A stretch of 64,000 nt of DNA from an uncultured Porphyromonadaceae bacterium (lineage in GTDB: Bacteria; Bacteroidota; Bacteroidia; Bacteroidales; Muribaculaceae), in assembly GCA_946414395.1 (NCBI GenBank), contig CAMKOE010000002.1, forward strand, positions 62,001 to 126,000, in the 5' to 3' direction. The translations under genes were made by a program, and so were the position numbers. The notes under the pieces are model-generated. The model did not search any database. It was not told where the DNA came from and saw nothing but the letters and a program-made list of their open reading frames with translations. Of this stretch, positions 1-64,000 are shown piece by piece; position 1 is the first letter of the stretch; each line of letters starts with the position of its first letter.

Positions 1-10
1 CAAAAAATTG

Positions 11-18
11 TATCTTTG
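11..18 (+). promoter_or_regulatory. secA promoter, -7 element TATCTTTG
   Basis: This matches the Bacteroidota -7 consensus TAnnTTTG and lies about 65 bases before the secA start. The matching -33 element would fall outside the window, so only half the promoter can be seen. Confidence 0.7.
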
Positions 19-82
19 CGGTTTAGATTAAATAATCAGAACTAGAAAAAACAAATCATAACATACAACTAAACGAAATCAA

Positions 83-3000
83 ATGGGACTTAGTGACATT
101 TTGAAATCCATGTTTGGCAATAAGTCAACCCGTGACCTGAAGAAGATCACCCCTATTGTCAATCAGATCAAAGCAATTTATCCCGAAATTGACGCCCTGG
201 ATACCGACAGCCTGCGCCAGCGCACTGCCGACATCCGCCAGTTGCTCAACGATTCGGTACAGGACAAGCGCGACGAGATCGACCGCATCAAGGCCGAGAT
301 CGAGACCCTCGACTATGAGGAGCGCGAACCGCTGTGGAAGAAGGTCGATGATATCCAGAAGGAGATTCTTGACGTGCTCGAGGACAAACTCAACGAGGTG
401 CTGCCCACCGTGTTTGCCATCGTGAAATCGACCGCACGCCGCTTTGCCGAGAACGAGACCATCACCGTTACCGCCACCCAACTCGACCGCGACCTGGCTG
501 CCGAGGGCAAGGACTTTGTCACCATCGAGGGCGACAAGGCCATCTGGCAGAATCACTGGATTGCCGGCGGCAACGACATGAAGTGGGACATGATCCACTA
601 TGACGTGCAGTTGATCGGTGGTATCGTCCTGCATCAAGGCAAAATCGCCGAGATGGCCACCGGTGAAGGTAAAACCCTGGTGGCAACACTGCCCGTGTTC
701 CTGAACGGCTTGACGGGCAACGGCGTCCACGTGGTTACCGTCAACGACTATCTGGCCAAGCGCGATAGCGAGTGGATGGGCCCGTTGTACATGTTCCACG
801 GCATGACCGTCGCCTGTATTGACAAGACCGAGCCCAACTCGCCTCAACGCCGTGCCGCCTACAACTGCGACATCACCTTCGGTACCAACAGTGAGTTCGG
901 TTTTGACTACCTGCGCGATAACATGGCGATGCGCCCCGAGGACATGGTGCAGCGCCCGCACAACTATGCCATTGTCGATGAGGTCGATAGCGTCTTGATC
1001 GATGATGCCCGCACCCCGTTGATCATCTCTGGCCCTGTGCCCAAGGGCGAGGACCAGATGTTTAACGACTACAAGCCCAACGTGGAGCGCGTCTATAACG
1101 CACAGCGTCAACTGGTGACCGGCCTGCTTGCCGACGCCAAGAAGATGATGGCCAGCGATGACCAGGAGACCGTCAAGGAAGGCACCCTGAGGCTCTACCG
1201 CGCCTTCAAGGGCCTGCCCAAGTACAAGCCCCTGATCAAGTACCTGAGCGAGGAGGGCGTCAAGAACGCCATGCTCAAGACCGAGGCCTACTACATGCAG
1301 GACAACAACCGCGAGATGCCCATCGTCACCGACCCCCTGTACTTCATCATCGACGAGAAAAACAATACCGTCGAGATGACCGACAAGGGTATCGACGTGC
1401 TCACCAAGGGCACCGACGACCCCGAGTTCTTCATCCTGCCCGATATCGCCGCCCAACTGTCGGCCGTTACCAACGAGCCGCTGACCGACGAGGAGAAGAC
1501 CAACAAGAAGGACGAACTGCTCGCCAACTACTCGGTCAAGGCCGAGCGCGTGCACACCGTCACCCAGTTGTTGAAGGCCTATACCCTGTTCAACCGCGAC
1601 GATGAGTATATCGTTGACGCCGAGGGCAAGGTGAAGATTGTCGATGAGCAGACGGGCCGTGTGATGGAAGGTCGCCGCTACAGCGACGGTCTGCACCAGG
1701 CCATCGAGGCCAAGGAGGGCGTGAACGTCGAGGCCGCAACCCAGACGTTTGCCACCATCACGCTGCAGAACTACTTCCGCATGTACCACAAGTTGGCCGG
1801 TATGACCGGTACTGCCGAGACCGAGGCTGGTGAGTTCTGGGACATCTACAAACTGGATGTTGTCACCATTCCCACCAACAAGCCCGTTATCCGCAACGAT
1901 ATGCCCGACCGCGTTTACAAGACACAGAAGGAGAAATTCAATGCCGTTATCGCCGAGATCGAGGCCATGCGCAATCAGGGCCGTCCCACCCTGGTGGGTA
2001 CCACCAGCGTCGAGATCAGTGAGATGCTGAGCCGCATGTTGAACCTGCGCCACATCCCGCACAACGTCTTGAACGCCAAGTTACACCAGAAGGAGGCCGA
2101 CATCGTCGCCCAGGCCGGTCAGTCAATTGACGGCAAGGGTGTGGTGACCATCGCCACCAACATGGCCGGTCGTGGTACCGATATCAAGTTGTCGCCCGCC
2201 GTCAAGGAGGCCGGTGGTCTTGCCATCATCGGCACCGAGCGCCACGAGTCACGCCGCGTTGACCGCCAGTTGCGCGGTCGTGCCGGACGTCAGGGAGACC
2301 CGGGTTCATCAGTGTTCTTTGTTTCCTTTGAGGACAAACTGATGCGACTGTTCGCCAGCGAGAGCGTTGTCAAGACGCTCGACCGCCTGGGACTCAAGGA
2401 TGGTGAGGCCATCGAGAGCAACATGGTGACCAGGAGCATCGAGAATGCCCAGAAGCGCGTCGAGGAGAACAACTTCGGCATCCGTAAGCACCTGCTCGAG
2501 TATGATGACGTGATGAACGCCCAGCGCAAGGTGATTTACACCCGCCGCCACCATGCCTTGATCGGTGAGCGCATCGGTCTGGACTTGATCAACACCCTCT
2601 ATGACAGCGTGGAGGACGTTGTCGAGAAGCACGGTCCCGACGACTTTGAGGACTTCAAGATGCAGGTTCTCAAGACCTATGCCATCGAGAGCCCGTATGA
2701 GGAAGAAGAATACCGCCGCATGGACGACGGCAAGAAGCAGGAAATCCTGTATGACGCCGTTCTCAAGGCCTTCAACCGCAAGATGGACCGCCTGGGTGAG
2801 GTCGCAGATCCCATCATCCAACAGATTGTCGCCGACCAGATTGCCAACGGCATGGAGCCCCAGGGCCTCATCCGTGTTCCCATCACCGACGGCAAGCGCA
2901 CCTTCGGTATCGTCATCGACATCAAGGAGGCAGCCGAGACCCACTGCAAGAATCTGACCAAGGCTTGGCAAAAGGCCGTCATGCTGCTCACCATCGACGA

Positions 3001-3418
3001 GAACTGGAAGGAGCACCTGCGCGAGATGGACCAGTTGCGCCAGAGTGTGCAGAACGCCAGTTACGAGCAGAAGGATCCTCTGGTGATTTACAAGACCGAG
3101 GCCTTCAACATGTTCAAGCAGATGGTCGGTATCATGAATGGCAAGTCGATTGCCGTGCTCATGCGTGGCCAGATTCCCGAGGCACCGCCCCAACAGAACG
3201 TGCAAGAGCGCGAAATGCCGCAGCGCCGCCAGCGCTACAGCGAGAACCGCGGCGGCGAGCCCGACCCCAGCCGTCCTAACGCCGCGCCCGTCGGTCCGCG
3301 TCCCCAGGGTCCCGTCGGTCCCATCCGCAACGAGGGTCCCAAGATCGGCCGCAACGATCCCTGCCCGTGCGGCAGCGGCAAGAAGTACAAGAACTGCCAC
3401 GGCCGCGGCCTTGCCTAA
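83..3418 (+). CDS. secA: Preprotein translocase ATPase SecA
   Basis: SecA is the ATPase motor that pushes unfolded preproteins through the SecYEG channel in the inner membrane. The 1111-residue product has the Walker A motif ATGEGKT (about residues 192-198), the Walker B region IVDEVD (about 297-302), the helicase segment [14 protein letters not shown], the arginine-finger region [12 protein letters not shown], and the C-terminal zinc-binding SEC-C tail with [14 protein letters not shown]. It is longer than the roughly 900-residue proteobacterial form, as is usual for Bacteroidota, because of extra sequence between the nucleotide-binding folds. A proline/arginine-rich linker precedes the zinc tail. 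The gene stands alone, with its own promoter and a strong terminator directly after it. Confidence 0.98.
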
Positions 3419-3441
3419 CGCCCTGTAGCAGTTGATTGAAG

Positions 3442-3486
3442 AACGAGTTCACGCCAGTCGATGAGGCTGGCGTGAACTCGTTTTAG
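3442..3486 (+). terminator. Rho-independent terminator after secA
   Basis: AACGAGTTCACGCCAG (3442-3457) pairs perfectly with CTGGCGTGAACTCGTT (3467-3482), giving a 16-base-pair stem with a 9-base loop that runs into TTTT. It can also serve the convergent gene on the minus strand. Confidence 0.9.
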
Positions 3487-3526
3487 TCAGTTATCCAACA
3501 AGATACTCTGGAAAATCCGCAATCTC

Positions 3527-4276
3527 TCAGACGGGCATCTCGTCGTTGATGATGAGACGCAGCCACTGGGCTGTGGTCAAGGGAATAGGGCCTGCCGGCT
3601 GGGTGGACATGAGCCGCTCATTGAGATCCTGCAGCAGGGGACGTGCATCGCGCTCGCCGGCACGGGCAATGATGGCATGCGCCTCGGGCATGGCTTGCTC
3701 CATGACAGCAAGGGAAGAGGGACGCAGCAGGAAACTGCGCCAGTAGAGCCAGTAGGCGTAGTCATAGATGCGCTGGGCATCAAGCGGATTGTCCAGGTCA
3801 ACCTCGGTGGCAATACAGAATTGCCGCGGCACGGGCGCTTCCTCATATTCCTCGTCGAGAAGCATGTGAAATGCCATGGAGAGGGCTTCCAGTTCACTGT
3901 CATGCGGGTCGAGGACATCGCCTCCCCGCTCTCCAGCGACCGTCCACCAGATGACATATTTCACATCATCGGCATTGAGTTCATAATCAATGTAGTCGTC
4001 GCTGCGGCCATAGTGGGGCACGGGGCTGCCATGATGGTGATTGTGCAAGCGGGAGAATGAACGCCACAAGCCCGCATCGGCTACCACATCCTGGTAGTAG
4101 CCTGTAACGGCAAGAACCACGTCCCGGCGCACTTCATCATCCAGGCCGCGCAGCCATGGCGACTCGTCCCAGAGCCTGGCAAGCCTGAGGGCTATCCACA
4201 AGTAGAACTGGTCAGTCGGCTCCACTTTGGGGCTGTTGGGCTGACGTTCCATGAAGTCTTTGACCGTGATTTCCAT
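3527..4276 (-). CDS. Hypothetical cytoplasmic protein, 249 residues
   Basis: I do not recognise a family with confidence. The protein has no signal peptide or membrane segment and is rich in acidic and aromatic residues. A short N-terminal stretch (VKDFMERQPN, then TDQFYLWIALRLARLW) resembles the opening of small Bacteroidota proteins of unknown function such as DUF3843, but this is only an impression. A histidine cluster (HNHHHG) lies near residue 78. The ATG has a good upstream AGGAGAAAGG. The gene sits just after tRNA-Thr, and a terminator-like hairpin lies between them, so expression may depend on readthrough or on a promoter I cannot see. Codon use matches the neighbouring core genes. 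Confidence 0.75.
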   Translation of the reverse strand: MEITVKDFMERQPNSPKVEPTDQFYLWIALRLARLWDESPWLRGLDDEVRRDVVLAVTGYYQDVVADAGLWRSFSRLHNHHHGSPVPHYGRSDDYIDYELNADDVKYVIWWTVAGERGGDVLDPHDSELEALSMAFHMLLDEEYEEAPVPRQFCIATEVDLDNPLDAQRIYDYAYWLYWRSFLLRPSSLAVMEQAMPEAHAIIARAGERDARPLLQDLNERLMSTQPAGPIPLTTAQWLRLIINDEMPV

Positions 4277-4295
4277 TTCCTTTCTCCTTTTAAAT

Positions 4296-4329
4296 TAAAA
4301 AAAACGGGAAAACATCATCGTCTTCCCGT
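4296..4329 (-). terminator. Terminator after tRNA-Thr
   Basis: On the minus strand ACGGGAA pairs with TTCCCGT around a loop of about 12 bases and is followed by a run of eight T. It lies directly after the tRNA and only about 20 bases before the next minus-strand gene start. Confidence 0.75.
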
Positions 4330-4337
4330 CATGCTGG

Positions 4338-4410
4338 AGCCGCGAGCGGGACTCGAACCCGCGACCTTTTCGTTACGAATGAAATGCTCTACCGACTGAG
4401 CTATTGCGGC
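4338..4410 (-). tRNA. tRNA-Thr (anticodon CGT)
   Basis: The minus-strand sequence folds as a standard cloverleaf. It has acceptor arm GCCGCAA with TCGCGGC, D-loop GCTCAGTCGGTAGAGC, anticodon loop TTCGTAA giving CGT, and a T-arm with GGTTCGAGTCC. Two stem mismatches are visible: an A-C pair in the acceptor and an A-C pair closing the anticodon stem. CCA is not encoded. It should read ACG codons. Confidence 0.93.
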
Positions 4411-4442
4411 TTGGTGCACTGCGATGATTTGCAATGCGGGTG

Positions 4443-4474
4443 CAAAGGTAGCACTATTTTTCTAAATTAGCAAA
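4443..4474 (-). promoter_or_regulatory. tRNA-Thr promoter
   Basis: On the minus strand TTTG (4471-4474) is followed after 20 bases by TACCTTTG (4443-4450). This is a full match to the Bacteroidota -33/-7 pattern, about 33 bases before the tRNA. Confidence 0.8.
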
Positions 4475-4476
4475 CT

Positions 4477-5892
4477 TTAATCGACAATTTGTTTGCTATA
4501 TGTGATCTTGACCTTGGCCTTGTCGAGCAACAGCCGTGCTATTGCAGGGCGCGAAACCATCGGCGAAATCTTGGTCACTGCGGTCGTGGACGAGGATCCA
4601 TAGTAGGAATATCCTGCCGAGTAGGTATAGGTCGTCACGTCAACTGGCGTGATTGTGAAGTCAAAATCCTCATCGGTGGCAATGCCTCCCTGGTTATTAA
4701 TGATGTCCAAGATGTAGTTGCGCAGGCCCGAGAAGACATATTTCTTATTGACCGCATCATACACGGCATAGAACGAACTCTCGTTGTCGGTCAGTTCGTC
4801 GTCGTTGATGAACTGGTCCTTGTCGGAGGTCCTCACCATGAGCAGATAGGTGGGCGGCTGGATATTATACTCGGTGTAGGGCACGCTGACGGGCAATTCC
4901 AGTGTCAGGTTGTTGATGACGGACTGGTTATTGCCGATGTTGGCGTGATACGTGTCGATGATATCCTGTATCGGGAAGTGCAACCGCACCTCATAGCCTG
5001 CCGGGGCGACGATCATTGCATCCCCGTTGTTAACCATATCATCGATAGCGTCATCGATGTCAAAGTGGATGATGTTGTTGGACACGACCTCGGGAGTCGA
5101 GGCCAGGTAGGTCTGGCAACGGGCCGAATCCACCTCGGTGGTATCATTCAGGACCACATGCTTGTGGTAATACACATTGAGGTCGGTTGCCTGGATGTTG
5201 ATGACGTGTCCGCTGCCGTAGGTGTTGGTGATGTAGATGCCGGGGAATATGTCGGCAAACGACCTGGGCGTCGAGAACCGGCTGGGATTCTCCACATAGG
5301 CATTGAAAAGTTCCTTGGCCAGTTCGACGGGCATGGGGACAGACACGACCCTGACGGTATCATACTGCAGGGTTCCTGTCACATAGGATGTCGATGTTTC
5401 AACCCAGCCCGACCTGGGGGAATAGGACTCGGATGCCAGCAAGTCGGCCTCGTCATAGTATCCAGCCGGGTCAAAGTCGCTGTAGATGGGATTGGGCAAC
5501 GAGCGGTTCAGGCGATAGACATTGAGGCGCATCGGAGCCAGTGAATCACCGGTGTAGCCCTTGGTGTAGGGAATCCTGAGCCTCAATCGGCAAGAATCGA
5601 TAGATTCGGCCGTGATACCGGTCGTGTCGATGTTCATGACAGGCATCCACATGGTAACGGCCTCGGCCGTCAGCGAGCCATAACCATCGGCCTGCAGGGA
5701 GCCCAGCATCTTGGTGCTGGTGCGCATCTGCACGCGGTCATTTCTCACCGAGTGTCCGGTGATGACAAATGACGAATCCTCAATTATCGACGAGACGCTG
5801 TCGGTGATGGACACGCCGATGGTCTCGTCGGTGCATGCGTACAGGCCGAGCAGCGCAGCCGCTGCCAGTATCACATTGAAGAATTGTTTCAT
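4477..5892 (-). CDS. DUF4270 family surface lipoprotein
   Basis: The 471-residue product opens with a lipoprotein signal peptide ending in the lipobox LYAC (cysteine about residue 20), so it should be anchored in the outer membrane. The body is beta-rich, with the repeated pattern of DUF4270 proteins: an early IDSCRLRLRIPY-type strand, then a segment describing a sugar- or peptide-like fold of unknown role. This family is restricted to Bacteroidota and commonly follows the short starch-synthase-like gene, as it does here with a 67-base gap, so the two probably share a transcript. The function is not known. Confidence 0.8.
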   Translation of the reverse strand: MKQFFNVILAAAALLGLYACTDETIGVSITDSVSSIIEDSSFVITGHSVRNDRVQMRTSTKMLGSLQADGYGSLTAEAVTMWMPVMNIDTTGITAESIDSCRLRLRIPYTKGYTGDSLAPMRLNVYRLNRSLPNPIYSDFDPAGYYDEADLLASESYSPRSGWVETSTSYVTGTLQYDTVRVVSVPMPVELAKELFNAYVENPSRFSTPRSFADIFPGIYITNTYGSGHVINIQATDLNVYYHKHVVLNDTTEVDSARCQTYLASTPEVVSNNIIHFDIDDAIDDMVNNGDAMIVAPAGYEVRLHFPIQDIIDTYHANIGNNQSVINNLTLELPVSVPYTEYNIQPPTYLLMVRTSDKDQFINDDELTDNESSFYAVYDAVNKKYVFSGLRNYILDIINNQGGIATDEDFDFTITPVDVTTYTYSAGYSYYGSSSTTAVTKISPMVSRPAIARLLLDKAKVKITYSKQIVD

Positions 5893-5959
5893 ATTCTCGA
5901 AATGATAAAAAACGATTTAAGAATATAGAAAAAAGACAGGTTTAACCTCACACCGCGGG

Positions 5960-6757
5960 TTATAACGAGCCATAGAATTCCTTCACCTTGTTGACGTCCT
6001 CATCGCCGATGAAGTCAAGGCTCGGCAAGCCGGCCGCTGCCTCCAGCACGGCATCGCTCACACCATCCTCACACCGGATAACGGCATCGGTATACTTGAG
6101 CGAGTAGGCCATCAATTGGTCATACGTGAGTTCCTTGCCAGCAATGGGCTTGAGCGCATTCTTGGGGATGCCGTCCTGGTGCATCTTCTCACTCAAGCGC
6201 GCGTCCAGGGGGGCAGGAATCGACTCGTTGAACAAGGCGGTAACGATTTTGGCATCACGGAATGACGGGTCATCACCATAGAGGGCGCGGATATAAACCG
6301 GCGCAAGGGCTGAAATCCAACCGGTGCACTGGATGATGTCGGGGGCCCAGCGCATCTTGCGTATAGACTCGATGACCGCGCGGACAAAGAACATGCTGCG
6401 CTCATCATTGTCGGCGGGAGAGCAGTTCATCTCCATATCATCGATGCGGTTACTGGCAAAGTAGTCTTCATTATAGATGAAATACACCTGGAAATGAGCC
6501 TGTTGCAGCGTGGCCACCTTGATAATCAAGGGATGGTCAGTATCATCGATGATCACATTCATCCCCGACAGTCTGATCATCTCATGCAACTGATTGCTGC
6601 GCTCGGCAATCATACCATACTTGGGCATGAAAGTGCGTTCCTCAATGCCATGCTCCTTAATGCCCTTTGGGAAGATTCTGCCAATCTGTGACAAACGGCG
6701 TTCCGGCACATAAGGTGCTATCTCCTGTGATATAAATAAGACTTTTTTTACATCCAT
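5960..6757 (-). CDS. Glycogen/starch synthase N-terminal (GT5-like) domain protein
   Basis: This 265-residue protein resembles only the N-terminal half of a GT5 glycogen/starch synthase. The beginning KVLFISQEIAPYVPE matches the usual start, and PDIIQCTGWISALAP matches the PDIIHCHGW segment near residue 135. The C-terminal ADP-glucose-binding Rossmann half is absent, and the acceptor-binding KxGG-type motif is not seen. Such short proteins occur next to DUF4270 genes in Bacteroidota and are often labelled glycogen synthase, but catalysis is doubtful. I chose the internal ATG because a promoter and leader lie just upstream, although the frame stays open for 37 more codons. Confidence 0.75.
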   Translation of the reverse strand: MDVKKVLFISQEIAPYVPERRLSQIGRIFPKGIKEHGIEERTFMPKYGMIAERSNQLHEMIRLSGMNVIIDDTDHPLIIKVATLQQAHFQVYFIYNEDYFASNRIDDMEMNCSPADNDERSMFFVRAVIESIRKMRWAPDIIQCTGWISALAPVYIRALYGDDPSFRDAKIVTALFNESIPAPLDARLSEKMHQDGIPKNALKPIAGKELTYDQLMAYSLKYTDAVIRCEDGVSDAVLEAAAGLPSLDFIGDEDVNKVKEFYGSL

Positions 6758-6782
6758 GTTGCTTTCTGTTGTAGATTGAATG

Positions 6783-6790
6783 CAAAGGTA
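6783..6790 (-). promoter_or_regulatory. -7 element TACCTTTG for the GT5-like/DUF4270 pair
   Basis: It is an exact TAnnTTTG match about 26 bases before the chosen start codon. No clear -33 TTTG is visible at the expected spacing. Confidence 0.6.
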
Positions 6791-6885
6791 GCAATTTTTT
6801 TTCATTTTTGCCCCACTCCAGTGGCCTATATCAGTTATTTTTAAGCAAAAAAATGGCCTTTTTAACATCTTGTAATCATTTAGAG

Positions 6886-7010
6886 ACTATTCACCGTAAC
6901 GTCTGTTACCAAATTCCACGCGAAGTCGCAAAGCCGTTCCCCTGAACTCACGCTAAGGCGCAAAGACGCGAAGATTTAATATAAATAATACTTCGTGGCG
7001 TCGCGACTCA
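6886..7010. repeat. Dispersed intergenic repeat, family B, copy 1
   Basis: This copy starts TTCACCGTAACGTCTG and continues through GAACTCACGCTAAGGCGCAAAGACGCGAAG to a short inverted repeat around CGAAG/CTTCG. The first part matches the copy near 22709, and the later part (6924-7000) matches the copy near 16768 over about 75 bases. Confidence 0.7.
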
Positions 7011-7401
7011 GCGATAGATTGTGGCTCACCCGATAAATCAGGAGGGCTCTTCCTTCAACAGGAACCGCCCCCCAACTTTCAAAACACACACACGATCTTG
7101 GTTACTAATCCGCTGCTATACTCATGCAACGGCATGGTGTAACTGAATTATTTATCACAAAGTAAAAACAAAAATCCCAATCATGAAAGGGCCGAAGTTT
7201 GACTTCGTGACCAATGGGCCAATCTTGTTGACAAACGGCATAAAAATCAAGACAAACAGCCCATATTCTTCAGCCGACCGCCAATACTTAACCGCTAGGA
7301 TAGACAAGCGTGCTGCGCGACACGCCCAAGTTTTAATCTAAATTATCGTCAAGAAAGTAAAAAAAATGTAATCGCTGCATACAACCAAACAAAAAACAAT
7401 G

Positions 7402-7409
7402 TAAATTTG
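7402..7409 (+). promoter_or_regulatory. nagA -7 element TAAATTTG
   Basis: It is an exact TAnnTTTG match 31 bases before the nagA start codon. Confidence 0.6.
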
Positions 7410-7439
7410 CACTTCAAGTAAGGATAAAAAAGATTGGCA

Positions 7440-8630
7440 ATGTTGACTCAGATTTATAACGGCCATGTGCTCACACCCGAGGGATGGATCAACGGCGGCT
7501 CGGTTATCATCGAGGACTGCCGCATCAAGGAGGTGAGCAAGAGCAGCCGCCAGGTGGAAGGCATGGACAAGACCATCGATGCCCACGGCATGCACGTGGT
7601 GCCCGGTGGTATTGACCTGCATTGCCATGGCGGTGGCGGCTGTGACTTCCAGGAGTGCACGCGCGAGGCCTTTGAGACAGCAGCGCAGACACACCTGCGC
7701 CACGGCACGACAGCCATCTATGCCACATTATCCTCATCCCCCATCGACATGATGGAGCGAGCATGCCAGACGTGTGACGAACTGATGCAAGCCCCTCATT
7801 CCACCATCATGGGAATGCACATGGAAGGGCCCTACTTCAACCCCAGCAAGGCCGGCGCGCAGATGCCCGAGGTGATACGCATCCCCGACCCCAACGAGTA
7901 CAAGCACATCGTTGAGGACTTTGACTGCATGCGCCGCTGGGACACCGCACCCGAGTTGCCGGGAGCCGTCGAGATGGGCAAGTACATCACCGGCAAGGGC
8001 ATTGTGGCCGCCATCGGCCACACCGCAGCCGAGTATCCCCACGTGAAGGCCGCCTGGGATGCCGGATACACCCTGGCGACCCACTTCTATAACGCCATGC
8101 CGGGCTTCCACAACGTGCGCGAGTTCAAGCATGCCGGTACGGTCGAGAGCGTTTACCTTCTCGAGGACATGGCTGTCGAGGTGATTGCCGACGGCATCCA
8201 TGTGCCCTCTACCCTGCTCAACCTGGTCTATCACATGAAGGGCGTGGAGCGCACAGCCCTGTGCACCGATGCCCTTGCCGTGACCGACAGCGACAGCGAG
8301 CACGCCTTTGACCCGCGCGTGATCATCGAGGACGGAGTGTGCAAGTTGTCGGACCGCAGCGCCCTTGCCGGCAGCATCGCCACAATGGACCGCTTGATCA
8401 AGACCATGGTGCGCGTGGTGGACGTGCCCTTGCAGGACGCCGTCCGCATGGCCAGCGAGACCCCGGCAAGAATCATGGGCATCTATGACCGCAAGGGATC
8501 ATTGCAACGAGGCAAGGACGCCGACATATTGCTGCTGGACAACGACATCAACCTGCGCAGTGTGTTCTCGATGGGAGAGTTTGTCAAGGGTAGCGACCAC
8601 ATCGCTCCTGCCGAGATTGTAGAACGCTAA
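7440..8630 (+). CDS. nagA: N-acetylglucosamine-6-phosphate deacetylase
   Basis: The enzyme removes the acetyl group from GlcNAc-6-phosphate, giving glucosamine-6-phosphate and feeding amino-sugar catabolism and cell-wall recycling. The 396-residue amidohydrolase has the metal-binding HCH near residues 61-63, the metal ligand glutamate in MHMEGPYF (about 129), IGHTAAEY, THFYNAMPGF, DGIHVP and the catalytic aspartate in CTDAL. The ATG is preferred over a TTG two codons earlier, because the AAGGA-like site is better spaced. No nagB or transporter lies next to it, so it is expressed alone. Confidence 0.93.
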   Translation: MLTQIYNGHVLTPEGWINGGSVIIEDCRIKEVSKSSRQVEGMDKTIDAHGMHVVPGGIDLHCHGGGGCDFQECTREAFETAAQTHLRHGTTAIYATLSSSPIDMMERACQTCDELMQAPHSTIMGMHMEGPYFNPSKAGAQMPEVIRIPDPNEYKHIVEDFDCMRRWDTAPELPGAVEMGKYITGKGIVAAIGHTAAEYPHVKAAWDAGYTLATHFYNAMPGFHNVREFKHAGTVESVYLLEDMAVEVIADGIHVPSTLLNLVYHMKGVERTALCTDALAVTDSDSEHAFDPRVIIEDGVCKLSDRSALAGSIATMDRLIKTMVRVVDVPLQDAVRMASETPARIMGIYDRKGSLQRGKDADILLLDNDINLRSVFSMGEFVKGSDHIAPAEIVER

Positions 8631-8697
8631 ACGGCGACTCACCGACAGCGTGCGGTCCCTCGCAGGAAAAAAATCAAAGAAATTTTTGGCCTAACTC

Positions 8698-8728
8698 TTG
8701 CACGGGAACAAAAATGGTATTATCTTTG
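8698..8728 (+). promoter_or_regulatory. tRNA-His promoter
   Basis: TTG (8698-8700) is followed after 20 bases by TATCTTTG (8721-8728), about 30 bases before the tRNA. Confidence 0.75.
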
Positions 8729-8758
8729 CACCCGCGTTTGAGAGAAAACGCTTTATAT

Positions 8759-8836
<78 letters not shown>

Positions 8837-8846
8837 CCATCAATTA

Positions 8847-8880
8847 AAAGGCTTGCATCGCTTGATGCAGGCCTTTATTA
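8847..8880. terminator. Terminator after tRNA-His
   Basis: AAAGGCTTGCATC (8847-8859) pairs with GATGCAGGCCTTT (8864-8876) in a 13-base-pair stem with one G-T pair and a GCTT loop, followed by a T-rich tract. The convergent skp-like gene ends about 70 bases away, so it may work in both directions. Confidence 0.85.
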
Positions 8881-8948
8881 TTTTGTCGTCACTCTATTCA
8901 GTGTGTTGCCGCCCCCAGGGGGGCAGGACTCAAGGCCGTGGCTCAAGT

Positions 8949-9455
8949 TCACTTGATGCCCAGCAGAGACTTGACGATGGGGGTGATGTCGATGGTGGCG
9001 GGGCCAGTATAGGCCACGGGAGTGACAGCGGTGTCAAGCACCAGGTCAAATGAGCCCTGTTCGCCAGCAGTGCGAATGGCAGCCTGAATCTTCTCGGTCA
9101 AGGGCTTGGTGAGTGCCACGCGGCGGGCAGCAATATCATCGGCAGCCTTTTTCTCAAACTCGCGTATCTTCTTGTCGCTCTCCTGCAGTTCATGCACGCG
9201 GCGCTCCTTGATGGTCTCGGGCATCGATGCATCGGCAGCCACAGTTTGATAGTCGGCATATTTCTTGTCAAACTCACCCTTCAACATCTCATACTCAGCC
9301 TTATACTGGTCGCTCAACGCCTTGAGTTGAGCCTCGGCCATGGCTTTCTCGGGCATGAGGTCAAATATCTGTTGTGAGTTGACAATGCCAATCCTGGCTT
9401 GGGCCATGAGCATGAGCGGGAGCATGGCCAGGGCAATCATGAGAATTCTTTTCAT
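8949..9455 (-). CDS. OmpH/Skp-family periplasmic chaperone, paralogue 1
   Basis: Skp/OmpH proteins hold unfolded outer-membrane proteins in the periplasm on their way to the BAM complex. This 168-residue product has a signal peptide ending at about MAQA, then the family opening IGIVNSQQIFDLMP, a long charged helical hairpin (about residues 45-115), and a C-terminal beta segment with FDLVLDTA. It is the most distant of three tandem paralogues downstream of bamA. It has its own promoter, and a terminator separates it from the next paralogue, so it is probably transcribed alone. Confidence 0.88.
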   Translation of the reverse strand: MKRILMIALAMLPLMLMAQARIGIVNSQQIFDLMPEKAMAEAQLKALSDQYKAEYEMLKGEFDKKYADYQTVAADASMPETIKERRVHELQESDKKIREFEKKAADDIAARRVALTKPLTEKIQAAIRTAGEQGSFDLVLDTAVTPVAYTGPATIDITPIVKSLLGIK

Positions 9456-9497
9456 CGTTCCGTGCGGTTATTTATTATACACATTATTAATTATGGA

Positions 9498-9505
9498 CAA
9501 AGGTA
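9498..9505 (-). promoter_or_regulatory. -7 element TACCTTTG for skp-like paralogue 1
   Basis: It is an exact TAnnTTTG match on the minus strand, about 43 bases before the start codon. Confidence 0.65.
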
Positions 9506-9547
9506 ATCACTTTTTTTCAATCCCGCAACAGGAGAACGCGCCTTCCA

Positions 9548-9577
9548 TACTCACGCTATAGCGCCGAGGCGTGAAGT
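9548..9577. repeat. Dispersed intergenic repeat, family B, degraded copy
   Basis: The stretch CTCACGC...GCGCCGAGGCGTGAAG is recognisably related to the family B core but is short and diverged. It is followed at about 9590-9608 by CCTGAACAACATTGATGT, which is shared with the hairpin after cydB. Confidence 0.45.
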
Positions 9578-9610
9578 TCATAACCGGACAGCCTGAACAA
9601 CATTGATGTA

Positions 9611-9647
9611 CAAGAAAAGCCCCATGCCAACTAACGCCGGCATGGGG
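9611..9647 (-). terminator. Terminator after skp-like paralogue 2
   Basis: CCCCATGCC (9620-9628) pairs perfectly with GGCATGGGG (9639-9647). Read on the minus strand the stem is followed by CTTTTCTTG. Confidence 0.8.
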
Positions 9648-9701
9648 ACTCGCATCTTAAAAAATTAATCGTGTATATATAGTGTGTGCTTTGAACCTTT
9701 T

Positions 9702-10214
9702 TCACTTGATACCCAACTTGGCTTTCACCTTGGCACTCACGTCCTCGGCATTGGTACCGGTGTAGATAATGGCGCCGGCAGCCTGGTCAAAGATAAAGGT
9801 GTAACCGCCCTCGGCACCAACAGCCTGAATGGCATTCTGCAACTTCTGGGTGATGGGGGCAAGCAGTGTCTCCTGCTGACGCTGGAGATCCTGGGATGCG
9901 GTCTGCTGGAAGTTCTGAATCTTCATGTAGTCGTCCTGCAGTTCCTGGTTGTGACGGTCCTTGATGGCCTGGGGAGTGGATGCGTCCTTGTCGGCGGCCT
10001 CATAGTCGGCCATCTTCTTCTGGAAAGCATCCTGCAAGTTCTTGAATTCGGTCTCATACTTGTCGCTCACCGACTTGAGTGTACTCTCGGCGGTTGCCTT
10101 GTCGGGCATCACGTTGAATATCTCACTGGTATTGACGTAACCGAACTTTTGAGCCTGTGCTGCAAAGCACATCATGGTAGCCGTAACGGCTAAGAGCATA
10201 AATCTTTTAAACAT
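9702..10214 (-). CDS. OmpH/Skp-family periplasmic chaperone, paralogue 2
   Basis: This 170-residue secreted protein has a signal peptide ending near CFAAQAQ, then FGYVNTSEIFNVMP, a coiled-coil hairpin rich in K, E and Q, and a C-terminal GYTFIFDQ strand. It is the usual Skp design for collecting outer-membrane protein precursors. It is closest in layout to paralogue 1; both end in an LGIK-like tail. It lies 68 bases after paralogue 3 with no terminator visible between them, so the two may be co-transcribed downstream of bamA. Confidence 0.9.
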   Translation of the reverse strand: MFKRFMLLAVTATMMCFAAQAQKFGYVNTSEIFNVMPDKATAESTLKSVSDKYETEFKNLQDAFQKKMADYEAADKDASTPQAIKDRHNQELQDDYMKIQNFQQTASQDLQRQQETLLAPITQKLQNAIQAVGAEGGYTFIFDQAAGAIIYTGTNAEDVSAKVKAKLGIK

Positions 10215-10282
10215 GTCTAAAAAATAATTTTCTTGTTATTACTAGTTTTCTTGATATTCACTGTTGGTGGCGGGAGCAAGGA

Positions 10283-10795
10283 TTACTTGTAACCCATCTT
10301 CTCGAGCACCTCGTTGCTCACGTCGATGCGGGGTGAGGCAAAGATGATGCTCTGGCTGCTGGCGCGGTCAAAGATCACCTGGAATCCACGCTCGTCACAC
10401 ACCTTCTTGCAAGCCTCATACACATCGTCCTGGATGGGCTTGATCAACGACTGGCGCTTCTTGAACAGTTCACCCTGGGGACCGAAGTACTTGTATTGCA
10501 ATTGCTGGGCCTCCTTCTCTTTCTCGGTGATTTCGGCCTCTTTCTTCTTCTTCTGGTCGTCGGTGAGGAATACCATGTCGGCCTGGTAGTTCTTGTACAT
10601 GGTGTCGGCCTCTTTCTTGAGTTCGTCCACCTCACGCTGCCAGCGCTGCGACACCTGGTTCAACTGTTCGTTGGCCATCTCATAGGCAGGGATGTTCTTC
10701 AACACATACTCCATATCCACGAGAGCAAACTTCTGCGCGTGCGATGCCATGAATCCGGCAACCAGCGCAACTGCGATTAATGCTATACGTTTCAT
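10283..10795 (-). CDS. OmpH/Skp-family periplasmic chaperone, paralogue 3 (bamA-proximal)
   Basis: The 170-residue product has a signal peptide ending at about SHAQ, then FALVDMEYVLKNIP, a long charged coiled coil (about residues 40-110), and FQVIFDRASSQSIIFA near the C-terminus. It is directly downstream of bamA (110-base gap, same strand), the position typical of the main Skp gene. The helical hairpin is richer in K/E than in the other two paralogues, so it is likely the canonical chaperone and the others specialised copies. Confidence 0.92.
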   Translation of the reverse strand: MKRIALIAVALVAGFMASHAQKFALVDMEYVLKNIPAYEMANEQLNQVSQRWQREVDELKKEADTMYKNYQADMVFLTDDQKKKKEAEITEKEKEAQQLQYKYFGPQGELFKKRQSLIKPIQDDVYEACKKVCDERGFQVIFDRASSQSIIFASPRIDVSNEVLEKMGYK

Positions 10796-10905
10796 ATCCT
10801 TACTTTGTATATTTTTTAATTGTTATATTTTCAACGTTTAGACTGCGGTGAAATAAAATCGTTTATTATGACTGTTAAAAAATTAACTTAATTGGGTTAA
10901 TTGCA

Positions 10906-13572
10906 TTAGAACTCCTGACCCAGCACGAAGTGGAAGTTGCTGCCTCCCTTCTGGCCAAATACCGTGTCGAAACCGTAGCCCCAGTCGATACCCATCATAC
11001 CGATCATGGGCAGGAAGATGCGAGCACCCACACCAGCCGATCGCTTGATGTTGAAGGGGTTGAAGTCCTTGACACTGGTCCATGCGTTACCACCCTCGAT
11101 AAACACGAGCGGGTAGATGGTCGCGCTCTGGGACAGCATCAACGGGAAGTGCAACTCGATGGCAAAGCGGTCATAGGCATAGCCCTCAGAACCGTAGGGG
11201 GTGAAGGCACCGTTCTCATAGCCACGCAGGGCAATGGTCTCGGTTGCATAGGTATAGGAACCCGACATGCCGTCACCACCGACGTAGAAGGTCTCGAACG
11301 GCGACTTGAGCCACTTGTTCCAACTACCCAGCAAACCAAAGTCGGCACGAGTCATCAGCACGAGGGTCCATCGGCCGTCGGGATCGGTGAGCGGCGTGTA
11401 GGTGCGTGCCTGGAACTTGAGTTTCCAGTACTCGATCCAGCGGTAGAGGTCCTTCTTGGCCTGCTCGGTATTGCTCTCACTCAGGGCGCGCCAGTTCTTC
11501 TTGCCAAACAGGCTGGCGGGAGGCGTGGCGTTGAACGAGAGGGTGAAGGTGCTACCCTTGCGGGTATAGAGCGGGTTGTCAATACTGCTGCGCGACAGGG
11601 TCAATCCCAGCACAATCGAGTTGGACACACCGTTCTTCATGTAATAAAGGTACTCCCAGTTCTTGAGGCTGTACCACTGGTAACTCAACGATGCCATGAA
11701 GGTGAAGTAGTCATCGGGCCACTTCAATCGCTTACCGAAGCCCACCGTCACACCGGCCATCTGCAGGTACTTGTTGGGGTCGTAGGCGTTCTCGTAGTAG
11801 TTGTAACCACCATAGCCACCGTAGCCATAGCCGTAGCCGTAACCGCCGTAGCCATAACCGGGATACATACCATACATCGAGTTGTAGATCGCATTCTGGT
11901 ACATCTGGTTATAGAACGACGAGTTGATACCCGTCTGGCGGCTGTAGAATGCCGATACCGACAACGAGTTGGGACGCTTGCCGCCAAACCACGGGTCGAG
12001 GAACGACACGCTGTAGGCCTGATAGTACTTGGCATTGGTCTGGGCGCTGATGGTGAACGTCTGTCCCTCACCCTGCGGGATGAGACCCTTGTAGGACGAC
12101 GGGTGCAAGAGGTTCTGCATCGAGAAGTTGGTGAACTTCAACGAGGCCTTGAGGATGACGCCCGTCTGTCCCCAACCGGCACTCAACTCCACCTGGTCGT
12201 TGGCCTTGCTCTCGAGGTTGAGGATGATATCGACAGTACCGTTGTCGGGATTGGGCTCGGGGCGGATGTCCATCTTCTCGGGGTCGAAGTGACCGGTCTG
12301 GGCAATCTCGCGAGCCGAGCGCATGAGGTCATCCTTGGAGAACAGGTCACCGGGGCGCACGCGCAACTCGCGGCGCACCACCTTCTCATACAAGCGGTCA
12401 TTGCCGTTGATGACCACCTTGTTGATGCGGGCCTGCTTGCCCTCAAACATGCGCATCTCGAGTTGGATGCTGTCACCCTCGATCTTGCTCTCGATGGGGA
12501 TAAGTTGATAGAACAGGTAACCGTTGTTCAAGTAGAGGTTGGACACGGCGTCATCGTCCTCCTGGGTGCGCTTGGTGAGCAACTTCTGGTTATAGACGTC
12601 GCCCTTCTTGATACCCAACACGTCATCCAGGATGACCGAGGGATATACCGTGTTACCCACCCAAGTGATATCCGAGATGTAGTAACGCTTACCCTCGTCA
12701 ATGGTGAGGTAAACGTCCACGCTCTTCTCGTCGTAGGGTACCACGCTGTCCTTGACGATGACGGCGTCACGGTAGCCCTTCTCGTTATACTTGTCGATGA
12801 TGAGTTGCTTGTCGGCTTCATAATCCTCGCGGACGAACTTCTTCTGCGAGAAAATCTTCCACAGGCTCTTTTTCTCGTTGGTCTTCTTCATGGTGCGCTT
12901 GAGTTTGGTGTCGCTCAGCACCTTGTTGCCGTCGATGTAAATCTTGTGGACCTTGATTTTCTCGTGCTTATCGACGTTGATGTTGACGATGACCTCGTTC
13001 TGCTTGCTCAGGTCGGGTTCCTGCACGACCTCGCAGGTTGCCTGGCCGAAGCCCTTGTTGGCATAGTATTTCTCAACAATGATCTTGATGCGGTCGGCGA
13101 TGTTGGGCGTCATCTGGCTGCCGGGCTGGAAACTCAGGCGCTCGATGATGTCCTTCTTCTCGCCGCTCTTCATGCCGTTGTAATTAATCTGGGACACGCG
13201 GGGTTGCTGGCGCAGGCTGAACACCAGCCAGGCCTGGTCATGATAAATCTTCTCGACCAGGATCTGCACCTTGGAGAACAGGCCTTGACGCCAGAAGCGC
13301 TTGGCCGCCGTCTTGAGTTCATCGCCGGGAATATCGATGCGCTGGCCGACAGCCAGTCCCGAGTAACCGATGATGATGTTGTCATCATAATTCTCCACGC
13401 CCTCGACGCGGATGCCCTTGATCTCATACTGGTTGGGCGAGCCCGTGAAAACGACCTTGGGATTATATACAGTATCGTTGACGGTGTAGGTCTCCTGGGC
13501 AAGTGATACCGCCGGTGCCAGCAGTGCCCATGCCATGATAGTCAACAATATGGTGCGCTTGATATCTTTCAT
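10906..13572 (-). CDS. bamA: Outer-membrane protein assembly factor BamA
   Basis: BamA is the Omp85 barrel that inserts beta-barrel proteins into the outer membrane. The 888-residue product has a signal peptide (cleavage near SLAQE), several POTRA domains (about residues 45-430) and a C-terminal 16-strand barrel ending in FHFVLGQEF, whose terminal aromatic residue is the usual assembly signal. An odd feature is a glycine/tyrosine-rich insert at about residues 560-600, built of GYGY and GGYG repeats; it should sit in a surface loop. The gene lies 7 bases after uppS and is followed by skp-like genes, so assembly factor and chaperones are grouped. Confidence 0.95.
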   Translation of the reverse strand: MKDIKRTILLTIMAWALLAPAVSLAQETYTVNDTVYNPKVVFTGSPNQYEIKGIRVEGVENYDDNIIIGYSGLAVGQRIDIPGDELKTAAKRFWRQGLFSKVQILVEKIYHDQAWLVFSLRQQPRVSQINYNGMKSGEKKDIIERLSFQPGSQMTPNIADRIKIIVEKYYANKGFGQATCEVVQEPDLSKQNEVIVNINVDKHEKIKVHKIYIDGNKVLSDTKLKRTMKKTNEKKSLWKIFSQKKFVREDYEADKQLIIDKYNEKGYRDAVIVKDSVVPYDEKSVDVYLTIDEGKRYYISDITWVGNTVYPSVILDDVLGIKKGDVYNQKLLTKRTQEDDDAVSNLYLNNGYLFYQLIPIESKIEGDSIQLEMRMFEGKQARINKVVINGNDRLYEKVVRRELRVRPGDLFSKDDLMRSAREIAQTGHFDPEKMDIRPEPNPDNGTVDIILNLESKANDQVELSAGWGQTGVILKASLKFTNFSMQNLLHPSSYKGLIPQGEGQTFTISAQTNAKYYQAYSVSFLDPWFGGKRPNSLSVSAFYSRQTGINSSFYNQMYQNAIYNSMYGMYPGYGYGGYGYGYGYGGYGGYNYYENAYDPNKYLQMAGVTVGFGKRLKWPDDYFTFMASLSYQWYSLKNWEYLYYMKNGVSNSIVLGLTLSRSSIDNPLYTRKGSTFTLSFNATPPASLFGKKNWRALSESNTEQAKKDLYRWIEYWKLKFQARTYTPLTDPDGRWTLVLMTRADFGLLGSWNKWLKSPFETFYVGGDGMSGSYTYATETIALRGYENGAFTPYGSEGYAYDRFAIELHFPLMLSQSATIYPLVFIEGGNAWTSVKDFNPFNIKRSAGVGARIFLPMIGMMGIDWGYGFDTVFGQKGGSNFHFVLGQEF

Positions 13573-13579
13573 TGATGAT

Positions 13580-14347
13580 TTACTCTTCGTTTACTTGATT
13601 TACCTGTTCGCTCGTCTTACCGTAACGGCGCTCACGTGCCTGATAGTCGATGATGGCATCGACAAAATCCTCCTTGGTAAAATCGGGCCAATATTTTGAA
13701 GTGAAATAAAGTTCGCTATACGCAATCTGCCACAGCAGGTAGTTGCTCACACGCAGGTCGCCGCCGGTGCGGATGAGCAGGTCCGGGTCGGGCATGTCGC
13801 TTGTGGCCAAGTGGGCCGACAGCACTTGGTCGTCGATGCTGTCGGGCGCCAGGGTGCCTGCGACGGCCTCACTGGCCATCTTGCGGCAAGCCTGCACAAT
13901 CTCCCATCGTGAGGAATAACTCAGTGCCAGACACAGCACCAGCCCGGTGCAGCGGGAGGTATCCATCATGCACTTGTCCAGGCGCGAGGCGGCAAACTCG
14001 GGCAGACGCGACATGTCGCCGATGGTGGTCAGGCGCACGTTGTTCTTGATCAGGTCTGGAGTCTGCTGCTCGATGCTGTAGACAATCAAGTTCATGAGGG
14101 TGTCCACTTCGTCCTGCGGCCGGTTCCAGTTCTCGGTCGAGAATGTGTACAGGGTGAGATACTTCACACCCACCTCACTGGCAATCTCAGTTATCTGGCG
14201 CACGGTTGTCACACCATTCTCATGGCCGAAACTGCGCGCCTGGCCATGCTCCTTGGCCCATCGCCCGTTGCCATCCATGATGACGGCCACATGGCGTGGA
14301 ATGCGCGTGGCGTCTAACTGCTGTATCTTATCGCTGAGTGATGTCAT
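13580..14347 (-). CDS. uppS: Undecaprenyl diphosphate synthase
   Basis: This cis-prenyltransferase makes the C55 lipid carrier for peptidoglycan and O-antigen precursors. In the 255-residue product the signature MDGNGRWA holds the catalytic aspartate (about residue 25), followed by GHENGV, TLYTFSTENWNRP and the C-terminal DLLIRTGGDLRVSN and LWQIAYSELYF segments. It sits between the DUF6089 gene (8-base gap) and bamA, a grouping common in Bacteroidales that ties envelope lipid supply to outer-membrane assembly. Confidence 0.96.
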   Translation of the reverse strand: MTSLSDKIQQLDATRIPRHVAVIMDGNGRWAKEHGQARSFGHENGVTTVRQITEIASEVGVKYLTLYTFSTENWNRPQDEVDTLMNLIVYSIEQQTPDLIKNNVRLTTIGDMSRLPEFAASRLDKCMMDTSRCTGLVLCLALSYSSRWEIVQACRKMASEAVAGTLAPDSIDDQVLSAHLATSDMPDPDLLIRTGGDLRVSNYLLWQIAYSELYFTSKYWPDFTKEDFVDAIIDYQARERRYGKTSEQVNQVNEE

Positions 14348-14355
14348 AGCGAATA

Positions 14356-15027
14356 TTATTCAATATAATTACACTTTACACAACGCTTGCCGAACTCATA
14401 GGTCACCGTGAACATGGCAAACGAGTACCATTCAGAATTCTTGGCAAACGAATGCTTGATGCCGAACAAGTCGCTCAAGTGGTCGATGCGGTCACTGAAC
14501 TCCTTGCGCATGGTAAACTCAAAGCCCAGGTTAAGCCGGTCCTTGAACTTATATTTCACACCGATACCGACGGGTATCGTGAATGATGCCTGGTTGTGTC
14601 CGTTGCTGATGGCAAACACAAAGCCCACACCGGCCACCATATAGGGGGAGATGGGCTTGTACTTCTTGTACGTCGGGCCACGGCCATAGTTCAGGAAATT
14701 GAACTCGGCAGTGAATCCCAGGTCGATGAGACTTGACGAGAAATCATACTCTTGCCCCTCGGGGAACTTCATGTCGATGTCCTTGCTGTTGCCGCTGATG
14801 CTCGCATAGTTCAGGTTGGCCTTGAAAGCCCAACGGCTGTTGTGGACATAGCGGAACATGGCTCCACCGGTGATGCCCGGATGCTTGAACAGGTTGCTGT
14901 TGTTCACATCGCCCAGATATCCCGTCATGCCTAGCGAGGGGCCCACCTCATACTTGTACTGCTGTGCCGGGGCATCCAGCACAACAAGCAGCAGTAGAAG
15001 TGATATGACGAGCAGTGATTTCTTCAT
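14356..15027 (-). CDS. DUF6089 family outer-membrane beta-barrel protein
   Basis: The protein of about 223 residues has an N-terminal signal peptide (cleavage near APAQQ) followed by alternating hydrophobic strands and glycines typical of a small beta-barrel: YEVGPSLGMTGYLGDVN, FRYVHNSRWAFKANL, and a C-terminal FTVTYEFGKR. This matches DUF6089, a Bacteroidota family usually just upstream of uppS. The role is not established. The ATG is preferred over a TTG three codons earlier that would overlap the upstream gene. The C-terminus has two cysteines (RCVKC). Confidence 0.82.
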   Translation of the reverse strand: MKKSLLVISLLLLLVVLDAPAQQYKYEVGPSLGMTGYLGDVNNSNLFKHPGITGGAMFRYVHNSRWAFKANLNYASISGNSKDIDMKFPEGQEYDFSSSLIDLGFTAEFNFLNYGRGPTYKKYKPISPYMVAGVGFVFAISNGHNQASFTIPVGIGVKYKFKDRLNLGFEFTMRKEFSDRIDHLSDLFGIKHSFAKNSEWYSFAMFTVTYEFGKRCVKCNYIE

Positions 15028-15032
15028 CGGGA

Positions 15033-16529
15033 TCAATCAATGGGGCTATTGGTCAAACGGATATATACTCCACGCCACACATTGGGCAACAGGGCATCAT
15101 CTTCGCCATATCCGCCAAACAGGTACAGATAGGGGCAGTCCCATGTGGCCGACAGTGACTGGACGCGCCGCGGGAGATAATTCGCGCCACTGGCCGTCAT
15201 CGTCTCGCTGTGGACAAAGGCCTGAGCGCCATAGAACTTGGGCATGTGGCTGGGCTGGAAATAGGTGGTATCGCCCGATGCCCAAGTGACACCCTGGCTG
15301 TTGGACAGGTAAATCGCGTCGTTGAGACTGCCGTCGGCCAACTGGCCGCCCATGATGAACCAGGTGTTCTGGAGGCCATAGCGGCGAACGCCCTTCAATT
15401 GCGTGTAGGTATAATAACGGAACAGGGTCGCGTCACACAGCCCAGGCAATTCCTGACCATGGTTGTTGCTGATCTTGCCCCACCGGGTGCCGTCATACCC
15501 CCAGACGGCGTTCAGCACATTGCCGTTGCTGTCCTTGCCGCCGACAATCATAGCCTGGGAGGCCTGCGTCCAGTCGTTGCTCACCTCGACCATGCCCGAA
15601 GCGTTGCTCACGGGGAAGCCTTCCTCAACGGCCGTCACGGTGAAATCATCGCCGTGGGGGAACTCGTCATGATAGTAGCCGCCATCCGAGCCGCGGATGA
15701 TGCCCATGGCGCAATCCTCGTAGCAGCCCAGCAGGGTGTGCCACGTGACGCCACACGAGGTCCACGTCCGGCCGTCATCCGATGAATACAGCACGCCGTC
15801 GATATCCAGCATGTAGAGTGTCTCTCCGGTCGAGACGAGTGAGGACACATCGGGGGTGAAGGGTAACTCCACCACCTCGCTGTCCCAAATGGCCTGATTG
15901 GGCGTCAGGGCCGTCAACAGGCGGCATTCCGCGCCGTCATGGGTCATGATGCGGTAAGCGCCGTCGAGCACGACGGCCTTGTGCTGGATGCCGCTCTTGT
16001 AGCCGGGAAGATCTCTGCGCCACGACTGCGGCCACACCAGTGAATCAGGGTTCACCTTGTGGACAAGCACCTTGACCTCATAATCCTTAACCCGAGACTC
16101 GTCTTGAGACGTCACCGTGAGTATCGTCTTTCCAGTAAAGTCGATGCTGGTGTTCATCGAGGAGGAATAGTTGATGGTGGTATCGGCCTGCTTGGTGGCA
16201 TCAGTGATGTTGAACACCGCCGATGACACCGCATTCAGGAGGTGGACAGTCACCTTCAGGGCCGAGATGTCGGTCCCGACGGGCAATGAATCGGCATTGT
16301 AAATCAAGCCTCTGTCATAGTCCACCGTGAAATGCACCGAGTCCAGATTGATCAGCACATCATTGTTGGCCTGCAAGGCAAAACCGGTTACCAGTGTGGT
16401 CTGGGTGCTGGTGCTGTAGGAATAGGTTTCTTCGTCGTCTTTATCCTTGTTGCACGACACGAGTGCAGGGAGCGATGAGACCATCATAGCCATCGCCAGC
16501 ACAAGATATAGCGGGTTCTTTTTTATCAT
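15033..16529 (-). CDS. DUF6242 family lipoprotein with predicted beta-propeller
   Basis: The 498-residue product has a lipoprotein signal ending in LVSC (cysteine about residue 26). Then comes an immunoglobulin-like N-terminal region with the DESRVKDYEVKVLV phrase seen in DUF6242, and a C-terminal half with repeated WDSEVV, YSSDDGRTWT and AVWGYDG-type blades suggesting a kelch- or sialidase-like propeller. It is the first gene of the envelope block ending at bamA (5-base gap to DUF6089). It probably sits on the outer membrane and binds an unknown ligand. Confidence 0.82.
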   Translation of the reverse strand: MIKKNPLYLVLAMAMMVSSLPALVSCNKDKDDEETYSYSTSTQTTLVTGFALQANNDVLINLDSVHFTVDYDRGLIYNADSLPVGTDISALKVTVHLLNAVSSAVFNITDATKQADTTINYSSSMNTSIDFTGKTILTVTSQDESRVKDYEVKVLVHKVNPDSLVWPQSWRRDLPGYKSGIQHKAVVLDGAYRIMTHDGAECRLLTALTPNQAIWDSEVVELPFTPDVSSLVSTGETLYMLDIDGVLYSSDDGRTWTSCGVTWHTLLGCYEDCAMGIIRGSDGGYYHDEFPHGDDFTVTAVEEGFPVSNASGMVEVSNDWTQASQAMIVGGKDSNGNVLNAVWGYDGTRWGKISNNHGQELPGLCDATLFRYYTYTQLKGVRRYGLQNTWFIMGGQLADGSLNDAIYLSNSQGVTWASGDTTYFQPSHMPKFYGAQAFVHSETMTASGANYLPRRVQSLSATWDCPYLYLFGGYGEDDALLPNVWRGVYIRLTNSPID

Positions 16530-16560
16530 TATTGTTCTTATCGTTCTTTTTTACAAACGG

Positions 16561-16568
16561 CAAAATTA
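16561..16568 (-). promoter_or_regulatory. -7 element TAATTTTG for the DUF6242-bamA operon
   Basis: It is an exact TAnnTTTG match on the minus strand, about 31 bases before the DUF6242 start codon. Confidence 0.55.
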
Positions 16569-16767
16569 CAAAAAAATTCGGTCACACACTGGATTTTTCC
16601 CTATAATAATGTAAGTGACCGTCATTTTCGGGGGTAAAGTTACTATATCGGGGCCATACGGGCCACAGTCTTTAAATATAATAAACGGTAAAATGCATTT
16701 TTTACACCTTTTTAACGAACTTCCCTGGCCGCGTAACAGTTCGGCGTGCCATCTCGGGCTCAATCCA

Positions 16768-16845
16768 AGTCGCGAAGCCGCTCCACGGAACTCACGCCAA
16801 GAGGCAAAGACGCGAAGTTATAATATAACACTTTGCGGCTTTGCG
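16768..16845. repeat. Dispersed intergenic repeat, family B, copy 2
   Basis: It matches copy 1 over AGTCGC(A/G)AAGCCG, GAACTCACGC(T/C)AAG and AAAGACGCGAAG to TAATATA, then ends in an inverted match CGCGAAG / CTTTGCGG that could form a hairpin. Confidence 0.7.
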
Positions 16846-16878
16846 TGAATGATGAATAGACCCTGTGACAGACGGTGG

Positions 16879-17721
16879 TTACTTCTTCACGGCAGTGGCA
16901 AAACGGACCTTGCCGTAACTGTCCTCGATGACGCGCACCTCGTCCAGGCCGTTTTCTTCGAGCAGATGCTTCACCTCACTGCCAAACCGCTGGTTGATCT
17001 CGAGATAGAGGCGCCCGCCACGCTCAAGCGAGTCGGCGGCATAGGGGGCTATCGCCTTGTAGAAAAGCAAGGGATCGTTGTCGGGGACAAACAGTGCCTG
17101 CCCGGGCTCATAGTCCTTGACATTGCGCTCCATCGCGTCGCGCTCGCTCCAGCAGATGTAGGGCGGATTGCTCACGATGATATCATAGCGAGCGGCAGGT
17201 TGCGGCGACAGCATGTCGCTCTCGAAGAAGCGCACCTTGACCTTTAGGGCAGCGGCGTTTTCCCTGGCCACCTGGAGGGCGTCGCGCGAGACATCGAGGG
17301 CGTCGACCTGGGCAAACTTCAACGCACGGGCCAGCGAGACGGCAATGCAGCCGCTGCCGGTGCCCATGTCCAGCACGCGCAGGTCACTGCCCGGGTTCTC
17401 GTCGATAATCATATCGACGAGTTGCTCGGTCTCGGGACGCGGAATGAGCACCGCGGGCGACACCTTGAACCGATGGCCGTGGAACCGGGCATGGCCCACG
17501 ATGTACTGCAACGGCTCGTGCCGGCGCAACCGTGCGATGATTTCGGCAATGCGCTGCGGGGCGAATTCTGGCAACTCACTTTCCTGACGCAGGGCGACAT
17601 CCACCGGGTCATAGTTGAACACATCCTCACAGATGACGCGAATCATTGCCTGCACTTCCTGCGGCTCGGCCACACCAGCCAGTCCGCTCTTGAGTTGTTC
17701 GATGGCTTGCTTGAGTATCAT
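16879..17721 (-). CDS. prmC: Release factor glutamine methyltransferase PrmC
   Basis: PrmC methylates the glutamine of the GGQ motif in peptide release factors RF1 and RF2. The 280-residue product has the N-terminal helical region with PLQYIVGHARFHG and the VLIPRPETEQLVD motif. The SAM-binding LDMGTGSGCIAVSLA sits in the middle (about residues 115-129), and the catalytic NPPY follows near 190. Two ATG codons lie near the start; the second is chosen because the AGGAGG site is 8 bases from it but only 2 from the first. Confidence 0.94.
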   Translation of the reverse strand: MILKQAIEQLKSGLAGVAEPQEVQAMIRVICEDVFNYDPVDVALRQESELPEFAPQRIAEIIARLRRHEPLQYIVGHARFHGHRFKVSPAVLIPRPETEQLVDMIIDENPGSDLRVLDMGTGSGCIAVSLARALKFAQVDALDVSRDALQVARENAAALKVKVRFFESDMLSPQPAARYDIIVSNPPYICWSERDAMERNVKDYEPGQALFVPDNDPLLFYKAIAPYAADSLERGGRLYLEINQRFGSEVKHLLEENGLDEVRVIEDSYGKVRFATAVKK

Positions 17722-17741
17722 AATCATTTCCTCCTTTTGGG

Positions 17742-17749
17742 CAAAGGTA
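17742..17749 (-). promoter_or_regulatory. prmC -7 element TACCTTTG
   Basis: It is an exact TAnnTTTG match 20 bases before the chosen prmC start. This implies a very short leader that just holds the ribosome-binding site. Confidence 0.65.
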
Positions 17750-17789
17750 CACACGTTTTCCCGCTATCGGTAAAAAAACGCGCATTTGT

Positions 17790-17820
17790 TTTGGATTTTT
17801 AATTATTTTCACTAATTTTG
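17790..17820 (+). promoter_or_regulatory. Promoter of the DUF4492-cydAB operon
   Basis: TTTG (17790-17793) is followed after 19 bases by TAATTTTG (17813-17820), a full Bacteroidota -33/-7 match 36 bases before the DUF4492 start codon. Confidence 0.8.
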
Positions 17821-17856
17821 TAATTTCTTTAACCTCTATAATTCATTTTTATCACC

Positions 17857-18090
17857 ATGAGCGACAATCAAATAGCCAGACAGGGATTCTGGTCCCGCGT
17901 TTTCCATCTGTATTATGATGGATTCCGCTCCATGACTGTGGGAAAGACGTTGTGGCTGATTATCGGCATCAAGTTATTTATATTCTTTGTCGTCATTAGA
18001 TTGCTTTTCTTTCCCAATTTCCTGAACACCAAGTGTGACACCGATCAGGAAAAGACCGAATATGTGCGCCACCAACTCGTGGACCGCTAA
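17857..18090 (+). CDS. DUF4492 small membrane protein, cytochrome bd-associated
   Basis: This 77-residue protein has one central transmembrane helix (about residues 31-53, LWLIIGIKLFIFFVVIRLLF) with a positively charged N-terminal side (RVFHLYYDGFRSM). It matches DUF4492, found directly upstream of cydA in many Bacteroidota. The tight linkage (45 bases to cydA, shared promoter) suggests it belongs to the bd oxidase, perhaps as a small accessory subunit like CydX; that is inference. Charged residues fill the C-terminal 20 positions. Confidence 0.85.
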   Translation: MSDNQIARQGFWSRVFHLYYDGFRSMTVGKTLWLIIGIKLFIFFVVIRLLFFPNFLNTKCDTDQEKTEYVRHQLVDR

Positions 18091-18135
18091 CTAAGCATCA
18101 AACACTATCAACTAATAACAAAACAACACTGGATT

Positions 18136-19713
18136 ATGGAAGAATTAACTAATGTCGTTGACTGGTCGCGAGCGCAATTTGCCCTCACGGCTATCTACCA
18201 CTGGTTGTTCGTGCCGTTGACTCTGGGCCTTGGCATCATCATCGCGGTGATGGAAACCATCTATTACCGCACCAAGAGCGAGAAGTGGCTGGCGACAACC
18301 AAGTTCTGGATGACAATCTTCGGCGTGAACTTCGCCATCGGCGTCGCCACCGGCATCATCCTAGAGTTTGAGTTCGGCACCAACTGGTCCAATTACAGTT
18401 GGTTTGTGGGAGACATCTTCGGAGCCCCACTGGCCGTGGAGGGCATCCTGGCCTTCTTCATGGAATCGACGTTCATCGCCGTGATGTTCTTCGGGTGGAA
18501 AAAGGTGAGTCCCAAGTTCCACCTGGCTTCCACGTGGCTCACCGCCATCGGCGCCAGCCTGTCGGCGCTCTGGATTCTCGTTGCCAACGCGTGGATGCAA
18601 TATCCCACGGGCTGCGAGTTCAACCCCGCCACGATGCGCAACGAGATGACGAGTTTTGCCGCGGTGGCCCTCTCCCCGATGGCCGTGAGCAAGTTTTTCC
18701 ACACCGTGCTGAGCGCCTGGACACTGGGCGGTGCCTTTGTGTGCGGCGTGTGCGGCTGGATGTTGCTCAAGAAGCGCAACTATGATCACTGCCAGCGCAG
18801 CCTCAAGGTGGGCGCCTGGGTGGGCCTGATCGGTATCGTGCTGACCTCGGCCACGGGCGACTCGAGTGCTGTGGCAGTGGCCAAGTACCAGCCCATGAAA
18901 CTGGCTGCGATGGAGGGCCTGTACAAGGGCGACCACGAACAGAGCATCGTGGCATTTGGCATCTTGAACCCGTCCAAGCAAGCCTTTGACGGTCAAGACC
19001 CTTACTTGTTCAACGTCAGCATCCCCTACGGCCTGTCGTTCCTCGCCACCCACGATTACAAGGCGTTTGTCCCCGGCATCGAGGACATCATCAACGGGGT
19101 ATCCTATGACAACGAGGGCAACAAGATCAACACCATCTCCTATTCCGAGCGCATGGAGCGCGGCCGACGGCTGCAGGAGATGATGGCGCAGTATGACCAG
19201 GCCAACCGTTCGTGCAACAAGGTCGCCACCGATAGCCTCAAGGCCGCCATCAACGCCGACTTCAAGAACTTCGGCTATGCCTATCTGGACAAGCCCGAGG
19301 AGGCCATCCCCAACGTGCCGTTGACGTTCTACACCTTCCACTTCATGGTCACCGTGGGCGGTTACCTGATGCTGTTCATGCTGCTGGCCCTGTTCTTTGT
19401 TTACAGGCCCAACGTGCTCAACAAGGCCAAGTGGGCCCGCTGGTGGCACATCCTGGCCATCATCACCGTGCCGCTGACCTACCTGTGCAGCGCCAGTGGC
19501 TGGATTGTCGCCGAGGTGGGCCGCCAACCGTGGACCATCCAGGACCTGATGCCCAACAAGGTGGCCATCAGCGACCTGAGCGCCGGCTATGTGCAGACGA
19601 CCTTCTGGATCTTTGCCGTGGTGTTCACCGCGCTGCTGATTGCCGACATCGGCATCATCTGCAAGCAGATTTCCAAGAAGTCGCAGACCGACTTAGAGAC
19701 CGTTAACGATTAA
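18136..19713 (+). CDS. cydA: Cytochrome bd ubiquinol oxidase subunit I
   Basis: CydA binds hemes b558, b595 and d and oxidises quinol while reducing oxygen. The 525-residue product starts with the conserved DWSRAQFALTAIYHWLFVPLT, giving heme ligand His22. It carries the acidic proton-channel region GDIFGAPLAVEGILAFFMEST, a heme-ligand FFHTVLSAW and the conserved GWIVAEVGRQPW near the C-terminus. A large soluble loop (about residues 250-400) corresponds to the quinol-binding Q-loop. It lets an otherwise anaerobic Bacteroidales cell respire and scavenge traces of oxygen. Confidence 0.97.
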   Translation: MEELTNVVDWSRAQFALTAIYHWLFVPLTLGLGIIIAVMETIYYRTKSEKWLATTKFWMTIFGVNFAIGVATGIILEFEFGTNWSNYSWFVGDIFGAPLAVEGILAFFMESTFIAVMFFGWKKVSPKFHLASTWLTAIGASLSALWILVANAWMQYPTGCEFNPATMRNEMTSFAAVALSPMAVSKFFHTVLSAWTLGGAFVCGVCGWMLLKKRNYDHCQRSLKVGAWVGLIGIVLTSATGDSSAVAVAKYQPMKLAAMEGLYKGDHEQSIVAFGILNPSKQAFDGQDPYLFNVSIPYGLSFLATHDYKAFVPGIEDIINGVSYDNEGNKINTISYSERMERGRRLQEMMAQYDQANRSCNKVATDSLKAAINADFKNFGYAYLDKPEEAIPNVPLTFYTFHFMVTVGGYLMLFMLLALFFVYRPNVLNKAKWARWWHILAIITVPLTYLCSASGWIVAEVGRQPWTIQDLMPNKVAISDLSAGYVQTTFWIFAVVFTALLIADIGIICKQISKKSQTDLETVND

Positions 19714-19736
19714 TCAAGGGAAGGAGGAACCAAGTC

Positions 19737-20876
19737 ATGACTACATACAATTTGTTACAGAATTACTGGTGGCTCATCATGTCGGTGCTGGGCGCGTTGC
19801 TCGTGTTCCTGCTCATGGTGCAGGGCGGCCAGTCGATGCTCATTCACTACACCAAGCCCGACAAGCGCGCGTTGCTCATCAACTCGATGGGCCGCAAGTG
19901 GGAGTTGACCTACACGACGCTGGTGACCTTTGGCGGCGCGTTCTTTGCCTCGTTCCCGCTGTTCTACAGCACGAGTTTCGGCGGTGCCTATTGGCTGTGG
20001 ATGTTGATCCTGTTCAGTTTTGTGATCCAGGCCATCAGTTACGAGTACCGCTCCAAGCCGGGCAACATCTACGGTTCACGATTCTACGACACGCTGCTGT
20101 TGATCAACGGCATCGTTGGTCCCGTGCTGCTGGGCGTGGCAGTGGCGACGATGTTCTTTGGCGCCGAGTTCACGGTGACCAAGAGCAACATCCTCAACGT
20201 GCAGGCCGCAACCATCTCGCAATGGGGGCCGCGGCACGGTCTGGAGGCTATCGCCTGCTGGAAGTGCCTGCTGTTTGGCGTGATGGTCTTCTTCCTGGCC
20301 CGCACGCTGGCGTCACTCTACTTCATCAACAACATCGACGATGACGAGGTCAACCGCAGCCAGCACAAGTTACTACTGGTCAATGCCACGGCCTTTGTCG
20401 TGCTGTTCCTGGCCACGGTAGCCGTCATCCTCACCTCTCCCGGCGTGGGCTATGACGACAGCGGCAACGCCCAGTGGGTGCCCTTGAAGTACTTGAACAA
20501 TTACCTGACCATGTGGTGGGCCCTGATTATCCTGCTGCTGGGTGTGGTGATGGTATTGCTGGGCATCGGCAAGACCTTGCTCAAGGCCGATTATCGCGGC
20601 GGCATCTGGCCCGCGGGCATCGGCACCGTGCTGGTTGTGCTGACCCTCTTCTGGGTCGTGGGCTACAACAACACGGCCTATCTGCCCTCGCTGCTCGACG
20701 TGCAGAGTTCGCTCACGCTGCGCAACAGTTCGTCCAGCGAGTTCACCCTCACCGTGATGAGCGTGGTGAGCATCCTGGTGCCCTTTGTCGTGGCCTATAT
20801 CGCCTACTGCTGGTACAAGATGGACCACAAGAAACTCACCAGCGACGAACTCGACAACACCGACCACAAGTACTAG
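19737..20876 (+). CDS. cydB: Cytochrome bd ubiquinol oxidase subunit II
   Basis: The 379-residue partner of CydA is an integral membrane protein with about eight or nine helices. Visible family features are the early LVFLLMVQGGQSM, GRKWELTYTTLVTFGGAFFASFP near residues 50-75, and RTLASLYFINNIDDDE after the central helices. It starts 23 bases after cydA with an AAGGAGG site, so subunits are made together. The C-terminal tail is short and charged. No cydC, cydD or conventional cydX follows. Confidence 0.97.
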   Translation: MTTYNLLQNYWWLIMSVLGALLVFLLMVQGGQSMLIHYTKPDKRALLINSMGRKWELTYTTLVTFGGAFFASFPLFYSTSFGGAYWLWMLILFSFVIQAISYEYRSKPGNIYGSRFYDTLLLINGIVGPVLLGVAVATMFFGAEFTVTKSNILNVQAATISQWGPRHGLEAIACWKCLLFGVMVFFLARTLASLYFINNIDDDEVNRSQHKLLLVNATAFVVLFLATVAVILTSPGVGYDDSGNAQWVPLKYLNNYLTMWWALIILLLGVVMVLLGIGKTLLKADYRGGIWPAGIGTVLVVLTLFWVVGYNNTAYLPSLLDVQSSLTLRNSSSSEFTLTVMSVVSILVPFVVAYIAYCWYKMDHKKLTSDELDNTDHKY

Positions 20877-20912
20877 ACTGTCTCATTAGTCCCGATAGAC
20901 GACGGTTTTTCA

Positions 20913-20969
20913 GACAACTTGAACAACATTGATGTCAACCTTGACAACCTTTTTGTTGTTCAAGTTGTC
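20913..20969. terminator. Hairpin between convergent cydB and a secreted-protein gene (AACAAC family)
   Basis: GACAACTTGAACAAC (20913-20927) pairs perfectly over 15 bases with GTTGTTCAAGTTGTC (20955-20969), with a 27-base loop. It lies between two convergent stop codons and probably ends both transcripts. It belongs to the AACAAC repeat family described elsewhere in the window. Confidence 0.75.
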
Positions 20970-20972
20970 TTG

Positions 20973-21428
20973 TTAGTGCTCACGTTGCTGACGCTTGGTA
21001 GTGAAGCCCTCGGTTATCTGGCTGTAATCGTCAACGTCCTTGTAGAGAATCCAGTAAACAATGCCGTTGACATCACCTTCATCGCCATGTGGCACCACAT
21101 AGGCCTGCGCAAACTTCCAGCCGAACTGGCCCAAGTAGTTCATTGCGTCAATCATCGAGTTGAACTTGATTTCCTTGCCGTTTTCATCCACAATCATCGA
21201 TTCACTCATCGCTCCCAGCCATGAGGTGCTCTGGCCAAAGTCGATGGCCACCTTGACCTTGCTGCTGAAGAGTTGGGGTGACCCGTACAGCAAGGCATAG
21301 ACCCGCTTGGATGCAGGATTAAAGCCCTCAATTTCACTCACTTGCGCTGGTGGTACTTGAATCACGTCCTGAGCGATAATGGCCATTGATGACATCATCA
21401 ATGCCAATGATAAAAAGATCTTCTTCAT
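20973..21428 (-). CDS. Small secreted protein of unknown function
   Basis: The 151-residue product has a clear signal peptide (positive MKK, hydrophobic core, cleavage near IIAQD), so it enters the periplasm or is exported. The mature part, about 130 residues, includes KVKVAIDFGQSTSW, a predicted beta strand pair, then FNSMIDAMNYLGQFGWKFAQAYVV. This last phrase resembles the dosage of small Bacteroidales proteins with a DUF4177-like fold (MNxLGxxGWE), but I cannot assign it securely. No operon partners are visible. Confidence 0.75.
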   Translation of the reverse strand: MKKIFLSLALMMSSMAIIAQDVIQVPPAQVSEIEGFNPASKRVYALLYGSPQLFSSKVKVAIDFGQSTSWLGAMSESMIVDENGKEIKFNSMIDAMNYLGQFGWKFAQAYVVPHGDEGDVNGIVYWILYKDVDDYSQITEGFTTKRQQREH

Positions 21429-21509
21429 TTTAATAAGTGTTTATGGTTTCGATATTCACTTGAAACGCAAGGAAAGCATTCCTTATTTTATCATGTGCTG
21501 TATTTTTTG

Positions 21510-21517
21510 TAACTTCG
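21510..21517 (+). promoter_or_regulatory. Possible -7 element TAACTTCG for the DUF2027-Smr gene
   Basis: It differs from TAnnTTTG at one base (C for T) and lies 34 bases before the start codon. The same variant precedes the OPT transporter gene. Confidence 0.45.
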
Positions 21518-21551
21518 CAGCCTAAAAACAATAATACGACATTACAACATC

Positions 21552-22628
21552 ATGAATGTAAAGATTAACGATATCGTGCGCTTCCTCAACGATGTGGGAG
21601 GCGGTAGAGTGTCCAGAATTGACGGCAAGACCGTCTATGTGGAAGATCAGGACGGTTTTGAGCGCCCGGCGCTCGAGAAGGAACTGGTCGTGGTGGGACA
21701 AGCGGGAACCAAGGCGTCGGCCTATGAGCGCCCGCTCGACATCCGCACCCGCCAGGTGGAGCCCGACAAGCCCGCTCCCAGGCCCCAAGCCGCTCCCGAG
21801 CCCACCCTGCCCATCGAGGAGACCCCCGAGGGCGAGGTGCTCAACGTCGTGCTGGGCTATGAGGCGCGCGAGATCAAGCACCTGAACACGACCACTTTCT
21901 ATGCCACGCTGGTCAACGACAGCAACTATTTCCTCTATTTCACCTATATGACCCGCGGCGACGGCGACGGCGAGTGGCAGACCCGCTACCATGGCATCGT
22001 CGAGCCCAACATCCAGGTGGAACTGGAGGAATTTGGCCACGATGACCTCAACGACATGACCCACGTGGCCGTGCAGTATGTGGCCTTCAAGCAGGGCAAG
22101 GGCTTCAAATTGAAGAATCCCGCCCTCATCGAGCAGCGCCTGGATGTGACCAAGTTCTACAAGGTGCATTGCTTCCACGAGAATCCCTACTTTGACGTGC
22201 CGGTCATCGCTGTGGAAATCGTCACCAAGGACCGCCCCGCGCGCCAGATGCGCATCGACAGCGGCGAACTCGAGCGCGCCATGAAGGAGAAGAAACGCCT
22301 TGACCGCCCCCAGCGCAAGCCGGTACAGAAAAAGACCGACCCCAACGGCATCATCGTCCAGGACCTGCACATCACCTCGCTGCTCGACAACCTGAACGGC
22401 ATGACGCCAGGCGCCATCCTGGAGTACCAGATGGACAAGTTCCGCGAGGTGATGGACACCAACCTGAGCAAGCACGGACAGCGCATCGTCTTCATCCACG
22501 GCAAGGGTGAGGGAAAACTGCGCCAGCACCTGCTGAGCGAACTCAAGCGCCGCTACCCCCGCTGCACGGCCCAGGACGCCAGTTTCCGCGAGTACGGCTT
22601 CGGCGCCACCCAGGTCACCATCCACTGA
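21552..22628 (+). CDS. DUF2027 and Smr (MutS2 C-terminal-like) domain protein
   Basis: The 358-residue protein joins an N-terminal DUF2027 region to a C-terminal Smr domain (about residues 285-358). The Smr part shows the typical HGKGEGKLR loop and ends in a YGFGATQVTIH strand, as in the C-terminus of MutS2 nucleases. The N-terminus (VKINDIVRFLNDVGGGRVSRIDG) resembles the short beta-barrel found before Smr in MutS2, so the protein may act on nucleic acid. A lysine/arginine-rich linker lies near residues 236-262. The ATPase core of MutS2 is absent. A single-gene unit. Confidence 0.85.
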   Translation: MNVKINDIVRFLNDVGGGRVSRIDGKTVYVEDQDGFERPALEKELVVVGQAGTKASAYERPLDIRTRQVEPDKPAPRPQAAPEPTLPIEETPEGEVLNVVLGYEAREIKHLNTTTFYATLVNDSNYFLYFTYMTRGDGDGEWQTRYHGIVEPNIQVELEEFGHDDLNDMTHVAVQYVAFKQGKGFKLKNPALIEQRLDVTKFYKVHCFHENPYFDVPVIAVEIVTKDRPARQMRIDSGELERAMKEKKRLDRPQRKPVQKKTDPNGIIVQDLHITSLLDNLNGMTPGAILEYQMDKFREVMDTNLSKHGQRIVFIHGKGEGKLRQHLLSELKRRYPRCTAQDASFREYGFGATQVTIH

Positions 22629-22668
22629 CGACGCCCATCACTTTTCAAACAACTTGAACAACATGGAA

Positions 22669-22710
22669 CAACGTTGAACAACAATTATTTAAATAAGTTG
22701 TTCAACGTTG
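22669..22710. terminator. AACAAC-family hairpin after the DUF2027-Smr gene
   Basis: CAACGTTGAACAAC (22669-22682) pairs perfectly with GTTGTTCAACGTTG (22697-22710) around an AT-rich 14-base loop. There is no T-run after it, so terminator activity is likely but not certain. Confidence 0.55.
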
Positions 22711-22770
22711 ACTCTTCACCGAAACGTCTGCTGCCAAATCTCACGCAAAGGCGCTAAGTCGCTAAGTTTT
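22709..22770. repeat. Dispersed intergenic repeat, family B, copy 3
   Basis: ACTCTTCACCGAAACGTCTG followed by CCAAATCTCACGCAAAGGCGCTAAG matches the first half of the copy near 6886. Confidence 0.65.
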
Positions 22771-22821
22771 CTGTTTCCTGTTGTTTGATGACATACTTTC
22801 AAACTACTTGAACTACAAATC

Positions 22822-22866
22822 AACAACCCAAACAACCATCATTTAAGAAAAGTTGTTTGGGTTGTT
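22822..22866. repeat. AACAAC-family hairpin near the LRR-dockerin gene
   Basis: AACAACCCAAACAAC (22822-22836) pairs perfectly over 15 bases with GTTGTTTGGGTTGTT (22852-22866), with a 15-base loop. It lies downstream of the minus-strand LRR gene and may end its transcript. Confidence 0.65.
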
Positions 22867-22879
22867 CAATGTGGTCCCA

Positions 22880-22932
22880 GTTGTTTGAAGAAAATGAGTT
22901 GTTTGAAGAAAATGGGTTGTTTGAAGAAAAGA
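22880..22932. repeat. Three tandem 18-base repeats after the LRR-dockerin stop
   Basis: The unit GTTGTTTGAAGAAAATG recurs at 22880, 22898 and 22916 (the last with one end change). The array ends five bases from the stop codon of the minus-strand LRR gene. Confidence 0.75.
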
Positions 22933-22936
22933 GGGG

Positions 22937-24643
22937 TTACTGCAGGATGATGGCGATGATGGCGTTCACATCGCTGATGTTGACTTCGCCGTTACCATCC
23001 ACGTCGGCAGACGCATCAACGTTGCCCCCGCCCAGTATGGCACTGATAACCTGACTCACGTCGCTGATGTTCACCTCGCCGTTGCCATCCACGTCACCAG
23101 GGGTCACGGCGGGCATTTCCTCGATGATGCGGAAGTAGTTGCTCCACCTCTTGTCGGCCTTATAGGCCGCTTGAGTGCCTGCAGGCACATTCAGTCGGCG
23201 TCCCCAGTAATTACTGGTAATGAGGGAAAAAGCATCATCTTCTACCGTCATGTCGGCAGGAGACTTGATGTAAGTATAAACGTCCCGCAAGTTGTCGCAT
23301 CCCTCAAACGCCGACTCCCCAATGAAAGAAACTGTGGCGGGAATGGTGATGGTGGGCAATTCCTCGCAGTAGTAGAACGCACTTTCACCGATGGAGGTGA
23401 GGCTATTGGGCAGCGTGACACTGGCCAACTTATAGCAACTATCGAACACACGGTCCTTAATCACCTTGACCGAGTTGGGGATGACGATGCTCTCGAGACC
23501 AGTGCACCAAAAGAATGTCCACTCTCCCATGTCGGTGATGGAATTGGGGATGTCGATTGTGGTCAATCCTGTACAACTGCCAAACGACTCGTTGCCCAGG
23601 GCAGTCACGCTGCGGGGTATGGTGGTGGTCATGCAACCTGTTATCAACCTGTTGGCTGCTGTCTCGATAATCGCATTGCAGCCCCCGCGGGAATCGTAAT
23701 TGGGATTGCCGCTCTCGACCTTGATGTTCTTGAGTTTCTCACAACCATAGAACGGATTTGCCCCCATGGTGGTGACCGTGCTGGGGATGGTGACGCTCGA
23801 CAAGCCGGAGCAGCCTTCATACGCGTAGGACCCGATCGTGGTCAACGTGCTGGGGACGGAGAATGCCGTCAATCCTGTACAGCCGCCAAAGGATCCTTCA
23901 CCCAGGCTCGTCACAGTGCTGGGAATGATGGTAGTCATGCAACCTGATATCAACGTGCTGGTTGCCGTCTCGATAATCGCATTGCAGCCCCCGCGGGAAT
24001 CAAAATTGGGATTGCCGCTCTGAACCTTGATAGACCTCAAGTTAGAGCAGTAAATGAATGGATTCTTACCCAGGTGGGTGACCGTGCTGGGGATGGTGAC
24101 ACTTGACAGTTCATAGCAGTCACCAAAGGCGTACGAGCCGATGGTGGTGACCGACTGTGGAATGCTCACACTCATCAGGCCGCTGCCGCGGAAGGCATTG
24201 CTGCCAATGGTGATGAGCGAGTTGGGGAGCGTTATGCTCATCAGATTACTGCATTCACCGAACGCAAAAACGCCGATGCTGGTGAGCGAACTGGGAAGTG
24301 ACACACTATACAGGTTGGAGCACATCAAGAAGGCAGATTCCCCAATGCTGGTGACCATGGACCCGACAGTCACCTTCTGCAGGTATTCGCAGAAGACAAA
24401 CGCCATCTCGCCGATGCTGGTGACGTTATAACTTGTCCCATTGTAGGAGACCATGCGCGGGATGGTGACGTTGCCCGAATAACCGCCCGAGTAAGGACTA
24501 TCACCCTTATAGGTGACAGCCACCTCGTTGCTACTGGTGATATTGTAGTACACACCACCCACGGCAAAATCGTGAGCCTGGGCCAGCGCTGGTGAGAGAA
24601 TCGCCATCATGGCGAGAGCAAGGGAGTACAAGAGATTTTTCAT
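22937..24643 (-). CDS. BspA-type leucine-rich repeat protein with C-terminal dockerin-like repeats
   Basis: The 568-residue secreted protein has a signal peptide (cleavage near ALAQAHD), then an array of LRR_5/BspA repeats (about residues 60-480) of the form VTSIGESAFxxCxxL. Two near-identical blocks contain GGCNAIIETA and an ITGCMTT-type tail, marking an internal duplication. The last 55 residues hold two DVDGNGEVNISDV repeats, which match the calcium-binding loops of type I dockerins. BspA repeats mediate adhesion or ligand binding. The function of the dockerin-like end in a species without visible cohesins is unclear. I chose the internal ATG because a signal peptide starts there. Confidence 0.88.
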   Translation of the reverse strand: MKNLLYSLALAMMAILSPALAQAHDFAVGGVYYNITSSNEVAVTYKGDSPYSGGYSGNVTIPRMVSYNGTSYNVTSIGEMAFVFCEYLQKVTVGSMVTSIGESAFLMCSNLYSVSLPSSLTSIGVFAFGECSNLMSITLPNSLITIGSNAFRGSGLMSVSIPQSVTTIGSYAFGDCYELSSVTIPSTVTHLGKNPFIYCSNLRSIKVQSGNPNFDSRGGCNAIIETATSTLISGCMTTIIPSTVTSLGEGSFGGCTGLTAFSVPSTLTTIGSYAYEGCSGLSSVTIPSTVTTMGANPFYGCEKLKNIKVESGNPNYDSRGGCNAIIETAANRLITGCMTTTIPRSVTALGNESFGSCTGLTTIDIPNSITDMGEWTFFWCTGLESIVIPNSVKVIKDRVFDSCYKLASVTLPNSLTSIGESAFYYCEELPTITIPATVSFIGESAFEGCDNLRDVYTYIKSPADMTVEDDAFSLITSNYWGRRLNVPAGTQAAYKADKRWSNYFRIIEEMPAVTPGDVDGNGEVNISDVSQVISAILGGGNVDASADVDGNGEVNISDVNAIIAIILQ

Positions 24644-24687
24644 AATAGATAAGATTATAGTGATTGAACATTTGGTTTTTTCACTCG

Positions 24688-24695
24688 CAAAGATA
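24688..24695 (-). promoter_or_regulatory. -7 element TATCTTTG for the LRR-dockerin gene
   Basis: It is an exact TAnnTTTG match on the minus strand, 45 bases before the chosen start codon. This also supports the internal ATG over the longer open frame. Confidence 0.65.
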
Positions 24696-24826
24696 CAGAA
24701 AGAATGTATAAAAAACAATAGTATTGTTATATTTTTTCCTATTAATCACTGATGACAGGCACCTACCATCCTAGTTGACAGGCATCTATAGATTCCAATC
24801 CTGTCGTCGAGCCATTCTGTGTGTCT

Positions 24827-25537
24827 CTATTTCATGACGGGGAAGCGGAACTGGCGCAACTGGCGTTCCAGATCGCGCTCGTGGCCGCCGGTGTAGCGGT
24901 TGACCAGGGCATGGAACTCGGGCGAGTGGTTCATGTGGGTGAGGTGGGCCAACTCGTGGCAGATGATATAGCGGATGAGCCCTTCGGGCATGAACATGAG
25001 GTTGCGGGAGAGTTGGATGACCTTTTTACTGGTGCAATGTCCCAGTTTGCGCATGCCGCGGCCTATCTCAAAGCCTGCAGGCTGCAATCCTAACTCACTG
25101 GCCACCTGACGGGCCAGCGGCAACAGCACGGCACGGGCCTGAACGTCCATCGCACGGCCGATGACGCTCGAAATCGTGCGTTTGACGCCATCGTCGGTCA
25201 GGTCGGCACTCTCGTGAACCTGCAAGTGCAGGGTGTCGCCCTCCCAGTGGTTGAGGATGTAACCCGGCATGCGGCTCTGGGACCCGATGACGACGCGGCA
25301 CTTGTAGCACTCGATGGTCTGGCCCACGTGGAATGTGACTGACTGGGGGCGCGGCAACTGGCGCAGCCGTTCCCGGTCAAGGTTCACCACCCGCTGCAAC
25401 TCGGCCACGCTGATGCCCAGCGGCGCACGCATGAGCAGATGCCCATCGGTATGATAAGTGAACCGCACCGAGGTCATGCCCCGGCGCAGTTCCACATATA
25501 TCTTCCCGAACTCACGGTCCTCGATATACCCCTTCAT
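24827..25537 (-). CDS. YgjP-like (DUF45) zinc metallopeptidase
   Basis: The 236-residue cytoplasmic protein carries the zinc motif HELAH (His194, Glu195, His198) followed by HSPEFH, whose last histidine is the probable third ligand. LGHCTSKK replaces the usual WGSCSSK signature of this family just before the active site. The N-terminal half is a beta-rich domain. YgjP-type proteins are compact relatives of SprT and M48 peptidases, and their substrates are not known. The gene stands alone and its upstream space is bounded by an AACAAC inverted repeat. Confidence 0.88.
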   Translation of the reverse strand: MKGYIEDREFGKIYVELRRGMTSVRFTYHTDGHLLMRAPLGISVAELQRVVNLDRERLRQLPRPQSVTFHVGQTIECYKCRVVIGSQSRMPGYILNHWEGDTLHLQVHESADLTDDGVKRTISSVIGRAMDVQARAVLLPLARQVASELGLQPAGFEIGRGMRKLGHCTSKKVIQLSRNLMFMPEGLIRYIICHELAHLTHMNHSPEFHALVNRYTGGHERDLERQLRQFRFPVMK

Positions 25538-25548
25538 GGCTTTTTCAT

Positions 25549-25815
25549 GTCAAACAACTTGAACAATATTGAACAACTCAAACAACAAAACAAATTTAGG
25601 GATTGATATCGCAGTTGGCCCTAAAAGTTTCTTAATGCTAATTTCGCTAAGGAAACGTATTTCACTAAAAATATATTTAAAACTATTCGTGATTAATACT
25701 ATTAATTCGTGAAAATAGCATTAGCCCCGCAGGGTTCGGGCCAACATCCATATCATTGCCATTATTTAATCATTTAAGTTGTTAATACTGTTTCTTGTTG
25801 TTCAGGTTGTTTGAC
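25549..25815. repeat. Long-range inverted repeat, AACAAC family
   Basis: GTCAAACAACTTGAACAA (25549-25566) is repeated inverted as TTGTTCAGGTTGTTTGAC (25798-25815) with one mismatch. Between them is about 230 bases of AT-rich sequence without a gene, separating the YgjP gene from trpS. Confidence 0.7.
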
Positions 25816-25821
25816 GGAGTG

Positions 25822-26898
25822 TCAGAACCGGGTGATGCCCATGATTTCACGCACGTCGGCCAGGGTCTTGCTGGCGCGGGCGCGGGCACGCTCGGCACCC
25901 ATCTCCAGGACGCGGTGCAGGTAGGCATCGTCGTTCTCGATGTCGATGATGCGCTCGCGGATGGGGGTGGTGAGGGCCACAATGTCCTCGGCAATCTCCT
26001 TCTTGAGGTCGCCGTAGCGGATTGAGCAGTTGTTATAGGCCTCGGTGAAATACTCCACCTTGTCGGGGGTGCCGACGAGTTTGAGGATGGTGAAGAGGTT
26101 CTGCACGGCTTCGGCCATGGGCTGATTGGGCTCGGTGGGGCCACCATCGGTCACGGCGCGCATCACCTTCTTGCGGATGACCTTCTCCTCATCGACCAGA
26201 TAGATGCAGTTGCCCTCGCTCTTGCCCATCTTGCCGCTGCCGTCCAGGCCGGGCACCTTGACAGGCGCGCTGCCAAAGTTGAAGTTCTGCGGCTCCTTGA
26301 AGTAGTCGGTCTTGTAGAACGAGTTGAAGCGGCGTGCAAAGCGGCGCGTCAACTCCAGGTGCTGCTCCTGGTCCTTGCCAACGGGCACGAAGTCGGCACG
26401 CTGGATGAGGATATCGACGGCCATCAGGGTGGGATAGGTCAACAGGCCGGCATTCACGCGCTTGTTGGTGCTGGCGCCGATGATCTCCTTGGCCACGTCC
26501 TCGTCGTCATCGCCCTGATTGGGGGCGGTGATGCCCAGGGCCTTACGGGCCTTGTCCTTGAAGGCGGCCGTGCGCATCAGTTCGCCGATGCCCACGTGCA
26601 TGTTGAGCAACAGGTACATCTCGCTCACCTCGGGCACGTCACTCTGTACAAAGATGGTCGATTTCTCGGGATCCAGGCCCGCGGCCAGGTATTCGGCCAG
26701 AATGTGGCGCACGTTGGTGTGCAACTCTTTGGGGTCGGGGTTGGTCGTGAGGGCATGCAGGTCGGCAATGAAGTAGTAACTGTCGTACTGGCCTTCGTTC
26801 TGCATCTTCACAAAGTTACTCAAGGCGCCCAGGTAGTTACCCAGATGCAATTGCCCGGTGGGGCGTATTCCGCTCAAAACAATCTTCTTGTTATCCAT
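25822..26898 (-). CDS. trpS: Tryptophanyl-tRNA synthetase
   Basis: This class I synthetase charges tRNA-Trp. In the 358-residue product TGQLHLGNYLG (about residues 14-24) is the HIGH-type signature and GKMGKSEGN is the KMSKS-type loop. The tryptophan-binding helix region AVDILIQRADFVPVGKDQEQHLELTR is typical. The gene stands alone and is divergent from the Ser/Thr kinase gene, with the two promoters about 30 bases apart. Length is slightly above the usual 330-340 residues. Confidence 0.97.
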   Translation of the reverse strand: MDNKKIVLSGIRPTGQLHLGNYLGALSNFVKMQNEGQYDSYYFIADLHALTTNPDPKELHTNVRHILAEYLAAGLDPEKSTIFVQSDVPEVSEMYLLLNMHVGIGELMRTAAFKDKARKALGITAPNQGDDDEDVAKEIIGASTNKRVNAGLLTYPTLMAVDILIQRADFVPVGKDQEQHLELTRRFARRFNSFYKTDYFKEPQNFNFGSAPVKVPGLDGSGKMGKSEGNCIYLVDEEKVIRKKVMRAVTDGGPTEPNQPMAEAVQNLFTILKLVGTPDKVEYFTEAYNNCSIRYGDLKKEIAEDIVALTTPIRERIIDIENDDAYLHRVLEMGAERARARASKTLADVREIMGITRF

Positions 26899-26932
26899 AT
26901 TCTGATTCTTGCAATTTTATTTTACCGAATTG

Positions 26933-26940
26933 CAAAGGTA
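26933..26940 (-). promoter_or_regulatory. trpS -7 element TACCTTTG
   Basis: It is an exact TAnnTTTG match on the minus strand, 35 bases before the trpS start, next to the opposite-facing kinase promoter. Confidence 0.65.
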
Positions 26941-26968
26941 ATCATTTTTTTTAAATCAGGAAAAAGTG

Positions 26969-26976
26969 TATCTTTG
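26969..26976 (+). promoter_or_regulatory. -7 element TATCTTTG for the Ser/Thr kinase gene
   Basis: It is an exact TAnnTTTG match 31 bases before the kinase start codon, and it supports the short start rather than the much longer open frame. Confidence 0.7.
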
Positions 26977-27006
26977 CATTGTGTTAAAAACTATACCATT
27001 GCGACA

Positions 27007-28458
27007 ATGACAACCGACTCGGGATGGGACAACGAGATGAAAACGGTTGATGTGGGTTACAACTTTACCGACATCACACCGCTGGGTGGGCACCAGCATG
27101 GCTACTGCGATGTGTACCGTGCCCGCCGTTACGGCAAGTGGCATGTCCTGAAGGCCTTGAAGCCGCAATACCGCGACACTCCCGCCTGCCAGGCCATGCT
27201 GCACAAGGAGTTTGACATCGGTTTCCAGTTGTCTCATCCTGGCATCGCCAGCACGCTGGGGCTGGAGCATGTCGATTCCCTGGGTGAATGCATTATCGAG
27301 GAATGGGTGGACGGCGTGAGGCTGGACGAGTTGATCGCTCGTGACGATTTCACCGCCGCCAAGGCGCGAGACATTATCAAGCAATTGTGCGAAGTGTTGA
27401 AATACATCCACACCCGTCAGGTGACTCACCGCGACCTCAAGCCCAGCAACATCCTCATCACGGCCGACGGCAACAGGGTAAAGGTGATTGACTTCGGCGT
27501 GAGCGACACCGCCAGCCACGCCATCTTTAAGGGGCCTGCCGGCACTCTGGACTATACCGCGCCCGAATTGCTGGCTGGCGAAGCGGCCGACTCGCGTGCC
27601 GACCTCTACTCCCTGGGCATCATCATCAACCTGATGAACAACGCCTTGCCTCGTGTTGATCGGCAGTTATCCAAGATTGCCCAATGGTGCAGTCAAGCCA
27701 ATCGAGACCAGCGCCCAGCAGATGCCAGCAAGGTGCTGGACGCACTCCAGCGCCCCACTAAGTCGGTCCGCTATCTTTTCATTGCCACCGCCACATTAGC
27801 CACCTTGCTGATAGCCACAGCCATAGCGATGGTCATCAAGTTTGGCCTACCTTGGCAACAGGTTCCTGCCGAAGTGCCCGCCAACGACACCACAGCACGG
27901 GTGGCAACCGCCACAGTTGACACCACTGTGGCCAATACCACCCGTGCTGATGCAGATGTCAGCACAACCGATGCCACCAACGACGCAGCAGGAACTGTCG
28001 CTCAACCTCAGTCTGTCCAGCCACCTCAGACGGCCCCGCCGGCCCAATCAGCCCAACCGCCTGCCCAAGAAGAATCCCCCGACAAGTTGCCGCCCTTAGT
28101 GCGCCAGAAATTCCTTGCCAAGGCCGCCAGCGTGGGGATGCTCGGGGCCATTAACGCCAAGGGGAGTCTTGACGAGACTCTCAGACTTCAAGGTAAGGAA
28201 GCCTTTGACCGCTATATTACCGAGTTTTTGAAAGAAAGAATCGAGGGCGAACTCGTTTATGAGGCTAACAACATGTTCATCAATGATCTGGGACATAACA
28301 AGGCCATGCGTGAGTTCCTGCTCACACCCGAGGGGCACCGCATGTTGAGCGCAGGGCGCAAGGTGGCCTTTGAGTATGCTCAAGACAGGCTACATCAACT
28401 TTACCCCGATCTGGACATCCCACCCTTCACCTTCAACAAAACCGAATGGTTCGATTAA
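27007..28458 (+). CDS. Membrane-anchored Ser/Thr protein kinase
   Basis: The 483-residue protein has a complete eukaryotic-type kinase domain (residues about 20-250). It shows a glycine-poor P-loop GGHQHGYCDVYRA, the ATP lysine in VLKALKP, the catalytic HRDLKPSN (Asp143), IDFG (162-164) and APE near 186. One transmembrane helix follows (about 256-278), then a Thr/Ala/Pro/Gln-rich linker (about 285-365) and a C-terminal helical region of unknown fold on the other side of the membrane. The ATG follows a matching promoter. It faces the DUF697/ACP cluster and is the likely signalling partner, though this is inferred from position only. Confidence 0.9.
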   Translation: MTTDSGWDNEMKTVDVGYNFTDITPLGGHQHGYCDVYRARRYGKWHVLKALKPQYRDTPACQAMLHKEFDIGFQLSHPGIASTLGLEHVDSLGECIIEEWVDGVRLDELIARDDFTAAKARDIIKQLCEVLKYIHTRQVTHRDLKPSNILITADGNRVKVIDFGVSDTASHAIFKGPAGTLDYTAPELLAGEAADSRADLYSLGIIINLMNNALPRVDRQLSKIAQWCSQANRDQRPADASKVLDALQRPTKSVRYLFIATATLATLLIATAIAMVIKFGLPWQQVPAEVPANDTTARVATATVDTTVANTTRADADVSTTDATNDAAGTVAQPQSVQPPQTAPPAQSAQPPAQEESPDKLPPLVRQKFLAKAASVGMLGAINAKGSLDETLRLQGKEAFDRYITEFLKERIEGELVYEANNMFINDLGHNKAMREFLLTPEGHRMLSAGRKVAFEYAQDRLHQLYPDLDIPPFTFNKTEWFD

Positions 28459-28468
28459 CGCCCCAAAA

Positions 28469-28489
28469 AATCAAGCCATTGACTTGATT
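28469..28489. terminator. Weak hairpin between convergent kinase and ACP-fusion genes
   Basis: AATCAAG (28469-28475) pairs with CTTGATT (28483-28489). A run of A precedes it, giving T on the minus strand, so it would suit the ACP-fusion gene best. The 7-base-pair stem is weak. Confidence 0.4.
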
Positions 28490-28506
28490 ATCGCTAACAA
28501 TCCCGC

Positions 28507-29307
28507 TTAGGATGTATAGACGTCAACTAACCTAATGGCTTCTTGAACGGTAGAGATACTTTCAGCAACGTCGTCAGGAATCTCTATGCCAAAATGGCTC
28601 TCAAACCGCATTACCAATTCAACCAAGTCAAGGCTATCAGCGCCCAAGTCTTCAATAAATCTTTTCTCAGGCCTCACATTACTGATGCTAACACCCAATG
28701 TATCAGCAATAATACGTCTGGCTACTTCAGCATTACTGCTACTGCCGGATGAAGAACCGCTCAGAGTGCGACTGGGAGAGCCGCCCGACATAACCGCTTT
28801 GAAGCCATCCTCGGTAACGTCGCCATAATCCAAGACTTGCTTCAATATAGAGAGATAACTATAGGCTGCTGTATAAAGTGCAGTTCTGTTAATGGCGGGA
28901 CCTGCAACGGCACCAGCGACTTGACCAATGACAGGTATTTTATTCACAACAGCAGTTGCGGCAAATGCAAGTCCATTAGAGGCCAAGTTCCCGACAATTC
29001 CACTAGCCACACTCTTCAAGAAATTATCAGAGAATGACACACCTATCACCTTGTTGATGTCATAATACATCTTCCAGGTCGATGCTATGATGGCTCCACC
29101 CGATGCCAGTTCACCACCCGGGATAGCGCTGGCCACGCCAGCCCAACTAACCACCGTGGCATGGCTCTTGACCTTGTCGATAATTTCCTGTGCCAGGAAA
29201 TTAGATGCTTGATCATCTACATACCCTCTTGATTTCTTGAGAACCGGATGATTTTTCTTATAGAGCAAATCACCGATCTCGTATGCTATATTTTCAAATA
29301 GTTGCAT
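28507..29307 (-). CDS. DUF697-like hydrophobic domain fused to an acyl carrier protein
   Basis: The 266-residue protein combines two parts not usually joined. The N-terminal 175 residues resemble the YcjF/DUF697 type: a helical region, then hydrophobic glycine/alanine-rich segments with [10 protein letters not shown] and [15 protein letters not shown]. After a Ser/Gly linker (about 176-192), residues 193-266 are an acyl carrier protein with [11 protein letters not shown], where Ser225 is the expected phosphopantetheine site, and FGIEIPDD. The N-terminal part is clearly paralogous to the DUF697-like gene two positions upstream. It lacks the GTPase that usually accompanies DUF697. The role is unknown; an acyl group carried near a membrane is one possibility. 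Confidence 0.82.
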
Positions 29308-29373
29308 TCTGTGTCAGTTTTTACAATTGATCGATTTTAAAACATTTTTCCATGAAGGTAGAACACAGTCTAA

Positions 29374-29411
29374 TCGGTGGTGGAGTGTGATATTGAACAT
29401 TCCACCACCGA
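29374..29411. promoter_or_regulatory. Perfect hairpin in the 157-base gap of the cluster
   Basis: TCGGTGGTGGA (29374-29384) pairs perfectly over 11 bases with TCCACCACCGA (29401-29411). Flanking AACACAG (from 29362) and CTGTTGTGTT (to about 29432) can extend it. No strong T-run follows, so it could be a transcript-processing or regulatory structure rather than a simple terminator. Confidence 0.55.
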
Positions 29412-29464
29412 GAACTCCGAACACTGTTGTGTTTAAGATCAGTAGTGTTGGGAAAAAAGTCGCA

Positions 29465-29689
29465 CTACCATGTGTGCCCACATTTATTGCAATGATATTC
29501 AGGTTCTTCTCCAGCAGAGCCTAGCAAAGCGCCAATGCCAGCACCGATTGCAGCACCAATTGGCCCGCCTAGGGCCATTCCTGCTGCCGCACCACCCCAA
29601 GCGCCATGGGCCTTGTGGGAACCACCTTTTGATGAAAATAACCTTGATGAATCTACATCAGAGGAACCACATTTTGGACAAGTTGCCAT
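29465..29689 (-). CDS. Small double zinc-ribbon, glycine-zipper membrane protein
   Basis: The 74-residue protein has CPKC at residues 4-7 and CNKC at 67-70, enough to build one zinc ribbon by bringing both ends together. Between them is a glycine/alanine-rich stretch (about 29-58, GMALGGPIGAAIGAGIGALLG) of the glycine-zipper type found in membrane-inserting helices. The tail ends CGHTW. I do not know a named family. It lies between the two DUF697-like genes on the same strand, 50 bases after the first, so it is probably part of the same transcript. Confidence 0.75.
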   Translation of the reverse strand: MATCPKCGSSDVDSSRLFSSKGGSHKAHGAWGGAAAGMALGGPIGAAIGAGIGALLGSAGEEPEYHCNKCGHTW

Positions 29690-29739
29690 AATTATAAGAT
29701 TTTAAAGATGTTAATAATTAAAGAGTATTATATAGATGA

Positions 29740-30285
29740 TTAGTAGTCCTTTTTGGCCTGATCAATGAAGCGCTTGATGAATCCTTTATCACCCAGCACT
29801 TGGTCTATTGCGGCCTTGAGGTCAGAGCCCGTGATGCTTGTCCCGCCACTGCGACCTGCGGCAAAAGACAGCGCTTTCAGGTAAACATATCCTGAAGCCA
29901 ATGTCAAAGCATATTGGGCGGCACTCATGACAACAGCGCCACCTATTGAGCCGATGACGGGAATGAATTTCAGTGCGCTAGCCACACCCGAGATGGCAAT
30001 ATACCCCGCGAGATTGGTCGCTACACCAGAGCCGATCGACTTGATGATATTCTCGGCAAAGGGGAGATTGATCTTGTTATTGATGCGGATATACATTCCC
30101 CAGATGCTTGCCGCTCCTGCTGCAAGATCGGCCCCTGGAACTGGTATCCACGACGAGGCCACGGCAAGTTTGCTATGAGTCTTGACCACATCGACTATCT
30201 CCTTGGGCAGCAGGTTGTCGGCCTGTTTATCAAGTTGCTCCACAACTTCCTTGGCGACGTGGAGTAATTCGTGATCTATATTCAT
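29740..30285 (-). CDS. Stand-alone DUF697-like membrane protein
   Basis: The 181-residue protein matches the DUF697/YcjF-type pattern. It has LPKEIVDVVKTHSKLAVA, then the WIPVPGADLAAG phrase (compare PIPGADL of DUF697), a hydrophobic helix pair, and LKFIPVIGSIGGAVVMSAAQY. DUF697 normally follows a dynamin- or Era-like GTPase domain; here the GTPase is missing. Its first 140 residues align with the N-terminal half of the ACP fusion, so the two are paralogues. A lysine-rich tail ends the protein. Gap to the upstream 73-residue gene is 11 bases. Confidence 0.78.
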   Translation of the reverse strand: MNIDHELLHVAKEVVEQLDKQADNLLPKEIVDVVKTHSKLAVASSWIPVPGADLAAGAASIWGMYIRINNKINLPFAENIIKSIGSGVATNLAGYIAISGVASALKFIPVIGSIGGAVVMSAAQYALTLASGYVYLKALSFAAGRSGGTSITGSDLKAAIDQVLGDKGFIKRFIDQAKKDY

Positions 30286-30296
30286 AATTAATGATT

Positions 30297-30518
30297 TCAG
30301 TTGATTCGTTCCACGTCGAGGTAAGCCATGTTGAGGGCGCCGGCGCGGCGGATGTCGATACCGTAGATGCGCATGAAGGCGTCGGCAACGGGTTGGCCAC
30401 CGTTAGTTAACACAGGGTTGCTCATCGATTGGGTAACCACTTCGACAGACATGCCGGGCTCGATGCGTATGCCGTTGGCATTCTTCATTTGCTTGGTTGT
30501 GATGATAAATCTTGGCAT
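30297..30518 (-). CDS. Short conserved protein, possible DUF6140 family
   Basis: This 73-residue protein starts PRFIITTKQMKNANGIRIEPGMSVEVV, a small beta-rich module, and continues to a MRIYGIDIRRAG segment. I recall similar short proteins labelled DUF6140 in Bacteroides, but I am not certain. It is the first gene of the four-gene minus-strand run, close to a matching promoter. I chose the internal ATG because 27 upstream codons would cover that promoter's leader. Function is unknown. Confidence 0.7.
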   Translation of the reverse strand: MPRFIITTKQMKNANGIRIEPGMSVEVVTQSMSNPVLTNGGQPVADAFMRIYGIDIRRAGALNMAYLDVERIN

Positions 30519-30564
30519 AGTCAGTAATAATTTAATTGTATAAGGCTTTAAGAATATTTGGTTG

Positions 30565-30572
30565 CAAATATA
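30565..30572 (-). promoter_or_regulatory. -7 element TATATTTG for the DUF697/ACP gene run
   Basis: It is an exact TAnnTTTG match on the minus strand, 47 bases before the first gene of the run. The divergent promoter of the DNA-binding-like gene lies about 90 bases away. Confidence 0.6.
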
Positions 30573-30659
30573 GACGTTTGACATGGTAAAATATGGCATT
30601 GTGTTGGTTCAAGTTGGTTCACGGAATGCAAGAATAATAAAAGAATTTAAATAATGTTG

Positions 30660-30667
30660 TAAATTTG
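30660..30667 (+). promoter_or_regulatory. -7 element TAAATTTG immediately before a start codon
   Basis: Only six bases separate this exact TAnnTTTG match from the ATG of the next gene. If the promoter is used, transcription would begin at or very near the start codon, giving a leaderless message. Confidence 0.6.
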
Positions 30668-30673
30668 CGCCCA

Positions 30674-31246
30674 ATGAATATTACCGACCACGAAATAAAA
30701 GATTTGATAAAGATGGTGGAGACTAAACTGGGCAGGCCACTTGCAGCGCCTGTGGATTTTAGTCTCCTGTCACTCGAGATAGAAAAGACGCTTAACGAGA
30801 CAATCAGCATATCAACCATCAAGCGACTGGTGGGCTATGTCAACGATGAGCACAGGCCCAGCGTCACGACATTGAATCTGCTGTCACGATATGTGGGTTT
30901 CAAGAACTGGCAAACCCTGCAACTTCATCTTGATGACACGACATCGGGGTCACTCAGTGAGGATATCATTCAGTCCAGCAGTCTGGCTGTCGGTGATGAG
31001 TTGGAAATGGAATGGCTGCCCGACCGTTATTGCCATGTCAGATTCGTGGGTAATAACCGGTTTGAAGTGATTGATGTGAGGGGCAGCAAGCACCTGCAAG
31101 TAGGTGACACGTTCGAGACGCTTGTCCTGTGCCTTGGACAGCCGGTCATGGGGACCAACCACATTCACGGCGATGAGCGACGCCCCATCTACATCATCGG
31201 GCGCCGTCACGGCCTGTCGGCCCTAAGGAAAATCAAAGAAACATAA
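30674..31246 (+). CDS. DNA-binding-like regulator of unknown target
   Basis: The 190-residue protein has an N-terminal helical module (residues about 5-85) with the pattern ISISTIKRLVGYV ... PSVTTLNLLSRYVGFKNWQTLQ. This resembles a small helix-turn-helix-like domain seen at the start of many Bacteroidota proteins. The C-terminal half is beta-rich with DRYCHVRFVGNNRFEVID and may bind a ligand. It is divergent from the DUF697/ACP run and convergent with suhB, so it is a candidate regulator of the cluster. That is inferred from position. The ATG is preferred over a TTG three codons earlier. Confidence 0.75.
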   Translation: MNITDHEIKDLIKMVETKLGRPLAAPVDFSLLSLEIEKTLNETISISTIKRLVGYVNDEHRPSVTTLNLLSRYVGFKNWQTLQLHLDDTTSGSLSEDIIQSSSLAVGDELEMEWLPDRYCHVRFVGNNRFEVIDVRGSKHLQVGDTFETLVLCLGQPVMGTNHIHGDERRPIYIIGRRHGLSALRKIKET

Positions 31247-31256
31247 TTCACCCCTC

Positions 31257-32057
31257 TCACTCGACCATGGCGAGCAAGTCGCCGGCAATGCCGGGGCAGG
31301 CTGCCAGGATGCAGATGCCGTGGTCGTTGCGGTAGCGCTTGACGATGGCCCCGGCCTCAAGGGCAATGAGTTCGCCCGCACAGGCATCCCACTCCTTGAG
31401 ATTCAACTCCCAGTAACCATCCAGCCATCCGGCGGCGACATAGCACAGGTCCATCGCTGCCGAGCCGAGGCGGCGGATTCCCCTCACGCGCGGCATGACC
31501 TGGGCAAAACGGTCCAGGTTGTTGTCGGGATTGGTGGCCTTGTCATAGGGGAAACCTGTCGAGATGACAGAGCGCTGCAACTCGGTCGTGGATTTCGCCT
31601 CCAGCCGCCCGTAGGGGCCTACTGCGCCCTTGCCCTTGACGGCACAAAATTCCTCACCGAGTGTGGGGGCATAGACATATCCCATGTGTGTAACGCCATC
31701 GACCTTGAGCCCGATGGAGATGCAGTAGCAGGCCAAGCCTGCACTGTAATTGACCGTCCCGTCCAGCGGATCGATGACCCACTGATAACGGGCCTGGCGG
31801 TGGTCGTCGCCGCTCTCCTCGCTCAGGATCGCATGATCGGGGTATCGGGAGTGCAGCATGTCGATAATGACGCATTCGCTGCCCTTGTCGGCCTCGGTCA
31901 CAATATCATAGGCGCTACCCTTATCCTCGATATTCAAGTCACGGCGGCGGAAGTAGGCTCTCAATACCTCGCCCGCCTCATGGCCCATCTCCCGTGCACA
32001 CTCCAGCCAATCCTTTTCCTGGCTGGTCAACGGCTCTCTAAACATGTTTTTCATCAT
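31257..32057 (-). CDS. suhB: Inositol-1-monophosphatase family phosphatase
   Basis: Magnesium-dependent phosphatases of this family hydrolyse inositol or other sugar phosphates. The 266-residue protein shows the metal-binding glutamate in ILSEESGD, the DPLDGTVNY signature, and the late WDACAGELI segment in which the aspartate is a third metal ligand. The family member here could equally dephosphorylate another substrate, such as 3'-phosphoadenosine phosphate or a sugar phosphate, so the gene symbol is only a family label. It ends 10 bases from the convergent regulator gene. Confidence 0.9.
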   Translation of the reverse strand: MMKNMFREPLTSQEKDWLECAREMGHEAGEVLRAYFRRRDLNIEDKGSAYDIVTEADKGSECVIIDMLHSRYPDHAILSEESGDDHRQARYQWVIDPLDGTVNYSAGLACYCISIGLKVDGVTHMGYVYAPTLGEEFCAVKGKGAVGPYGRLEAKSTTELQRSVISTGFPYDKATNPDNNLDRFAQVMPRVRGIRRLGSAAMDLCYVAAGWLDGYWELNLKEWDACAGELIALEAGAIVKRYRNDHGICILAACPGIAGDLLAMVE

Positions 32058-32103
32058 CGTTTTACCTCCTTATCATTTTAATGAAACCTTGAAACAATCT
32101 GCC

Positions 32104-32133
32104 AAAAAAAGGGGGCGATTACCACGCCCCCCC
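32104..32133 (-). terminator. Terminator after the Lrp-type regulator
   Basis: On the minus strand GGGGGCG pairs with CGCCCCC around a short loop and is followed by seven T, a textbook rho-independent terminator. Confidence 0.9.
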
Positions 32134-32141
32134 TGTGAAAA

Positions 32142-32615
32142 CTACTCATTTCCGTTCTCAGGCTCAATGGGTATCTGGCGCTTAAACACTTCCTTGAAAG
32201 TGATCAACGTCTCGCTGCGGCCCAAACCCATCTTCATGAAACGGTCGTGGATCACCTGCAACAGGTGGTCATTGTTCTGAGCATACAACTTGATGAACAG
32301 GTCATACTTGCCTGTTGTGAAATAGCACTCAACAACCTCGGGGACAGTTTTCAACCTGGCCACTACCTCATCAAACTTGGATGGGTCATTCAAGAAGAAA
32401 CCGATGTAGGCACAGGTCTGATAACCCACCGAAGCCGGATTAATCAATGAGATGGATCCCTTGATGACGCCCATGTTGTACAACTTCTGTATGCGCTGAT
32501 GAATGGCGGCTCCCGACACATTGCATGCCCTTGCAATCTCCAAGTAGGGCTTGCGTGCATTGAGCGAAAGCATCTTTAAAATTTTGTAGTCTAGTGAATC
32601 AAGTTTTGTTGCCAT
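32142..32615 (-). CDS. Lrp/AsnC family transcriptional regulator
   Basis: The 157-residue protein starts with the winged-helix DNA-binding region (LDSLDYKILKMLSLNARKPYLEIA and SGAAIHQRIQKLYNMGVIKG, about residues 5-55). It is followed by an RAM/ASNC ligand domain with VVECYFTTGKYDLFIKL near residues 92-108. Such proteins sense amino acids or related metabolites and bind DNA as octamers. A long leader of about 105 bases separates the gene from its promoter, leaving room for autoregulation. Which metabolite it senses cannot be told from sequence. Confidence 0.94.
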   Translation of the reverse strand: MATKLDSLDYKILKMLSLNARKPYLEIARACNVSGAAIHQRIQKLYNMGVIKGSISLINPASVGYQTCAYIGFFLNDPSKFDEVVARLKTVPEVVECYFTTGKYDLFIKLYAQNNDHLLQVIHDRFMKMGLGRSETLITFKEVFKRQIPIEPENGNE

Positions 32616-32720
32616 AAAATTATAATTTTTATTGTGTATGCCTTAAAATAAATATTTGATAGAGCACGTTTACTAATTTAAATTCAAGCAGTTTCCAGAA
32701 CAAGTGCTGCTTGAGCGCTA

Positions 32721-32728
32721 CAAAGATA
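32721..32728 (-). promoter_or_regulatory. -7 element TATCTTTG for the Lrp-type regulator
   Basis: It is an exact TAnnTTTG match on the minus strand, about 106 bases before the start codon, close to the divergent acetyltransferase gene. Confidence 0.5.
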
Positions 32729-32747
32729 CAACATATTTCTTAATATT

Positions 32748-33281
32748 TTGATAAATTATAAGAAAATTTCTACAAAATCTTCACATTTGGCATATTTTCA
32801 CAATTTATATCTTGCGAATTTCCCCGAATGTGAACGTCGGGAATGGTCATCTGTCATCAGATTGATGAGCACCGACGCCCGTTTCCATGTCACCATTGCC
32901 GACCATGACGGCCTTGACGTGGGCTTTATCTCCTACTGGACCCTCGACGGGTTCAACTACATCGAGCACCTGGCCGTGGAGGGGAGATGGCGCCGCATGG
33001 GATATGGGGCAAGCCTGGTGCGCCATGTGGCATCGCTGGGGGCTCCCCTGCTGCTCGAGGCCGAGCCACCTGTTGACGACGTGACCGTCAACCGCGTCAA
33101 GTTCTACCAGCGGTTGGGGCTGACACTGAGGGAAGACGTGGAATATGTCCAGCCGCCATACGGTCCGGGCATGCCTCCGGTCCCCTTGCGATTAATGACC
33201 TCATCCTCGATGACTCACGATGACGTCGAGCGTGCCGTCGCCACCATCAAGGCAGTCGTGTACCGACAAGCGATACCATAA
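32748..33281 (+). CDS. GNAT family N-acetyltransferase
   Basis: The 177-residue protein fits the GNAT fold. YLANFPECERREW is the early helix phrase seen in many Bacteroidota members. The acetyl-CoA binding pyrophosphate loop is GRWRRMGYGASLV (about residues 80-92), followed by LLLEAEPPVDD and FYQRLGLTLRE. The substrate is unknown. No ATG is in frame near the start, so a TTG is the best available start. It is preceded by a TATTTTG-like stretch that could also be a promoter element. It lies divergently beside the Lrp gene, suggesting Lrp may control it. Confidence 0.82.
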   Translation: MINYKKISTKSSHLAYFHNLYLANFPECERREWSSVIRLMSTDARFHVTIADHDGLDVGFISYWTLDGFNYIEHLAVEGRWRRMGYGASLVRHVASLGAPLLLEAEPPVDDVTVNRVKFYQRLGLTLREDVEYVQPPYGPGMPPVPLRLMTSSSMTHDDVERAVATIKAVVYRQAIP

Positions 33282-33290
33282 AACCCACGC

Positions 33291-33457
33291 TGTGTCATCA
33301 ATGGCGACTGGAACTATTCATCGCGCTACGCGTGAGAAATCAAAATTATAAATAAAACTGAAACAAAAAATTTATTATATTTCAATTTCTATACAAATTT
33401 TCGCTTGATTTCTCGGCCATAAGGCCGATTTAAAACAAGCGACTGAATTATGACACA
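33291..33457. repeat. 167-base inverted-ended repeat, family A, copy 1
   Basis: The element begins TGTGTCAT and ends ATGACACA. Inside are GAGAAATCAA near one side and TTGATTTCTC near the other, plus small hairpins CGCGCTACGCG and CGGCC/GGCCG. The second copy near 45744 has the same sequence in the opposite orientation with scattered differences. No open frame is present. Confidence 0.85.
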
Positions 33458-33480
33458 GCCTCAAGGGGGGGGCAAGAGAG

Positions 33481-33519
33481 AAGGGGCGGTCAACTCCCGA
33501 TGGGAGCCAGCCACCCCTT
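33481..33519. terminator. Terminator after the thioredoxin-like lipoprotein
   Basis: AAGGGGCGG (33481-33489) with CTCCC (33494-33498) pairs with GGGAG (33502-33506) and CCACCCCTT (33511-33519) in a two-part stem directly after the minus-strand stop codon. Confidence 0.7.
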
Positions 33520-33553
33520 CTTGTATTATTTAAGTCCCTGGTGTTGAGAGGGA

Positions 33554-34636
33554 TCACATGTACTTGGCAACAGCGGCCTTGAGGCGAGTAGGATCCTCGA
33601 CGCGCTCCACGATCTCACCACCCTTGATGATAAACGTGGTGGGGATGCCAGTGACATTGTAGTTGCCCACGTTCTGAGAGTTGACACTGCGGGGATCAAA
33701 GACGGTGATCCACGGAAGATTCTGGGCCGACTGGCGCCAAGCCACATTGTCCTGGTCCAGACTGATTTGGTAAATTGCCAAGCCACGGGAATGGTAATTC
33801 TGATAGATGTCGTTGAGCAACTTGTTGAGTTGAGGCGAGATCTCGGTCGTGTAGGCGGTGAAGTCGAGCAGCACGACGCGGTTCTCGGCAGCGACCTTCG
33901 ACAGGCTGTATTCCTTGCCGTGGTAGTCCTGCAACTTGATGTCGATGAGCGAAGCCACGTCGGCATACACGGTATCGGTCGGGGCGGCCTGCGCACGGCG
34001 GCGGCGTTGACCGTCAAGCAGCAGGTTCACCAGATAGTCGGTCCTGGGATCGTCGGGGCGGAAGGAGTTGAACGAGTTGGCCACCGCGCCGATGATGCGC
34101 AGATCATCGTCATCGAGGGGGTCAAACAGCGGCTTACCGTTGATATACTTGTTGATGGTGTAATAGGCCACAATGCCGCTGGGATCGGCGACAATCTGCC
34201 GGGCCAACTTGTCTTTCCAAGCCTTTAACTGGGCCTCGCTGCCCTTGTTGCCTGCAAACTGCATCGCCTCCTTGTCAATCTTCATCACCTGCTCGGCATG
34301 CTCGCTGCCCGAGATGGAGTAATCGGTGCCAAAGGCGCCCAGTCGGGTCTTGATCGTGAGGTGGTCCAGGCTGTCAATAGGGAAGCAGATAGATTGTCCA
34401 GCCAGTCGCAGTTGATAGATATTAGGCACCTCGGGAGCCGGGGCACTGACACTGAACTTGCCATCCTTGCCCACCTTGACGCTGTCGATAATCAGCCACT
34501 CACCATTGCTTGATTGCTCGAGCACGAGCGTTGTCGAGTCGGTGGCATCCTCAACGACGCCGTCAACCTGGAACTTATTGCCGTTACAAGCCGTGAGCGC
34601 GGCGACGGCAACCATCATCAATAATATCTTTTTCAT
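33554..34636 (-). CDS. DUF4369/TlpA-like lipoprotein lacking the CxxC motif
   Basis: The 360-residue product has a lipoprotein signal ending in LTAC (cysteine about 17). An N-terminal DUF4369-like beta domain (about 20-120) and a helical middle follow, then a C-terminal thioredoxin fold (about 235-360). Where redox-active relatives have a WCGPC-like motif after LLDF, this one reads LLDFTAYTTEISPQ, without cysteine. The cis-proline loop TGIPTTF is intact. It is therefore probably not a disulfide reductase and may bind a partner or haem. Family membership is clear; activity is doubtful. Confidence 0.85.
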   Translation of the reverse strand: MKKILLMMVAVAALTACNGNKFQVDGVVEDATDSTTLVLEQSSNGEWLIIDSVKVGKDGKFSVSAPAPEVPNIYQLRLAGQSICFPIDSLDHLTIKTRLGAFGTDYSISGSEHAEQVMKIDKEAMQFAGNKGSEAQLKAWKDKLARQIVADPSGIVAYYTINKYINGKPLFDPLDDDDLRIIGAVANSFNSFRPDDPRTDYLVNLLLDGQRRRRAQAAPTDTVYADVASLIDIKLQDYHGKEYSLSKVAAENRVVLLDFTAYTTEISPQLNKLLNDIYQNYHSRGLAIYQISLDQDNVAWRQSAQNLPWITVFDPRSVNSQNVGNYNVTGIPTTFIIKGGEIVERVEDPTRLKAAVAKYM

Positions 34637-34669
34637 GCTGTTATGAATTATATCTTTCTAAAAAACGTG

Positions 34670-34677
34670 CGAAATTA
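34670..34677 (-). promoter_or_regulatory. Possible -7 element TAATTTCG for the thioredoxin-like lipoprotein
   Basis: It differs from TAnnTTTG at one base and lies 34 bases before the start codon on the minus strand. Confidence 0.4.
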
Positions 34678-34885
34678 CACTTTTTTTCTCAACCCACCAA
34701 ATTGAAACCAAAAACAACTAGGGAATGAGCGACAAAAAACAAGAAAAACGGCCGCAGGGACAATCAGTCCGCCCAGCAACACAAACCACTCAATCTAAAC
34801 GCATTAAGAAATATCCGACCGAACTTTTTCGCCCATTTGCTCTAAATAATGTGGCAAAAGTGGGGAAAGATTGGGCAAAAACCAT

Positions 34886-34893
34886 TATCTTTG
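34886..34893 (+). promoter_or_regulatory. -7 element TATCTTTG for the GSCFA-murF/alr operon
   Basis: It is an exact TAnnTTTG match 31 bases before the GSCFA start codon and supports the short start. Confidence 0.65.
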
Positions 34894-34923
34894 CTGGTTA
34901 AACCAACCATTTTAAGATTTATC

Positions 34924-35907
34924 ATGGAGTTCAGGACGACAATGAAGACGGGAGAGAACCGCGGCTGGCTGCATCACAGCGACAGGGTGATGCTGCTGGG
35001 ATCGTGCTTCAGTGACAACATCGGCACCAAGATGCACGGTGCGTTCATTGACGCAACGGTCAATCCCATGGGGACGCTCTACAACCCCATGAGTATCGCC
35101 CGGGCAGTGGACAGGCTCATCGATTGCCGTCCCATGGCAGGACAGGAACTGTTCATGCAGGGCGGCGTGTGGAACAGTTATGACTTCCACTCCCGCCATT
35201 CCATGCCCAACAAGCAGGTGACCATCGACCGCATGAACAGCCGCATCGAGATGGGCCATCAGGCATTGAAGACCGCCCAATTGCTCACCATCACGATGGG
35301 CACCGCCATCGTCTATCGCCTCAAGGCGACAGGCGAGGTCGTCGCCAATTGCCACAAGGTGCCACAACATGAGTTTGAGCGCAAGATGGCCAGCGTCGGC
35401 GACATGGTCCAGGTGCTTGACACGATGCTCACGCGCCTGCACGATTTCAACCCAGGTCTTAGGGTAATCCTCACGGTGAGCCCCATCCGCCACATTGCCG
35501 ACGGCCTTGACGTCAACTCACTGAGCAAGGCGGCCTTGCGTGTAGCCATCCACGAGGTCTTGACCAGGCATCACGAGTATTGCGAGTACTTCCCCGCCTA
35601 CGAGATCATGCTCGACGACCTGCGCGACTACCGCTTCTACACCAGCGACATGGTTCATCCCAGCGAGGTGGCGGTGGAATACATCTGGCAGGCGTTCCAG
35701 GCGACCTACCTCGATGACCACAGTGCCCTGGCAGTGGCCCGCTGCGAACGCATCCACAAGCGGCTGCAGCATCGCCCGATGAGCACCAACCGCGAGACGG
35801 TGGACCGCTTCAATGCCGACACGGCCAGCGTGGTGCGCAACCTCATCAAGGAATATCCCTACCTGGAAAAGAATACTGAACTTCTAAAAGCACTTGAACG
35901 ATCATGA
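34924..35907 (+). CDS. GSCFA domain protein
   Basis: The 327-residue protein carries the name-giving GSCFSDNIG motif near residues 27-35, and the family's later DDLRDYRFYTSDMVHPSEVAVEYIW segment. The fold is SGNH-hydrolase-like, so it may cleave an ester, perhaps on a polysaccharide, but activity has not been shown for this family to my knowledge. The last codons overlap the start of the murF-alr gene (ATGA), so the two are translationally coupled, which ties it to cell-wall synthesis. The start follows a good promoter. Confidence 0.85.
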   Translation: MEFRTTMKTGENRGWLHHSDRVMLLGSCFSDNIGTKMHGAFIDATVNPMGTLYNPMSIARAVDRLIDCRPMAGQELFMQGGVWNSYDFHSRHSMPNKQVTIDRMNSRIEMGHQALKTAQLLTITMGTAIVYRLKATGEVVANCHKVPQHEFERKMASVGDMVQVLDTMLTRLHDFNPGLRVILTVSPIRHIADGLDVNSLSKAALRVAIHEVLTRHHEYCEYFPAYEIMLDDLRDYRFYTSDMVHPSEVAVEYIWQAFQATYLDDHSALAVARCERIHKRLQHRPMSTNRETVDRFNADTASVVRNLIKEYPYLEKNTELLKALERS

Positions 35908-38393
35908 AATACTCGATTACCGAAATATCCAATGTACTGGAAGTCACCGGCGGACAAATCGTCGATGAAGACGCTATCGTGAGCCAGTTGCTCACCGACT
36001 CGCGCTCCCTCACGTTGCCCGAGGAGACCATCTTCTTTGCCCTGCGCACCGAGGGTGGCGACGGGCACAACTATATCCCCGACCTGTTTGACAAGGGGGT
36101 GCGCAACTTTGTCGTCGCCAGTGACTACTATGCACTGCCCGAATGCTCCGGCGCCAATTACATTGCCGTCGAATCACCGCTCGACGCGTTGCAGGCACTG
36201 GCCACCTTCCACCGCAGGCGCTTCCGCGAGTTGCCCGTCATCGGCATCACCGGCAGCCGCGGCAAGACCACCGTCAAGGAGTGGCTGTACCAACTGCTCA
36301 AGGACGATTACCGCATCGTGCGCTCACCACGCAGTTACAATTCCCAGATAGGTGTGCCGCTCTCGCTGTGGGACATCGACAACAACACCGACCTGGCCAT
36401 CATCGAGGCCGGCATCTCGACCACTGGCGAGATGGACAACCTGCAGGCCATGATCAGGCCCACCATCGGCATCATCACCAACCTGGGCAGTGAGCACAAT
36501 GACGGCTTCGCGTCGATGCAGCAGAAGGCCCAGGAAAAAGCCAAGATTCTCTTCAACTGCGAGAGCATCGTCTATTGTGCCGACGACCCGCTGGTAACCC
36601 ACACCATCGCTCCGCTTGTCGAGAGCGATGTGGCCATGGCCATGTCATGGTCCCGCAACCACTGCGAGGCGCCGCTGCAGGTCGAGAAGACCGAGCGCAA
36701 CGAGAAATGCACCACCGTGCATTACACCTATGACGGCGATGCCAGCGAGGTCACGATCCCCTTCACGGCCGACCGCGACCTGGACAATGCCATCATCTGC
36801 CTGGCAGTGCTGCTGCAACTGGGCATCGACCGCGATGTCATTGCCAGCCGCATGGCAACCCTCACACCCGTGGGGACGCGTCTCAACGTCATCGAGGGCG
36901 TCAACAACTGCACCGTCATCGTGGACAGTTACACCAGCGACTACAACTCCCTCACGCCAGCCCTCAACTTCATGACACGGCGTGCCGGCAACCGCCCGTG
37001 CACCGTCATCCTGAGCGACCTGGCCACCGAGACCTACAGCGGCGCCGAATTATACATCCGCGTGAGCGAGTTGCTCAAGACCAAGCGCGTGAACCGCCTC
37101 ATGGGCATCGGCAAGGAGATGTGCCGCTACAGCCAGTACTTTGACGAGTTGCCACACGCCCGATTCTATAACGACACACAGGAGTTCATGAGTGACTTTG
37201 CCAAGGGCGACTTTGACGACGAGACCATTCTCATCAAGGGCGACCCGCGCTTCGGCTTCAGCCAGATCATCGACCTGCTCGAGGCCAAGCAGCACATGAC
37301 GGTCATGGAAGTGGACCTGAACGCGCTGGCCCACAACTTCAAGTTCTTCAAGTCGCTCATCAAGCCCGGAACCAAGACCATCGGCATGGTCAAGGCCAGC
37401 GGCTATGGGGCCGGCAGTTATGAGATTGCCAAGACGCTGCAGGACTGCGGCTGCGACTACCTGGCTGTCGCCGTTCACGACGAGGGTGTGGAACTGCGCA
37501 AGGCCAGTATCACCATGCCGGTCATCGTGCTCAACCCCAATGGTGTGAACTACAAGGCAATGTTCCAGTACCAACTGGAACCCGAACTCTACAGTCTGGA
37601 CATGACCCACGACCTCATCAAGGAGGGCCGGCGCTATGGCGTTCAGGGCTTCCCCGTGCACATCAAGATTGACAGCGGCATGCACCGCCTGGGGTTCACC
37701 CGCGAACAGTTGCCCGAACTGATCGAAGTGCTCAAGTCCCAGGATGTCATCAAGCCAGCCTCGGTCTTCACCCACCTGTGTGTCGCCGATGAACCAGATC
37801 AGGATGACTATACCCAGGGCCAGTTTGACTACTTCGATGCCTGCAGCGACCTGCTGCAGCAATCCTTTGACCATCCTATCATGCGCCACGCGCTCAACAC
37901 GAGCGGCATCGTGCGCTTTCCCGAGCGCCAGTACGACATGGTGCGCATCGGCATCGGGCTGTATGGCATCCGCACGCTCTTTGACGGCACCGAGGACACC
38001 CTCAAGCCCGTATCGGCCCTGCGCTCCATCATCATCAGCATCAAGCAATGGCCAGCGGGCACGACCATCGGCTATGGCCGTCGCGGTGTGCTCGAGCGCG
38101 ACAGCCGCATCGCTACCGTGACCATCGGCTATGCCGACGGCTTTGACCGCCACTTTGGCAACGGGGCCGTGAACATGTGGGTCAACGGCAAGTTGTGTCC
38201 CACGGTGGGCACCGTGTGCATGGATGCCGTGATGATCGATGTGACCGATGCGCCCTGCAAGGTGGGTGACACGGTCGAGATTTTCGGCGAGCACGTGCCC
38301 ATCGAGCAACTGAGCGAAGCCCGCGACACAATCCCCTACGAGATACTGACCAGCGTCTCGCCACGCGTCAAACGAGTTTATTACCGCGAATAA
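35904..38393 (+). CDS. MurF-alanine racemase bifunctional enzyme
   Basis: One 829-residue polypeptide joins two consecutive peptidoglycan steps. Residues 1 to about 455 are a MurF ligase, with the ATP loop GITGSRGKTT (114-123), adding D-Ala-D-Ala to the UDP-MurNAc tripeptide. From about 465 it is an alanine racemase: EVDLNALAHNF, then MVKASGYGAG with the pyridoxal phosphate lysine at 497, and the C-terminal YGRRGVLERDS and TIGYADGFDRHF segments. Such a fusion is known in Bacteroidota. The enzyme makes D-Ala and uses it for the precursor. Gene overlaps connect it to the GSCFA gene before and the LRR gene after. Confidence 0.95.
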   Translation: MKYSITEISNVLEVTGGQIVDEDAIVSQLLTDSRSLTLPEETIFFALRTEGGDGHNYIPDLFDKGVRNFVVASDYYALPECSGANYIAVESPLDALQALATFHRRRFRELPVIGITGSRGKTTVKEWLYQLLKDDYRIVRSPRSYNSQIGVPLSLWDIDNNTDLAIIEAGISTTGEMDNLQAMIRPTIGIITNLGSEHNDGFASMQQKAQEKAKILFNCESIVYCADDPLVTHTIAPLVESDVAMAMSWSRNHCEAPLQVEKTERNEKCTTVHYTYDGDASEVTIPFTADRDLDNAIICLAVLLQLGIDRDVIASRMATLTPVGTRLNVIEGVNNCTVIVDSYTSDYNSLTPALNFMTRRAGNRPCTVILSDLATETYSGAELYIRVSELLKTKRVNRLMGIGKEMCRYSQYFDELPHARFYNDTQEFMSDFAKGDFDDETILIKGDPRFGFSQIIDLLEAKQHMTVMEVDLNALAHNFKFFKSLIKPGTKTIGMVKASGYGAGSYEIAKTLQDCGCDYLAVAVHDEGVELRKASITMPVIVLNPNGVNYKAMFQYQLEPELYSLDMTHDLIKEGRRYGVQGFPVHIKIDSGMHRLGFTREQLPELIEVLKSQDVIKPASVFTHLCVADEPDQDDYTQGQFDYFDACSDLLQQSFDHPIMRHALNTSGIVRFPERQYDMVRIGIGLYGIRTLFDGTEDTLKPVSALRSIIISIKQWPAGTTIGYGRRGVLERDSRIATVTIGYADGFDRHFGNGAVNMWVNGKLCPTVGTVCMDAVMIDVTDAPCKVGDTVEIFGEHVPIEQLSEARDTIPYEILTSVSPRVKRVYYRE

Positions 38394-39568
38394 TGATGAA
38401 ACTGACCCTACTTGACATATCACTGCTCATGGCCTTGCTGCTGGGTTGCGCCACAAGCGCTCTCGCCCAGGACATCGAGGCTAACGGCATCTACTACAAT
38501 ATCATCAGCGACACCCAGGTGGCTGTAGCACCTGCCATCCATGGGGGTATCAACCACTACCATGGCTGCATCATCCTGCCCGAGCGGGTGTACTGCGACG
38601 GCGTCAACTATGATGTCGCTGCCATCGGCGCCCGAGCCTTCTGGCAGTCAGGAGTTACCGAGGTGCAGATTCCCAACAGCGTGACGATGATCGGCGACGC
38701 CGCTTTTGCCGATGCCGAAAACCTGACCAGCATCACCCTTCCGCTCGGCCTGACCGCCGTGAGCCGGTATATGCTGGCCGGCACGTCCATCGCCAACATC
38801 GTCCTGCCCGAGGGCGTCACGACAATCGGGCAAGGCGCCTTTGAGGACTGCGCCAGCCTGGTGACGGTGTACCTGCCCGCATCGGTACGTCACATCGGTG
38901 ACAGGGCCTTCAGGTACTGCTATAACCTCGCCGATGTCTATAGTGACGCCTCTACCCCACCCCTCACACTGGGCGACGAGGCCTTTGAGGGCTGCAGCGG
39001 CATCCACGTGATGGTGGCCGACGGCGGCATGGCACGCCGCTACCAGAACGATGCCGTGTGGGGTGATGAGGAAGTGTTCTCGTTGTGGGTTGACAAGGGT
39101 CTGGCCGTGCCGCCCGAGATGCGACAGGAGCACCTGGGCGAGAACTGGACAGCGTTGACCCTGGGCAACAGCCTTGCCTACAAGATCTACGGCCCTGACG
39201 GTTACCTGCAAGCCATCACCGCTGCCGACCGCTACTTCCTGCCCATCGGCGCACAGAGCACCGACTATCTGGTGGTGCCCACCACCCTGACGCACGACGA
39301 GGAAGACCAGCAACTGGTGGCAACCAGTGAGCCGGCAGCCATCGAGGAGATAGTAGAATCCAAGCCCAACGGCGACATCACCATTCTGGGCCTGGACGGC
39401 ACCATCCACATCGAGGGAGATACCCACGGGATGTGGACATTCATCTATGACGTGTATGGCAACCTGTGGTATGAGCGTCCCTCGGGGCGCAACTGGATCA
39501 ACCTGCCGGGACAGCGTGTTTACATTGTCAAGGTAGGCGATGTGGTACGTAAAGTATTCCTAAACTGA
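38393..39568 (+). CDS. BspA-type leucine-rich repeat secreted protein
   Basis: The 391-residue protein has a signal peptide (cleavage near SALAQD), an N-terminal beta region, then a few LRR_5 repeats (about residues 80-185, IPNSVTMIGDAAFADAENL and related), and a C-terminal region with IVKVGDVVRKVFL resembling the secretion-linked tail of some Bacteroidales proteins. Its start overlaps the murF-alr stop codon by one base, and its stop overlaps the tadA start. It is unusual to find a surface repeat protein inside a coupled cell-wall/tRNA-editing operon. Two ATG codons are adjacent; either could be used. Confidence 0.82.
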   Translation: MMKLTLLDISLLMALLLGCATSALAQDIEANGIYYNIISDTQVAVAPAIHGGINHYHGCIILPERVYCDGVNYDVAAIGARAFWQSGVTEVQIPNSVTMIGDAAFADAENLTSITLPLGLTAVSRYMLAGTSIANIVLPEGVTTIGQGAFEDCASLVTVYLPASVRHIGDRAFRYCYNLADVYSDASTPPLTLGDEAFEGCSGIHVMVADGGMARRYQNDAVWGDEEVFSLWVDKGLAVPPEMRQEHLGENWTALTLGNSLAYKIYGPDGYLQAITAADRYFLPIGAQSTDYLVVPTTLTHDEEDQQLVATSEPAAIEEIVESKPNGDITILGLDGTIHIEGDTHGMWTFIYDVYGNLWYERPSGRNWINLPGQRVYIVKVGDVVRKVFLN

Positions 39569-40023
39569 TGACAAACAACAACAACGATATCGACATCAAG
39601 TACATGCGCCTGGCCCTCGACGAGGCCCACAAGGCGCTCGAGCGCGATGAAGTACCCATCGGGGCCGTCATCGTGTGCAAGGGGCGCATCATCGGCCGCG
39701 GGCACAACCTGACCGAGGCGCTGACCGACGTCACCGCCCATGCCGAGATGCAGGCCATTACCGCCGCGGCCTCGACCCTGGGCGGCAAGTACCTGACCGA
39801 CTGCACCCTGTATGTCACCGTCGAACCGTGCCTGATGTGCGCTGGAGCGCTGGCCTGGAGCCAGATACCGCGCATCGTCTATGGCGCCAGCGACGACAAG
39901 CGGGGCTACCACACGATGTGCGCCGCCCCCTTCCACCCCAAGACGGTCGTCACCGGCGGCATCCTCGCCGACGAGTGCGCCCGCCTCATGACCGACTTCT
40001 TCAAGAAAAAAAGGGTAAAATAG
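39568..40023 (+). CDS. tadA: tRNA-specific adenosine deaminase
   Basis: TadA converts adenosine 34 to inosine in tRNA-Arg(ACG). The 151-residue protein has the zinc-binding HAEMQAI and PCLMCAGAL motifs, with the catalytic glutamate in HAE, and the family phrase RIVYGASDDKRGY. It starts within the stop of the LRR gene (TGATG), so it depends on the same transcript. The basic C-terminus (FFKKKRVK) fits RNA binding. A free-standing cytidine deaminase is the alternative, but the sequence context around HAE favours TadA. Confidence 0.93.
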   Translation: MTNNNNDIDIKYMRLALDEAHKALERDEVPIGAVIVCKGRIIGRGHNLTEALTDVTAHAEMQAITAAASTLGGKYLTDCTLYVTVEPCLMCAGALAWSQIPRIVYGASDDKRGYHTMCAAPFHPKTVVTGGILADECARLMTDFFKKKRVK

Positions 40024-40082
40024 GGACGGTTCTTTTGATGTAATTTATAGATATCCACTCATTAACCAGAAGAATTAAAGTG

Positions 40083-41003
40083 ATGAAAAAGACGTTATTA
40101 TTACCGCTGACATTGATGGCAGCCATGATGTTCATGGCAACGGTGGCATGTGCCCACACGACAACCAACAAGCAAGATGCCATCGAGATGGCTGCCCCCG
40201 AAGAGGAAGCCACCTTTCCTGCCGATACCATCGAGGTAATGAGCCAGGCCATGGGCCGCACCATCAAGAATGTGGTCGTAATGCCCCAACAATACTTTGA
40301 TGACGTGGAGGACAACAAATACCCCGTGCTGTACCTACTGCATGGTGCCGATGGCTGCTACAACGACTGGTCCCGCAAGGCCGACCTGCACCGTCTAGCC
40401 GATCAGTACAACGTCATCATCGTGTGTCCCGACGGTCAGGACAGTTGGTATTTTGACTCACCCATCGATCCCAAGATGCAGTTCGAGACCTACGTCAGCA
40501 AGGAACTGGTCGAGTATATTGACAGCCACTACCGCACCCACGCCAACCGCTACATGCGTGCCATCACGGGCCTGAGCATGGGCGGTCACGGCGCGCTGTT
40601 CCTGGCCTTTCGTCACCCCGACGTGTTCTGGTCTTGCGGCAGCATGAGCGGCAACATGGACATCACCCAGTTCACCGACCGTTGGCACATCAGGGCCCGC
40701 CTGGGAGACTACGAGAACAACCCGCAGCGCTGGCATGACCATGCCGTGGTCAACCAGTTGGACAAGGTGAAGAACTGTCCCCTCAAGCCCGCCCAGAACA
40801 TCATCATCGACGACGGCCTGAACGACATCTTCATCAAGAACAACATCGCCATCCACGACAAGATGGTGGAAATGGGCATTGACCACGACTTCACCGTGCG
40901 TCCCGGTCGCCACAGTTGGACCTACTGGGTCAACTCGCTCGACTACCACATGATGTTCTTTGACAAGGCCTTCAACCGCGGCCGCGAACTGATGGAGAAA
41001 TAA
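40083..41003 (+). CDS. Secreted esterase, feruloyl esterase/EstD-like alpha-beta hydrolase
   Basis: The 306-residue protein has an N-terminal signal peptide (cleavage near VACAH). The hydrolase core shows LLHGADGCYNDW, IVCPDGQDSWYFD and the nucleophile elbow GLSMGGHGAL with the active-site serine. A conserved histidine near the C-terminus (PGRHSWTYW) completes the catalytic triad. The family covers esterases acting on acetylated or feruloylated sugars and on S-formylglutathione; secretion argues for a dietary or surface substrate. A GTG lies one codon earlier, but the ATG is preferred. Confidence 0.88.
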   Translation: MKKTLLLPLTLMAAMMFMATVACAHTTTNKQDAIEMAAPEEEATFPADTIEVMSQAMGRTIKNVVVMPQQYFDDVEDNKYPVLYLLHGADGCYNDWSRKADLHRLADQYNVIIVCPDGQDSWYFDSPIDPKMQFETYVSKELVEYIDSHYRTHANRYMRAITGLSMGGHGALFLAFRHPDVFWSCGSMSGNMDITQFTDRWHIRARLGDYENNPQRWHDHAVVNQLDKVKNCPLKPAQNIIIDDGLNDIFIKNNIAIHDKMVEMGIDHDFTVRPGRHSWTYWVNSLDYHMMFFDKAFNRGRELMEK

Positions 41004-41044
41004 ACTACCGACAAAGCACCTAACCCGATAATACCCTAACCACA

Positions 41045-42076
41045 ATGAAACGACCCAAGATACTGATTATCTATACCGGCGGCACCATCGGCATGATCGA
41101 GAATCCCGAGACCCATGCCCTGCAGCCGTTTGACTTTGATCACCTCATGGACAATGTGCCCAAGGTCAAGAAACTCGACTATGACATCGATAACCTGCAG
41201 TTCAACCCGCCCATCGACAGCAGCAACATGGACCCGACCCACTGGCGTGACATCGCGCTGGCCATCGAGGAACACTACGACCGCTATGACGGCTTTGTCG
41301 TGCTGCACGGCACCGACACGATGGCCTTCACGGCCTCGGCGCTGAGTTTCATGCTCGAGAACCTGAGCAAACCTGTCATCATCACCGGCTCGCAACTGCC
41401 CATCGGTGAGGTGCGCACCGACGGCGAGGAGAACCTCATCACCGCCCTGCAGGTGGCCGCGGCCATCGACGAGAAGGGACGTCCCCGCGTGCAGGAAGTC
41501 GCCATCCTGTTTGAGAACTACCTGTGGCGCGGCAACCGTGCCACCAAGATGAGCGCCGACAACTTCAACGCCTTCAAGAGTTTCAACTATCCCGAACTGG
41601 CCGAAATCGGCCTCGACATCGAGTATAACGAGGCCAGCCTCAGGAAGATGCCGCCTCGCCCGCTGCGGGTGTGCACCGACATGGACACCAATGTCATGTT
41701 CCTGGAACTCAACCCCGGCATGACCGAGCAGACGCTCGACTACCTGCTGCACACGCCGGGCATCAAGGGCATCGTCCTCAAGACCTACGGCGCCGGCAAC
41801 ACGCCCAGCCATCCCTGGTTCATCAAGTGCATCAAGGAGGCCGTGGAGCGCGGAGTGGTCATTGTGAACGTGACCCAGTGTGTCAACGGCGGCGTGAACT
41901 GCACGCTCTATGAGACGGGCAAGACCCTGCTCGACGCCGGCGTCATCAGTGGTGCGGACATGACCAGCGAGGCCGCTATCACCAAGATGATGTTCCTCTT
42001 CGGCATGCGGTACTCTTCCAGCATGGTCAAGAAATACATGGTGAGCGACCTGTGTGGCGAACTTACCCTCCCTTAA
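41045..42076 (+). CDS. ansA: Type I L-asparaginase
   Basis: This cytoplasmic enzyme hydrolyses asparagine to aspartate and ammonia. In the 343-residue product the N-terminal IIYTGGTIGM carries the catalytic threonine, and VLHGTDTMAFTASALSFM carries the second one, with GSQLPIGEVRTDGEENL after it. The C-terminal segment SGADMTSEAAITKMM is also typical. No signal peptide is present, which separates it from the periplasmic type II enzyme. It is 41 bases after the esterase gene on the same strand. Confidence 0.94.
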   Translation: MKRPKILIIYTGGTIGMIENPETHALQPFDFDHLMDNVPKVKKLDYDIDNLQFNPPIDSSNMDPTHWRDIALAIEEHYDRYDGFVVLHGTDTMAFTASALSFMLENLSKPVIITGSQLPIGEVRTDGEENLITALQVAAAIDEKGRPRVQEVAILFENYLWRGNRATKMSADNFNAFKSFNYPELAEIGLDIEYNEASLRKMPPRPLRVCTDMDTNVMFLELNPGMTEQTLDYLLHTPGIKGIVLKTYGAGNTPSHPWFIKCIKEAVERGVVIVNVTQCVNGGVNCTLYETGKTLLDAGVISGADMTSEAAITKMMFLFGMRYSSSMVKKYMVSDLCGELTLP

Positions 42077-42096
42077 ACCTTCCTCAAGCCTGAAGT

Positions 42097-42981
42097 ATGG
42101 ACAAATATTATCTCATCCTTGCCGTTGCAGTGCTCCTACTCGCTGCTTATTTTGCAAGCCGCAATAGCCACGCAAAAGCCCAAGCAACGACCGACTTCAT
42201 CCCGCCCAACCAGGAGAAACTGATTGACGACATGATCGCATTAATGGATTGTCCATACTCGCTCTATTCAAGGGGCATCGACAAACATTATATCATCGAG
42301 GCCTACCAGCAGGCCTGTGACACGGCTAAGGGATTTATTCCGGTTTTCTTCACCATCGATGTGAACCTCTTTGAGTGCCTGATGTCCAACATGGGATTTG
42401 ACAGGGAGGACATGGTGGACGGGGATTTGCCCTTTGACGAAATGTTGAAAGGTCTGAGGAAAAGGTTGCTCACCGAGGAAGGCAAGTCAGGTCAGGAAAT
42501 GCTTGCGAAGTTACTCCAGCAGTATATCAAGGACTATGACCAGGACGGCAATCCGGGCTGGCAGCAGTTCAGGTCGGAACCAGCCTACAAGAACGTCTCC
42601 AACGACTGCTTTACCGGAATCCTGTGGGACGAAAGCGGAAAAACCGAGCACGACCTCATTTTGGCCGAAATTCCGGTGCAACACCCCTGGCAAGTGTTCG
42701 CCTGGTGCCCCTACGGCGACTGGAACGCCTGTCCCGATGCCGACACCCACCTTGCCGTCGCCAGATACTGGCATGAGGAGTATGAGGCCGTCCCCATGGT
42801 GATCGGCTCCGATTTCATCATTTACCGAGTCCCCGAGCCCGTTGACGACGACCGCGCCGCGACCCTCGCCGAGGAGCAATTTGCCTATGACGAAGATATT
42901 GTCACACAGGGAGTCGGGAACATCAACACCCAGGAACAGATGTTGAGACAATCACGGTACTGGTACTTCTGGTGGGATTAA
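42097..42981 (+). CDS. DUF4253-like protein with N-terminal membrane helix
   Basis: The 294-residue protein has a short hydrophobic N-terminal helix (about residues 4-20) and a cytoplasmic-like body. Its C-terminal half matches the DUF4253 pattern: WQVFAWCPYGDWNACP, HLAVARYWHEEYEAVP, an LAEEQFAYDEDIVTQG phrase and a final YWYFWWD. The function is unknown. It starts 20 bases after ansA, so it may share that transcript. The membrane anchor is not usual for the family, in which soluble proteins predominate. Confidence 0.75.
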   Translation: MDKYYLILAVAVLLLAAYFASRNSHAKAQATTDFIPPNQEKLIDDMIALMDCPYSLYSRGIDKHYIIEAYQQACDTAKGFIPVFFTIDVNLFECLMSNMGFDREDMVDGDLPFDEMLKGLRKRLLTEEGKSGQEMLAKLLQQYIKDYDQDGNPGWQQFRSEPAYKNVSNDCFTGILWDESGKTEHDLILAEIPVQHPWQVFAWCPYGDWNACPDADTHLAVARYWHEEYEAVPMVIGSDFIIYRVPEPVDDDRAATLAEEQFAYDEDIVTQGVGNINTQEQMLRQSRYWYFWWD

Positions 42982-43011
42982 TCCATTAAAATGGATTCTC
43001 AAGAAATAACG

Positions 43012-43048
43012 TCAAGCCGCCTCGAGCATGTGCTCCAAGGCGGCTTGA
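43012..43048. terminator. Bidirectional terminator between DUF4253 and DUF4332 genes
   Basis: TCAAGCCGCCT (43012-43022) pairs perfectly with AGGCGGCTTGA (43038-43048) with a 15-base loop. It is followed by TTTG and lies between convergent genes. Confidence 0.75.
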
Positions 43049-43071
43049 TTTGTCATGTCGTCGATCAACAA

Positions 43072-43479
43072 TCAGTAGGTCATGCGGGGCTCGAGTTCCT
43101 TGGCCTGGTCGATCATCTTCTGGATCTCGCTCTCGACGGGAACGCGGCCGCACAGGTGCTTCTCCTCGTTGACCTCGGCCACCTTGGCGGCGAGGTTGGC
43201 AGCCACGCGGTGACGCAGTTCCTTGACGGTGTCGACGCCTGCAGCCTCGAGCAACTCGGCGAACTGCGGGCCGATGCCATTGATGCGGAACAAGTCGGCA
43301 TGGTTGGTCCACTTGAGGATCAATTTCTCACTGATGCCGGTCTTCTCGGCCAGTTCCTTGCGGCCTGCAGGAGCAGCGCAGCGGTCAAGCAGTTGTGATA
43401 CGGACGTGATGCCCTCGGCTTGCAACTTGGGAGCATAAGCATCGCCAATGCCCTCGATATCAATAATCTTGTAATCCAT
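43072..43479 (-). CDS. DUF4332 helix-hairpin-helix protein
   Basis: The 135-residue protein has two helix-hairpin-helix-like segments: YKIIDIEGIGDAYAPKLQAEGI at the start and RINGIGPQFAELLEAAGVDT near residues 62-80. This is the layout of DUF4332, a family of small proteins with DNA-binding-like hairpins and unknown role. A weak cysteine appears in CGRVPVE. It is 49 bases after the aquaporin gene on the same strand and may be co-transcribed, which is an unexplained pairing. Confidence 0.85.
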   Translation of the reverse strand: MDYKIIDIEGIGDAYAPKLQAEGITSVSQLLDRCAAPAGRKELAEKTGISEKLILKWTNHADLFRINGIGPQFAELLEAAGVDTVKELRHRVAANLAAKVAEVNEEKHLCGRVPVESEIQKMIDQAKELEPRMTY

Positions 43480-43527
43480 AACTCTATTCAGTTTTTATAA
43501 TGTTTAAATAATACCTCTATTTTTCAA

Positions 43528-44220
43528 TTACTCCTCTACTTTCTTGTCGCAGTTGCAGTCGATGATCTTCCAGATGCAGGCTGCCAGCGCACCACCCACC
43601 AGCGGGCCGACGATGAAGATCCACAGGTTGGCCAGTGCGGTACCACCCTGGAAGATGGCGGGAGCAATGGAGCGGGCGGGATTTACCGAGGTGCCGGTGT
43701 AACGGATGCAAACCAGGTGAACGAGAACCAGCGACAGACCGATGGCCAGGCCGGCAAAATTGTTGGTAGCGCCGTTGGTCTTGGCGGTAGCACCGAGGAC
43801 TACAAGCACAAACACGCAGGTGAAGATGATCTCGGCCAACAGACCACCCAGGACAGACACACCCTCCTGCAGGTCGTTAGCGCCCGTGCCATCCATGCCC
43901 ATCACATTGGTGGTGAGCAGGTAGAGCAATGCCGAGCCGATGAAGGCACCGATAACCTGGAACAGGATATACATGCCACAATCCTTGGCCGTCATGCGGC
44001 CGCTCAGGAAGCAGCCCAGCGTGATGGCGGGGTTGATGTGGCAACCGCTGATGCCGCCGATGGTATAGGCCATGGCAACCACTGCCAGACCAAAAGCCAA
44101 TGCCGTTCCCACAACAGCGGGGATGTTGTTCACGGGGTCACAACCCAGACTCACGGCAACGCCACAGCCCATCAACACGAGGACCATAGTGCCAACCATT
44201 TCTGCTAAATACTTTTTCAT
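43528..44220 (-). CDS. aqpZ: Aquaporin Z-type water channel
   Basis: The 230-residue protein has six membrane helices and the two half-pore NPA boxes, HINPAIT (63-65) and SVNPARS (180-182), that line the pore. An arginine directly follows the second NPA, as expected for the selectivity filter, and the residues around it (GTSVNPARSIAPAI) fit a water channel rather than a glycerol facilitator. The C-terminus is short and charged (KKVEE). The internal ATG is chosen since a promoter and leader lie upstream and the signal-free start fits the family. Confidence 0.92.
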   Translation of the reverse strand: MKKYLAEMVGTMVLVLMGCGVAVSLGCDPVNNIPAVVGTALAFGLAVVAMAYTIGGISGCHINPAITLGCFLSGRMTAKDCGMYILFQVIGAFIGSALLYLLTTNVMGMDGTGANDLQEGVSVLGGLLAEIIFTCVFVLVVLGATAKTNGATNNFAGLAIGLSLVLVHLVCIRYTGTSVNPARSIAPAIFQGGTALANLWIFIVGPLVGGALAACIWKIIDCNCDKKVEE

Positions 44221-44294
44221 AGTGTAATGTGATTTTATTTTGGTTAAACAAGTGATTTCTCGGATGAATGATAAGATTAATACTTTGGAATGTG

Positions 44295-44302
44295 CAAACT
44301 TA
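44295..44302 (-). promoter_or_regulatory. -7 element TAAGTTTG for the aquaporin gene
   Basis: It is an exact TAnnTTTG match on the minus strand, 75 bases before the start codon. Confidence 0.55.
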
Positions 44303-44346
44303 GCAATTTTTAATGAAAAACGCAAGAATTTTTGATAAAAACTTTG

Positions 44347-44354
44347 TATTTTTG
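44347..44354 (+). promoter_or_regulatory. -7 element TATTTTTG for the UDP-sugar dehydrogenase gene
   Basis: It is an exact TAnnTTTG match 40 bases before the start codon. An upstream TTTG lies closer than usual (12 bases). Confidence 0.55.
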
Positions 44355-44394
44355 CGAATTGATATCACATGAACTTTATAGATAATTGAATACA

Positions 44395-45708
44395 ATGAAT
44401 GTATCAATAGTAGGAACAGGATATGTGGGTCTGGTGAGTGGTACATGCTTTGCCGACCTGGGTGTGAACGTGACCTGTGTGGACCGTGATAGTCAGAAGA
44501 TTAACCGACTCGTGTATGGTGCCATTCCCATCTACGAGCCTGGCCTTGACAACATGATCAACCGCAACGTCAACGACAAGCGGCTCACCTTCTCGAGTGA
44601 CTACCAGAAAGGGTTTGTTGACCAGGATTTTGTATTTTGCGCCATCGACACGACCGCGAGTGAGGACGGCTCGACCGACTTGAGCCCCATTCTTGAAATC
44701 GCTAAGACCTTCGGCGAAAACATCAACCGCTACAGCGTGTTTGTCATCAAGTCGACCGTTCCCGTGGGAACGGCACAGCATGTGACCAAGATCATCGGCG
44801 AAGCCCTTGAGGCCCGCGGCGCCGACATCAAGTTTGACGTGGCCAGCAATCCCGACTTCCTCACCGAGGGCAACGGCATCAAGGACTTCATGAAGCCCGA
44901 CCGCATCGTTATCGGCACCGAGACCGCCAGCGCCCATCAGGCCATGGAGCGCCTGTACCGCACCATCCTGATGCACAACAACCGCACCGTCATCTACACC
45001 GACACCCGCACGGCCGAGATGATCAAGTATGCCGCCACCTCCATGCTCGCCACACGCGTGAGTTTCATGAACGAGATCGCCAACCTGTGCGAGATTGTGG
45101 GTGCCGACATCAACATCGTGCGGCATGGCGTGGGCACCGACAGCCGCATCGGCCCCAAGTACATCTTCCCGGGCTGCGGCTATGGAGGCACACTGTTCCC
45201 CCAGGACATCAAGGACTTGATCAAGATCGGCAATGAGCACAACTTCAACATGGAAGTCCTCAAGGCGGTCGAGAATGTGAATACCCGGCAGAAGCGCATC
45301 CTCTTCAAGAAACTGTATAACCACTTCAAGGGCGAGTTGGCTGGCAAGACGGTTGCCCTGTGGGGACTGAGTTTCAAGCCCGAAACCGACGACATGACCG
45401 CCGCGCCGGCCATCGACACCATCAACCTGCTGATGGACGCCGGATGCAACGTGCGCGTGTATGACCCCGTTGCCATGAATGCCACCAAGCGCCGCTGGAG
45501 CAACGTGTATTGCGGTCTGGACATGTATGACGCCGTCAAGGGCGCCGACGCCCTGCTGCTGCTCACCGAGTGGCGGCAGTTCCGCATTCCGGCCTGGCAA
45601 ACCGTGAAGAGCCTGATGAACACCCCGCTCATCATTGACGGCCGCAACGTGTATGACGGCGATGAACTCGAGGAGATGGGATTCACCTATCACTGCATCG
45701 GCCGCTAA
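44395..45708 (+). CDS. UDP-glucose/nucleotide-sugar dehydrogenase family protein with altered active site
   Basis: The 437-residue protein has the NAD-binding GTGYVGLVSG (7-16), the KSTVPVGT segment and the conserved lysine in MIKYAA (211), plus a C-terminal NAD/UDP domain with WGLSFKPETDDM. Known UDP-glucose 6-dehydrogenases carry GGxCxPKD, whose cysteine forms the thioester intermediate; here it is GGTLFPQD (leucine at 267). The usual PEF is PDF (Asp154), and the Asn after the lysine is Thr215. Asp271 and Thr121 are kept. It may oxidise a different substrate or stop at an aldehyde. The ATG follows a promoter. The product would supply capsule or O-antigen synthesis, if active. Confidence 0.85.
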   Translation: MNVSIVGTGYVGLVSGTCFADLGVNVTCVDRDSQKINRLVYGAIPIYEPGLDNMINRNVNDKRLTFSSDYQKGFVDQDFVFCAIDTTASEDGSTDLSPILEIAKTFGENINRYSVFVIKSTVPVGTAQHVTKIIGEALEARGADIKFDVASNPDFLTEGNGIKDFMKPDRIVIGTETASAHQAMERLYRTILMHNNRTVIYTDTRTAEMIKYAATSMLATRVSFMNEIANLCEIVGADINIVRHGVGTDSRIGPKYIFPGCGYGGTLFPQDIKDLIKIGNEHNFNMEVLKAVENVNTRQKRILFKKLYNHFKGELAGKTVALWGLSFKPETDDMTAAPAIDTINLLMDAGCNVRVYDPVAMNATKRRWSNVYCGLDMYDAVKGADALLLLTEWRQFRIPAWQTVKSLMNTPLIIDGRNVYDGDELEEMGFTYHCIGR

Positions 45709-45743
45709 GGCTGGAACGGTGTGAAAACAGAATACCAAGAGGG

Positions 45744-45911
45744 TGTGTCATAATTCACTCGCTTGTTTTAAATCGGCCTTACGGCCGAGAAATCAAATAA
45801 AAATTTGTATAATATCAAACAAAATAAATTTTTATTTCAATTTTATTTATAATTTTGCTTGATTTCTCGCGCGTAGCGCGATGAATAGTTTCAGTCGCCA
45901 TTTATGACACA
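45744..45911. repeat. 168-base inverted-ended repeat, family A, copy 2
   Basis: Starts TGTGTCATAATTCA and ends ATGACACA, with the same internal GAGAAATCAA and TTGATTTCTC blocks as the copy near 33291 but in the opposite orientation. The flanks differ in the two copies yet are self-complementary in each (GAGGG/CCCTC here, GC/GC at the other), so each extends its own terminal inverted repeat. Confidence 0.85.
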
Positions 45912-45939
45912 TCCCCTCGTTTTTCTACTTGATGGGGGC

Positions 45940-46824
45940 TCACTTGGTGGGCTCCATGTGGATGGTGACGTGGGTCTGGTCACCATAGCGTTGCTTGATG
46001 CTACGCTCAATGGCCGTGGCGAGGTCATGGGCAGCAGTGAGTGTCGAGTTGCCGTCCATGCGCACGTGGGCCTCGATGGCGAAGTGGTGCCCGATGCGGC
46101 GTGTGCGCAGGTTGTGTGGCTCACACACGTCGGGGAAAGAAGTGATAATATCGATAATTTCTTTTTCCACATCGCCGGGAAGCGACGACTCGGTGAGTTC
46201 TCCGATGCTGGAGCGCAGCAGGTCAATTGACACCTTGAGCAACATGCACCCCACGACAACCGAGGCCACAGGGTCGAGTACAGTCCAACGCCGGCCGAGC
46301 AGGATGGCGCCACCGATGCCCACAGCGGCCCCAACCGATGACAGGGCATCGCTGCGATGATGCCAGGCGTTGGCAATCAAGGCCTGGGAGTCCAAGCGCT
46401 TACCCCTGGCAACGGTGTACCGATAGAGGATTTCCTTGAAAATGATTGAAACCAAGGCGGCGACCAGGGCCAACCAGCCAGGCGCTGCAAGTTGCTTGCC
46501 ACCAGCCCAATCAATGAGTTTGAGCACGCCCGAGATAATAATGCCGGTTGCGGCAGCCAGGATTGCCAGGCCAATGACCAAGGTGCCCAAGGTCTCATAC
46601 TTGCCATGACCGTAATCGTGGCTCTCGTCCTGAGGCTTGGCGCTCACGTGGACAAATGCCAGCACAATGATGTCGGTGACGAAATCGGACAACGAGTGAA
46701 CGGCATCGGCAATCATGGCCGAACTGTGACCCAGCACACCGGCGATGAACTTGAAGGTCAATAGCGCCACATTCACAGCACTACCCACCAGTGTCACCTT
46801 ATATATTTCCTTCTCCCTGTTCAT
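45940..46824 (-). CDS. Cation diffusion facilitator metal exporter
   Basis: The 294-residue protein exports divalent metals such as zinc or iron in exchange for protons. It has six membrane helices, the metal-site phrases HSLSDFVTDI (helix 2) and HHRSDALSSVG (helix 5), and a histidine-rich SHDYGHGKYETLG loop. The C-terminal cytoplasmic regulatory domain follows (about residues 200-294, with HFAIEAHVRMDG). The metal cannot be told from sequence. The start is only nine bases after its promoter's -7 element, so the leader is minimal. Confidence 0.94.
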   Translation of the reverse strand: MNREKEIYKVTLVGSAVNVALLTFKFIAGVLGHSSAMIADAVHSLSDFVTDIIVLAFVHVSAKPQDESHDYGHGKYETLGTLVIGLAILAAATGIIISGVLKLIDWAGGKQLAAPGWLALVAALVSIIFKEILYRYTVARGKRLDSQALIANAWHHRSDALSSVGAAVGIGGAILLGRRWTVLDPVASVVVGCMLLKVSIDLLRSSIGELTESSLPGDVEKEIIDIITSFPDVCEPHNLRTRRIGHHFAIEAHVRMDGNSTLTAAHDLATAIERSIKQRYGDQTHVTIHMEPTK

Positions 46825-46833
46825 AATGCAAGG

Positions 46834-46841
46834 CAAAGGTA
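46834..46841 (-). promoter_or_regulatory. -7 element TACCTTTG for the CDF exporter
   Basis: It is an exact TAnnTTTG match on the minus strand with only nine bases between it and the start codon, implying a leaderless or nearly leaderless message. Confidence 0.6.
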
Positions 46842-46933
46842 TACCTTTTTCCTCATAACGCCATAATGGCTGGCACATTTTTCCACTTCACGGAGCCCCC
46901 CTTACCCGCCTCGATTGAGGACAGGCAAGGAAA

Positions 46934-46971
46934 GAGGCCCTTTCCCCTCAAGAAAGCAGGGAAACGGCCTC
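46934..46971. terminator. Terminator after the PD40-OmpA gene
   Basis: GAGGCC plus TTTCCC (46934-46946) pairs with GGGAAA plus GGCCTC (46959-46971) in a 12-base-pair stem with one interior mismatch, downstream of the minus-strand stop codon. Confidence 0.7.
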
Positions 46972-47004
46972 GCTGTATCGTGATCTCCCATCAGGGGGGA
47001 GGGG

Positions 47005-49002
47005 TCAGTACTCGTAGGTAGTGTCCAGGACTGTGAATTCGGTTCTTCGGTTGATCTGGTCGGCCGCTTCACGGTCCTCCTTGCTCAAGGTCTTGATGAA
47101 CTCCTCGGTGAGCGTCACGCCTTCCTCAAACTGGGGATACTGGCTGTGGATGCGCTTGGTCACGGTCTTGGGGCGCGACTCGCCATAGCCTGCGGGCTTG
47201 AGGCGTTCGCGGGGAATGCCGTTCTCAATCAAGTAGTCCACAACGCTCTGGGCACGGCGCTGCGATAAGCCTTGATTATACTTTTCGCTGCCGATGCGGT
47301 CGGTGTGCGAGGCCATCTCGATGACGATGTTGGGATGCTCGTTGAGCAGCATCACCATGCTGTCGAGGGCCAGTTTGGACTCGTCGCGCAGGACGGCCTT
47401 GTCAAAGTCATAGAAAATATTCTCAATGATCTGGGCCTTGAAGGTCGCAGCCAGGATGAAGTCCACATTATACTCGGCGTCCTCCTCGGCATCATCGCTC
47501 ACAAATTCCTGACGGGCATTCAGGTACCCATCGGCGCCGGCCATCATGACGTATTTCACACCGCGTTGCAGGTCAAAGCGGAAAGAGCCGTCGGGCTTGG
47601 CAGCGGTCTTCTGGTTACTGCCGTCGTCGCCCACGATGCGGATGACCGCATTGGGCACGGGTTCATCGTCCTTATCGACCACATAGCCCGAAATCCAGAT
47701 CTGCAAATCGGGCTTGACAAAACTGAAGATGTGATCATAGCCACGCGCGTCACCGCGGTTGCTGGAGAAAAAGCCGCTCTCGCCCTCCCCGAAGGTGAGG
47801 CCGAACTCGTCGGCCGACGAGTTCATGGGAACACCCATGTTCTCGATGACCCAGCGGTCGAGCGAGAACTTGTCGTCCTCGTCACGCGGCTGCAGGGTGG
47901 CCACAAAGAGGTCCAGACCTCCCATGCCGGGATGGCCGTCACTGGAGAAATACAACAGGCTGTCGGTGCGCAGGTTGGGGAATCGCTCGTTACCCTTGGT
48001 ATTGATCTGGGGACCCAGGTTTTCCAGCGTGCCGTGCTTGTCCTTGAGGTTAATGCGCCAGATGTCGGTACCGCCCTGCCCTCCAGGCATGTCGCTAGAG
48101 AAATAAAGCCAGTTGCCATCAGGGCTGACAAAGGGGTCGCTGTAATTGCTCAGCGTGTCGGCGGTGATTTCAAACTTTTGGGGCGCCCCCCACTTGGCCT
48201 CGCTGCGAGTGCTGGTGTAGATTTCAACAGTCGTTGGCCAGTCCTGACGTACGGCTCGTGCCAGATACATCATCGACCCATCGGGCGAAAATGCCGCGGC
48301 GCCCTCGTCATGCTCGGTATTCAATCCACCGTCAACGACCTCGGGGCGGGTCCACTTGCCCTTGTCATCCTTCTTGGAGAAATAGATATCACCCTTCTTG
48401 GTGCCGGTGATCTCGCTGCGGTTCGCTCCGGTTGACTTCTCGTTGGTCGAGGTGAAGTAGATGTATTCCATGTTCTTGTCGAGGTACATCGGGCAATAGT
48501 CGGCACGGCGCGAGTTGAATAACTTGTCCTGCTTGACGATGTATCTTGAGCCCTCCTCTTTCCACTTGGGGGCTAATTCACAACCGCGGATGCCAACCCT
48601 GGCCTCCCAACTGTCGGGAGCGATTTCAAGAAACTGATTGTAACTGACGATGGCGGCAGCATACTGTCCCTCGCGCTGCTGAGCCTGGGCCAGACGCAGC
48701 AACACGGTCGTGTCCTCATACTCATAGCGAATCGCATTCTGGAAAGCCGCAGTGGCGCGGTTACCCTGATTGAGTTTGAGGTGACACATTCCCAACTGGA
48801 ATGCCAGTTCGCCCCTCAACCAGGCATCCTGCTTGCGGTTATAGCGGTTATAAAGTTTACGATAGATGGCAGCAGCGTCAAAGTACTCGCCGCGGTCATA
48901 GGCCTCATCGGCATCCTTGAGTTTTGGCCCCTTGCAGGATGTCAACGATAGCACAACCGAGGCCATCATCAGGGCCACTGTGATATATAGAATCCGTTTC
49001 AT
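47005..49002 (-). CDS. TPR, PD40 propeller and OmpA-domain lipoprotein
   Basis: The 665-residue protein has a lipoprotein signal ending in LTSC (cysteine about 23). A TPR-like helical region (about 30-140) is followed by a PD40-type beta-propeller (about 150-420, with CPMYLDKN and FSSDG-type blades), a carboxypeptidase-regulatory-like strand domain near 430-500, and a C-terminal OmpA domain (about 530-650) with the peptidoglycan-binding SHTDRIGSEKYNQGLSQRRA. This layout matches PorE (PG1058), a type IX secretion component of Porphyromonas, so it may tie the secretion machine to peptidoglycan. It could also be another family member. Confidence 0.88.
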   Translation of the reverse strand: MKRILYITVALMMASVVLSLTSCKGPKLKDADEAYDRGEYFDAAAIYRKLYNRYNRKQDAWLRGELAFQLGMCHLKLNQGNRATAAFQNAIRYEYEDTTVLLRLAQAQQREGQYAAAIVSYNQFLEIAPDSWEARVGIRGCELAPKWKEEGSRYIVKQDKLFNSRRADYCPMYLDKNMEYIYFTSTNEKSTGANRSEITGTKKGDIYFSKKDDKGKWTRPEVVDGGLNTEHDEGAAAFSPDGSMMYLARAVRQDWPTTVEIYTSTRSEAKWGAPQKFEITADTLSNYSDPFVSPDGNWLYFSSDMPGGQGGTDIWRINLKDKHGTLENLGPQINTKGNERFPNLRTDSLLYFSSDGHPGMGGLDLFVATLQPRDEDDKFSLDRWVIENMGVPMNSSADEFGLTFGEGESGFFSSNRGDARGYDHIFSFVKPDLQIWISGYVVDKDDEPVPNAVIRIVGDDGSNQKTAAKPDGSFRFDLQRGVKYVMMAGADGYLNARQEFVSDDAEEDAEYNVDFILAATFKAQIIENIFYDFDKAVLRDESKLALDSMVMLLNEHPNIVIEMASHTDRIGSEKYNQGLSQRRAQSVVDYLIENGIPRERLKPAGYGESRPKTVTKRIHSQYPQFEEGVTLTEEFIKTLSKEDREAADQINRRTEFTVLDTTYEY

Positions 49003-49119
49003 GAAAACTGTGTAGCAATTGCTTTAACATTAAAAACGGGAAAAAGCCCCCCTTTATTGTACAGCGTGCTGAAAGGGACACGATTGAGCCTGAAAAACCG
49101 GTCATTACCGGCCACCGAC

Positions 49120-49965
49120 CTAGTTGGGCGAATAGGAGCGGGTAATGGTCATCTGGGGCTTGCCGTCGAGGGCGATGACCACGCGCGTGTAGCGGCCATG
49201 GGTATCAATGTCGTAGTCAAACGTGCGCTCATGCACCACGTCGTTGCCCTTGAGTTCCTTGATGGCAATGAGGAACTTCTTGCCCGTGGCGGTGTCAAAG
49301 TCGTAATGGTAGCGGAAGACCTTGCCGCCTGCCTCCTCACGGATGACATAGCCGTCCTGATAGATCAACGTGCGCTTCTCGCCCTGGGCCGATGTGGTGA
49401 CGAGTTTGGCCAGGTGGCCATTGTCGTTGTAGGTATAGTCCTGACGGCTGCCGTTGTCCCCCTTGATAATGACGCGGCGACTGTGCTCGTCGAACAGTGG
49501 AGCATAGTTGATAGCCCTGTTCTTGCTCTTGCTCTGCTTGAGCGAGAAACCATGCTGGCAGTCAAAGGAATAACTGTAGTTGACTACCGTCTTGCCGCCT
49601 TTGCTGCCCTGGATTGTGGATTGTGTCAATAGCCCTTGATTGTTGAACAGGAAGACATTTTCCCGCTTGCTGCCGTTGGCCATGACGACCTGCTCGTCCA
49701 CACGGCCGCAGCAACCGTTGAAGCCCACATCAAAGTGCTCAATGCGGTAACTGTGGGTGGGGTTGTTCACCAAGTTGCCATAGAAGACCTTCACACGCGG
49801 GTCAATCGTGCGCATGGTGTCCATATAGGTTGTCAACGTCTCGAGGGAAACATCCTCGCTGCAGTAGGGGGTGATATCAGTGACATGGCTGGCGGGCTCC
49901 TGTCCCAGCAGGGCTCCAGCCGTCATCATGACCGTGAACGCCGACAATAAGAATCGCTTCATCAT
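49120..49965 (-). CDS. Secreted protein with YD-like repeats
   Basis: The 281-residue protein has a signal peptide (cleavage near ALLGQE). The mature part is rich in tyrosine and contains repeating strand pairs such as YTYNDNGHLAKLVT, YHYDFDTATGKKFL and FDYDIDTHGRYTRV, which resemble the YD/RHS repeats of carbohydrate-binding shells. It is far shorter than RHS toxins and has no toxin tail. A vicinal cysteine pair (GCCGR) is present near residue 85. The role is unknown; surface exposure is possible. Confidence 0.7.
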   Translation of the reverse strand: MMKRFLLSAFTVMMTAGALLGQEPASHVTDITPYCSEDVSLETLTTYMDTMRTIDPRVKVFYGNLVNNPTHSYRIEHFDVGFNGCCGRVDEQVVMANGSKRENVFLFNNQGLLTQSTIQGSKGGKTVVNYSYSFDCQHGFSLKQSKSKNRAINYAPLFDEHSRRVIIKGDNGSRQDYTYNDNGHLAKLVTTSAQGEKRTLIYQDGYVIREEAGGKVFRYHYDFDTATGKKFLIAIKELKGNDVVHERTFDYDIDTHGRYTRVVIALDGKPQMTITRSYSPN

Positions 49966-49996
49966 AACGGTATTATTTCATTTAATGTTTGACCTG

Positions 49997-50004
49997 CAAA
50001 GATA
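49997..50004 (-). promoter_or_regulatory. -7 element TATCTTTG for the YD-repeat gene
   Basis: It is an exact TAnnTTTG match on the minus strand, about 32 bases before the start codon. Confidence 0.6.
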
Positions 50005-50076
50005 ACTAAAAACTTCAATCTCACAAAAAATAGGATATTTCTCACACTCGATTGCGAGAGTTTGTCGTTTTTTGCT

Positions 50077-50084
50077 TAACTTCG
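50077..50084 (+). promoter_or_regulatory. Possible -7 element TAACTTCG for the OPT transporter
   Basis: It differs from TAnnTTTG at one base and lies about 65 bases before the start codon. TTG at 50052-50054 sits 22 bases upstream. Confidence 0.45.
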
Positions 50085-50148
50085 CAGTTTGTTAACCACC
50101 CAGCAATAACCTAAACATTATATCAATAACAACAATTATTCTATTTTT

Positions 50149-52113
50149 ATGAAAGACGAAGAAATCATTGTTCAACAAGAGCAAGACGAGATCGCGCTTC
50201 CCGAGAACGCCGCTCGCGAACTGAAGCCTGGGGAGAAGTATGTCCCCATCCTGAAGCCCGACAGGACGTATCCCGAGATCACGCCCTACTCGGTCTCGCT
50301 CGGTCTGATCATGGCGGTCATCTTCAGTGCCGCAGCAGCCTATCTGGGCCTCAAGGTGGGCCAAGTGTTTGAGGCCGCCATTCCCATTGCCATCATCGCC
50401 GCCGGCATCGGCGCGGTGACCAAGCGCAAGAATTCGCTGGGTGAGAATGTCATCATCCAGTCGATTGGTGCCGCCTCGGGCATCATCGTTGCAGGTGCCA
50501 TCTTCACCTTGCCGGCCTTGTACATCCTGCAGGCCGAGTATCCCGAGATTACCGTCAACTTCCTGGAAGTCTTCCTCAGTTCACTGCTGGGTGGCATCCT
50601 GGGCATTTTGTTCTTCATCCCGTTCCGCAAGTACTTTGTGAGCGACATGCACGGCAAGTTCCCGTTCCCCGAGGCTACCGCGACCACCCAGGTGCTCGTC
50701 AGTGGCCAGAAGGGCGGCGACCAGGCACGTCCGTTGCTCATCGCCGGTCTGGTGGGTGGTCTGTATGACTTCCTGCTCTCGACCTTCGGCTGGTGGAAAG
50801 AGGTGCTCACCACGGCAGCCATCCCTGCCATGCAGAATTTCACCGACCATGTTAAGATGATCTTCAAGATCAACACCGGTGCCGCAGTGCTCGGCCTGGG
50901 TTACATCATCGGCCTGCCCTATGCGTTCATCATCTTTGCCGGTAGCGCCTTCATCTGGTGGGTGATCGTGCCCCTGCTGGGCATGAATCCCGACTTTGCC
51001 CAGATGAGCCCCGACGAAATCTTTGCCGGCGGTGCCCGTTACATCGGCATCGGCGGTATCGCCATGAGCGGTATCATCGGCATCGTCAAGTCGTGGGGCG
51101 TTATCAAGAATGCCGCCGGCCTTGCCGGACAGGCCTTCAAGGGCCAGGACCAGAACGTGCAGGTGGAGCGCCACCAGCGCGACATCTCGATGAAGGTCCT
51201 CGTGTTTGCCCTGCTGGCAGCCTTGGTGGTGACCTTCATGTTCTTCTACATCGGTGTGATCCATAACCTGATGCAGACGATTGTCGCCTTTATCGTCGTG
51301 CTCGTCATCGCCTTCCTGTTCACAACCGTGGCCGCTAACGCCATCGCCATCGTGGGCAGCAACCCCGTGTCGGGTATGACGCTGATGACCCTCATCGTGG
51401 CCAGCGTCATCTTTGTCGCTATCGGCCTGAACGGCTCCAAGGGTATCGTTGCCGCTATGGTCATCGGTGGTGTGGTTTGCACCGCCTTGTCGATGGCCGG
51501 CGGTATGGTGACCGACATGAAGATCGGTTACTGGATTGGCACCACTCCCGCCAAGCAGCAGACGTGGAAGTTTGTCGGCACGCTCGTGTCGGCAGCCACT
51601 GTGGGTGGTGTGATGATCATCCTGAACAAGGCCTATGGCTTCACGGGCGAGAACGCCCTGGTAGCCCCCCAGGCCAACGCCATGGCAGCCGTCATCAAGC
51701 CGCTCATGATGGGTGGTGAGACGCCCTGGCTGCTCTACGGCGTGGGTGCTATCCTGGCCCTGCTGCTCAACTGGCTCAAGGTGCCTGCCCTGCCTTTCTC
51801 GCTGGGTATGTTCATCCCCCTGCAGTTGAATGCACCGCTGCTCGTCGGCGCCATCATCAGTTGGTTTGTCGGTAGCCGCAGCAAGGATGAGAAGGTCAAC
51901 AATGCCCGCAAGGAGCGCGGCACCCTGCTGGCCAGCGGCTTCATTGCCGGTGGTGCCCTGATGGGTGTTGTCAGCGCAGCGATGATCTTCTTCGGTTTCA
52001 AGTACGTCAGCCCCTTGAGCGAGTCGACCAGCAACTGGCTCGCCATCGTGATGTACATCGCCCTCATCCTCTTCCTGGCCATCTCCTGCCTGCGCGCCAA
52101 GAAAGACAACTAA
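50149..52113 (+). CDS. OPT family oligopeptide transporter
   Basis: The 654-residue membrane protein belongs to the OPT superfamily, which moves peptides or metal-chelating compounds with protons. Many hydrophobic helices are visible, including the early ITPYSVSLGLIMAVIFSAAAAYLGLKVG, the KYFVSDMHGKFPFPEATAT loop that is a family landmark, and LTEAKIGYWIG-like turns near residue 460. A long cytoplasmic loop near 280-340 is typical. The N-terminal 40 residues are acidic and cytoplasmic. The gene stands alone between a promoter and a strong AACAAC-type terminator. Confidence 0.92.
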   Translation: MKDEEIIVQQEQDEIALPENAARELKPGEKYVPILKPDRTYPEITPYSVSLGLIMAVIFSAAAAYLGLKVGQVFEAAIPIAIIAAGIGAVTKRKNSLGENVIIQSIGAASGIIVAGAIFTLPALYILQAEYPEITVNFLEVFLSSLLGGILGILFFIPFRKYFVSDMHGKFPFPEATATTQVLVSGQKGGDQARPLLIAGLVGGLYDFLLSTFGWWKEVLTTAAIPAMQNFTDHVKMIFKINTGAAVLGLGYIIGLPYAFIIFAGSAFIWWVIVPLLGMNPDFAQMSPDEIFAGGARYIGIGGIAMSGIIGIVKSWGVIKNAAGLAGQAFKGQDQNVQVERHQRDISMKVLVFALLAALVVTFMFFYIGVIHNLMQTIVAFIVVLVIAFLFTTVAANAIAIVGSNPVSGMTLMTLIVASVIFVAIGLNGSKGIVAAMVIGGVVCTALSMAGGMVTDMKIGYWIGTTPAKQQTWKFVGTLVSAATVGGVMIILNKAYGFTGENALVAPQANAMAAVIKPLMMGGETPWLLYGVGAILALLLNWLKVPALPFSLGMFIPLQLNAPLLVGAIISWFVGSRSKDEKVNNARKERGTLLASGFIAGGALMGVVSAAMIFFGFKYVSPLSESTSNWLAIVMYIALILFLAISCLRAKKDN

Positions 52114-52141
52114 ACCACGGCATCACAAGAAAACAACAAAG

Positions 52142-52210
52142 ACAACTGGAACAACTCAAACAACTGTCAATCAAAAAGATAGTTGTCCAAGTTGTTCCAG
52201 TTGTTTTTTA
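52142..52210 (+). terminator. Terminator after the OPT gene (AACAAC family)
   Basis: ACAACTGGAACAACT (52142-52156) pairs perfectly over 15 bases with AGTTGTTCCAGTTGT (52190-52204), with further partial pairing inside, and is followed by six T. This is the member of the AACAAC family that looks most like a rho-independent terminator. Confidence 0.85.
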
Positions 52211-52235
52211 TTATAAAAATGGCTGGCCCTTATTA

Positions 52236-52267
52236 TTTGCACTTTACATGGGAAAACCCTACCTTTG
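52236..52267 (+). promoter_or_regulatory. Promoter of the LRR lipoprotein gene
   Basis: TTTG (52236-52239) is followed after 20 bases by TACCTTTG (52260-52267), a full -33/-7 match, about 73 bases before the start codon. Confidence 0.75.
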
Positions 52268-52339
52268 CCATTGGATTGCAAGCGATCCGCAACATCGTGT
52301 AACAAGACCTGGAAAAGAACAACTAAACAATACCTCATC

Positions 52340-53077
52340 ATGAAACATCTCATCAAAGCCACCCTCCTACTGCTGGCCCTACTATTGCTGACCATGATAT
52401 CATGCTCTGGCAATCAGAGTGTGCCAAATTCAGACTCCACGTTCGAGGTCAACGGCATCAACTACAACAAAATCGATAGCAATAAAGTTGAAGTCACCAA
52501 CAAAATAACATCATATTCCCCGTATTCCAATGATTACTCTGGCTCGGTGACCATTCCCGCTACCGTCACCTACCACGGCACGACCTACTCCGTCACTTCC
52601 ATCGGCTACGGCGCGTTCGATCACTGCTACGGTCTTACCAACATCAATATACCCAAATCCGTTACAAACATCGACCGCTATGCGTTCCGAGGCTGCTCCA
52701 GCCTAACCAACATCAACATCCCCAACTCCGTCACTTCCATCGGCGACGAGGCGTTCGATGGCTGCTCCAGCCTAACCAGCATCAACATACCCAACTCCGT
52801 CACAGACATCACTAACTCTGCATTCTCATGCTGCTCTAGCCTTGAAAACATCTCAGTTGCTAGTAATAACACAAAGTACGATTCTCGCAACAACTGCAAT
52901 GCCATTATCGAAACGGCAACCAATACATTAATTGCTGGTTGCAAAAACACGACTATCCCTAACTCCGTCACTTCCATCGGCGCCGGGGCGTTCCTGGGCC
53001 GCTCCAGCCTAACCGCCATCAACATCCCAAACTCCGTCACTTCGATCCAGTGGATTGCGTTCTCTGGCTGTATTTAG
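52340..53077 (+). CDS. BspA-type leucine-rich repeat lipoprotein, probably truncated
   Basis: The 245-residue protein has a lipoprotein signal ending in ISCSG (cysteine about 22), then about eight LRR_5 repeats of the form IPNSVTSIGDEAFDGCSSLTSI (about residues 75-245). It contains GNCNAIIETA-like and ITNSAFSCCSSL segments similar to the large LRR-dockerin protein. The frame ends abruptly inside a repeat after AFSGC, where relatives continue with SSL, and the mobile element begins directly after. Truncation by insertion is therefore likely. The ATG was chosen for its signal peptide. Confidence 0.8.
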   Translation: MKHLIKATLLLLALLLLTMISCSGNQSVPNSDSTFEVNGINYNKIDSNKVEVTNKITSYSPYSNDYSGSVTIPATVTYHGTTYSVTSIGYGAFDHCYGLTNINIPKSVTNIDRYAFRGCSSLTNINIPNSVTSIGDEAFDGCSSLTSINIPNSVTDITNSAFSCCSSLENISVASNNTKYDSRNNCNAIIETATNTLIAGCKNTTIPNSVTSIGAGAFLGRSSLTAINIPNSVTSIQWIAFSGCI

Positions 53078-53425
53078 AGGTCTCTAACTAACCATTAACA
53101 GCACTAAACAACCAAATGTAAAACACTGAAATATAGTCACTTTTAGATTTTAACACTTCGCGGCGTGTTTTTGGTTGCTTCGGAAATTCCCTATATTTTT
53201 GCCACGTATTTCTACCGCAGGGAATTTACGGGGCTTTATTTTTGCCACATCGTGAACGGAGTTGACAAAGGTTGCTGACGGATTACAATAGATGACAGGT
53301 TCCAAACCAGTTTTGAGAATAGCAACATCGTGGCAAAAGACGACATAGAGAGTCGAGTGTTTACTTGTGATGACCTTGCGTAGAGGTACAACAAAGAACA
53401 TGTTGAACCAATAAATATCGCAAGT
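53078..53425. other. Left end region of the mobile element
   Basis: No gene is seen. ATTTTTGCCAC occurs twice as a direct repeat (about 53196 and 53238) and GTGGCAAAA once inverted (about 53331); these may be integrase or excisionase binding sites. TATTTTTG sequences inside them also match the promoter -7 pattern. The true end cannot be fixed without the right end. Confidence 0.55.
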
Positions 53426-54388
53426 ATGTCAAAGACCAGAAAATGCGCACATTGTGGCAAGGTTTTCACCACGAAAAGCGGAATGCAGAAGTTCTGCTCG
53501 GAAGAATGTGCCGAGCAGGCAAAGGAAGCCAGGAAGAAACGTCAACGTGACTTCCTTCGAGCCGTTGAACCGATAATGGAACTCCAGCAGCAGGAGTATC
53601 TGACCTTCTCCAAAGCAGCCATCCTGTTAGGTTGTACCCGTCAGTATGTCTATAAACTCGTTGAGCAGGGGAAACTTCCTGCCTCACGGCTGAGCAGCCG
53701 AATGTCTCTCGTCCGCAGGAGTGACATCGAAAAGATGTTTGAGAGCAATCCCTACAATCGTGTCATACCATGTTCAAAGCCAAAGAGGGCTGCTGACAAA
53801 GTACAACGAACATCTTCCAAGAAGGATAGCAAGAATGTGCAGCCAACAGATGAAGTCCTTGAATACTATTCCGGCGAAGAGGTGATGGAGACCTATAAGG
53901 TCAAACGGTCTTGGTTATACACCACAGCCAAACGTCACCAGATCCCCGTATGCCGTATCGCAGGACGCAACTATTACAGCAAAAAACACGTTGATGCCAT
54001 TTTCGCCACACCCACCGGCATTGAAGGAATCATTGACTGGCTTTCATCCCAAGAGGTAGCCGAACGTTACGACATGAACCTCAATGCGGTTCGTTCATAT
54101 GCCCATAATCACAAGATACCGAGTAAGCGTGAGCACGGACGCACCTACTACTCCCAAAGCCATTTTGACGAGCTTCGCAGCACAGACCTCGTTTCCGACG
54201 ACCGCTACTGCACATCGGGAGAAGTGGCAGAGAAATACGGCATTTCCAAAGCCAACGTAGGAGTCATAGTAAAGAAGCACCATATCACCAAGGTCAAGGT
54301 GGGACGGAACAATCTGCTTGTCAAGGAGGAGTTTGATAAAGTGATGGCAGACCGACTGGCGCAATTCGGTTCCTACAGGATACTATGA
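53426..54388 (+). CDS. Zinc-finger protein with four excisionase-type helix-turn-helix modules
   Basis: The 320-residue protein begins with a CxxC...CxxxC zinc finger (CAHC at about 8-11, FCSEEC near 28-33). Four tandem modules of the small excisionase type follow: YLTFSKAAILLGCTRQYVYKL (about 55), YYSGEEVMETYKVKRSWLY (about 145), WLSSQEVAERYDMNLNAVR (about 200) and YCTSGEVAEKYGISKANVG (about 260). Such proteins often stand before the integrase in Bacteroidales mobile elements and may direct recombination or transcription. Having four copies in one chain is unusual. Confidence 0.8.
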   Translation: MSKTRKCAHCGKVFTTKSGMQKFCSEECAEQAKEARKKRQRDFLRAVEPIMELQQQEYLTFSKAAILLGCTRQYVYKLVEQGKLPASRLSSRMSLVRRSDIEKMFESNPYNRVIPCSKPKRAADKVQRTSSKKDSKNVQPTDEVLEYYSGEEVMETYKVKRSWLYTTAKRHQIPVCRIAGRNYYSKKHVDAIFATPTGIEGIIDWLSSQEVAERYDMNLNAVRSYAHNHKIPSKREHGRTYYSQSHFDELRSTDLVSDDRYCTSGEVAEKYGISKANVGVIVKKHHITKVKVGRNNLLVKEEFDKVMADRLAQFGSYRIL

Positions 54389-54584
54389 GCACATTAATTC
54401 CGGCACATTTCACGATTACTCGCCAATAACCAAGTTATTCCGCAATGATTCACAAGTTACGGCAAGTTATCAATGTCACTCGCGCATCATTCCACTACTT
54501 TGCGCCTGAAAAGTGGCAACAGCCATCATCAATCATGGCAACTGATAACGAATCAATGTATAACATATAATAAAGTAAAGTACT

Positions 54585-55724
54585 ATGAGCAACATTTGTA
54601 AGACCGTGACCCTCCGCACACGGAAGATCAAAGGCGGAGAACAGCTGTCCTTCTATTTGGACTATTACCCTGGCTACAGGGACGAGAGCACAATGAAGGT
54701 CATGCGCCATGAATCCCTCGGCATCTACATCTACGCCAAGCCTAAGAATCAGAGAGAAAGGGATTATAACGACCGCATGCGCGAGAAAGCCGAGGCTTTG
54801 CGCTGCCGCCGCTTCGAGTCCATCGTCAACGAACGCTATGACTTTTTTGACAAGGAGAAGATGAAAGGAGACTTTCTTGCTTACTTCAAGATGAAGGCCG
54901 ACAAGAAGAACTGCAAATGGCAGCATGTCTATAAGCATTTCAACCGCTTCTGCATCGGCAAATGCACATTTGAGGAAATCAACGTCGATCTTTGCAACAG
55001 ATTCCGTGAGTACCTGATGACCGCACCGCAGACCATCCACACAGAACACAGGCTGCACATCAATTCCATCGCAGGATATTGGTCAACATTCAGGGCAGTC
55101 CTTCATACCGCCTACAGGGAACATAAGATCATGGAGAACCCTAACGGTTTTTTAGAGCGCATCGACACTATCCCAACAGTCAAGGAGCACTTGTCACGAC
55201 AGGAACTTGTCAGGTTGGCGAACACTCCATGCGAATACTCGGTTTTAAAGACAGCCTTCCTTTTCGCCTGTCTTACTGGACTGAGGAAAAGCGATATCAA
55301 ACAGCTTGAATGGACACACATACAGCCCTACGGTGACGGCGGCATGTATGTCACTCTACGGATGCAGAAGACCAAGGAGCTGGTGAACAACCCCATCAGT
55401 GACGAGGCTTTGGAACTGATTGGAGGCAGCGGAACGGGCAAGGTCTTTGAGGGTTTCACCGACAAGATGACGCAGACACCGCTGAAGAACTGGCTGAAAG
55501 CGGCTGGCATCACGAAAAAGATCTCGTTCCATTGCAGCCGTCACACTTTCGGCTCATTACAGGTGGATGCAGGCACCAGTGTCTATACCGTCCAGCACAT
55601 GCTGGGACACAAGAATGTCTCGACTACACAGATCTATGCGACCATGGCAGACGATTCCAAGCGCGAGTCAGTCAACCGCATCACGCTAAAGCCGTTCAAG
55701 GCGGTAAAGTTGAAAGTGGTCTGA
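54585..55724 (+). CDS. Tyrosine recombinase (integrase)
   Basis: The 379-residue protein has the N-terminal Bacteroidota-type arm-binding region and a C-terminal catalytic domain with LTGLRKSDIKQLEW (arginine I), FHCSRHTFGS (HxxR) and LGHKNVSTTQIYATM (catalytic tyrosine about residue 350). It should cut and join the element ends. It lies directly after the HTH gene, and a terminator-like hairpin follows. The integration target is not identifiable because the right end is not in the window. Confidence 0.95.
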   Translation: MSNICKTVTLRTRKIKGGEQLSFYLDYYPGYRDESTMKVMRHESLGIYIYAKPKNQRERDYNDRMREKAEALRCRRFESIVNERYDFFDKEKMKGDFLAYFKMKADKKNCKWQHVYKHFNRFCIGKCTFEEINVDLCNRFREYLMTAPQTIHTEHRLHINSIAGYWSTFRAVLHTAYREHKIMENPNGFLERIDTIPTVKEHLSRQELVRLANTPCEYSVLKTAFLFACLTGLRKSDIKQLEWTHIQPYGDGGMYVTLRMQKTKELVNNPISDEALELIGGSGTGKVFEGFTDKMTQTPLKNWLKAAGITKKISFHCSRHTFGSLQVDAGTSVYTVQHMLGHKNVSTTQIYATMADDSKRESVNRITLKPFKAVKLKVV

Positions 55725-55755
55725 GAATGACATACCATTTATCTGGACACACTAC

Positions 55756-55783
55756 AGGGAGGGGCGTTGCTTCTCCCTTTTTC
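55756..55783 (+). terminator. Terminator after the integrase
   Basis: AGGGAG (55756-55761) pairs with CTCCCT (55773-55778) and is followed by T-rich sequence. The stem is short. Confidence 0.6.
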
Positions 55784-56032
55784 TTTCCCTCTATTCGTCA
55801 TCCATGTCTTTTTTGGAGGATAGGATGTTGGTTCTGTTTGAGTGGGATTATAGAACCAAATTGCCAGATAAAGCGAAAAAGATGCGGATAAATGGGGTAA
55901 TCGTCAATAATAGGTAGGAATCAGAGTAATTTCGCAATGTGTTTTAACTGTATGTGTATTGATGAGGAACTATCGCAAGCATACGGTAACAAATAGACAT
56001 TCGACAACAATATTACGAAAAAGACCAGTTAT
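55784..56032. other. Element intergenic region with no recognised feature
   Basis: I see no gene, strong promoter match or repeat between the integrase terminator and the membrane protein gene. Confidence 0.5.
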
Positions 56033-56875
56033 ATGAAAACAACTCTGATTCGAAAAAGCGCAAATGCAAAGATGCACTTCAAAATGACCTTTAAGGCGAC
56101 ACTGCATGTTCTTCTTGGCATTGCAGTTCTGTTCATCGCTATCATCCCGGCCAGGATGGTAAGTGGCATCTTTTCACAAGACACAACCATATTCATTATC
56201 TCGTTGACTGGCTTTATTGCCCTGCTGGAATATGTCGTGTGGTGTTTCCTCAACGGACCATCGGTGGTGTATGATTCATTAAAATTCTCCAAGGCTGATG
56301 GTTTGCTTCGAGATAGTCCTACCGTTGATGTGCCGATAAAGCCGACATTGGCGGACACAGAGATGGATTCCCAAGAATCAATTGAGAAGATTGTTGAGGA
56401 GACCGAGGTGAACAAAACGGAGAACAATCATCTTGCCCTCTACAAAAAAGGATGTGATGATTACTACCACAATGTGGCTGCACAAAAGAAGGAACGACTT
56501 GACATCATCGCCGCCTATCTGCACTACATCATGGCTCCTTTCATCAAGCAGGAGGAAATGGACTGCTTTTGTAACGAAGTCATGTCTTTCGCCATCAATC
56601 CAGACTATCTGCCTAAGCCATGGAAGGGGCTAAAAGGCACGTTGACCAGCTTCGATGTCCGTCACCTGATATGGAACATTGCCGTAAGGTTGGGACTCGG
56701 CAAGGGCAAGCCCTATAGCGTGGAAACCTGCATCAATTTCATCCGCACCATGTTTCCTGACCTGTGTGAAGACCTTGACTCTTCCACATTGAAGAATCTA
56801 AGAGTAACATCCACTACTGAAAAGATCCACATTGATGAACCTGGCAATGACGGCATCTCATTCCATATTCAATGA
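56033..56875 (+). CDS. Mobile-element membrane protein of unknown function
   Basis: The 280-residue protein has two N-terminal membrane helices (about 27-52 and 55-78) and a soluble part with an acidic, glutamate-rich stretch near 110-130. The C-terminal half shows FDVRHLIWNIAVRLGLGKGKPYSVETCINFI, a helical region that recurs in proteins found next to integrases of this element type. I cannot assign a function. It is on the same strand as the integrase with a 308-base gap. Confidence 0.65.
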   Translation: MKTTLIRKSANAKMHFKMTFKATLHVLLGIAVLFIAIIPARMVSGIFSQDTTIFIISLTGFIALLEYVVWCFLNGPSVVYDSLKFSKADGLLRDSPTVDVPIKPTLADTEMDSQESIEKIVEETEVNKTENNHLALYKKGCDDYYHNVAAQKKERLDIIAAYLHYIMAPFIKQEEMDCFCNEVMSFAINPDYLPKPWKGLKGTLTSFDVRHLIWNIAVRLGLGKGKPYSVETCINFIRTMFPDLCEDLDSSTLKNLRVTSTTEKIHIDEPGNDGISFHIQ

Positions 56876-57205
56876 TGAATTACGAACTATACGGGATTCT
56901 TTGCCTTTACTCCTTCCTTACCCCCACATAAAATATTATTTGGAATATATTATCAATGTCAAAGCCCCAAGAGTACAATTCTACTGTCGCCATTGCCGCA
57001 GTCTCAGTCCATCGTTTTTGTGTCAGGAGGTACAAAGCAAAGGTAGTTACTCGCTACTAAATAACCTAGTTCAGCATTGATAATTATTATCGGCATCCTT
57101 TTCTGGCTGTCAACAATGTTTCACGGCATCTAGCTGCAACAACTCGTTATTAGTGTGTTGTGCAATAGATTCAGCTATCTGAGAACAGAAATTGAAAATG
57201 GATAG
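56876..57205. other. Element intergenic region with no recognised feature
   Basis: No gene, promoter match or repeat seen. Base composition begins to become AT-rich here, continuing into the two-gene cargo. Confidence 0.5.
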
Positions 57206-57640
57206 TTACACATTTTTATATCTTGAAATGTATTGCGATAAGTAGATATATAGTGTAAATATGCACCCCACCATTAATAATGAAGTTGCACCATAAGCAA
57301 CATATCGTAAAGTATAAGACCTTAAAGAGAGGTAAATGCAGAATAGGATGAATATAATAATATCAAAAATAATTATCGCAATGAGAGCATTGTTCATATT
57401 CTTCATCCTGCCCATATACTTATTTGCAAAATGCAAATCGCTTTTTTTTACGGGGTCAAGAATCTCAGAGTTCTTTATTTCATCTGTAAGATTTCTAATA
57501 ATTCGTTTGTTGTTTTCCATAAATGAATATACAACTGTAAAAATTGTGATGGCTATACCTAGGACCCCTAACAACAAAGAAATACAAATATTATCTATAG
57601 TAGTAAAGAACTCGGATGGTAAATTATTAAACATTTCCAT
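57206..57640 (-). CDS. Small three-helix membrane protein, cargo gene 2
   Basis: The 144-residue protein has three predicted membrane helices (about 17-45, 82-104 and 114-138) and short polar ends. No family is recognised. Its start lies inside the last codons of the upstream gene (14-base overlap), so translation is coupled. The codons are AT-rich and unlike both the chromosome and the mobilization genes of the element, which points to separate acquisition. A membrane protein coupled to a soluble partner in an element cargo resembles the effector half of known two-gene defence systems, but this is only an analogy. Confidence 0.7.
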   Translation of the reverse strand: MEMFNNLPSEFFTTIDNICISLLLGVLGIAITIFTVVYSFMENNKRIIRNLTDEIKNSEILDPVKKSDLHFANKYMGRMKNMNNALIAIIIFDIIIFILFCIYLSLRSYTLRYVAYGATSLLMVGCIFTLYIYLSQYISRYKNV

Positions 57641-58556
57641 TTGTCAAATAGTTTGTTATTACTTCATTAAAATTTCTTACCATAGTTGTGATATTGTTGA
57701 TATCTGGGAGGTCATGTACATCAAGATTATGTGCATAGCCATACTTAGACACAAAAGTAGATTGCAAATTACCATCATCATCTAATTCCTGTGTAATAGT
57801 ATCTGTAGTTGCCCTATTATTCGGATCTTTAAAGATTTTAATTTTCCTTTTAATTCCTTCAATTAGACTTGCGTTATCATTAATGATTTCCTGCGCTTCA
57901 TCTGTGGTGACATTTGCATATCTTATAGAATGAGTTGTCTTTACTGTTGCACAAACTACTTTGTCATGGACTGCAATGTGTTCGTTTTCTTCATTCTCTA
58001 AAGTGGCAAACGAAACTTCAATTTCAGGTATTACGTTAATACCATTTAAAGCATTTGGTAATGCAAACTTAAATGGAAGTTTAAATATTTTGTTGACTGT
58101 ATACTTTATTGTGTTAATAATATCTGCATCATCTTTATTTGGAGTATCGTAGATTACAATTATCCACTTATTTGTCCAACTATTATTGCACTGCTCAATA
58201 ACAGGATATAATAATGCGAAATTTTTGGAACTTCCAATTCTATCACTTGGATTGATAAAAACTTCTGGGTTTTGATCTTTCTGTAAATATAAATCATCGA
58301 ATCCCTCTCTATATTCTTCAACACAAATGATTATAGATTGTTGCTGACCAATATTGCAAAGATCGTAATTAATATGTTTTATTACCTTAAATTTACTCTT
58401 TCCTCGAAATGGGATACGAAGTTTTTGATCAGCAGCCAAATTGTTATAGCCTTCAATTTCGCGGATGATATCTTGACGCAATGATATGCATTGCTCATGA
58501 TGAGAACTTAAAACACTTGTGATTAACGTTGGATACTTAATTTTTAATGTTGCCAT
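57627..58556 (-). CDS. Soluble protein of unknown function, cargo gene 1
   Basis: The 309-residue protein has no signal, membrane segment or motif I know. The N-terminal half reads as a mixed alpha/beta domain (SIIICVEEYREGFDDLY, KWIIVIYDTPNKDDAD), possibly a Rossmann-like fold. The C-terminal part, from about residue 230, includes an IKRKIKIFKDPNNRATTDTITQELDDDG segment and looks more extended. It is very AT-rich. It directly precedes and overlaps the membrane-protein gene. It could sense a signal and pass it to its partner, but nothing in the sequence shows this. Confidence 0.7.
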   Translation of the reverse strand: MATLKIKYPTLITSVLSSHHEQCISLRQDIIREIEGYNNLAADQKLRIPFRGKSKFKVIKHINYDLCNIGQQQSIIICVEEYREGFDDLYLQKDQNPEVFINPSDRIGSSKNFALLYPVIEQCNNSWTNKWIIVIYDTPNKDDADIINTIKYTVNKIFKLPFKFALPNALNGINVIPEIEVSFATLENEENEHIAVHDKVVCATVKTTHSIRYANVTTDEAQEIINDNASLIEGIKRKIKIFKDPNNRATTDTITQELDDDGNLQSTFVSKYGYAHNLDVHDLPDINNITTMVRNFNEVITNYLTNGNV

Positions 58557-58665
58557 ATTATTGTTTTTTCTTGTCCACCACTATTGTATTATTTGATACT
58601 CTATGTTTCTTTCGTGGAACTTTTGTTTTAGAAACATTTGCGGAAAATATGATAATCAGTTTCCT

Positions 58666-59985
58666 TTAGAAACCAAGTTCTGAATCATTGAGTAAGAATG
58701 GAATGACACCGACATACGTGATTCCGTCATCATCAGTCCAAGCTTTTACATTTCCGTCAAGAATGACAAACTTGCGGAAAAAGTCACCAGAGTTCTTCAA
58801 CGAGAACGTTTCCTGATACCGTTTGTCTTCGGTATCCACATTCAATGCAGATTGAATATAAATCTTCTCACGTCCTGTATTGACAACAAAGTCTATCTCA
58901 TATTGAACCTGTTGCTTCTTCTTGTCCTTGATTCGGGTTAGTTCAACAACACCTACATCTACACTGTAGCCTCTACGGACAAGCTCGATGAAAATCATGT
59001 TTTCCATCAAGTGTGACTTCTCCTGCTGTCGGAAATTGAGTTTGGCGTTTCTCAGACCCAAATCCATTGAATAGTATTTTTGTGTGTTCTCAAAATACCG
59101 TTTCCCTTTAATGTCGTAACGCTTGGCACTGACAAAAAGATAGGCATCCTCCAGATAGTCCAAATAATTCTTGATGGTGTGGTCTGATGTGTTCCGTCTC
59201 ATCAATGAACCTGCGGTATTGGCAAGCTTATGTGGATTGGTCAACGAGCCTACTGACGATGACAGCGAGTCAATCAAGGCATCCAGCACCTCGTCATCTT
59301 TCAGTTTATAGCGTTCCAAGATATCCTTTATATACACATTCTTATAAAGTCCCTTTAAATACTTGCGCTTTTCTGCCTCATCTTTTTCTAAAACGGCCAA
59401 AGGCATACCGCCAAACATCAGATATTCTTCCATGGCATCCGTTTTTTCCTTTCCTGACACGGCATAAAATTCTTTGAACGACAACGGATAGACTTTGATT
59501 TCCGCACCTCGGTCACGGAAGTTGGTGACAATATCCTTTGATAGCATCTTAGAGTTGGAACCTGTAACATAGATGTCCAGATTATTTCGTGCCATCAAGT
59601 CGTTCAAGATGTCGTAGAATGTTGTATAGAGCATGTCTTGATCTTCTTCAGGAACCACGCTTTCGTCCACATCTTCGTTTTTAACTTTGTATGACATCTG
59701 AATTTCATCGATGAAAACATAATATCGTTTTTCCACATCTTTAGCTTGACTGAGGACGTACTCGTACAGTTCGTTGGGATTTCTGTACTTCATATTGGCC
59801 TTCCTGTCCAAGGCTATTTCCACAAAACAGTCTTCTGGGACGCCCTCTGCCTTAAGGTAATCCTTGTATAGGGTCGATAGGAGAAAGGACTTGCCGCAAC
59901 GACGTATGCCCGTAATGATCTTCACCTTCCCGTTCCATCGCTTATTCAGCAATGCCTCTACATAATGGTCTCTTCTAATAATCAT
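58666..59985 (-). CDS. DUF4143 family AAA ATPase
   Basis: The 439-residue protein has the AAA_14/DUF4143 layout. The Walker A motif is in ITGIRRCGKSFLLST (about residues 20-34), Walker B is YVFIDEIQM near 103, and a DNA-binding-like C-terminal half has YEIDFVVNTG near residue 378. Its members are common cargo in Bacteroidales but their function is unsettled. A near-perfect palindrome sits between its -7 element and its start codon, so it looks tightly regulated. The internal ATG is chosen for its position after that promoter. Confidence 0.88.
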   Translation of the reverse strand: MIIRRDHYVEALLNKRWNGKVKIITGIRRCGKSFLLSTLYKDYLKAEGVPEDCFVEIALDRKANMKYRNPNELYEYVLSQAKDVEKRYYVFIDEIQMSYKVKNEDVDESVVPEEDQDMLYTTFYDILNDLMARNNLDIYVTGSNSKMLSKDIVTNFRDRGAEIKVYPLSFKEFYAVSGKEKTDAMEEYLMFGGMPLAVLEKDEAEKRKYLKGLYKNVYIKDILERYKLKDDEVLDALIDSLSSSVGSLTNPHKLANTAGSLMRRNTSDHTIKNYLDYLEDAYLFVSAKRYDIKGKRYFENTQKYYSMDLGLRNAKLNFRQQEKSHLMENMIFIELVRRGYSVDVGVVELTRIKDKKKQQVQYEIDFVVNTGREKIYIQSALNVDTEDKRYQETFSLKNSGDFFRKFVILDGNVKAWTDDDGITYVGVIPFLLNDSELGF

Positions 59986-60001
59986 AGTTTTGAATAATGC
60001 T

Positions 60002-60040
60002 ACTGCAAAAATGGTCGAATAATTCGACTGTTTTTGCAGT
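60002..60040. promoter_or_regulatory. Near-perfect palindrome in the leader of the DUF4143 ATPase gene
   Basis: ACTGCAAAAA (60002-60011) mirrors TTTTTGCAGT (60031-60040), and the centre TCGAAT/ATTCGA (60015-60027) pairs as well, leaving only a short asymmetric stretch each side. It lies between the -7 element and the start codon, so it can serve as an operator or as a leader hairpin. Confidence 0.75.
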
Positions 60041-60041
60041 G

Positions 60042-60049
60042 CAAAAGTA
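60042..60049 (-). promoter_or_regulatory. -7 element TACTTTTG for the DUF4143 ATPase gene
   Basis: It is an exact TAnnTTTG match on the minus strand, directly beside the palindrome and about 57 bases before the start codon. Confidence 0.65.
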
Positions 60050-60101
60050 TGATGTTTTAGAAAAATGAGCAAATATAAAGCTACAAATCTACTATATTAT
60101 C

Positions 60102-60203
60102 TTAATTTATGGATAAGCAAATGCGCTTCAAGCCATTTTCATAATCAAAGAAAAAATAGTCGTCCCTTTTCCATTCATTGTTGTCCTTGATAGCTATAAT
60201 CAT
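60102..60203 (-). pseudogene. Remnant of a protein-coding gene (about 33-44 codons)
   Basis: On the minus strand an open stretch from a TGA at 60234 encodes LLESEGITNGMIIAIKDNN and, after EWKRDDYFFFDYENG, ends in KRICLSIN and a stop. The amino-acid composition looks like the C-terminus of a real protein. Only the ATG at 60203 could begin a small protein. I interpret it as a leftover fragment in the element; a real small gene is not excluded. Confidence 0.35.
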
Positions 60204-60359
60204 GCCATTTGTAATGCCTTCTGACTCCAATAATCATCGATAATCACGACTTTTCAAGTTATAGTGAGGTGATTCAGAAGTTACCGTGAGTTTCCATCGG
60301 CACGGGTGCGTCATTCCTGTCCTTTGCCGCCGGTCTCTAACCAAAGACCGTGAAAAAAC

Positions 60360-60746
60360 ATGGAAAAACAAGAACTTACATTCAACGACCTCCCGCAGGT
60401 CGTCGCCCAGCTTCGGGATGAGGTGATGGGCTTGAGAGCCCTGCTGTTGAAGCAGCAGGAAGAGAACAGGAATAACCAAGTACGTGAAAACCGCCACAAG
60501 CCTATGACGGTGGAGGAAGCGGCTGAGTACACGCGCATCCCTATAGGAACGCTGTACATGAAACTCGGTGACGGGACGATACCGGCAACGAAACCAGGGA
60601 AACGCTACGTCCTCTATCAGGATGAGCTTGACAAGTGGCTGGAAGCGAACCGCAAGAACGCAGTGCCTCTTACTGCCGACGAGAAGAACGAGGCCATCCT
60701 CTCTTCCCACAAACGTAAGCCGAACAAGGCGGACTGGCATGATTAA
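60360..60746 (+). CDS. Excisionase-like helix-turn-helix protein
   Basis: The 128-residue protein has an N-terminal helical region (EKQELTFNDLPQVVAQLRDEV) and the typical small winged HTH motif MTVEEAAEYTRIPIGTLYMKL near residues 50-70, followed by ATKPGKRYVLYQDELDKWL. This is the pattern of Bacteroidota HTH_17/excisionase proteins that steer integrase toward excision or control mobilization genes. It is 32 bases before the next gene on the same strand. Its start follows a small hairpin. Confidence 0.85.
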   Translation: MEKQELTFNDLPQVVAQLRDEVMGLRALLLKQQEENRNNQVRENRHKPMTVEEAAEYTRIPIGTLYMKLGDGTIPATKPGKRYVLYQDELDKWLEANRKNAVPLTADEKNEAILSSHKRKPNKADWHD

Positions 60747-60778
60747 CCTTATTGTTCAACATCTAAACAGAAACGATT

Positions 60779-61474
60779 ATGAAGTCACTTGACAGAATTC
60801 CGTTTTTAGCGAACGTGCTCATCGTTGCATGTTCACGTCCGAATGCCGAAGTCGGCAAACTGGTAAAGGCATTGGTGACCTATGCCACCGATGGTAAACG
60901 AACCGACCTTGATGACATCCGTCTGGAAGCCTACTTCGATTTGATTGCACAAGACCTTGATTCCCTGCGAATGGCTGCAGAGCAGAAAAGCCGCAAATGT
61001 AGCGAGAGTGCGAAGTGCAGAACTGCAAGGTATGGCAGTTCGTCTAATGGTTCTACAAAAAAAGCAAATGCAGCAAACGCAACGAACGTTACCACGGCAA
61101 AGCCAAAAGCGGTTGCAGACCTGTCCGCCGAATCATCAGCTACTAACGCATCTACCGATGTTGACATTGCTGTTGAATCCAGAGAATTAAGCAATGACAA
61201 CCATCCCAAGGACACCGCCACAATTGGATGCACCACCAATTTCAGCGCAGCCGATGTCACTTCATCCTTTGAACAAATGAAGGAGTGTTACAAGAAGATC
61301 GGTGACAACGAATCGCAAGCCTTGGCTGTATGGCAGCAACTCAGTGATGACGAGCGAACGTCAGCATTCGCTCACGTTCAGCGATTGCAAGGTGACCTTT
61401 CCTCACGCTCCTATCTCTACGTCTATCTGCGAGACAAGGAATGGACGAAAGTTACTTCACCTGTCAACCAATGA
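60779..61474 (+). CDS. DUF6291-like mobilization-region protein
   Basis: The 231-residue protein starts with a helical segment (VGKLVKALVTYATDGKRTDLDD ... YFDLIAQDLDSL) that resembles DUF6291, seen in mobilization regions of Bacteroidales elements. A low-complexity Ala/Ser/Thr/Asn-rich linker follows (about 75-150), then a C-terminal helical domain with a final YLYVYLRDKEWTKV. Assignment to DUF6291 is from memory of the pattern and not certain. It lies between the HTH gene and the oriT-like region, so a role in mobilization is likely. Confidence 0.7.
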   Translation: MKSLDRIPFLANVLIVACSRPNAEVGKLVKALVTYATDGKRTDLDDIRLEAYFDLIAQDLDSLRMAAEQKSRKCSESAKCRTARYGSSSNGSTKKANAANATNVTTAKPKAVADLSAESSATNASTDVDIAVESRELSNDNHPKDTATIGCTTNFSAADVTSSFEQMKECYKKIGDNESQALAVWQQLSDDERTSAFAHVQRLQGDLSSRSYLYVYLRDKEWTKVTSPVNQ

Positions 61475-61509
61475 GGATGCACAAGGTGACATCCTTGATT
61501 CCCTGGTAA

Positions 61510-61745
61510 CCTGAGTGGAGGCGTCCGCCGAGGGGGATTTCTAAAAATCCCATAACATAATATGGACTTTTAGATTCGCTTCACTCCCTTAAAAAGTCCC
61601 ATTATGCTCTCCGAGAGGTGTACCGATCCCCCAAAAACGGAACAGTCCTGCACGAATAGATGTAAAAAGTCATCTGCAAGGGACTGCATCTGCAAGGGAC
61701 TGCATCCGCGAGGGAGTGACTCTCTCCCTCAACCCTCCACTCAGG
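61510..61745. other. oriT-like region with outer inverted repeat and tandem repeats
   Basis: CCTGAGTGGAGG (61510-61521) and CCTCCACTCAGG (61734-61745) form a perfect 12-base outer inverted repeat. Inside are a hairpin GGGATTT/AAATCCC (about 61534-61551) and two tandem 16-base copies of ATCTGCAAGGGACTGC (61672-61703) with a third degraded copy. Its place directly before the MobV relaxase gene fits an origin of transfer. The nick site itself is not identified. Confidence 0.65.
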
Positions 61746-61796
61746 TTTCACCCGAGACCCGAATCATATCTGGCAACAACATCAAAAGGACCAAGA

Positions 61797-63851
61797 ATGA
61801 GCAAATCCACAAAACAAAAAGCTTGCGCTGCCATCCACGTTGGAGCTCCAGCCAAATCCTTCTCCGCAACCGAAGGCTATGAGCCGGAACGTCGCGGATG
61901 GGATGAGAAAACATACCGTCTGAAGAACCGTGACACGAACAACCACTATGATTTCTCCCGCAAGCATCTCAACTTTGAGATCAATAGCGAGGGAAAGATA
62001 GCCCCTCTTGGCTCCAATCCCATACCTCTTCACGAGCGTCTGAAGCATCGTCTTGACGAACTCGGTTTCAAACCGTACAAGGACAAAGACAATCCTCTGG
62101 GCAATGCCGACAACAGTCCGAACTGCACCGTCGGCATTATCGTCAGCGGCGACCATGATGTACTGACACGTCTCGCTTTTGGAGAGCAAGATGTGGATTT
62201 CACACTCCATAGAAGCAATGCAAACGTCCAATTGATGCAAGGCATCAAGGATTGGGCGATGGACACCTACCTATGGGCATGTGAGCGTTGGGGAGCAGAG
62301 AATATCATTGGCTTTGATGTCCATTGCGATGAGACCACCCCGCACATTCACATCCAGACCATTCCTGTGGCGAAGACCAAAACAAGAGGTCGGGCTTCCG
62401 TCAAGTATGTGAATAAGGATGACTCTTCCAAGGTGCTCTCTCATAAGGAATGGAAGAAACTGCCTAAAGAAAACCGTTGCGACTTCATAAAAACTGAAGT
62501 CGAACGGAGGGAAAAAGAATGTGTATCATACGCCCGTGTCTGGGGCGCAGACAAATACGAGGTTGGAAGGACATACTATCAGATGCACACCGACTACCAT
62601 GACAAAGTTGGCTATAAATACGGGCTGGAACGTGGTGATGATTTTGCCACACTGTCTGATGAAGAACAGCGTGAGCGGATCCACAAGGACAAGGCATTGC
62701 TGGAAGCAGAGCGCCAGGCGAAGGAGTCCATCGAGCAATCCAAAGTTGAGAAGGAAGAAATCGAACAGCAAAAGGACAGAATTGCCGGCGAAACTCTGGA
62801 AGCGGAACAGCGTAAAGACAAGGCAGAGAGAGAACTCGCCAATTTGGAGGCGTACATCAAGGCGACCAACGTCACACGGGAAGACCTGCTGGTGCCTTCA
62901 CTGAAGACGAGCCCCCTTGTCATAGAGGCATACAAGGCGATCATTGATGAGCTCAGCAAGCCGATTCCGTTTAATGGACAGAAGGCATGGCGGGAGGAAC
63001 GGAAGACTGCAATAAAGCGGATTCTCACTGATTTACAGGACCATCTGTTTGAAGCCAAGGAAGCGCAGAAGAAAGACATTCTCGACTTAGGCCAGTCGCT
63101 CTACGACAAAGCAATGAAGGATGCAAGAGCCATTATCAGGCAGAACAGCCAACTCCAAAAGGCTAACGAGTTAGTGGCGGCCGAGAACACACGGCTAAAG
63201 GAGAAAATCTCATCGATGGACGAGACGGCCATCAGCAAGCTACGCAAGGAAAAAGACGAGGAAATCGCCAGACTCAAAGCAGAGCGGGACAAGGCCTTCT
63301 CCAATGAAATCCATTCCAACAACATGGCATCCAGGGAACGCCAACGGGCAGACAATGCCGAGAGCCGACTCAATGAGTTGCTATCCATCCCTGAAATCAA
63401 GGGGATTTGGAACACCATACAGCAAAACAGGAGAGACTTCTGGCAACAGGTTGACAGGTGGATTGGCGATGCAAAGAAAGCCATATACAATTTTGCCAAG
63501 AGCCATAACCAACATGACTTCCTGGCGGAGGACAGAAACATCATCAGCTGGGGCATCATTGCCGAGGCCTTGCAGAACAAGCTCGATGCGACCAATGCGG
63601 AGCAGCGGATGAAGGCTACGGGTCTGTTGTTGGACGATATTTCCTGGACTGGCACCACTGATTATATGAGTGACCTTGCAATGAAACGCACCAGACAACT
63701 CTGTGACGAAATGAGCGTCACGAAGGAACTGATGCAAGGTCTTCTACTGGCAGCTGGAGGCAAGGGCAGCATCAGCTATGGTGGCGGAGACACCGACAAT
63801 GCCCTCACCAACTGGGACGGCACGAAGAAACGCAATGGATGGGGAGTTTGA
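61797..63851 (+). CDS. MobV/Pre family relaxase
   Basis: This relaxase nicks the element at its origin of transfer and stays bound to the strand that moves to the new cell. The 684-residue protein has the conserved HxDExTPHxH motif (His176, Asp178, Glu179, His183, His185; HCDETTPHIH), with the N-terminal MSKSTKQKACAAIHVG and NRHNNHYDF-like features of the family. The C-terminal half is a long charged coiled coil (about residues 295-520). The start is the ATG after an AAAAGGA site. It depends on a helper conjugative element for the mating channel. Confidence 0.92.
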   Translation: MSKSTKQKACAAIHVGAPAKSFSATEGYEPERRGWDEKTYRLKNRDTNNHYDFSRKHLNFEINSEGKIAPLGSNPIPLHERLKHRLDELGFKPYKDKDNPLGNADNSPNCTVGIIVSGDHDVLTRLAFGEQDVDFTLHRSNANVQLMQGIKDWAMDTYLWACERWGAENIIGFDVHCDETTPHIHIQTIPVAKTKTRGRASVKYVNKDDSSKVLSHKEWKKLPKENRCDFIKTEVERREKECVSYARVWGADKYEVGRTYYQMHTDYHDKVGYKYGLERGDDFATLSDEEQRERIHKDKALLEAERQAKESIEQSKVEKEEIEQQKDRIAGETLEAEQRKDKAERELANLEAYIKATNVTREDLLVPSLKTSPLVIEAYKAIIDELSKPIPFNGQKAWREERKTAIKRILTDLQDHLFEAKEAQKKDILDLGQSLYDKAMKDARAIIRQNSQLQKANELVAAENTRLKEKISSMDETAISKLRKEKDEEIARLKAERDKAFSNEIHSNNMASRERQRADNAESRLNELLSIPEIKGIWNTIQQNRRDFWQQVDRWIGDAKKAIYNFAKSHNQHDFLAEDRNIISWGIIAEALQNKLDATNAEQRMKATGLLLDDISWTGTTDYMSDLAMKRTRQLCDEMSVTKELMQGLLLAAGGKGSISYGGGDTDNALTNWDGTKKRNGWGV

Positions 63852-64000
63852 TTATAAAATGTTAATGCCGGCAGAGGATTGCATTCATGATGGCATGTTT
63901 GACATCTGTAGCATGTAACTTATTTGGCCTGCTAACTGACACTTGGAATCTTGCATCTATTCGGATATATGGATTGATCGACAAGACAAAACAATAAAGA

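Follow-up and report, generated by a model that had tools for sequence, protein, structure and literature searches.

Between trpS and suhB in an uncultured Muribaculaceae bacterium lie a kinase gene, a run of four small genes and one further gene, which a first-pass annotation had read as a single unrecognised membrane-signalling cluster, and the locus raises the question of whether these genes form one system and what the small genes might do. Our analysis of this region, set within a window of 64,000 nucleotides (contig CAMKOE010000002.1, positions 62,001 to 126,000), revealed that the genes are real and belong to two interleaved modules rather than one (Table 1). The description as an unrecognised membrane cluster is fair for the four small genes, which are a recurring set, and fails for the kinase, which is no regular member.

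Table 1. Features of the trpS-suhB locus, in window coordinates.
Feature	Coordinates	Strand	Evidence or remark
trpS	25822..26898	-	left edge of conserved frame; PF00579 E 1.8e-62
TAnnTTTG promoter box of kinase	26969..26976	+	
Membrane-anchored Ser/Thr kinase	27007..28458	+	PF00069 E 6e-34; hydrophobic aa 253-284
Cassette: stretch between trpS and suhB unmatched by G602 (L124)	28485..30603		blastn
DUF697-like protein fused to acyl carrier protein (ACP), 266 aa	28507..29307	-	one open frame; PF00550, TIGR00517
ACP domain, about aa 194-262, GADSL site (Ser225)	28522..28728	-	PF00550, TIGR00517
DUF697-like N-terminal domain of ACP fusion, about aa 1-175	28783..29307	-	73% identical to L004 third gene
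11-bp inverted repeat in gap before ACP fusion gene	29374..29411		by-eye candidate
Zinc-ribbon-like protein, 74 aa; two CxxC knuckles split by glycine-rich hydrophobic stretch	29465..29689	-	hydrophobic aa 34-58; homologue in L008
DUF697-like protein without GTPase, 181 aa	29740..30285	-	alignment; PF05128 only E 0.11; hydrophobic aa 92-125
DUF6140, cassette head gene, 73 aa	30297..30518	-	PF19637 E 1.7e-34; AF2 model pLDDT 83.7
TAnnTTTG promoter box of cassette	30565..30572	-	
TAnnTTTG promoter box of 190-aa gene	30660..30667	+	
190-aa partner gene of kinase	30674..31246	+	no family matched; co-located with kinase relatives across 101 genomes
suhB	31257..32057	-	right edge of conserved frame; PF00459 E 9e-61

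The gene-neighbourhood check that the first-pass annotation had proposed was run across genomes and upheld two pairings while failing a third. In 101 genomes of the same genus, 103 of 122 kinase places have a relative of the 190-aa gene no more than 5 kb away (0.5 expected), and DUF697-like places in the genus have DUF6140 within 4 kb in 11 of 13 cases (0.014 expected). Only 3 of 39 DUF6140 places have a kinase relative 10 kb or less away, a count in which contig ends may hide a few neighbours. The proposal that the kinase and the small genes are one conserved cluster is not supported by these counts or by genomes G602 and G659, where kinase and partner persist without the cassette; on these grounds and on the G664 version of the locus, we reject the kinase as a regular part of the cassette.

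Module 1 is the membrane kinase with its 190-aa partner, a multicopy pair in this genus. The kinase was correctly recognised as membrane-anchored: it scored 118 bits against PF00069 (cut-off 31.7), has a single hydrophobic segment and, by reading of the translation, contains the HRD and DFG motifs. It also matched the PADLOC model of the anti-phage kinase PD-T4-6 (E 4e-36), with the best match spanning the kinase domain only and many kinase models matching. Its partner had been described as a divergent, DNA-binding-like gene, and the divergent orientation stands; DNA binding found no convincing family match in Pfam, NCBIfam, PADLOC or PHROGs, with nothing at E <= 1 in the first two and weak matches in the others (PADLOC E 0.016, PHROGs E 0.14).

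Module 2 is the cassette, which fills a slot of variable content flanked by the kinase and the 190-aa gene, lies on the opposite strand to them and is read leftward from its own promoter. Blastn matches of the G602 locus (L124) cover window positions 25820-28484 and resume at 30604, with nothing else unmatched between trpS and suhB, and the G659 match (L123) likewise resumes at 30604; trpS is 95-99% identical in L123, L124 and L248. Other genes replace the cassette in G602 and G659, a different gene occupying the slot in G602, and in G637 the corresponding position has DUF6140 (94.5%), followed by different cargo. We consider an organisation of head gene plus swap slot highly probable. DUF6140 itself scored 118.1 bits against PF19637 (gathering score 27), and its start is probably at 30518 rather than that of a longer open reading frame (ORF), because the TAnnTTTG box at 30572 would fall inside the latter. 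TAnnTTTG is the Bacteroidota-type promoter consensus; the whole window contains 41 such boxes. A gap of 157 nt ahead of the ACP fusion gene may separate the control of that gene. A search for a leader RNA as head of the cassette gave no match in either the window or its genome.

Base composition had been described as lower in the four small genes than in trpS or suhB, and for total G+C this holds for all four: 0.457 for the ACP fusion, 0.511 for both the zinc protein and the 29740-30285 paralogue, and 0.541 for DUF6140, against 0.599 for trpS and 0.598 for suhB (mean of 49 window ORFs, 0.540, sd 0.058). The 190-aa gene is likewise low (0.504). At third positions (window mean 0.689, sd 0.125) the values are clearly low for the fusion (0.434) and the zinc protein (0.320), less than one sd from the mean for the paralogue (0.571) and ordinary for DUF6140 (0.703).

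DUF697 (PF05128) domains are usually, though not obligatorily, fused or linked to a GTPase, and the cassette had been described as encoding two paralogous DUF697-like proteins without one. They are paralogues, and none of the six proteins encoded in 26969-31246 has a GTPase match in Pfam; neither paralogue is a Pfam DUF697 match, the 29740-30285 protein reaching 12.7 bits (gathering score 27.7) and the ACP fusion having no PF05128 match. A profile built from the window family nevertheless finds true DUF697 proteins, namely L180 (E 5e-17) and L183 (E 2e-8, within its DUF697 part), both called DUF697 by Pfam and the latter a GTPase-DUF697 protein. The window pair differs from the usual DUF697 arrangement in its missing GTPase, its sub-cut-off scores, its tandem paralogy and the C-terminal ACP of one member. 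DUF6140 is present in the stretch analysed from five of six further close relatives (L005, L006, L009, L010, L066 and L090); the stretch of the remaining one, L009, starts at a contig end. The DUF6140 and DUF697-like core recurs in L090, which belongs to another genus, and in L066, which belongs to another family.

The ACP fusion is genuine, as first annotated. Within its single frame the ACP domain exceeds the curated cut-offs of both PF00550 (E 3.5e-13, 50 bits versus 20.8) and TIGR00517 (E 8e-24, 83.3 bits versus 70.45), keeps the phosphopantetheine serine (GADSLD) and matches 102 distinct PDB sequences at E <= 1e-5. It resembles AcpP in these respects and differs in being 54% identical to the host's own ACP, in its junction to a membrane-type domain through a Ser/Gly-rich linker and in a slightly less acidic helix II. 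The related gene in L004 stops at the end of the N-terminal part, without an ACP, and L007, from another family, holds a second DUF697-like/ACP fusion. Because the L007 ACP is nearer to an ACP on its own contig (75%) than to that of the window fusion (54%), the domain was probably captured twice, independently; the check for an ACP covered DUF697-like loci other than the distant ones in G232, G252 and G499. The whole fusion matched 187 of 198 family genomes, a tally uninformative on the fusion itself because the matches listed are all to the ACP part alone except four (two in G000, one in G054, one in G135). Phage records matched through the ACP part only, among the 20 of 38 listed. In the open-access literature, a scope that leaves most subscription papers and bioRxiv aside, no paper was found on DUF697 together with acyl carrier protein or mentioning DUF6140; open-access searches likewise returned no paper for 'PDC-S48', and the phrase 'acyl carrier protein' was absent among the matches listed for phage-defence terms.

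The remaining small protein is, as had been proposed, of zinc-ribbon/glycine-zipper type, and its Pfam matches are all below cut-off among the 25 of 28 listed. LITAF-type zinc ribbons have two knuckles separated by a membrane-inserted stretch, a layout shared by this protein and others in related cassettes, with the difference that the window insert is a glycine zipper. A zf-LITAF-like profile gave a sub-threshold match in one relative, L125 (E 0.028), and none for the window protein among those same listed matches. The split CxxC pattern occurs in at least 11 of 158 cassette ORFs versus 2 of 301 control ORFs, a count low by at least one, since the L008 homologue found by tblastn was missed in ORF picking, and one in which two positives (L165 and L071) look unlike the others.

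Sister cassettes suggest what such cargo might do. Dynamin-like GTPases stand behind DUF6140, three each in L164, L166 and L168 and one in L175, and the L166 trio matches Dynamin_N (E 2e-18 to 3e-22) as well as LeoA/LeoBC; other DUF6140-led cargo includes DUF1232, M48, split zinc ribbons and an EF-Tu fusion. These one or three dynamin-like proteins resemble LeoABC/Eleos and DynA, whereas the window cassette has no dynamin GTPase gene by Pfam or PADLOC and holds DUF697-like membrane proteins instead. DynA of B. subtilis is reported to confer protection from both phage and antibiotics (PMC8844932).

We infer, at a probability of roughly 0.6, that the small genes form an exchangeable cassette for membrane protection, in which the ACP domain keeps fatty-acid enzymes docked at the membrane. 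The DUF697-like proteins, together with the split zinc ribbon, would be inserted in the inner membrane or lie along it and, upon envelope attack by phage, antimicrobial or loss of potential, would oligomerise and seal, reshape or block membrane, a job that in sister cassettes with this head gene would fall to dynamin-like GTPases. A host transferase would convert the ACP to its holo form, which would then dock fatty-acid or phospholipid enzymes at those membrane sites. A role in membrane stress or protection is slightly favoured on this evidence, and for the ACP as a holo docking domain we see the chances as even.

An unlikely alternative is that the cassette carries a bait, a version of some abundant protein of the host (ACP in this cassette and in L007, EF-Tu in L172) joined to an effector, and detects phage or toxin proteins which target or subvert the original. 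The two apparently independent ACP captures would fit, as would the EF-Tu copy of L172, which lies directly behind DUF6140, carries a repeat tail and is 88% identical to that genome's other EF-Tu over about 400 residues; the EF-Tu case is one genome, however, the ACP might just as well serve for docking or as an acyl donor, and there is no known phage protein or trigger. The PADLOC control was also negative: of 93 neighbours of 44 DUF6140 genes, 78 were scanned (the 15 dropped being mostly upstream genes) and matched 48 families at E <= 1e-5, compared with 66 for 78 control genes, sampled from 142 candidates near kinase loci, so that a defence island is not supported. It is likewise doubtful that DUF6140 cassettes provide a bait-based membrane immunity in Bacteroidales, as a chassis that has taken up essential, abundant housekeeping proteins time and again (ACP at least twice, EF-Tu once) and coupled them to membrane or repeat-tail effectors behind a single head gene.

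Seen qualitatively and without a Pfam control, DUF6140 neighbours include WYL, GmrSD_N, PDDEXK_4, AAA and Dynamin_N. A phage or plasmid origin of the cassette was considered and rejected: DUF6140 gave one partial match in phage records (41 of 73 residues), none in plasmids and none confirmed in viral contigs, where the DUF697-like profile, searched with one pattern, had no confirmed match either.

The unit first proposed, in which kinase signalling reaches the acyl-carrying membrane proteins and an acyl group acts jointly with phosphorylation at the membrane, is very improbable, and nothing was found showing such joint action. Of the 16 strong DUF6140 loci in the genus, 3 do have a kinase or 190-aa relative 5 kb or less away (0.07 expected; Poisson P 5e-5), and in G628 DUF6140 and a DUF697-like gene lie about 2 kb from the kinase; against this, 36 of 39 DUF6140 places have no kinase relative within 10 kb, contig ends allowing, kinase and partner remain in G602 and G659, and the kinase has its own promoter on the opposite strand. 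The excess fits an insertion hot spot and leaves room for an occasional functional link. Also very improbable is a neutral, decaying insertion without working product, which the fragmentary DUF697-like gene of the G146 cassette and the loss of kinase body, partner and cargo from the trpS-suhB locus of G664 would suit, but not the four open window frames, the intact ACP site and zinc knuckles, or the core kept in another genus and another family.

The interleaving of two modules between trpS and suhB cautions that gene neighbours are not necessarily one system. DUF6140 gains a context as a small, constant gene that heads exchangeable membrane-protein cassettes, and the tethering of an ACP to a DUF697-like domain, apparently reached twice, asks whether fatty-acid status, or attack on ACP, controls a membrane effector.

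The membrane-anchored Ser/Thr kinase with the 190-aa gene, and the small genes headed by DUF6140 (PF19637), are two modules (L and G numbers denote fetched loci and genomes, G000 being the window's own). We searched 101 same-genus genomes with the kinase, the 190-aa protein, DUF6140 and a DUF697-like family profile and compared the places listed, many of these genomes being incomplete and in many contigs such that contig ends can hide neighbours. This revealed that 103 of 122 kinase places have a 190-aa relative within 5 kb (chance expectation 0.5, all expected counts being Poisson values that assume 2.8 Mb genomes and independence) and that 11 of 13 DUF697-like places have DUF6140 within 4 kb (chance expectation 0.014), the exceptions lying in G594 and G135. 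The first-pass annotation had joined kinase and small genes in one membrane signalling cluster; the small genes do recur together, but a kinase relative stood within 10 kb of DUF6140 at only 3 of the 39 places listed, which speaks against the joint cluster. The sole result in its favour is that 3 of 16 strong DUF6140 loci lay within 5 kb of kinase/190-aa modules against 0.07 expected, an excess that we read as a hot spot.

Among six further close relatives, five (L005, L006, L010, L066, L090) carried DUF6140 in the fetched stretch, and the sixth, L009, starts at a contig end; L090 (G054) is from another genus of the family and L066 (G487) from another family. Loci L004 and L008, apparently belonging to the same-genus genomes G627 and G665, were left out of the unrelated backgrounds. 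DUF6140 was not found within 1.5 kb of three weaker relatives (G042, G177, G136). The kinase and 190-aa gene are a multicopy paralogous pair in the genus (122 and 119 places in the 101 genomes, with nine kinase relatives in G135), and the 190-aa family matched no named family in the libraries tried. At 20 further fetched kinase/190-aa loci, neighbours varied among the matches listed.

Comparing the locus between trpS and suhB, where the window (from a genome 81% complete) holds the kinase, four small genes and the 190-aa gene, revealed that the filling of the slot between kinase and 190-aa gene changes. In G602 (L124) kinase and 190-aa gene, again flanked by trpS and suhB, have between them a single 230-aa gene whose product carries a zinc ribbon at its C-terminus, and the DNA matches the window's up to 28484 and once more from 30604. 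In G659 two lipoprotein-like genes fill the slot and the match likewise resumes at 30604, and in G637, whose contig stops short of any kinase, DUF6140 adjoins the 190-aa gene at the same place, but a zinc-ribbon membrane protein comes next in place of the window's cargo. G664 retains between trpS and suhB the first 52 kinase codons (83% identical), without kinase body, 190-aa gene or cargo. Five more distant loci (L126-L130) have kinase and 190-aa relatives as near neighbours with no cassette between; in L128 (G628) DUF6140 and a DUF697-like gene lie 2 kb off on the far side of the kinase, and the matching place in L129 (G135) is occupied by a DUF3944 gene of the YaaW type and others.

TAnnTTTG boxes, the Bacteroidota-type promoter consensus, stand upstream of trpS, the kinase, the 190-aa gene and DUF6140, with no others within window 26850-31400, so the small genes are probably a transcription unit of their own, or two units if the 157-nt gap 5' of the fusion gene matters. 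That gap, which follows the split zinc-ribbon gene, contains an 11-bp inverted repeat, a possible attenuator or processing site. Elsewhere in the window, a repeat protein of 593 aa may by its sequence be a leucine-rich-repeat surface protein, and similar proteins occur near several fetched loci (L124, L125, L128, L131).

Features of the window and of fetched loci (small genes numbered in reading order)
Feature	Location	Strand
593-aa repeat protein	window 22937-24718	
Kinase	window 27007-28458	+
Four small genes, within the stretch unmatched by G602	window 28485-30603	-
Small gene 1: DUF6140		-
Small gene 2: DUF697-like, 181 aa		-
Small gene 3: 74 aa, glycine-rich hydrophobic stretch dividing two CxxC knuckles		-
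Small gene 4: 266 aa, DUF697-like domain, Ser/Gly-rich linker, acyl carrier protein (ACP)		-
11-bp inverted repeat	window 29374-29411	
190-aa gene	window 30674-31246	+
Kinase remnant (G664)	L248:5700-5843	
Dynamin-family trio	L166:884-7112	
EF-Tu fusion	L172:6090-7934	
Candidate leader RNA	L166:7424-7540; L167:6914-7030; L173:6010-6127; L128:11520-11644; L129:11302-11426; L164:188-308; L006:9298-9412; L066:8303-8410; L005:2104-2211; L068:4563-4678	

DUF6140 was present in 32 of the 101 genus genomes (31 over cut-off). A sample of the order had it in 20 of 393 genomes, and a sample of the phylum in 2 of 296, the window's own genome being counted. The cargo 3' of it, surveyed at 33 loci, comprised tandem DUF697-like genes; dynamin-like GTPases (Dynamin_N; three each in L164, L166 and L168, the last two being close copies, and one in L175); ~600-aa proteins that start with a zinc ribbon and share a C-terminal repeat (L167, L171, L174); DUF1232 and M48 genes; and, directly behind DUF6140 in L172, a complete three-domain EF-Tu fused to that same repeat and 88% identical to the other EF-Tu of its genome. 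The split CxxC pattern occurred in 11 of 158 ORFs downstream of 44 heads versus 2 of 301 control ORFs. In the dynamin-family trios one small gene separates the first two, and the third GTPase of L166 is LeoA/LeoBC-like along most of its sequence. A PADLOC comparison of DUF6140 neighbours failed its control.

We also observed a candidate structured leader RNA, with two nested helices (GCGUGGG/CCCACGC and UGCUCGU/ACGAGCA) followed by a T-run and with changes on both sides in 4 of 14 pairs. It stands 5' of DUF6140 in nine seed-set loci, 5' of the DUF3944 cassette in L129 and, in other copies, 5' of other genes, reaching 71 of the 101 genus genomes with up to 12 copies per genome; searching the window and its genome did not turn it up. 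Ten loci gave no Rfam match at gathering, and one element gave chance-level matches alone at E up to 10.

The DUF697-like/ACP fusion is one open frame whose ACP part exceeds the cut-offs of PF00550 and TIGR00517 and keeps GADSLD, and its nearest N-terminal relative (L004, 73%) ends where the window fusion's linker starts. A second such fusion, with a different DUF697-like subgroup, occurs in L007 (Candidatus Liminaster caballi; apparently G487, family f111). The L007 ACP shares 75% identity with a stand-alone ACP of the same contig versus 54% with the window's. The tree joins it to the former and to three ACPs from the window's family (86/93) rather than to the window fusion, the position of which is unsure because of a long branch. 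Both comparisons suggest that ACP was likely captured twice. No other DUF697-like locus examined for an ACP had one, and a DUF697-like protein of G042 has a zinc-ribbon-like end in its stead, so that the C-terminal end of the DUF697-like domain may itself be a swap site.
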